Below, piece by piece: positions 1-20,417 of a DNA stretch of 20,417 bases (positions within the stretch are counted from its first letter, which is position 1; every line of letters starts with the position of its first letter). The notes under the pieces were generated by a model that was given only the letters and a program-made list of their open reading frames with translations, was not told the origin of the DNA and did no database searches. Source of the stretch: a virus; the IMG/VR virus record IMGVR_UViG_3300035666_000199, positions 1 through 20,417 of that record; one strand, given 5' to 3'. Position numbers and translations under genes: made by a program.

Positions 1-446
1 CAAGGTGCTGTACCTTTAACAAATCTAGTAGCCTTTCCACCTTCAGTTAAATTCAAATTAATTTTAGCTTGAGTTTCAGGGGTATGCTTAGTTCCAATCT
101 TTTTAGCACTAATCTTTGCTTTTGTTTCTTCACTTAAATTTTTACCAAGATTCCATTTTGTTAATGGAGGTTTACCACCACCCTCTACAAGATTCCATCC
201 AATTTGCTTTTTTGCCCTTAATTTAATTTCCATTGCCAAACAATAAGATTCGTCAGCAATGATTAATACTTGTTTAATTAAATTATCCCATCCGTATTTT
301 TTAATGGCATTTTTTAAATGAATATTAGAAGGTCTGTTTTTGTGGCACTCAAAACGCTTTTTAATGTTATTGCTAATACCTATGTAACCTTGCGTAAACA
401 TATCCGTATGTTCAGGATGATGTATCCAATACACAGCGCAGGACAT
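1..446 (-). CDS. GIY-YIG homing endonuclease, C-terminus cut by window edge
   Basis: Reading leftward from the ATG at 446 gives 148 codons without a stop. The N-terminus has the GIY-YIG nuclease core: VYWI at residues 5-8, GYIGIS at 20-25, Arg31 in KKRF, the metal-binding Glu73 in AMEIKLR, and Asn85 in GWNLVEGG. From about residue 100 a NUMOD3-type DNA-binding module follows (LSEETKAKIS, then HTPETQAKI). This layout is typical of phage homing endonucleases, which nick or cut an allele lacking the insertion so that the gene copies itself. The start ATG overlaps the stop of an 11-codon reading frame that resembles a tail fibre start (TAATG), so translation may be coupled. No strong Shine-Dalgarno is visible. 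The 3' end lies outside the window, so whether an intron or more fibre sequence follows cannot be seen. Confidence 0.85.
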   Translation of the reverse strand, partial: MSCAVYWIHHPEHTDMFTQGYIGISNNIKKRFECHKNRPSNIHLKNAIKKYGWDNLIKQVLIIADESYCLAMEIKLRAKKQIGWNLVEGGGKPPLTKWNLGKNLSEETKAKISAKKIGTKHTPETQAKINLNLTEGGKATRFVKGTAP

Positions 447-481
447 TATTTAGTGTTCCCAGCTATAATTACACCCGACAT
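446..481 (-). pseudogene. Stub of a tail fibre gene start, interrupted by the endonuclease
   Basis: Immediately after the S74 fibre gene an ATG at 481 opens a frame encoding MSGVIIAGNTK and stopping at 446. The first ten residues match the opening I know from many phage fibre or tail proteins (MSG-[VIL]-[IV]-[IL]-A-G-[ND]-T-S-G). The frame breaks after the Thr codon, where the endonuclease gene begins. I infer that the endonuclease gene was inserted close to the start of a third fibre gene. A chance 11-codon frame is the alternative. The downstream half of the fibre gene would have to be outside the window. Confidence 0.35.
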
Positions 482-482
482 A

Positions 483-1538
483 TTATTTAACTCCTTCTAG
501 TGCTTCTAATCTTGAGGTTAGGTTGATGATGAGTGCTTGTTGTTCTTGGATTGCAGCAGTTAATAATGGAATTAAAGCAGATTTATCTACCATTTGATAA
601 ACAGGAACTGTACGAGTACCCATTACAGCCTCTACTGCTGGTGTAACTTCGTTGCCTTCTTCGTCTAATACAGCAGGTATAGCTGGGCTTACTTGGTATT
701 CTTCTTCTTTAGTAGCGTCTTTTTCACCTGTTACAGCACTAGGAATTACTTCTTGAAGTTCATGTGCTACAAAGAAATCAATGTCTTCACTTGCCCCATT
801 CATACGACCAGTACAAGGTTTTAATAAAGCTACTTTACCTAAAGCATTTTCAACAGCACCTTTTACAATTTTAGCTCGGTAATCAGAAGTTGTGTTGTAA
901 ACAGTTAAACCACCTGCTCGGTTATATGTAATTGAACCTCTTACTGTTCCAGCACCCGCCTCAGTAGCAAATTGAGTAAATAAATTATTTCCTGATGTAG
1001 ATTGATTGACTATATAAACAGTTGAATCAGTAGCACCACCGCCATTTGCAAACACTCCTGCGTTTGTTGGACCAGAAACAGCAACAGTTAGCTTTTCGCT
1101 ACTTGCAACAATTGCACCAGTAGTACCTACTCTTAAATTCCCACTAGCATCTAATGTCATTGCTTGGGTAAAGGTAATAGCGTTACCTGCTGTGCCTGAT
1201 GGAGCATTAAACCATTGGTGCTGACCTTGATATTGCTGGTAAAATGAGGCATACTCAGTTGTTATGTATTTAAATGCTCCTGCATTACTGGAATCATACG
1301 CATTTTGAAACAATCCTAAATTAGTTTGACCGTAGCTTGTCAATGACCCAGCATTACTCTGAAGCACTTTATATGAACTGCCCCATCCACTAGGAGTTAC
1401 ACCTACGCCAACATTCTGTGAGGCATTAATAGTAAGCGCAGTTGTCCCTGCCGTCTGTATGTTTAAGATACCAGTATTATCTGCTGTGGTAATTACACCA
1501 CCTACACCAGCAGTTGAGGCATTTATCGTTGAAGCCAT
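483..1538 (-). CDS. Tail fibre/spike protein with C-terminal S74-type intramolecular chaperone
   Basis: The 351-residue protein starts with a low-complexity, Ala/Thr/Gly-rich fibre segment (ITTADNTGILNIQTAGTTAL near residue 16) and ends with a Peptidase_S74-like chaperone of endosialidase type. The auto-cleavage region is TTSDYRAK, with candidate catalytic Ser218 and Lys223. Then come FFVAHELQEVIPSAV (about 255-269), replacing the usual GFIAQEVQEV form, and a closing heptad-like helix (VDKSALIPLLTAAIQEQQAL, then SRLEALEG). In this family the chaperone trimerises the fibre and then cuts itself off. An insert of about 45 residues with Pro/Glu-rich repeats lies between 270 and 315. The Shine-Dalgarno AAGGA sits seven bases before the ATG. 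The gene follows the long fibre gene with a 10-base gap and is the likely receptor-binding or accessory fibre. Confidence 0.85.
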   Translation of the reverse strand: MASTINASTAGVGGVITTADNTGILNIQTAGTTALTINASQNVGVGVTPSGWGSSYKVLQSNAGSLTSYGQTNLGLFQNAYDSSNAGAFKYITTEYASFYQQYQGQHQWFNAPSGTAGNAITFTQAMTLDASGNLRVGTTGAIVASSEKLTVAVSGPTNAGVFANGGGATDSTVYIVNQSTSGNNLFTQFATEAGAGTVRGSITYNRAGGLTVYNTTSDYRAKIVKGAVENALGKVALLKPCTGRMNGASEDIDFFVAHELQEVIPSAVTGEKDATKEEEYQVSPAIPAVLDEEGNEVTPAVEAVMGTRTVPVYQMVDKSALIPLLTAAIQEQQALIINLTSRLEALEGVK

Positions 1539-1548
1539 ATTTTTTCCT

Positions 1549-3627
1549 TTATAAAACTACCCATCTTGAGCCACTAGGCACGGTTACCGTTACACCACTT
1601 GCTATCGTTACTGCACCCACAGAACTAGCTGAGTAGCCTGAAGGGATGGTATAGCTTGCACCAATTGTCATGTTGTTTATTACTAACCCATTTGTTGCTG
1701 ATACTACTGAACCTGTTACCGCAGCCGTTGCTGTTAAGTTAGTTGAGGTAACTGAAGTCAAGCCAGCTAGTGTAGTAGAGCTACTGCCTAAGCTGATTGC
1801 TGTCGTACCTACCGTTACAGCAGAGTTAGTTAGCTGACTGTTACCAATGCCACCTAGTGTGCCACCTAGTGTTAGGTTGCCTGAGCTAGTGACTGTGCCT
1901 GTTAGCGTAATACCATTGACTGTGCCTGTACCGCCTACGCTAGTTACAGTGCCTAATCCTTTACCGTTAAAGGTATTCCAATCTGTGCTAGACAAGTAGC
2001 CATCTGTGCTTGTAGTAGCCTGGCTAATGCTGATAGCAGGTGTAGCACCACCACTAGACACGACAGGAGCTGTGCCTGTTACGCTGGTCACTGTACCCGT
2101 TGTAGGTGTTGTCCATGTTGGAGTATTGCCTGTGCCAGCAGATGTTAATACTTGACCACTTGTGCCTTGCGACCCATCAAAGCTAGTAGTGCCTGTTACG
2201 CTTAGATTTACCGTGCCTAAGTTTCTGCCAAAAAAACCATCACGCCAATTTCTACCATTTGTGCCTATGTCTTTTGCATTGTTAGTTGCTGGCTCTAAAT
2301 CAGTAGTAATACGAGCATTAACAGCTAGGCTATCAGCATTTGAACCGCCCAAAGTAGTGTCATCATTAACAATTATATTTGTTGCAGTTAAAGTGTTTAC
2401 GCCAGTTACATTATTAGAGTCATCAATAATAACGCCTGAGTTTTGTATTAACTTGCCTGTGGTCAAATTATAACGAGCCACAGCGTTATCTGTAGCACTT
2501 GCAGGGCCTACTACATCACCACCTAATGAAGGAGATGTGTTTGTGATTGTAAAGTTAGGGTATGTGCCGCTTGTGCTTATGCCTGTGCCAGCCGTTAAAG
2601 CAACTACTTGGTCAGGCGCTGTGTTGTTAATGGTAAAGTTGGGATATGTCCCAGTTACATCAATAGCCGTACCGTCTGTTAAAGCTACAGTTTGGTCAGG
2701 CGCAGAGTTAGTAATTACACCTGTGCCGCTATCGTAGCTTATGCCTGTGCCAGCGCTTACTGATGCCCTAGCCTTGGCTGTCGTAAAGTATTCGTTAGTG
2801 CCTTCTGCTATGTCTGTAGTAGTTAGCACCACAGTGCCTGTTAAACCGTTTACAGAGGTCACAGCGTCAGTGTTGTCTATCTTTTCCCATACAGAGCCGT
2901 TAAACACAGCCCAATCGCCTACTTTCCAATCGGTAATGCCATTTAGGTTAGTAGAGCCAGCAACTGACACGACATAGTAAAAGCCTTTAGTGCCAGCAGA
3001 GCTAGTCAATGTAGGCGTGTTAGTAGATGCGTTCCATGTGCCTTGGTAGTTTAAGTCACCCATCTGTGGGATTTGACTTGTTGGCACTTTACCACCAGCG
3101 TCTAGTGTTGCTACACCGTTAGCAGAGCCAGCGTCTAAATAGGCAGCAGTGCCTAAGTCACCTGGTTGTATAGCAGTGTCAGCCAATGTACCTTGAGCAG
3201 CAGTAGCAAAGCTAGAAGCGTTATAGCCACTATCCTTGATTAGCTTGCCTGTGGTCATGTTGAACGCAGCAAAGTTGTTGGCTACAGCACTAGCAGGGCC
3301 AGTTACATCACCAGCACTCAATAACACAGCTTCTGATGGTAGGTCTAGGAATATATCCTTGTCACCGCTACCAAAGTAGACCAATGCACCACCGTTAGAT
3401 GATGACAATACTGTGTCGCGAGAGATGTAGTTACCTGCTGATACATAAGTACCAACACCCACTTCCCACTCGTTGTTTGTATTGTCTACAATCGTGTAGT
3501 AGGTAGTAGAACCATTGCCGATTACGGAGAATGGTTGATAGTTTGCTTGAGCGCCAGTTAATGCAGCGTTCCCTGTACCAGCGACAGTAGTCGTTTCTAA
3601 TACTCTATCCGCTAGGACTAATGCCAT
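1549..3627 (-). CDS. Long repetitive tail fibre protein
   Basis: The 692-residue protein has a virion-attachment-like N-terminus (MALVLADRVLETTTVAGTGN; then NEWEVGVGTYVSAGNYISRD at 52-71) common to phage fibres, followed by fibrous Gly/Thr/Ser/Val-rich repeats. Two modules recur: GDV[TV]GPASA...TTGKLI..SG at about 106-134 and 370-398, and a 28-residue tandem repeat at 309-364. STDGYLSSTDWNTFNGKG at 540-557 and the ending VTVPSGSRWVVL are also standard fibre motifs. There is no chaperone or enzyme domain. Its ATG overlaps the portal stop (TAATG), which implies translational coupling. A fibre gene placed directly behind the portal gene is unusual. Fast change in this gene would alter host range. 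Confidence 0.85.
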   Translation of the reverse strand: MALVLADRVLETTTVAGTGNAALTGAQANYQPFSVIGNGSTTYYTIVDNTNNEWEVGVGTYVSAGNYISRDTVLSSSNGGALVYFGSGDKDIFLDLPSEAVLLSAGDVTGPASAVANNFAAFNMTTGKLIKDSGYNASSFATAAQGTLADTAIQPGDLGTAAYLDAGSANGVATLDAGGKVPTSQIPQMGDLNYQGTWNASTNTPTLTSSAGTKGFYYVVSVAGSTNLNGITDWKVGDWAVFNGSVWEKIDNTDAVTSVNGLTGTVVLTTTDIAEGTNEYFTTAKARASVSAGTGISYDSGTGVITNSAPDQTVALTDGTAIDVTGTYPNFTINNTAPDQVVALTAGTGISTSGTYPNFTITNTSPSLGGDVVGPASATDNAVARYNLTTGKLIQNSGVIIDDSNNVTGVNTLTATNIIVNDDTTLGGSNADSLAVNARITTDLEPATNNAKDIGTNGRNWRDGFFGRNLGTVNLSVTGTTSFDGSQGTSGQVLTSAGTGNTPTWTTPTTGTVTSVTGTAPVVSSGGATPAISISQATTSTDGYLSSTDWNTFNGKGLGTVTSVGGTGTVNGITLTGTVTSSGNLTLGGTLGGIGNSQLTNSAVTVGTTAISLGSSSTTLAGLTSVTSTNLTATAAVTGSVVSATNGLVINNMTIGASYTIPSGYSASSVGAVTIASGVTVTVPSGSRWVVL
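2536..2703 (-). repeat. Tandem 84-bp coding repeat in the tail fibre
   Basis: Two adjacent copies encode APDQ[TV]VALT.GT followed by GTYPNFTI.NT (residues 309-336 and 337-364 of the fibre). The protein copies agree at roughly three quarters of positions, and the DNA copies have diverged, so this is an old internal duplication of a fibre shaft unit. Confidence 0.7.
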
Positions 3628-5792
3628 TATGCCACCCCGACTATTTTACCGTCTGCGCCTCTTACCACTTGCTTAGGTTTAGTTAATTGTTGCACTAAGT
3701 TTTGATGAGCCATTTGTTGTTGCGTCAATAGGTCAGTGTTATGTTGAGCTTGTACGGCCACCATAGTAGCCATGTTGTTGTTAATAGCCTCAACCAAGCC
3801 TGATAACGCAGATGTAGGTTGCTCAATGCCACCAGGAGTGATTTCAGTAAGACCTTCTTGCTCTTTACCAGCGTTAATATCCAATGACTTAAGCTGTAAG
3901 TCTGTCTTAGCGTTAATCTCAGCCACAACCACCTTAGTTTGGTTATCTAAGTCAGCTTTGTATTTCTCAAACTCTAGCTTCTGACCTTCCAACTGCATAC
4001 GCATTTGCTCTAGTTGAGCTTCCATCTGCATTTTTTGTTGTTCAGCCTGGGCTTTAATCATTTCAGGGTCTGGAGCTGGTGGTTGTGGGTTAGCAGCTGC
4101 TTGCATTTGTTTTTCTTTCTCTGCATCAGCAAATGTATCAAACTCACCCTCAAGCGTACGACCAACACGGAAGCCTTGGACACCGAACTTGAGCAAGTCC
4201 ATCAACAATGGAGTCAATTCAGGCACAGCTTGAGCGCCTTGTATAGCTTTCTCGATAAACGAGCTTGTAGCTTGTAAGAATTCTACACGGTCTTGCTTCT
4301 CTTGGGCTTCATCAGCGTAAAGCATGGAGTCAGTAGCAATCTCAATGCGGAATGTACGCATAGGACTGTCTTTTAGCAACTCAATAGCTTGTGGCACTAA
4401 CTGTTGGTCTGTTTGACTTAACAACTCAGCACCACCAATCTTCATAATGGTTTCAGGTTGGAAGTGTTGGCAGATAATCTGTGCTTTAATCTTAAGTATT
4501 TGTGAGGCAAAACGAGCAACCTCGTCTTGGTAAGTCTTAAGACGCAATGTAGCGTACTGGCCCTTGATTTGTTGAGCAGTAGCTGTTTCGTTAGCGTTGC
4601 TTGCACCACGAACAATGTCAGAGATACCTGTAATGTCGTAGATTTGTTGCTTAACTTGACCCATAGCCATGTAAGCCATGTTCAATGCGTTAGCAATAGG
4701 TGTTAGGTCAACGAACTCTACAGCACCACCCAATCCACCTTTTTCAGCAAAGGCAGCGTAGTTCTTAACAGGGATAAGTGTATTGTTGTCACCCTCTGTG
4801 AATAGACGGCCAAGGTCAGCATTTGCTGCGTCATAGAAGCCACGAACCTTCATGGCATCCACTAGACCCTTAATACGGTCTGATAGCGTGTCTAGCTCGT
4901 TAGCTTGGTCTTGGTATAGAGTGAAGTCAGGAACTGGTACAAGTGACTCATTGGTCAATGTAGAGAATATAGGCTCTGGACATGGGAAAAACTCCTCTAA
5001 CTGCAATGGGTCTTCACGCTTGTCTAGTATCTTGCCCATGGATTTACTAATCCAATAGACGCACTTTTCTTCTTTGTCCCATACCTCGTAGATTAGACCA
5101 CGCTTAGTAACACCTTCGGTCATCTTAGTGCGAGGCTCATCAGGTGAAGCGTCTAACGGTATTCTTTTCCACAAGTCATCAAACTTGTCTTCAGGGAAGC
5201 GCTCTTTAAGCATTTGGCGAGTCATGTAGACTTTACGCCATACGCAAGATACCTCATCCCATGTCCTGGCAGAGTTATGACCGAAGTCACGCCAATGCAC
5301 ATAGTCTACTGGTGTTTGCTCAATGTCTAGGTATTCAGATACGGAGTCACTGTCTAGCTCGTCTTCAGACACAAAGGTGTCATCTGTTTCAATGATAGGC
5401 TCGTAGCGTATCCATGATGTGCCACGACCACCTAGGAATCGGTCATAGACGCATGAGTTAAGAGAGTGGTAGAAGTCCTCTGTATTGCTTATCTCAAAGT
5501 CTAAGGCACGCTCTAGCAACATAGACGCAACACGGGCAACAGGGTCACTGTCCTTGTGTCTGCGTGACACATCGGGTTTAGGCATACGGCTAAAGGTTGC
5601 AGCCTTCAGAGTCTGTACATTAGCCCACAAGATGTTGTAGTGAGATTGAGCCGTAGTTGTTGTACGGTCATCACGGTAGCGTTTGAGAATCTTCTCTACA
5701 CGACCTTCCCACTTAGCAAACTCCTTGTCGTATTGGCTAAACATATCAAGGTATGTTTGTACCTCTGACATTATTTGCGAAACTTTAGCCAT
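3627..5792 (-). CDS. Portal protein, P22-type
   Basis: The 721 residues match the size of the P22 portal (725). The N-terminus has the typical order: an acidic and basic helix region (YDKEFAKWEGRVEKILKRYR), a segment on sampling the genome entry ring (ILWANVQTLKAATFSRMPKPDV, given here as its parts), and VARVASMLLERALDF. The centre carries WRDFGHNSARTWDEV (about 166-180) and QIYDITGISDIVRG (about 386-399), both hallmarks of this portal group. From about 575 a Gln/Glu/Met-rich coiled coil (EQQKMQMEAQLEQMRMQLEG) replaces the P22 barrel and crown. The portal forms the dodecameric ring through which terminase loads DNA. It follows the terminase and a 91-residue gene, with Shine-Dalgarno AAGGA before the ATG. 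Confidence 0.92.
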   Translation of the reverse strand: MAKVSQIMSEVQTYLDMFSQYDKEFAKWEGRVEKILKRYRDDRTTTTAQSHYNILWANVQTLKAATFSRMPKPDVSRRHKDSDPVARVASMLLERALDFEISNTEDFYHSLNSCVYDRFLGGRGTSWIRYEPIIETDDTFVSEDELDSDSVSEYLDIEQTPVDYVHWRDFGHNSARTWDEVSCVWRKVYMTRQMLKERFPEDKFDDLWKRIPLDASPDEPRTKMTEGVTKRGLIYEVWDKEEKCVYWISKSMGKILDKREDPLQLEEFFPCPEPIFSTLTNESLVPVPDFTLYQDQANELDTLSDRIKGLVDAMKVRGFYDAANADLGRLFTEGDNNTLIPVKNYAAFAEKGGLGGAVEFVDLTPIANALNMAYMAMGQVKQQIYDITGISDIVRGASNANETATAQQIKGQYATLRLKTYQDEVARFASQILKIKAQIICQHFQPETIMKIGGAELLSQTDQQLVPQAIELLKDSPMRTFRIEIATDSMLYADEAQEKQDRVEFLQATSSFIEKAIQGAQAVPELTPLLMDLLKFGVQGFRVGRTLEGEFDTFADAEKEKQMQAAANPQPPAPDPEMIKAQAEQQKMQMEAQLEQMRMQLEGQKLEFEKYKADLDNQTKVVVAEINAKTDLQLKSLDINAGKEQEGLTEITPGGIEQPTSALSGLVEAINNNMATMVAVQAQHNTDLLTQQQMAHQNLVQQLTKPKQVVRGADGKIVGVA

Positions 5793-5801
5793 GAATAATC
5801 C

Positions 5802-6077
5802 TTAAGCGTAAATTACTGTAGCGTCTAATGTGCCACTTACAACAATATACAAACCATTTACGGCTGCGGCAGGTATTGTGTACCATGTGCCAGCAGTAGC
5901 TGATACTGTGCCTGTGATTTGTGCTGAGGTTGTAGTTGTCGCTGAATCATAGATAGTAAATGTACCTGATGATGATGATGTTACAAACACGCCCAATAGC
6001 TTAGTGGCAATAGGTGATACATTGCCTGTTGCTGAAATGCGTTTATATCCACCTACATAATTAGCAATACCGCTCAT
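5802..6077 (-). CDS. Small beta-rich virion-type protein of unknown function
   Basis: The 91-residue protein is Thr/Ser/Ala/Gly-rich with an expected beta-sandwich pattern: KLLGVFVTSSSSGTFTIYDS (26-45), then AGTWYTIPAAAVNGLYIVVS and DATVIYA at the end. I recognise this as a small family often found beside terminase and portal genes in podovirus-like phages, where no function is assigned. A minor head or neck component is plausible. It lies between terminase and portal with gaps of 2 and 9 bases and has the Shine-Dalgarno AAAGGA before its ATG. A run of TCA/ATC-type codons gives the Ser tract. Confidence 0.7.
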   Translation of the reverse strand: MSGIANYVGGYKRISATGNVSPIATKLLGVFVTSSSSGTFTIYDSATTTTSAQITGTVSATAGTWYTIPAAAVNGLYIVVSGTLDATVIYA

Positions 6078-6079
6078 AG

Positions 6080-7423
6080 TTAAATCCTTTTAGGTTGTTT
6101 ATTAGGCTGTTTAGCCCATAGTTCATTTAGAGTTACATCTGTCTGTCCGACATGGATGCCACGAATTGGTTTATCATCCACCTTGGGAACTTCCACAAAC
6201 TCTTGCATAACTTGACAGCCGTAAGCAAAAGCATCGCTAGGGTGAGAAGCCCAATTATGATTTGGCTCCCTACTAAATACATTATTAACTTCATCATATA
6301 CATATTCCCAAGCTCTTAAGCCTTCTAACCCGTCATCACAAAGTGTTTCGTTAAATGAACAGCGTTGAATAACCAATCGTGCAGCATTGATTTGGTCTTG
6401 CTTTTTAGATTGTGGTACTACTGCTACCTTGTCAGGGCCAAAGTAGTCAACAAACCGCTCCATAGTTGTATGGCGTGATTGGAATGTCTTTGCCCTAGCA
6501 TCGTGAGGTAGCCATATCTTGCCAAGCTTACCAAACTTCAAGATGTTTTCTTTAATGCGTGGTATCCACTCGTCAGCATCTAGACCTGTATCGGCATCGT
6601 ACTGTAGCAACTTAAAGCCACCAGGGACTCGTTGCCAATACCAGAAGCTTGCAGTATCTCTAAAGCCTAAGTCAGCACTAATCTCAATAGGATGTGCAAA
6701 CTCATCGTAGACCACATCATTGTTGATGCGACCTTCTCTCTGTGCTTGATTTACAAACCTAGCTAAGATTGCGCCTTGTGACGAACCGTATGACCCGTTC
6801 CATATATGCTCAGCTCTATCAGGGTCATTAGCAAAATCAAACTCCATCTCGTCCTTTAGGACTTTAGGGAACCATGGGTTGTCGTACCAGTTAGCTTGAA
6901 TAACAATTGATTTGGGTGGTGGATTCTTTCTAAACAGCATATCCACAGGGTCAGTCTTGTAGCGAGGATTCCAACTAAATAGAATCTCTGAATTCTCTTT
7001 ACGCAATGTAGGTCGCAATAGCTCTAAGCTGTATGCGCTGAATGTTTGGGCTTCTTCTACCCATGCCCTGTCAAAGCCTTCTAATGACTTAATAGAGTCA
7101 GCGGTATGGTTTTGCATACCTTGAAAGATAATGATGCCATCACCGTACTTAGATTTAATCTTAGCGTCCTGGATGTCAAAGTACCAACCAGCGTTCATGC
7201 TCTCAATCTTTTGCTCAATCAATCTCTTTACTGATTGGCCTAATGACTTCTGTATCTCACGGACACAGACTGTAGACTCGTTAGGATTGGCTATATGTCT
7301 TTCTACTACATACTCACCAAAGAAGTGTGACTTACCTGAGCCTCGACCACCATGGACAGCTTTATAACGAGCGTCCGCTAATAATGGTACAGCCCAGCGT
7401 GGAGTTGATATGTTCAACTTCAT
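6080..7423 (-). CDS. terL: Terminase large subunit (packaging ATPase and nuclease)
   Basis: The 447-residue protein is a Terminase_3 (PBSX-type) large subunit. The ATPase has the Walker A motif GGRGSGKS at 25-32, Walker B with catalytic glutamate in RAWVEEA (119-125), and the coupling motif ILFSWNP at 147-152. The C-terminal RNase H-like nuclease has its acidic residues at Asp251 (ISADLGFRDT), Asp308 (LPHDARAKT) and Asp398 (HPSDAFAYG). It pumps DNA through the portal and cuts the concatemer. Length is normal for the family. The ATG overlaps the small subunit stop (ATGA), so the pair is translationally coupled. Confidence 0.95.
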   Translation of the reverse strand: MKLNISTPRWAVPLLADARYKAVHGGRGSGKSHFFGEYVVERHIANPNESTVCVREIQKSLGQSVKRLIEQKIESMNAGWYFDIQDAKIKSKYGDGIIIFQGMQNHTADSIKSLEGFDRAWVEEAQTFSAYSLELLRPTLRKENSEILFSWNPRYKTDPVDMLFRKNPPPKSIVIQANWYDNPWFPKVLKDEMEFDFANDPDRAEHIWNGSYGSSQGAILARFVNQAQREGRINNDVVYDEFAHPIEISADLGFRDTASFWYWQRVPGGFKLLQYDADTGLDADEWIPRIKENILKFGKLGKIWLPHDARAKTFQSRHTTMERFVDYFGPDKVAVVPQSKKQDQINAARLVIQRCSFNETLCDDGLEGLRAWEYVYDEVNNVFSREPNHNWASHPSDAFAYGCQVMQEFVEVPKVDDKPIRGIHVGQTDVTLNELWAKQPNKQPKRI

Positions 7424-7674
7424 TGTTTGTATGGGTCAACAATAACTCTCTCAATAGCCGTAATGGCTAATGGACTATCCTCATTACCTGTCACTTCAAC
7501 AGCTTTTAAGTCAGGCGCTACTTTCTTAAGTAGTATCTCTATGGCCCTCATCTGTGTAGGGCTTATCTCTAAATCCTCAAATATATGACTATTAAGGCGA
7601 TTTATGAGCATGCTGGTACGGATTTTCTCTTTCCAGCTATCTGATAATGTAGTCTTTCTTGTTCGTGCTGCCAT
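7420..7674 (-). CDS. terS: Terminase small subunit-like protein
   Basis: The 84-residue protein starts with a basic stretch (MAARTRKTTLSDSWKEKIRT) and continues with helices (LINRLNSHIFEDLEISPTQM, AIEILLKKVAPDLKAVE) that resemble short small terminase subunits, which bind the packaging site and present DNA to the large subunit. The assignment rests on this similarity and on its ATGA overlap with the large subunit gene. It is short for the family (usually 120-180), so it may be a reduced form. No clear Shine-Dalgarno precedes the ATG. It is the first gene of the leftward late module, lying about 70 bases after an intrinsic terminator. Confidence 0.75.
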   Translation of the reverse strand: MAARTRKTTLSDSWKEKIRTSMLINRLNSHIFEDLEISPTQMRAIEILLKKVAPDLKAVEVTGNEDSPLAITAIERVIVDPYKQ

Positions 7675-7741
7675 ATATGTTCATAAGAGTGGTCTTACGC
7701 CTCATAATAGAATAGATGGGCTACTTGCATAGCTTTCACCC

Positions 7742-7772
7742 AAAAAAATGGACTCTGTCTTTAGGAGAGTCC
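7742..7772 (-). terminator. Rho-independent terminator before the terminase genes
   Basis: On the minus strand GGACTCT and AGAGTCC form a perfect 7-bp stem around a 9-base loop (7750-7756 with 7766-7772), followed by A and seven T residues (7742-7748). It would stop leftward transcripts just before terS. Because it stands between the promoter candidate at 7825-7853 and the late genes, it fits a site for antitermination. Confidence 0.75.
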
Positions 7773-7824
7773 GAACCCAACGGAGATTAGGTTAAATGCT
7801 TGGTATATGAATCCTATAGACGCA

Positions 7825-7853
7825 ACTATACCTGCAGGCGTATATTACCACAA
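7825..7853 (-). promoter_or_regulatory. Candidate leftward late promoter
   Basis: TTGTGG (-35, 7848-7853) and TATAGT (-10, 7825-7830) are separated by 17 bases on the minus strand. The -35 matches the consensus at three of six positions and the -10 at five. A perfect 8-bp palindrome CCTGCAGG (7831-7838) touches the -10 box. Transcripts would start about 45 bases before the terminator at 7772. Call rests on sequence match only. Confidence 0.4.
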
Positions 7854-7859
7854 ACGAAC

Positions 7860-7890
7860 TTTACACGCAATGCTTTGTCTATGCTATAAT
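7860..7890 (+). promoter_or_regulatory. Promoter for the HTH+HNH gene
   Basis: TGCTATAAT (7882-7890) is a perfect extended -10 element. TTTACA (7860-7865) is a reasonable -35 at a slightly long 19-base spacing. The start point expected near 7897 lies after the upstream in-frame ATG at 7893, which supports ATG 7917 as the true start. It stands back to back with the leftward promoter candidate. Confidence 0.6.
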
Positions 7891-7916
7891 CAATGAATTG
7901 TCAATTAGGGGCTATT

Positions 7917-8471
7917 ATGAATAAGATAGTGTGGAAAACAGAATCAATTAAAGTCTATGAGATGTCTGTTCAAGGCAAGACTTTGCAAGAGATTGGTGAT
8001 ATCTATGGCGTTAGTAGGGAATACATTAGACAAGTCTTAGCAAAGTATTATCCAACACTTACTAAAGACCTTAGAGGCGTGATGTTAAAGTCCTCTACAG
8101 AAAGAGCTAAGATATTAGAGGAAAGGTTTGCTCGTACTGGACGATACACAGGTAGACACGCTGATGATTTAAGCCGTGCCATTATGGATTGCTTTAGACG
8201 CAAGCGTCAAAACGCTAAAGTTAGCAAATGGGGATGGGATTTATCTTACCATGACATTACATGGAATATGGTTTGTCCTGTGCTTGGCATTGAACTTGAT
8301 TGGTTTGCTGAAGCTAGAAAAGAGAATAGCCCTTCATTTGACAGAGTTGACCCAAAACTAGGCTACATTAAAGGCAATGTTCAAATAATAAGCGCAAGAG
8401 CCAATCGTATTAAGAATGATGGAACAGCAGAAGAACACAGACTAATTGCAGCCTATATGGACAAAGGTTAA
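7917..8471 (+). CDS. HNH-type endonuclease with N-terminal sigma-4-like helix-turn-helix
   Basis: I start the 184-residue protein at ATG 7917, with AGGGG seven bases upstream. An in-frame ATG at 7893 lies before the expected transcript start. Residues 10-40 form a sigma-region-4/LuxR-like helix-turn-helix (GKTLQEIGDIYGVSREYIRQ). The C-terminal third has the pattern of a phage HNH-like nuclease family: CPVLGIELDW (about 118-127), PSFDRVDPKLGYIKGNVQII (about 138-157) and SARANRIKND, that is Cys-Pro, Asp-Arg-x-Asp and the closing Asn/Arg signature. It may be a free-standing homing endonuclease, or a regulator built from such parts. It is the only plus-strand gene in the left 14 kb, and its stop overlaps the convergent Q-like gene by four bases. 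That position is typical of an inserted selfish gene. Confidence 0.75.
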   Translation: MNKIVWKTESIKVYEMSVQGKTLQEIGDIYGVSREYIRQVLAKYYPTLTKDLRGVMLKSSTERAKILEERFARTGRYTGRHADDLSRAIMDCFRRKRQNAKVSKWGWDLSYHDITWNMVCPVLGIELDWFAEARKENSPSFDRVDPKLGYIKGNVQIISARANRIKNDGTAEEHRLIAAYMDKG

Positions 8472-8794
8472 TATAGGTTTTTTTCTGTCAGTTTTTGCTG
8501 CAACATAGCCATTGCATTATCGTAATAACGGTCTAATACCTTCATATCCATCATAGTCTTTTGACCAAGATAGATAACATAGATAGCATTACGCTGAAAG
8601 GCTGGCAAATCGTCTATCACTTTGTCCACTACCCTAACGCTGTGGCTATCAACCTCGTCAGCTATGTCATCAAACGAGTGTACGCCACCTGTATGAAAGC
8701 CAGATGACTTAGACTTGTAGCCTAGTTTGTTGTTGTCTGTTTTCATATATGCTCTCCACATATCTAAATAATATATTACTCTACCTAGTTCCAT
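8468..8794 (-). CDS. Putative late-gene regulator (Q antiterminator-like)
   Basis: The 108-residue protein contains LGYKSKSSGFHTGG (about 24-37) and DDIADEVDSH followed by VVDKVIDDLPAFQRNAIYVI. A Gly/Ser-rich patch followed by a sigma-4-like helical region that counts 'x-LPxxQRxA' is the pattern I associate with Q-like late regulators and related HTH proteins of proteobacterial phages. No zinc-binding cysteines are present. Position supports the call: it is the last gene of the leftward replication operon, followed by a promoter-terminator arrangement and the packaging genes, as lambda Q is. The ATG overlaps the rusA-like stop (TAATG). Without a search this remains a family resemblance. The alternative is an unrelated small DNA-binding protein. 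Confidence 0.5.
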   Translation of the reverse strand: MELGRVIYYLDMWRAYMKTDNNKLGYKSKSSGFHTGGVHSFDDIADEVDSHSVRVVDKVIDDLPAFQRNAIYVIYLGQKTMMDMKVLDRYYDNAMAMLQQKLTEKNLY

Positions 8795-9177
8795 TAAATG
8801 TAATCCTCGTATTTTTCTAGCATTTGGTGTACTTCAGTGTATGGCACAATAACAACCTTACACATGCCTTCTTTAACAATGTGCCTACGCACTAACCATA
8901 TAAAGTCTATCTGCTCATCGTCTAAGAACACACCAGCAGCTTGTAGTGCATCTGTGGCTTGCTTTTCGTAGTTAGCTATATCTCTGCGCCTACGGTCTGG
9001 AGGATAGAAAGCGTAGAACACAGCTAGCCTTCCCTCTATCTTAGCTTTAGCGTCTACAACTATGTCTTGCACAGCCTCTCTAAACTTCTGTGTAGGTTTG
9101 CTTAAGAACTTGCGCTTACCTCCGTAGTGGTGTGAGTGATTGGTGCTTGGAGGCCATGGCAGTGTAAGTTTAATCAC
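8794..9177 (-). CDS. rusA: RusA-like Holliday junction resolvase
   Basis: The 127-residue protein has the RusA layout: N-terminal LPWPPSTNHSHHYGGKRKF (5-23) and the catalytic region DRRRRDIANYEKQATDAL to VFLDDEQID (61-91). Compared with E. coli RusA, Asp66 matches D70, Lys72 matches K76 and Asp87 matches D91, but the D72 position is Ala68 (RDIAN instead of RDLDN). RusA enzymes are dimers that cut four-way junctions, here probably resolving recombination or replication intermediates before packaging. The start is a GTG with AGGAG seven bases upstream inside the end of the methyltransferase gene. The two genes overlap by eight bases. Confidence 0.88.
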   Translation of the reverse strand: MIKLTLPWPPSTNHSHHYGGKRKFLSKPTQKFREAVQDIVVDAKAKIEGRLAVFYAFYPPDRRRRDIANYEKQATDALQAAGVFLDDEQIDFIWLVRRHIVKEGMCKVVIVPYTEVHQMLEKYEDYI

Positions 9178-9886
9178 CTATGCGCTCCTTAGCTACATTA
9201 AAATAGTTTTTGTCTAATTCAATACCTATAAAATTACGATTAAAATTTTTGCAAACAACACCAGTTGTACCTGTTCCCATAAAAGGGTCTAAAATTGTAC
9301 TATTTTCTTTGCTAAAATTATTAATTATAGTAGATGCTAATTCTTCAGGGTAAACTGCTCCATGTTCTTTATTTATTTTTTTCCCTCGTTTAATTTTCCA
9401 TAAATTTGTAAGAGTTCCACGATTAAAATTTGCACTTTCAAACTTTCTACTTTCTGGTGCAGAATTTTGCAAAACAATTACAGCTTCCCATTGACTATTC
9501 ATAACGCCATGACCAATTGCTGGTTGTGCATTGCATTTATCCCATACAATAAATTCTTTTATTTTATCGCTGTATTGACCAATTAACTTAAAAAGTGCTG
9601 GTTTGTTTCCAGTTAAAAACTGCACATTATAAAAAACTAAATCAGAAATTCGTAAACATTCCTGTAAAACAAGATTATTAAATTCAAAATACTTGTCCAT
9701 TGGTAAGTTGTCAGAATAATTAGAATATTTAGTTGTTAATTCTTTTACAATTTGTCTTGAACAATATTTACCATTTCTTATTCTTAAATTCATGTTATAA
9801 GGTGGTGAAGTAACAATCAAATCAATACTATTACTAGGTATAGATTTCATTACCTCTAAGCAATCGCCATTTATAAGTTTAATCAT
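9170..9886 (-). CDS. Orphan DNA methyltransferase (N6-adenine or N4-cytosine, beta class)
   Basis: The 238-residue protein belongs to the N6_N4_Mtase family. The catalytic motif IV TSPPYN (26-31) comes first, and the AdoMet-binding motif I LDPFMGTGTTG (199-209) and FIGIELD (219-225) come last, which is the beta-class order. Ser before Pro-Pro-Tyr leans to N4-cytosine, but this is not decisive. No restriction enzyme gene is adjacent, so it probably protects phage DNA from host restriction or marks it. The gene is visibly richer in A/T, with poly-A codon runs, than its neighbours, which suggests recent acquisition. It overlaps the YbcO-like gene by ATGA and rusA by eight bases. Confidence 0.9.
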   Translation of the reverse strand: MIKLINGDCLEVMKSIPSNSIDLIVTSPPYNMNLRIRNGKYCSRQIVKELTTKYSNYSDNLPMDKYFEFNNLVLQECLRISDLVFYNVQFLTGNKPALFKLIGQYSDKIKEFIVWDKCNAQPAIGHGVMNSQWEAVIVLQNSAPESRKFESANFNRGTLTNLWKIKRGKKINKEHGAVYPEELASTIINNFSKENSTILDPFMGTGTTGVVCKNFNRNFIGIELDKNYFNVAKERIGD

Positions 9887-10176
9887 TTGACCACCAGCAT
9901 ATCATGCTCAATAAAGTATTGCATAGTCATCCTGTGAGCCAAATCCCACATATCCTTACGGTCTTGCTTGTTTAAAGCCATCCCGTTGTCCAGCTCAAAA
10001 TGGCATCTAGCGCACATAGCGGCAACCATAGCATCGCTGGCCTTAATTCCTGTGCCTTTACCATCACGCAGTTGGTTAGAGTGTGCTGCACATACTGTCC
10101 CGTCCATAGCGCCACATGATTGACAAGGTATCTCACGGCATAGCTCTAGCAGCTTCTTGTTTCTGTAATTAGGCAC
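9883..10176 (-). CDS. YbcO-like (DUF1364) putative zinc nuclease
   Basis: The 97-residue protein starting MPNYRNKKL (GTG at 10176) shows the pattern of DUF1364/YbcO: CQSC near residue 18, AAHSNQLRDGKGTGIKASD (about 30-48), and CARCHFELDNG (about 55-65). Paired Cys-x2-Cys plus His residues form an HNH-like zinc site. YbcO-type proteins occur in the recombination region of lambdoid phages next to rusA, the same context as here. I prefer GTG 10176 because GGGG lies six bases upstream, while an in-frame GTG at 10188 has no ribosome binding site. It overlaps the preceding gene by eight bases and the methyltransferase by four. Confidence 0.8.
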   Translation of the reverse strand: MPNYRNKKLLELCREIPCQSCGAMDGTVCAAHSNQLRDGKGTGIKASDAMVAAMCARCHFELDNGMALNKQDRKDMWDLAHRMTMQYFIEHDMLVVK

Positions 10177-10660
10177 TGTGTTCCCCACTTAAGCTTGATT
10201 GAAAGTTAGCTTTATATTTTGAGTTGTCTTTCTTAGGTATTACCCAGTGGCCTGTGTCCAACTCTTTGTGTGACCTAATAATATCTGGACTAATACGACC
10301 TTCATAAATTGCATCTTTTAATGCTTGATGTATGCCAGGATAATTAGCGTCAAAGTATGCTCTTTTTAAATTTGTTAAATCTTTACATTGCTTAGGCCAT
10401 GGGAAGTTATCTTTTTCTGTTGTGTGATACAGCTTTGACCTAGCTCTGCCTTCTGCTATAAATTCAGACCACAAATAGCCTTCAGCTTCAAGATGTTTAC
10501 AGTATTCCGTAATAATGGCTGGCGTTAAATTCATTTTTATAGCAAGATTTACTGCAACAGATGGCTCATCTTTTAAATGTAAATACACTACCGCCAAATT
10601 TAAAGCTCTGTTTTCTTCTTTTAGTTTGTGAGCTTTTTCTAAATTGTTTGGGTTTGCCAT
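10169..10660 (-). CDS. Unknown protein with winged-helix-like N-terminus
   Basis: I do not recognise this 163-residue protein. Residues 20-90 look like a winged helix: NLAVVYLHLKDEPSVAVNLA, then LTPAIITEYCKHLEAEGYLW and ARSKLYHTTEK, the usual 'helix, recognition helix, wing' order of DNA-binding regulators. The C-terminal part (PGIHQALKDAIYEGRISPDI) resembles a small helical unit and ends in a polar tail. It sits between the NinB-like and YbcO-like genes in the recombination cluster, so a DNA-binding role is plausible. It starts two bases after the NinB-like stop with a weak AGGA site. Confidence 0.65.
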   Translation of the reverse strand: MANPNNLEKAHKLKEENRALNLAVVYLHLKDEPSVAVNLAIKMNLTPAIITEYCKHLEAEGYLWSEFIAEGRARSKLYHTTEKDNFPWPKQCKDLTNLKRAYFDANYPGIHQALKDAIYEGRISPDIIRSHKELDTGHWVIPKKDNSKYKANFQSSLSGEHSA

Positions 10661-10662
10661 GG

Positions 10663-10986
10663 TTAATCCTGTAAATAAACACCACGCAAAGCGCAGTATC
10701 GTTCAACTTCATTCATAAAATTATTAAGTTCTTCTACGCTTAAATCAGCAGTAGACTTCAATGCATATATTGTTCGTCCATCAGGTGCTGTAAATTCATT
10801 GTAACCCAGCCACTGGTCCTTAGCCATTACTTTCCACCACTGGTGCGGATGGTGTAACCCATCTTTACCCTTAAGACTTTCTGCCATTAATTGAAACAAC
10901 TTATGCAGCCTTGAATTTTGTGGCAACGACCGTCTTTGACTTTGGCCGCACAATTGACAGGCTTTCTGTTGGCTTTTCTGCAACAT
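10663..10986 (-). CDS. ninB: NinB-like recombination protein, short N-terminus
   Basis: The 107-residue protein from ATG 10986 has the NinB signature: RRSLPQNSRLHKLFQLMAES (about 18-37), WWKVMAKDQWLGY (about 50-62), and a close LKSTADLSVEELNNFMNEVE leading to YCALRGVYL. NinB (Orf) in lambda binds single-stranded DNA and assists RecBCD-like recombination. The family usually has about 140 residues, so roughly 35 N-terminal residues are missing. The start is chosen because a perfect AAGGAGG stands nine bases before ATG 10986, inside the upstream 76-residue gene. The longer frame up to 11061 has no comparable site and looks like a shadow of that gene. The two genes overlap by 86 bases in different frames. 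Confidence 0.75.
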   Translation of the reverse strand: MLQKSQQKACQLCGQSQRRSLPQNSRLHKLFQLMAESLKGKDGLHHPHQWWKVMAKDQWLGYNEFTAPDGRTIYALKSTADLSVEELNNFMNEVERYCALRGVYLQD

Positions 10987-11131
10987 ATAGCGTTGCCTCC
11001 TTGTAATTTGAGTCTTCGTATTCTTTTTTCCAGCCTTTACCAATGTAAACCTTGCCATCATTGGTTACAACTTTCCATTCTTCAGCATTGTTGCCAAAAT
11101 GTTTGTAAAATTCTGTTTCACTAAATTTCAT
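10901..11131 (-). CDS. Hypothetical 76-residue protein
   Basis: I do not recognise it. It is charged (EFYKHFGNNAEEWKVVTNDG near the start) and has a beta-like centre (KVYIGKGWKKEYEDSNYKEA). Its ATG has AGGA eight bases upstream. Its last 28 codons overlap the start of the NinB-like gene in another frame, and the end (SKTVVATKFKAA) is basic. It may provide an element lost from the shortened NinB protein or be an independent early protein. The 160 bases upstream (11132-11291) hold no convincing gene, and I see no clear promoter there. Confidence 0.55.
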   Translation of the reverse strand: MKFSETEFYKHFGNNAEEWKVVTNDGKVYIGKGWKKEYEDSNYKEATLYVAEKPTESLSIVRPKSKTVVATKFKAA

Positions 11132-11291
11132 ATCTGTATCCTATGGTTTACACAAATAGTTCAAAACTAAACTAAAAGTGTAGACTTACGCATAAAATTA
11201 AACTTAAACATTCGCAGACAATGCGCATCAATTCCTCTGAAACCCTTATACAGACTTGATTAGAGCGAATTAAAGTGAAAAAAGTGATATA

Positions 11292-11510
11292 TCAAACGCT
11301 AGTCCCAAGATAAGTAGCTTTAACACCATTACTAAACTGCACCTCTACTGCACAGTCTTGTCCTTTAGTTGCATGAAAAAGCTTCCACACACCAAATCCC
11401 ATAGAAACTACAGCAATAAATAGCAATGTTGCCACAATCACTACGGCTCTATCACCAGCTCTACTACAATTACAGTTACGGCCTTGATTACAGTTTTGAT
11501 TACACGGCAT
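11292..11510 (-). CDS. Small Cys-rich single-pass membrane protein
   Basis: The 72-residue protein starts with a Cys/Asn cluster, MPCNQNCNQGRNCNCSRAGD, followed by one hydrophobic helix (VVIVATLLFIAVVSMGFGVW, about 23-42) and a soluble tail (AVEVQFSNGVKATYLG). Small phage proteins with this 'CNQNCxQGRxC' start recur in betaproteobacterial phages as I know them, with no known role. The Cys pattern could bind metal at the membrane. The gene follows the helicase by nine bases with a good AGGAG site and precedes a 160-base gap, so it ends the replication part of the operon. Confidence 0.65.
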   Translation of the reverse strand: MPCNQNCNQGRNCNCSRAGDRAVVIVATLLFIAVVSMGFGVWKLFHATKGQDCAVEVQFSNGVKATYLGTSV

Positions 11511-11519
11511 ATTAATCTC

Positions 11520-12488
11520 CTAAAATTTTAATTGCCACACTTTTTCGTGTTGGCTTCCCTTGTATCGCATAGACGGTGCATCAAACCACAATGCAATCTC
11601 GCCCTCCCATTCACCATGGCGCTGCTTATCACATATCAACAAGCAATCAGGTGCATTTAACTCTTCTTCTTTAGCCTTACCACTACGAATTAACTTTTCT
11701 TTTTTCTTGTTACGCCAAACAGTCATCACATTGTCTACCTGGTTGGTAATGTCTGCTGAGCCAGCCACATCCATCTTGTTAGGTGGACTAAACTCATCCT
11801 CACCTTTGCGGCTGTGAGCAATCAAATGTACATGAACATTCAAATCCCTAGCCGCTGCACATAGCTTATCCAAGAACTCCTTTTGAGCGTTCATGTCATC
11901 AGACCTTACACCGCACTTCATCAAACTGTCAATCACAAAATGCTGCACACCCAGCGTTTCAGCCACATAATACAAAACAGCAATTACACGCTCACCGTTT
12001 ACTGTGCCTTGCTGGTCATACATATACAGCCTGTTATCTAAGAATGTAAAGTATTCACCAATAAACTTCTCTGTCGGTTTCTCTGTACCTGTGGCCTGTC
12101 TAGTCATGCGCTGTAGGGTTGAGTATGGGTGCATCTCAAACGAAGCCACACATACCTTAAAATCCTGCTGCACGATAGAGTTAATCACTTGGCCCACTAG
12201 CTGGCTTTTGCCATGGCCGTTAATGCCTGACCACAGACTTACCTCACCTAAACGCAACCTAAACTGGTCAAATGTTTTTTCCCAAGGCAACTTTACGCCT
12301 TGCATCTGCTCGTCTTTGTAAAAGTAGTCTACAACCTCGGCTTGGTACTGGCTTGCTGACTTGACATTAGCCTTGTCTTCTTCCCTGGCTTTCATAAAGC
12401 CTTCAAAGTCAACCTTTGGCAACATCATGCTTGCTCGTTTGCGTCTAGCCTCGTCTAAAGCTGTAGCGCCTCTCTCTAAGTTACTCAT
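11520..12488 (-). CDS. Replicative DNA helicase, DnaB/RecA-type core
   Basis: The 322-residue protein is a RecA-fold helicase with Walker A GINGHGKS (88-95), Walker B HFVIDSL with Asp187, the sensor loop LIAHSRKGEDEF, and the DnaB-like segment VAGSADITNQVDNVMTVWRN. It lacks a DnaB N-terminal domain. The first 75 residues are helical and charged. It should form the ring that unwinds phage DNA, working with the primase finger and O-like initiator encoded just upstream. I start at ATG 12488 (MSNLERG) with GAGG nine bases upstream. A TTG two codons earlier is less likely. It overlaps the primase finger gene by eight bases. Confidence 0.9.
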   Translation of the reverse strand: MSNLERGATALDEARRKRASMMLPKVDFEGFMKAREEDKANVKSASQYQAEVVDYFYKDEQMQGVKLPWEKTFDQFRLRLGEVSLWSGINGHGKSQLVGQVINSIVQQDFKVCVASFEMHPYSTLQRMTRQATGTEKPTEKFIGEYFTFLDNRLYMYDQQGTVNGERVIAVLYYVAETLGVQHFVIDSLMKCGVRSDDMNAQKEFLDKLCAAARDLNVHVHLIAHSRKGEDEFSPPNKMDVAGSADITNQVDNVMTVWRNKKKEKLIRSGKAKEEELNAPDCLLICDKQRHGEWEGEIALWFDAPSMRYKGSQHEKVWQLKF

Positions 12489-12885
12489 AATCAACCGCCT
12501 CTCTAATTCTTTCGTAAGCTAACTGTAAGCGCTGTAAGTCAGTTTCGTCAAGCGGTTTATTTTTCTTTAGCTCAAACGCAGCTAAAAGAACGATTTGCGA
12601 CTCATACTTGATGGCCTCTAAAATGTCAGTAGCGTAAAACTTCTTCTTAACTGGCGCTTTGTGGTGAACTTGCTCTGGAAACAAGTCACCTATGTCAACA
12701 CCTATTGCCCCGACAACATCAACAGCACTGCACCCAGCAAAGCAATGCAATAGTATGTGGCCGTCTGCTTCCTCTTTAATGGATAGGCTAGGGCTTCTGT
12801 CATCGTGAGCTGGGCAACAAGCCAAATAAGAATTGCGACCAGTAGACTTAACCTTGTTTAAACGGCTTAATAGGTTATTTATCAT
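12481..12885 (-). CDS. CHC2-type primase zinc finger protein
   Basis: The 134-residue protein starts at ATG 12885, with AGGGG ten bases upstream inside the end of the initiator gene. The primase zinc finger is clear: CCPAHDDRSPSLSI (23-36) and HILLHCFAGC (43-52), giving ligands Cys24, His27, Cys48 and Cys52. It ends shortly after a helical tail (ILEAIKYESQIVLLAAFEL). The TOPRIM catalytic domain that normally follows is absent, so it cannot be a full primase. It may guide a host or another phage primase to the helicase, or be one half of a split primase. It overlaps the initiator gene by 11 bases and the helicase by eight. Confidence 0.82.
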   Translation of the reverse strand: MINNLLSRLNKVKSTGRNSYLACCPAHDDRSPSLSIKEEADGHILLHCFAGCSAVDVVGAIGVDIGDLFPEQVHHKAPVKKKFYATDILEAIKYESQIVLLAAFELKKNKPLDETDLQRLQLAYERIREAVDYE

Positions 12886-13549
12886 AATTAATAGCCCCTG
12901 CAAAAATATCCATGTAAGAATCATCGGGATTTTCGTCTTCCCAACGGGCATTGTTTATGTATGTGGCTGCCATGGGTATGTAGCCGCCCTTCCATTGCCT
13001 TGATTCTTTTTGCCACGACAAAGCTTCAACAACTGTTTTTAAGTTTGGCTTAATCTTTATCCACGCTTTTAAAGCTTGAGCCTTTCCGCTTTTGTTTGGG
13101 TATTCTTTCCAAAATGAATCAAAATCATGTGGAGTCTGAACAATTTTAGTTACATTGTTTTTCTTTTTTTCTACTTCTACTTCTACTTCTACTTCTACTT
13201 CTACTTCTTGCTTGCTAGTTGCTTGCAAGTTTTTAGTATAATTATCCCTAAATTTCAATAGGTTAGGGATTTTAACATTGATATTATCAGACTGTCGTTG
13301 AACAGTTATCAAGCCAACATCAGAGCAACATTGAAGTAAGAATAAGAACTTTTTTGATGTGATGTTTGTCTGACGACCCCACCTTGACAAGCTGTAAGTA
13401 ACATCATGCTTGTCAGTTTCATCCATAGCTTCTCCAACAATTTCAAGAAGCTTAAAATAAAAGCCATACCCTTCAAGGCTTGTTTTGTCTTCTAACCAAG
13501 AAATTCGCTCATCATTTCTAGCTGTAGAAAAATGTTTAAACCATTTCAT
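12875..13549 (-). CDS. Phage replication initiator, O-like
   Basis: The 224-residue protein has two parts joined by an acidic linker. Residues 1-105 (MKWFKHFSTARNDERISWLE, LEGYGFYFKLLEIV) resemble the N-terminal domain of Lin1244/Lin1753-type and O-like replication proteins with a winged helix. Residues 140-215 (FDSFWKEYPNKSGKAQALKA, WKGGYIPMAATYINNARWED) are the C-terminal unit typical of O-type loaders that recruit the helicase. The linker is a run of Glu-Val repeats encoded by a hexanucleotide repeat. I start at ATG 13549 with GAGGAAA upstream. It overlaps the HNH gene by 14 bases. It is likely to mark the phage origin, which in such phages often lies in this gene. Confidence 0.8.
   Translation of the reverse strand: MKWFKHFSTARNDERISWLEDKTSLEGYGFYFKLLEIVGEAMDETDKHDVTYSLSRWGRQTNITSKKFLFLLQCCSDVGLITVQRQSDNINVKIPNLLKFRDNYTKNLQATSKQEVEVEVEVEVEVEKKKNNVTKIVQTPHDFDSFWKEYPNKSGKAQALKAWIKIKPNLKTVVEALSWQKESRQWKGGYIPMAATYINNARWEDENPDDSYMDIFAGAINYDK
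13171..13206 (-). repeat. Six perfect hexanucleotide repeats in the initiator gene
   Basis: Six uninterrupted copies of CTACTT on the plus strand (GAAGTA on the coding strand) encode consecutive Glu-Val pairs in the linker of the O-like protein. A TTTTTTT run lies just before. Copy changes by slippage would keep the reading frame and only change linker length. Repeats inside O genes can also mark the origin. Confidence 0.9.
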
Positions 13550-13991
13550 TTTTAATTTCCTCAAGCCAAGTAGATTCTATTTTTTGCAATCTACTCCCAA
13601 GTTTGTGCATTGTCAAAGACCATTCATTTTCTTCATAATTAATCTTTTTAAGAAACAACTTGTAATCACATCTTAAATATCCTGCTATTATGAAGCTAAT
13701 CTTATGTCTATCTAAATCACCACCATTGTTATCTAATACAGTTGAAAGCCATCTAATTGGGTCTATTTTATCGTGAAGTTCTTTATGGCATGTTTCGCAC
13801 AAAACAGAAAGTTGAGCCACACCATACTCCCAAGGCTCTCTACCTTTAATGTAATCTTTATGGTGAACATTTAGTGTTGATTTATCGTCTTTACATGATT
13901 CACAACAAAAATTGTTTTTTTGCATAACTTCAAGCCTAAGCTTTTGCCAGCGAGGGTCTTTAAGTTTTTCGTAATAAGTTTTAGCGGCCAT
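13536..13991 (-). CDS. HNH endonuclease, first gene of the leftward early operon
   Basis: The 151-residue protein has a typical HNH fold: YYEKLKDPRWQKLRLEVMQK at 6-25, CESC with Cys30 and Cys33, LNVHHKDYIKG (40-50) with His43-His44, and LCETCHKELH (64-73) with Cys65, Cys68 and His69. The C-terminal 75 residues are helical and not recognised. The ATG has UAGGAG six bases before it, and this site lies in the 3' arm of a long leader hairpin. It overlaps the initiator gene by 14 bases. It could be a recombination or packaging nuclease or a homing endonuclease. Its position at the head of the replication operon makes a role in phage DNA processing more likely. Confidence 0.85.
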   Translation of the reverse strand: MAAKTYYEKLKDPRWQKLRLEVMQKNNFCCESCKDDKSTLNVHHKDYIKGREPWEYGVAQLSVLCETCHKELHDKIDPIRWLSTVLDNNGGDLDRHKISFIIAGYLRCDYKLFLKKINYEENEWSLTMHKLGSRLQKIESTWLEEIKNEMV

Positions 13992-14097
13992 ATTAGCTCC
14001 TATTCAGTAGCGGGCTGGATGATAAGTCCAACAAGTAAAAACCACGCCAGGATGCGCACAGAGTAATTACTGACTCCGCTATTGAATAAAAGCTAAT
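13992..14097 (-). promoter_or_regulatory. Long leader hairpin covering the HNH gene ribosome binding site
   Basis: Two 22-base arms, 13992-14013 and 14076-14097, are inverted repeats (19 of 22 identical). As RNA of the minus strand 21 of 22 positions pair, two of them as G-U, with a single A-C mismatch. The 3' arm holds the Shine-Dalgarno UAGGAG and ends directly before the HNH start codon. The 62-base loop also holds small dyads such as TGGA/TCCA. As a folded leader it would block translation until opened. The rest of the 310-base gap 13992-14301 holds promoters and operators listed separately and no gene. Confidence 0.7.
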
Positions 14098-14131
14098 ATA
14101 ATTGTGTAACATTGATACATCCTGTAAATGG

Positions 14132-14152
14132 AATTGGGTTATCAAACCAATT
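14132..14152. promoter_or_regulatory. Operator-like dyad near the leftward early start point
   Basis: AATTGGgTTatcAAaCCAATT is a 21-bp dyad with eight of nine half-site pairs matching. It lies just downstream of the leftward promoter candidate, at or after its expected start point, where a bound repressor would block initiation. No regulator that binds it is identified. Confidence 0.5.
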
Positions 14153-14158
14153 AACAAC

Positions 14159-14188
14159 AGTCTAGCACAAACCACCCTAAAAGTCCAA
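14159..14188 (-). promoter_or_regulatory. Candidate leftward early promoter
   Basis: On the minus strand TTGGAC (14183-14188) and TAGACT (14159-14164) are separated by 18 bases, and TGC precedes the -10 as in an extended -10 promoter. Each hexamer matches consensus at four of six. It would drive the HNH-to-Q operon with a leader of about 160 bases that includes the dyad and the hairpin. Confidence 0.4.
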
Positions 14189-14243
14189 TTAGTTTTATTT
14201 ATGATTAACTTGTGATTAATAAAAAAATAAATGTAAATAACGC

Positions 14244-14271
14244 TTGACAGGTTCCAAGGCTGGAATATAAT
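14244..14271 (+). promoter_or_regulatory. Strong rightward early promoter
   Basis: TTGACA (14244-14249) and TATAAT (14266-14271) are both perfect consensus boxes at 16-base spacing. This is the best promoter in the window and starts the plus-strand operon at 14302. Its spacer carries a dyad described separately. Confidence 0.85.
14252..14265. promoter_or_regulatory. Operator-like dyad inside the rightward promoter
   Basis: TTCCA AGGC TGGAA is an exact inverted repeat (5-bp arms, 4-base centre) filling the spacer between -35 and -10. Binding there would exclude RNA polymerase. It differs from the dyad at 14132-14152, so two different factors, or none, may act. Confidence 0.45.
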
Positions 14272-14301
14272 AAACACATCAACAACGCAATGGAGATTAA
14301 C

Positions 14302-14631
14302 ATGAATTTAGATACAGCAATTATTTACAGCTCAAACCCACATCTACGAGGCAAAACATTTGATGTGTACTGGGAATTATTAGAAGGTCAATCAAAAGTT
14401 ATGATTCCCGATGATATTGTTGTTAAGTCTTTAGAAAAACAAGATGACGCAGAAAATCTTTTAATTGGTTTAGATGCACAATCTGTTAAAGATGTAACTC
14501 GTTCTGTTTACGATGTAGTTATCAAACGCCATTTAGCTAATTACATGAGCCAATTTACACCTGAGCAACTTCGTGCAAATGATAATGCTGTAGCTGCTTA
14601 TAACACTTCAAAAGGATGGACAAATGACTGA
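14302..14631 (+). CDS. Hypothetical protein, first gene of the rightward early operon
   Basis: The 109-residue protein is not recognised. It is soluble, with a beta-like start (TAIIYSSNPHLRGKTFDVYW), an acidic middle (VVKSLEKQDDAENLLIG) and a helical end (HLANYMSQFTPEQL). I choose ATG 14302 because GGAG lies seven bases upstream. The in-frame ATG at 14290 lies about 12 bases from the expected transcript start with no ribosome binding site. Being first behind the strongest promoter, it should be made early and abundantly, perhaps to act on the host. The end overlaps the next gene by eight bases. Confidence 0.75.
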   Translation: MNLDTAIIYSSNPHLRGKTFDVYWELLEGQSKVMIPDDIVVKSLEKQDDAENLLIGLDAQSVKDVTRSVYDVVIKRHLANYMSQFTPEQLRANDNAVAAYNTSKGWTND

Positions 14632-14740
14632 TTACAAAAATTACAAACCTAAAACAGACCTTACACCATGGATAGAAGGCATTTGCTTTGTTGGTGTAGT
14701 CTTATTGTCAATTTTCTTATATTTACTATTGGTGGCCTAA
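14624..14740 (+). CDS. Small single-pass membrane protein (38 residues)
   Basis: The frame starts at an ATG overlapping the end of the previous gene, with AAGGA eight bases upstream, and ends one base before the next ATG. A polar N-terminus (MTDYKNYKPKTDLTPWIEGI) is followed by a 17-residue hydrophobic helix (CFVGVVLLSIFLYLLLVA). It is an early inner-membrane peptide of unknown role. Superinfection exclusion is one possibility, unsupported by sequence. Confidence 0.6.
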   Translation: MTDYKNYKPKTDLTPWIEGICFVGVVLLSIFLYLLLVA

Positions 14741-14741
14741 T

Positions 14742-14936
14742 ATGACATTTCCTAAAAACATAGATTGGGAAGCCACAGAAGAAAAGCATGAAGCTGCGTT
14801 TTGGAACTGGTGTTTAGGTGAGGGCTACCATAACGAGGATTACATATTAGACAACTATGGCGATTTGTTTGAGAGTTTTGCAGACGGTCTTAACGAGGAG
14901 GACTTTGTATATGAGCCAGCAACAATACCAGGCTGA
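14742..14936 (+). CDS. Hypothetical acidic protein (64 residues)
   Basis: It is not recognised. It is strongly acidic (WEATEEKHEAAFWNWCLGEG, then DNYGDLFESFADGLNEEDF) and Trp-rich at the start. It follows the membrane peptide by one base. Small acidic early phage proteins often bind host proteins or mimic DNA, but nothing here shows that. Its end overlaps the next candidate frame by 26 bases. Confidence 0.65.
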   Translation: MTFPKNIDWEATEEKHEAAFWNWCLGEGYHNEDYILDNYGDLFESFADGLNEEDFVYEPATIPG

Positions 14937-15093
14937 AGTAATGGACGAGTTAGAAATGCAGGAGTATAATACCAACTTTGGAATAGGAGATAGTAGTGTC
15001 AATTTACACGGTAGAAGAAATAGCAGCGCAGATGGGCAAGTCAGGTCGCTGGGTGAGGTATCTTTGCTCACACGGCAAACTAAAGGCCGTTAA
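14911..15093 (+). CDS. Hypothetical 60-residue protein overlapping the HTH gene
   Basis: ATG 14911 has AGGAGG nine bases upstream within the previous gene. The first half (MSQQQYQAEVMDELEMQEYN) is a normal-looking acidic helix, but the second half (98 bases) lies over the excisionase-like gene in another frame and reads as Ser/Arg-rich sequence. Either both frames are used, or the ribosome binding site serves mainly to load ribosomes for coupling. I cannot decide which. Confidence 0.4.
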   Translation: MSQQQYQAEVMDELEMQEYNTNFGIGDSSVNLHGRRNSSADGQVRSLGEVSLLTRQTKGR

Positions 15094-15133
15094 GAAAGGC
15101 CATTCTTGGGTTATATTGGAGGCATGGAAATGA
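14996..15133 (+). CDS. Excisionase/MerR-like helix-turn-helix protein (45 residues, GTG start)
   Basis: From GTG 14996, with AGGAG six bases upstream, the frame encodes YTVEEIAAQMGKSGRWVRYL followed by CSHGKLKAVKKGHSWVI. This is the HTH_17/excisionase pattern: first helix, turn at MGKS, recognition helix RWVRYL, then the GKL-to-G-x-x-W-x-I wing. Such proteins bind DNA as architectural factors or small regulators. The stop overlaps the next gene (ATGA). No integrase is in the window, so a regulatory role on the early promoters is as likely as excision. Confidence 0.72.
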   Translation: MSIYTVEEIAAQMGKSGRWVRYLCSHGKLKAVKKGHSWVILEAWK

Positions 15134-15360
15134 TTACGCATTTGCAATTGGAAGACGGTGTTACTTTAGAAGTTGAATACGATTACGAGCAACCAACCTA
15201 CGCTTACTTTGGTGATTTGGAAGCTTTAACAGAGCCTAGAGCAGAAACTAAATCAGCTTTGTTTTTGGGTGTAGATGTATTACCTTTAATCCGAGCATTG
15301 GGCTTGTATAACGAGCTTAACCTTATCCTGGTGGCAAATATGGAGGCAATAGATGAGTAA
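15130..15360 (+). CDS. Hypothetical 76-residue protein
   Basis: It is not recognised. The first half is beta-rich and acidic (HLQLEDGVTLEVEYDYEQPT), and the second half has a hydrophobic helix pair (PLIRALGLYNELNLILVANM). I start at ATG 15130, seven bases after GGAGG and overlapping the HTH gene stop. It overlaps the Erf gene by eight bases, so it probably belongs with the recombination genes. Confidence 0.7.
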   Translation: MITHLQLEDGVTLEVEYDYEQPTYAYFGDLEALTEPRAETKSALFLGVDVLPLIRALGLYNELNLILVANMEAIDE

Positions 15361-15970
15361 TGTTTACAAAAAGCTTATGGACGCTAGAATCCAGCTGCAA
15401 AACACCAAGCTTAACAAGTCTGGTCATAACAAGTTTGCTGGCTATAAATACTTTGAACTTGGTGACTTTTTACCATCAATCAACACAATCTTTTGGAGCT
15501 TAGGTTTGTGTGGCACAGTTAGCTTTACAGCAGACCTAGCGACACTAACAATTACCGACATAGATGATGGCTCACAAATAACTATCACCAGCCCTATGGG
15601 TAGCGCAGCGTTAAAAGGTTGCCACGAAGTGCAGAATGTGGGTGCTGTTGAAACATACCAGCGTAGATACTTGTGGGTTTCAGCGATGGAAATTGTGGAG
15701 CATGATGTATTAGACGCTGTCACAGGAACGGACACAGGCACACCAGCAAAAAAGCCTGAACTTGAGCTAAAGCAACCAGAGTTTAGCAAAGAGGAAATGG
15801 ATATACTGCATGAGTTAGCTGATTCGTTTACAGCGTTTGTAGCTGACGGCAATCCACAAGAGGCTAAAGTAACATGGGACTCACTAGACAATGACCAAAA
15901 GTTAGTCTTGTGGGGCTTATTAGATAGCAAGACACGGTCAACATTTAAAAAACATCAAAAAGGGAACTAA
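15353..15970 (+). CDS. erf: Erf-family single-strand annealing protein
   Basis: The 205-residue protein has the Erf core: [20 protein letters not shown] (21-40), a beta region near 60-85, and the signature [20 protein letters not shown] (97-116) ending in HDVLDA. A linker with [12 protein letters not shown] then leads to a helical C-terminal domain (about 145-200). P22 Erf anneals homologous strands and circularises terminally redundant phage DNA. Here it pairs with the SSB-like protein encoded two bases downstream. Length equals that of P22 Erf (204). The ATG has GGAGG seven bases upstream. Confidence 0.88.
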
Positions 15971-15971
15971 C

Positions 15972-16214
15972 ATGGCACAATACGAGCAACGAGATAACAG
16001 CGGCAGTCTTTTTAAGAACAACCGCAAAGAAAAAGATAATCATCCTGATTACACTGGTAATTGCATGGTCAACGGTAAAGAGATGCGTATGTCAGCCTGG
16101 TTAAAAGAAGGCAAGTCTGGCAAGTTCTTTAGCTTTTCATTTAGTGAGCCGTATGTTAGTGAGCCAGTTCAAGCTAACAAACCTGAAGACATTGAAAGTG
16201 ACATTCCATTTTAA
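15972..16214 (+). CDS. Small SSB-like single-stranded DNA-binding protein
   Basis: The 80-residue protein has the look of short DUF736-like OB proteins that sit beside annealing proteins in phages: [20 protein letters not shown], then [20 protein letters not shown], and [14 protein letters not shown]. The end, DIESDIPF, closely matches the acidic tip of bacterial SSB (DDDIPF), which recruits repair and replication partners. That tip and the erf neighbour support single-strand binding. It could be a plain nucleic acid-binding protein. Confidence 0.7.
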
Positions 16215-16217
16215 GAA

Positions 16218-16233
16218 AAGGGCGAAAGCCCTT
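16218..16233 (+). other. Short GNRA-capped hairpin between genes
   Basis: AAGGGC GAAA GCCCTT is a perfect 6-bp stem with a GAAA tetraloop just after the SSB-like stop and before the AGGAGG of the next gene. No T run follows, so it is not an intrinsic terminator. It could stabilise or punctuate the polycistronic RNA. Confidence 0.65.
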
Positions 16234-16245
16234 ATAGGAGGCAAT

Positions 16246-16431
16246 ATGTTAAATATCTTACCGTATTATCCATCAGTAGGCATGATTAATGATTTAAGAC
16301 TACTTTCACCACCTCCAGAAGGGGTCGTAGAGGCTCGTAGAGAGGCCGTAGAGCGATTAAAAATAGAACTTGATACAAAGTATCGTCTACATCCACAAAA
16401 CTTCGTTAAACGGGCTAAAACAACATTATGA
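16246..16431 (+). CDS. Hypothetical 61-residue protein
   Basis: It is not recognised. It starts with a hydrophobic segment (MLNILPYYPSVGMINDLRLL), then has PPPEGVVEARREAVERLKIE and a basic end (PQNFVKRAKTTL). ATG 16246 is preceded by AGGAGG at a good distance. The longer in-frame extension overlaps the SSB-like gene and is not needed. It overlaps the next gene by ATGA. Confidence 0.65.
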   Translation: MLNILPYYPSVGMINDLRLLSPPPEGVVEARREAVERLKIELDTKYRLHPQNFVKRAKTTL

Positions 16432-16649
16432 AAATACAATTAGACTTTACCGACCACGATAATTTGCTACTAGATATTCGTGAAGCTTTGTTTATAACTT
16501 TGCTTAAAGCTGAATTAATGGACAGCGAGATGAGTTTAGAAAGGTCTTACCATAAAGATGACAAAGCTATGTTTAAGGCAAACATCAAAGCTTGTAAAGT
16601 TTTGTTGACTTACTACACAGCGGAGGTAGACCCTGAATGGAAAAGCTAG
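16428..16649 (+). CDS. Hypothetical helical protein (73 residues)
   Basis: It is not recognised. It is predicted helical throughout (LLLDIREALFITLLKAELMD, FKANIKACKVLLTYYTAEVD) and slightly acidic. Translation is coupled to the preceding gene (ATGA), and its end overlaps the next small gene by 13 bases. Confidence 0.65.
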   Translation: MKIQLDFTDHDNLLLDIREALFITLLKAELMDSEMSLERSYHKDDKAMFKANIKACKVLLTYYTAEVDPEWKS

Positions 16650-16807
16650 ACGATAAGAATGTAGAAAGTTTTGGCGAAACTGTGCGTAGAATAGTCTTGA
16701 GTGTGCCTAATACGACAAACAGTAACTTAGGCCAGTTGATTGAGAATATCTACCTACGGTTTCAAGGGGAAGCGGAACGAGATGCTAGGGAGGCTAGGAA
16801 CAAATGA
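16637..16807 (+). CDS. Hypothetical 56-residue protein
   Basis: The frame starts at ATG 16637, preceded by GGAGG about ten bases upstream, and stops in an ATGA overlap with the next gene. The product (KNVESFGETVRRIVLSVPNT, LIENIYLRFQGEAERDAREA) is helical and ends in an Arg/Glu-rich stretch. It is not recognised. Start, stop and coupling make it a likely real gene despite its length. Confidence 0.6.
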   Translation: MEKLDDKNVESFGETVRRIVLSVPNTTNSNLGQLIENIYLRFQGEAERDAREARNK

Positions 16808-17022
16808 TTATTAATGTAAAACACATAAAAGAAAACGATGATGGCAGTGCTATTTGTGAAATAGACATGGATGACGATGCTAAACGATGGTTAATTGAGC
16901 GAGGCTTTATTGCCGTGCTAACAGAGGCATTAAAGAAAGACCCAGCTTGGTGGACTGAAGAGGACGAGAAACGCATGGATATTATTGGGCAGAACGGCCC
17001 GTCAGGAATAGGGTATGAGTGA
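16804..17022 (+). CDS. Hypothetical acidic protein (72 residues)
   Basis: It is not recognised. It is very acidic with a beta-alpha pattern (MIINVKHIKENDDGSAICEI, MDDDAKRWLIERGFIAVLTE) and a Trp pair (PAWWTEEDEKRM). It is coupled to the neighbours by ATGA upstream and an 8-base overlap downstream. Similar small acidic early proteins are common in phages without a known role. Confidence 0.65.
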   Translation: MIINVKHIKENDDGSAICEIDMDDDAKRWLIERGFIAVLTEALKKDPAWWTEEDEKRMDIIGQNGPSGIGYE

Positions 17023-17284
17023 TGGTATGTCAGAGCAAGCATGGGAAGAGTCTATGGAGCAAGTGGACGCTTTAATGAAACAAGTGGGTGGCAATCACTA
17101 CGCTAGTATGGCCATACAGCCAGTAGAGTTTATAGTGGCTAACAACCTAACTTTTCTTGAGGGGAATGTGGTTAAGTATATATCCAGGCATCATGCTAAG
17201 AATGGTGCTGACGATGTTAGAAAGGCTATTCACTACTGTGAATTAATCTTACGGACGGTATACGATGTTACAAACGATAATTGA
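17015..17284 (+). CDS. DUF3310 protein (T7 gp1.7-like nucleotide kinase family)
   Basis: The 89-residue protein carries the DUF3310 pattern: GGNHYASMAIQPVEFIVANN (about 25-44), LEGNVVKYISRHHAKNGADD (about 48-67) and VRKAIHYCELIL. T7 gp1.7, a nucleotide kinase, contains this kind of domain. Most phage members are short and untested. A role in nucleotide supply or metabolism is possible. It overlaps the previous gene by eight bases and a small membrane gene by 20 bases at its end. Confidence 0.8.
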   Translation: MSDGMSEQAWEESMEQVDALMKQVGGNHYASMAIQPVEFIVANNLTFLEGNVVKYISRHHAKNGADDVRKAIHYCELILRTVYDVTNDN

Positions 17285-17366
17285 GTATGTGCTGTGCTAT
17301 TCAACAGCTTTTGGGCTGGGTCTAGCTTGTGGTTTGTTTATTGCTTATAAAACAAGTAAGGCGTAG
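17265..17366 (+). CDS. Possible small membrane protein (33 residues)
   Basis: From ATG 17265, inside the end of the DUF3310 gene, the frame encodes a hydrophobic segment (YVLCYSTAFGLGLACGLFIA) followed by a short basic tail (YKTSKA). Its topology is that of a single-pass peptide. The ribosome binding site is weak (GGACGG). It is the last candidate of the plus-strand operon. Confidence 0.4.
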   Translation: MLQTIIEYVLCYSTAFGLGLACGLFIAYKTSKA

Positions 17367-17377
17367 ATTTGGTAGTT

Positions 17378-17389
17378 GTTACATGTAAC
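17378..17389. promoter_or_regulatory. Perfect 12-bp palindrome in the convergent gap
   Basis: GTTACATGTAAC is an exact palindrome just after the last plus-strand gene. Palindromes of this size are typical regulator or topological sites. No promoter is visible next to it. Confidence 0.4.
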
Positions 17390-17394
17390 GCAGA

Positions 17395-17438
17395 AAGCCG
17401 AAAAACTCGTTACTTACTACATCCTCTAATGTCGGCTT
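17395..17438. other. Inverted repeat between convergent operons
   Basis: AAGCCGA (17395-17401) and TCGGCTT (17432-17438) are exact 7-bp arms around a 30-base loop, between the end of the plus operon and pqqA. A T run at 17456-17461 follows on the plus strand only after 17 bases, so termination is uncertain. It may be a weak bidirectional barrier or a folded RNA end. Confidence 0.35.
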
Positions 17439-17469
17439 AACCGCCTATATATCACTTTTTTGCGTTTAA

Positions 17470-17541
17470 TTATTTATTCATAACATACATAGTAACTTCA
17501 AAGCCAAAACGCATTTCTGTAGCTGCTGGAGTTGTCCACAT
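17470..17541 (-). CDS. pqqA: PqqA, peptide precursor of the cofactor PQQ
   Basis: The 24-codon frame encodes a 23-residue peptide, starting MWTTPAATEMR and ending GFEVTMYVMNK. It follows the PqqA pattern W-x2-P-x3-[DE]-x-R-x-G-[FL]-E-V-T-[ML]-Y. Glu15 and Tyr19, the residues joined by the radical SAM enzyme PqqE and turned into pyrroloquinoline quinone, have the exact spacing and numbering of the Klebsiella peptide. The other enzymes (PqqB-F) are not here, so the host must supply them. Shine-Dalgarno AGGAG lies seven bases before the ATG. The gene stands alone at the end of the leftward lysis module, convergent to the plus operon, after a structured leader. The likely effect is more PQQ for methanol or other quinoprotein dehydrogenases during infection. 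Confidence 0.88.
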   Translation of the reverse strand: MWTTPAATEMRFGFEVTMYVMNK

Positions 17542-17542
17542 A

Positions 17543-17592
17543 ATGTATCTCCTAATTTACAAAGCATACGAAATGTATACTGTAAGATACAT
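17543..17592 (-). promoter_or_regulatory. Structured leader hairpin of pqqA
   Basis: Read as minus-strand RNA, three stacked stems form one long hairpin: 7 bp (17586-17592 with 17543-17549), 5 bp (17581-17585 with 17557-17561) and 6 bp (17575-17580 with 17564-17569, one G-U) around the 5-base loop 17570-17574. Bulges fall only on the 3' side. The 7-base bulge 17550-17556 exposes UUAGGA of the Shine-Dalgarno, and the last arm ends one base before the pqqA ATG. This could tune or switch PqqA translation. I see no convincing promoter in 17593-17656. Confidence 0.65.
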
Positions 17593-17656
17593 AGTAACAG
17601 AATTAGGCTTTTTGCACATCGGTAGGACTATTAATGCGGTCTAGTGAAAATACTGA

Positions 17657-18664
17657 TTAACGAACAATTAATGATTGAAATGGGACATCTAACCCATATA
17701 CATCTTTACCTTCATCATAGGGAAAAAACTGTAACCTTTGTTCTGGAGTTAAATTTCTCCTAAGTTGAGTTAGCCTAGCTTCAGCTTCACCAGCTATTCG
17801 TCTATAAGCATTTTGTTGAGCCATAGGTAGCATTTCCATAGCTTGTTCAGTTGATGCTATTTCTCCGCTTGCTACATCTCTACGCAACATATCTAAAGCA
17901 GTTTGACGCATATCTGCAGGGCTTCCACCTCTAGCAAAACCTTCTATATCTTGTATTCCATGTTGCACTTCATGCAAAGCAGATGATTTTTGATGACCAG
18001 TTGAAGGGCCGCCAATAGTTATTGTTCGTGTAGCATCGTGATAAGAGCCTTCAGGAAGCGGAGAGGCGTATGCAGTAGTAGAAATATCTTTTATCTCTGG
18101 GTATGCTTTATAAAGCTCTTCATGTTGCAATGCTTTATTTAAATCTCCAGTAAAATTTTTATTCTTTTTAATGCCTTCGTATACATTGTCAGTAATTGTT
18201 GCGCCAACATCAGAAATTTCTTGCCTTAATTTTCCATCAGCACCACGAACAGTTCCAGTTTGCGACCAAATCTTTTGTGGTGTTAATCCAGCTTTTTCAA
18301 GTTCAACAGCTTGTTTTGCTTTTGCTGCGTTCCATGATGGGGAAGTTCTGCCAATAAACATTCCAAGAGAACCAGATTGAACAGGCTTTACAGCCGTTGA
18401 ACCAAATCCACCGCCCATCATATTTAAACCAAAGTTTAGCGCCTCTTGCACACCTTGAGGAGAATCAACATCAATTTCGCCTTTCATAGCCCTGTATGGA
18501 GCTGTTAAAGCATCTATTAAACCTTGAGCTACAGTAGGCATGCCAAAAGAAACTTCTTTTGTTTTAATGTCTTTCTTAAAAGGCAACAAATTACCTCTTA
18601 TGTATTGAGGCTCGCTTGATGATGTGCGTAAAGCTTTTGCCAAGGCTTGATTTTTATCTGCCAT
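17657..18664 (-). CDS. Virion-type protein with HExxH metallopeptidase-like motif (LPD-like domain)
   Basis: The 335-residue protein has a short N-terminus (LLPFKKDIKTKEVSFGMPTV, LIDALTAPYRAMKGEI) of a kind seen in phage internal virion proteins. The C-terminal half carries SALHEVQHGIQDIEGFARGG (228-247), with the zinc motif His231-Glu232-x2-His235, and RRIAGEAEARLTQLRRNLTP (about 289-308), whose Glu could be the third ligand. This is the pattern I associate with large polyvalent-protein-associated domains of phages. A peptidase is plausible but unproven. Usually such domains sit in much larger polyproteins, so this is a compact form. It overlaps the o-spanin stop by TAATG. Confidence 0.7.
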   Translation of the reverse strand: MADKNQALAKALRTSSSEPQYIRGNLLPFKKDIKTKEVSFGMPTVAQGLIDALTAPYRAMKGEIDVDSPQGVQEALNFGLNMMGGGFGSTAVKPVQSGSLGMFIGRTSPSWNAAKAKQAVELEKAGLTPQKIWSQTGTVRGADGKLRQEISDVGATITDNVYEGIKKNKNFTGDLNKALQHEELYKAYPEIKDISTTAYASPLPEGSYHDATRTITIGGPSTGHQKSSALHEVQHGIQDIEGFARGGSPADMRQTALDMLRRDVASGEIASTEQAMEMLPMAQQNAYRRIAGEAEARLTQLRRNLTPEQRLQFFPYDEGKDVYGLDVPFQSLIVR

Positions 18665-18867
18665 TATCGTCTTTCCAATTCAAGTATATATTTACCAAGC
18701 TTTGCTGTGTCCTCTTTGCTTAGACACATACCGCCATCAACCTTTTGGATGTTGAGGGTCGGTTTGAGGGGATACGGCTTTGGCATGGTAGTCGTGCAAG
18801 CTATCAAAGTGCTGCTCAAACCAATCAGCAGGAGCTGCCTCAATTTGCTCACTCTCTTGTTGCACAT
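18664..18867 (-). CDS. Rz1/LysC-like outer-membrane spanin lipoprotein
   Basis: The 67-residue protein from ATG 18867 (AAGGAG eight bases upstream) has a lipoprotein signal peptide: basic start, LLLIGLSSTLIAC with lipobox Leu-Ile-Ala-Cys24, then Pro-containing TTTMPKPYPLKPTL. The end, GGMCLSKEDTAKLGKYILEL, is the form I know from LysC-like o-spanins of proteobacterial phages. It would be lipidated on the outer membrane and pair with the i-spanin to fuse the envelope membranes at lysis. Its start lies inside the i-spanin gene in another frame (131-base overlap), the usual spanin arrangement. Confidence 0.8.
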   Translation of the reverse strand: MCNKRVSKLRQLLLIGLSSTLIACTTTMPKPYPLKPTLNIQKVDGGMCLSKEDTAKLGKYILELERR

Positions 18868-18943
18868 CTTTCTGCTCCTTTTTAGCTGCCCACTCTTGGT
18901 ATAAAGCAAGCAGCCTATCTATGATTGCTAACAGGTATTTCAT
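18737..18943 (-). CDS. Rz/LysB-like inner-membrane spanin candidate
   Basis: The 68-residue protein has a short hydrophobic N-terminus (MKYLLAIIDRLLALY) and a charged, probably coiled-coil body (EWAAKKEQKDVQQESEQIEA). Its position between holin and the nested o-spanin gene fits the i-spanin. It is short, and its hydrophobic segment is marginal as a membrane anchor. The C-terminal part, over the lipoprotein frame, is less protein-like. It overlaps the holin stop by ATGA. Confidence 0.55.
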   Translation of the reverse strand: MKYLLAIIDRLLALYQEWAAKKEQKDVQQESEQIEAAPADWFEQHFDSLHDYHAKAVSPQTDPQHPKG

Positions 18944-19107
18944 TTGTCTGCTGTAAACACGCCTAAAGCGCCTATAACGCTTAAACCGAGTGCGACAATA
19001 GCTTCACCTTGCTCTGGTGATAAAGTCAAGCCTACGGCTGTTAAAAGGGCTATTAGACCCCTCCATGTAGATGATTCTTTACCACGGGCTAATAAAAATG
19101 CTTTCAT
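18940..19107 (-). CDS. Small holin
   Basis: The 55-residue protein reads MKAFLLARGKESSTWRG, then two hydrophobic segments (LIALLTAVGLTL, about 18-29; AIVALGLSVIGALGVFTA, about 36-53) separated by SPEQGE. It matches the short holins found in this form next to M15 endolysins. It would assemble in the inner membrane and release the endolysin at lysis time. AAGGAG precedes the ATG by six bases. It starts two bases after the endolysin stop and overlaps the i-spanin start. Confidence 0.8.
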   Translation of the reverse strand: MKAFLLARGKESSTWRGLIALLTAVGLTLSPEQGEAIVALGLSVIGALGVFTADK

Positions 19108-19109
19108 AA

Positions 19110-19547
19110 CTACTCCTTAAAAGGTTTGTAAGATGGTTTGCCGTTTATAAAGGTTGCTGTTAAGAATTGCTGACGCATTTTAGGGTCAAACGATACATGA
19201 ACCCAAGCGCCTTCTTCAATTACTTGGTCTACTTTAATGCCAGACTTGTGTAAAGCTTTTACTACATCAATAGGCTTGCCAAATCCAGCGCAAGTAAAGT
19301 CAGCAGCTAGACCGTCCATGTGAGCAGAGTTTACTGAACCGCCTATCTTGCGGTTAAGCTCCATGCAACGAAAGGCAGAGCTAATCCGTAATGGATGGCC
19401 TAAGAATGTGCGTATTTTCTCAAGGTTGTCAGCTAGTGTTTTAAGGTTGTTTTTAACTGCTTGAGATGGGTTGTTGTTGATGTTACTGCGAACTGCTGTT
19501 TGTGAGAAGGTTAGCTCCTCAAGCGTAAAATGCTCGCTCAACTTCAT
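19110..19547 (-). CDS. Endolysin, peptidase M15 (D-Ala-D-Ala carboxypeptidase-like)
   Basis: The 145-residue protein is a Peptidase_M15_3 enzyme without signal peptide. MKLSEHFTLEELTFSQTAVR starts it. The zinc site is formed by His76 and Asp83 in SAHMDGLAADF (74-84) and His117 in GAWVHVSF (113-120). ISSAFRC at 55-61 is also a family signature. These enzymes cut peptidoglycan peptide bridges. Lack of a signal means it depends on the holin encoded downstream. It overlaps the DUF5856-like stop by ATGA. Confidence 0.92.
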   Translation of the reverse strand: MKLSEHFTLEELTFSQTAVRSNINNNPSQAVKNNLKTLADNLEKIRTFLGHPLRISSAFRCMELNRKIGGSVNSAHMDGLAADFTCAGFGKPIDVVKALHKSGIKVDQVIEEGAWVHVSFDPKMRQQFLTATFINGKPSYKPFKE

Positions 19548-19906
19548 TTAAGGTTTTCCAACTTGTAGACTAGGCTTAAGAACTCACCGATTACCTCGTC
19601 CACGATATTCTGTAACGCAGAATCATCTTTAGGTATGCACTTGTAACGGTTTTTCTCAATGTAAGCCAGTTTCTCAGCTATGCAGTAAATAGGCTCTTTA
19701 TACTTTTCTTCCTCTGTCAGTATGGGTATCTCTTTAATAATCCCATGACGGCCTTGATAGGCTTCTGTTAGCTTGTCAGCTAAACCAGCTATGTCTTCAT
19801 AGAAGTGGCCTAATGCTTTGTGTTGAGAATAGCTTTTAGTGCGTAGATGTTCTCTGTGTGCTACATCACGGGCTAAAAACAATGTTGCTATAAATTCACC
19901 AATCAT
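19544..19906 (-). CDS. DUF5856-like helical protein (ferritin/Dps-like fold suspected)
   Basis: The 120-residue protein begins MIGEFIATLFLARDVAHREH and continues with LRTKSYSQHKALGHFYEDIA and ADKLTEAYQGRHGIIKEIPI, ending DEVIGEFLSLVYKLENL. I recognise the 'H-x2-TKSYxxHKALGxFYE' pattern as the phage family DUF5856, which has been described as Dps- or ferritin-like. Conserved His and Glu residues (AHREH, HKALGHFYE) could bind iron. Its job in phages is unknown, and protection or DNA binding are options. It lies between a small zinc protein and the endolysin with ATGA overlaps on both sides. Confidence 0.7.
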   Translation of the reverse strand: MIGEFIATLFLARDVAHREHLRTKSYSQHKALGHFYEDIAGLADKLTEAYQGRHGIIKEIPILTEEEKYKEPIYCIAEKLAYIEKNRYKCIPKDDSALQNIVDEVIGEFLSLVYKLENLK

Positions 19907-20043
19907 ATCTCATCCTCAATATCAATAATTCCAATTAAATCTGGGTCAAAAACATTACACTCATGGCAAACATGAAAATCTATGTCAGCATCGTCTACCT
20001 CGTATGGCTCTCCGCAACACTCACATAGCTTAATCTGTTTCAT
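19903..20043 (-). CDS. Small zinc-ribbon-like protein (46 residues)
   Basis: From ATG 20043 the frame encodes KLCECCGEPYEVDDADIDF followed by CHEC at about residues 26-29, and then an acidic hydrophobic tail (DLIGIIDIEDEI). Two Cys pairs (Cys-x-Cys-Cys and Cys-His-x-Cys) suggest one zinc site. Similar short zinc peptides are common in phage operons, with no function known. It overlaps both neighbours by a few bases, which supports that it is translated. Confidence 0.65.
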   Translation of the reverse strand: MKQIKLCECCGEPYEVDDADIDFHVCHECNVFDPDLIGIIDIEDEI

Positions 20044-20174
20044 AGCCGTAACTTCCCTCGTAGTTTGTATAGACGGGCAATTTTACGAGCTGTCCTATCT
20101 ACACGCCTGACTTTACGACCTCTACCTCTTACGAGTAGCTTGCCGTTTAATGAGCGCATTTGGTGTAGTATCAT
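20040..20174 (-). CDS. Possible small very basic protein (44 residues)
   Basis: The frame from ATG 20174 (or ATG 20159) is highly basic (RGRGRKVRRVDRTARKIARL, KLRGKLRL at the end), which suggests nucleic acid binding. Its stop overlaps the zinc protein start by ATGA. Against it, the first ATG directly follows the T run of an intrinsic terminator and has no Shine-Dalgarno. Confidence 0.4.
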   Translation of the reverse strand: MILHQMRSLNGKLLVRGRGRKVRRVDRTARKIARLYKLRGKLRL

Positions 20175-20194
20175 AAAAAAATGCCCCGAAGGGC
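20175..20194 (-). terminator. UUCG-capped intrinsic terminator
   Basis: On the minus strand GCCC TTCG GGGC (20083+100 positions 20183-20194) is followed by A and a T run down to 20175. The stem is only 4 bp but has the extra-stable C(UUCG)G loop. It overlaps the stop region of the rightmost gene and should end or reduce its transcript before the lysis genes. Confidence 0.65.
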
Positions 20195-20417
20195 TAGGCA
20201 TACTTACTCTTAAGATATTTAAGTGTTAGTGGCAATTCGTCAAATCTGCCATCCTCTACATCGTATAACATATAGCACCCACGAAAGTGATTGTTACCTT
20301 GAGCGCCTAAGTAGTCCTCATTATGCTCGTAACATGACCCACAGATAATAGCTGTCATCTCTTGGCCGTTAGCCTTCATAGCGTAAGAGATTTGTCTTCC
20401 TTGTTGATGGCCAGCAA
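20194..20417 (-). CDS. Unknown protein, N-terminus cut by window edge
   Basis: The frame stays open to the window edge, and its coherent upstream part (GHQQGRQISYAMKANGQEMT) suggests that ATG 20379, which lacks a nearby ribosome binding site, is internal. The visible part has IICGSCYEHNEDYLGAQG and CYMLYDVEDGRFDELPLTLK with three Cys residues, perhaps a small metal site. It is not recognised. It is the most upstream gene seen of the right-hand minus-strand module. Confidence 0.55.
   Translation of the reverse strand, partial: AGHQQGRQISYAMKANGQEMTAIICGSCYEHNEDYLGAQGNNHFRGCYMLYDVEDGRFDELPLTLKYLKSKYA

Follow-up and report, generated by a model that had tools for sequence, protein, structure and literature searches.

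The leftward replication operon of the virus analysed here, for which the whole 20,417-base record is referred to as the window, is preceded by a leader that, on comparative sequence evidence, is a new RNA family missing from Rfam. In this type-1 leader, a three-way junction holds the Shine-Dalgarno (SD) sequence of the first gene, the loop of a 5' hairpin (P0) pairs with a loop of the junction (L3), and a leader open reading frame (ORF) is present. With moderate confidence, the leader can be regarded as a cis-acting translational switch that would be opened by ribosomes on the leader ORF. The first operon gene (13536..13991, minus strand) encodes a 151-aa HNH-type protein, as indicated by a weak Pfam HNH match. 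The rest of the operon (11520..13564, minus strand) encodes a Lin1244-like protein (weak match), the CHC2 zinc-finger part of a primase and a DnaB-like helicase; these last two are separate genes in the window (11520-12951) and are fused in many named phages. A gene resembling a site-specific DNA methyltransferase (TSPPYN motif) is also found among the replication and recombination genes, at 9170-9886 on the minus strand.

The first ribosome binding site is predicted to be sealed in helix P1

The leader contains an inverted repeat with arms of 24 nt (13990-14013 and 14076-14099) spaced by 62 nt, which in the leftward RNA form the helix P1. The 5' arm (14076..14099, minus strand) is supported by the inverted repeat, the fold and covariation, and the 3' arm (13990..14013, minus strand) by the inverted repeat, covariation and opening energy. 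The hairpin described in the initial annotation, with 21 of 22 positions paired, is real, but each arm is 2 nt longer and 23 of 24 positions are paired. Three positions deviate from a perfect repeat: one is an A.C mismatch, and two, as had been noted, become G-U pairs, both of which fall on the SD. The folding energy of the leader RNA is -48.6 kcal/mol (z = -3.9), and none of 200 shuffled sequences was equally stable.

The P1 stem encloses the SD AGGAG (14001-13997) and reaches the A and U of the first-gene AUG. The computed cost of opening this ribosome binding site (RBS) is about 17.3-17.5 kcal/mol with the pseudoknot left out of the energies. For the other 29 genes of the window, the median is near 4 and the largest value 10.0 kcal/mol. 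The first gene thus ranks highest among the 30, in agreement with the original view that the SD is buried and that the stem abuts the AUG. With a ribosome over the 5' arm of P1, the cost drops to 5.5 kcal/mol, again leaving the pseudoknot out. One relative is an exception, as the gene RBS behind its leader (L091) needs just 3.8 kcal/mol to open. We infer that the leader structure would repress translation of the first gene.

The leader forms a three-way junction and a kissing loop that covary

The 62 nt between the P1 arms had been seen as a loop large enough to hold a sensor or protein site. These nucleotides hold two further helices, P2 and P3, and the leader is therefore a three-way junction, which is also the RNAalifold consensus (P1 with the SD, P2 and P3). 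Hence, the loop is not an open one, and the idea of a functional site is partly retained in the form of a structured domain with a P3 loop that kisses P0. The P2 hairpin (GUAA...UUAC plus inner pairs; 14035..14070, minus strand), taken from the RNAalifold consensus, is the weakest helix, with 90% of its alignment cells paired. The P3 hairpin (GUUGGA-CUUAUCA-UCCAGC; 14014..14032, minus strand) has compensatory pairs and carries the 7-nt loop L3 (14026-14020), which is complementary to the P0 loop. P0 itself (AAUUGG-UUUGAUAAC-CCAAUU; 14132..14152, minus strand) has arms that covary and is located where the transcript is predicted to begin, in the same place in every type-1 leader; its 7-nt loop is U-turn-like and includes the bases UGAUAA (14144-14139) that are complementary to L3.

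About 30 close relatives of the window helicase were found in viral contigs, and DNA patterns taken from the leader located it in 27 contigs, which represent 12 distinct sequences. The comparison among related phages that had been proposed as a check found the pairing conserved: 13 of the 43 pairs of the full fold are compensatory, a result obtained in none of 500 shuffles, and slid controls gave at most 3. For the junction, 7 of 32 pairs are compensatory (covariation score 0.238, versus 0.131 shuffled and at most 0.07 slid). The covarying P1 pairs include those at the SD, where the G-U pattern is kept. Compensatory changes among relatives thus support the earlier proposal of selection at the RNA level and, judged from these alignments, the leader hairpin is conserved as RNA.

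The kissing helix between P0 and L3 has 4 compensatory pairs out of 6 (score 0.222 versus 0.040), all four from one lineage; the kissing letters are UGAUAA/UUAUCA in most leaders and AUUGAC/GUCAAU in the L086 lineage. Independent changes come from sequences outside the alignment, as the kissing register is unchanged in the distant phages L063, L268, L300 and L308, with new double changes (UAGUAA/UUACUA). Two other roles for the P0 loop were considered. P0 as a mimic of a tRNA anticodon, similar to the thrS operator, was rejected because the loop letters change jointly with L3, and the pairing with L3 explains them (e.g., AUUGAC/GUCAAU in L086). An alternative partner, UAUCAA beside the start of the leader ORF, is present in several variants and was set aside because it is missing from L092 and L063.

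The predicted transcript includes the whole fold and a leader ORF

A sigma-70 promoter is predicted for the leftward operon (14159..14188, minus strand), with the -35 element TTGGAC (14188-14183), an 18-nt spacer and the extended -10 element TGCTAGACT (14167-14159; -10 proper at 14164-14159). This arrangement is common to many close helicase relatives and is kept in relatives with unrelated leaders. The predicted transcript start near 14152 is located upstream of the 5' arm of P1, which contradicts a start downstream of 14076, the case named in the initial annotation as arguing against the hairpin. A consensus scan found no promoter-like site on the plus strand inside the leader. Outside the leader, the divergent rightward operon, which includes an ERF recombination gene, has on the plus strand at 14244-14271 a sigma-70 promoter that matches the consensus perfectly (TTGACA-16-TATAAT).

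The leader ORF (39 codons, MLHNYISFYSIAESVITLCASWRGFYLLDLSSSPLLNRS; 13993..14112, minus strand) crosses the whole three-way junction, including P1, P2 and P3, and its UAA (13995-13993) ends 1 nt ahead of the HNH AUG. Its SD, AGGA (14120..14123, minus strand), is found 7 nt ahead of its AUG, and both SD and start codon sit between P0 and P1, with an RBS opening energy of 3.0 kcal/mol (pseudoknot left out) that indicates an accessible site. All distinct near variants have this ORF open and an SD-like sequence ahead of it. The distance from the start codon to the conserved core is 31, 34 or 25 nt, i.e., multiples of 3 apart, and in the L086 lineage it is 29 nt and a different open frame is used. 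Two of the three frames of the core are closed in most variants. By our estimate, the chance that four independent placements would all fall in open frames is a few percent, which is suggestive, but not proof. In the near variants, the ORF ends either 1 or 12 nt short of the first gene, or the two overlap. Among the distant members, it ends 2 nt (L063) or 9 nt (L268) before the gene or overlaps it (L300); as exceptions, it stops 28 nt before the gene in L303 and continues in frame into the gene in L308. In distant members of higher G+C content, an open frame is hardly informative. The leader peptide is not conserved; L104, L106, L110 and L111 differ in the frame used for the 3' half. The case for translation of the leader ORF is therefore based on its SD, start codon and open frame, and the act of translation, rather than its product, would be under selection.

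Type-1 leaders are found in diverged phages and precede different first genes

A covariance model, R1, built from the type-1 leader was used for distant searches and matched L063 (E 8e-8), L308 (1e-7), L268 (E 2e-4), L300/L309 and L303/L307; L063 is G+C-rich and its helicase is 45% identical to that of the window. In addition, a scan for the P0 sequence identified 15 contigs, five of which (L300/L309, L303/L307 and L308) have a type-1 junction directly after P0. Since P1 is palindromic, the reverse strands of true members score as high as 29-36 bits, and L268 (33 bits), L303 (31) and L307 (26) were accepted solely on the grounds of agreement in P0, L3 and position. All defining features of the family were found in the type-1 leaders, the leader ORF being the weaker one in distant G+C-rich members.

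Rfam 15 gave nothing at the gathering threshold in the window, 11 relatives and 6 distant or type-4 loci (see below), and one unrelated chance match only at E<=10. Likewise, nothing was found by a blastn comparison of the leader with named phages, by a scan of bacterial and archaeal genomes with the leader DNA patterns or by model R1 in the replication regions of eight named phages; a loose regular-expression scan returned noise only.

The genes directly behind the leader vary and include HNH, GIY-YIG-like (L106, by eye) and DUF1376 genes. L009 carries a leader identical to that of the window from the leader ORF on, yet its next gene is of the DUF1376 type and homology to the window ends exactly at the AUG. 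The leader is also found directly ahead of DUF1376-type genes in the L086 group, L110, L111, L300 and L303, the assignment for L300 and L303 being a resemblance seen by eye. Because one leader precedes differing first genes, it belongs to the replication operon, and the HNH gene of the window is probably a passenger inserted between the leader and the replication genes.

Other structured RNAs occupy the same slot in close relatives

Among close relatives, the slot between the promoter and the first gene also holds structured RNAs of other types (types 2 and 3). Type-2 leaders (L006, L008, L011, L015, L018, L019, L022, L023, L026, L027 and L034) have two hairpins, the complementary loops of which covary (GGACUAG/CUAGUCC, GGUCAAG/CUUGACC and GGACAAG/CUUGUCC); the second hairpin has 18 bp and is followed by U8 and an SD. 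No match to type 2 was found in Rfam. The first operon ORF of one of these phages (L026) contains a TSPPYN-like motif. In type-3 leaders (L021, L025, L028, L030, L031 and L035), the loop of a 5' hairpin pairs with a strand of a three-way junction (UUGGAG/CUCCAA, UUGCAG/CUGCAA and UUGGCG/CGCCAA). In four type-3 sequences, 16 of 34 pairs are compensatory, and all four have a U run after the closing stem. The UUGGCG/CGCCAA pair is reminiscent of the rep pseudoknots of IncB/ColIb.

Type-4 leaders, found in L301 (minus strand 10316), L304 (2592), L305 (minus strand 853), L310, L311, L312 and L314, share P0 with the distant type-1 leaders and have a terminator-like closing stem. That of L304 lies behind a terminase-like gene, apparently with an intein-like insertion. 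Tentatively, types 1, 3 and 4 could form an as yet undescribed superclass of promoter-proximal phage leader RNAs, in which a 5' hairpin kisses a multi-branched domain, modules are exchanged among related phages and the closing stem is an interchangeable expression platform, serving as timers or sensors in early gene expression. The platform would be an SD-hiding stem read by a leader ORF in type 1 and a terminator-like stem in types 3 and 4.

Proposed mechanism and alternative explanations

An accessible leader-ORF RBS, a sealed gene RBS and the position of P1 across the leader ORF point to a mechanism in which the first-gene RBS would be opened by translation of the leader ORF. In the proposed switch, RNA starting near 14152 would form P0, then a linker with the leader-ORF RBS and start codon, and then the three-way junction. 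As long as this fold is intact, the first gene would be off and the leader-ORF RBS accessible. A ribosome translating the leader ORF would disrupt all three junction helices as well as the kissing pair and terminate next to the AUG, so that the first gene and, with it, the downstream operon would be translated by coupling. The kissing pair would control either the rate at which the off state is restored or the frequency of initiation on the leader ORF. It may favour rapid re-closure of P1, reduce initiation on the leader ORF or serve as a binding site for a protein or another RNA.

The last role is central to another explanation, which we consider rather unlikely, in which closure of P1 is governed by a metabolite, a phage protein such as a product of the operon, or an antisense or trans-acting RNA bound to the kissing complex or to the junction, the open frame being secondary. 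Such a sensor or operator would account for the conservation of the junction and P0/L3 nucleotides, for a kissing loop kept across large distances and for a sister class that shares P0 and ends, like riboswitch platforms, in a terminator-like rather than an SD-hiding stem. It would leave the conserved leader-ORF SD and start codon unexplained, however, and neither matches to known ligand-binding families in Rfam nor, in a consensus scan, an antisense promoter on the plus strand within the leader was found. It is improbable that the leader is a promoter-proximal RNA that acts on RNA polymerase or mRNA decay, through put-like antitermination or as a 5' stabiliser, with burial of the SD as a by-product; although the structure begins at +1 of an early promoter and the same slot of close relatives has other structured RNAs, some ending in U8, type 1 is without a conserved terminator and its covarying P1 pairs coincide precisely with the stretch from the SD to the AUG, with the SD G-U pattern kept. 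Very improbable, in turn, is a DNA-level element (a single-strand origin or a recombination or insertion site) with a palindrome that reads as RNA by accident, since the G-U pairs, the mismatch and the kissing loop of two hairpins covary as RNA pairs and the start codon marks the end of the stem in every case, even if the homology break between L009 and the window exactly at the AUG resembles a recombination boundary. An endonuclease-specific hairpin of the T4 I-TevI or Aeh1 mobE type, silent in early RNA and with a later promoter inside the 5' arm, can be dismissed almost entirely, as the leader directly precedes DUF1376-type replication genes and the sole promoter-like site (14128-14101), rejected as an I-TevI-like internal promoter, is weak and not kept in relatives, despite an HNH-like first gene here and documented SD sequestration for phage homing endonuclease genes (PMC3014915).

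Comparison with known leader systems

The proposed switch has parallels in known systems. Hairpins that sequester the SD are found in T4-type phages, in genes e, soc, 49 and I-TevI, and in Aeh1 mobE (PMC3014915). As in these, a long leader stem seals the SD and start codon; unlike these, the leader described here is without a late promoter in the 5' arm, has a leader ORF and a kissing loop and shows no tie to endonuclease genes. Hairpins of bacterial mRNAs can also be controlled by upstream ORFs; in Salmonella, translation of a small intergenic ORF of a Mg2+ transporter unfolds the structure that covers the following RBS (PMC8092293). Reading of the leader ORF would similarly open the next RBS here, but the fold is a different one, with a kissing loop and in a phage operon.

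By anatomy, the leader resembles the rep leaders of I-complex plasmids in its leader ORF ahead of a replication gene, U-turn-like loop and loop pseudoknot. The last two elements were reportedly described for I-complex rep leaders by Asano and Mizobuchi in 1998 (cited in PMC10724649). In these plasmids, the replication gene requires translation of a leader ORF, i.e., repY-repZ of ColIb-P9 and repB-repA of IncB/K (PMC10286972), and work cited in PMC10724649 points to the involvement of a pseudoknot. Differences are that no antisense RNA was seen here in a consensus promoter scan of the plus strand, that the pseudoknot partner is the P3 loop inside a three-way junction, and that the operon is a phage operon with different genes, the comparison being one of anatomy and not of sequence. 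The leader may thus work like I-complex rep leaders or T4-type hairpins, by analogy rather than by established membership.

In summary, the leader represents an RNA family absent from Rfam, with a defined fold, clear compensatory mutations and at least five diverged lineages. It also indicates that genes of homing-type endonucleases can become established downstream of a regulated leader that was already in place, and that unrelated structured RNAs replace one another within a single promoter-proximal slot. If the proposed switch is correct, phage replication genes would be controlled by an on/off leader of a new kind, a pseudoknotted RNA driven by a leader ORF, and would follow a logic best known so far from plasmid copy-number control.
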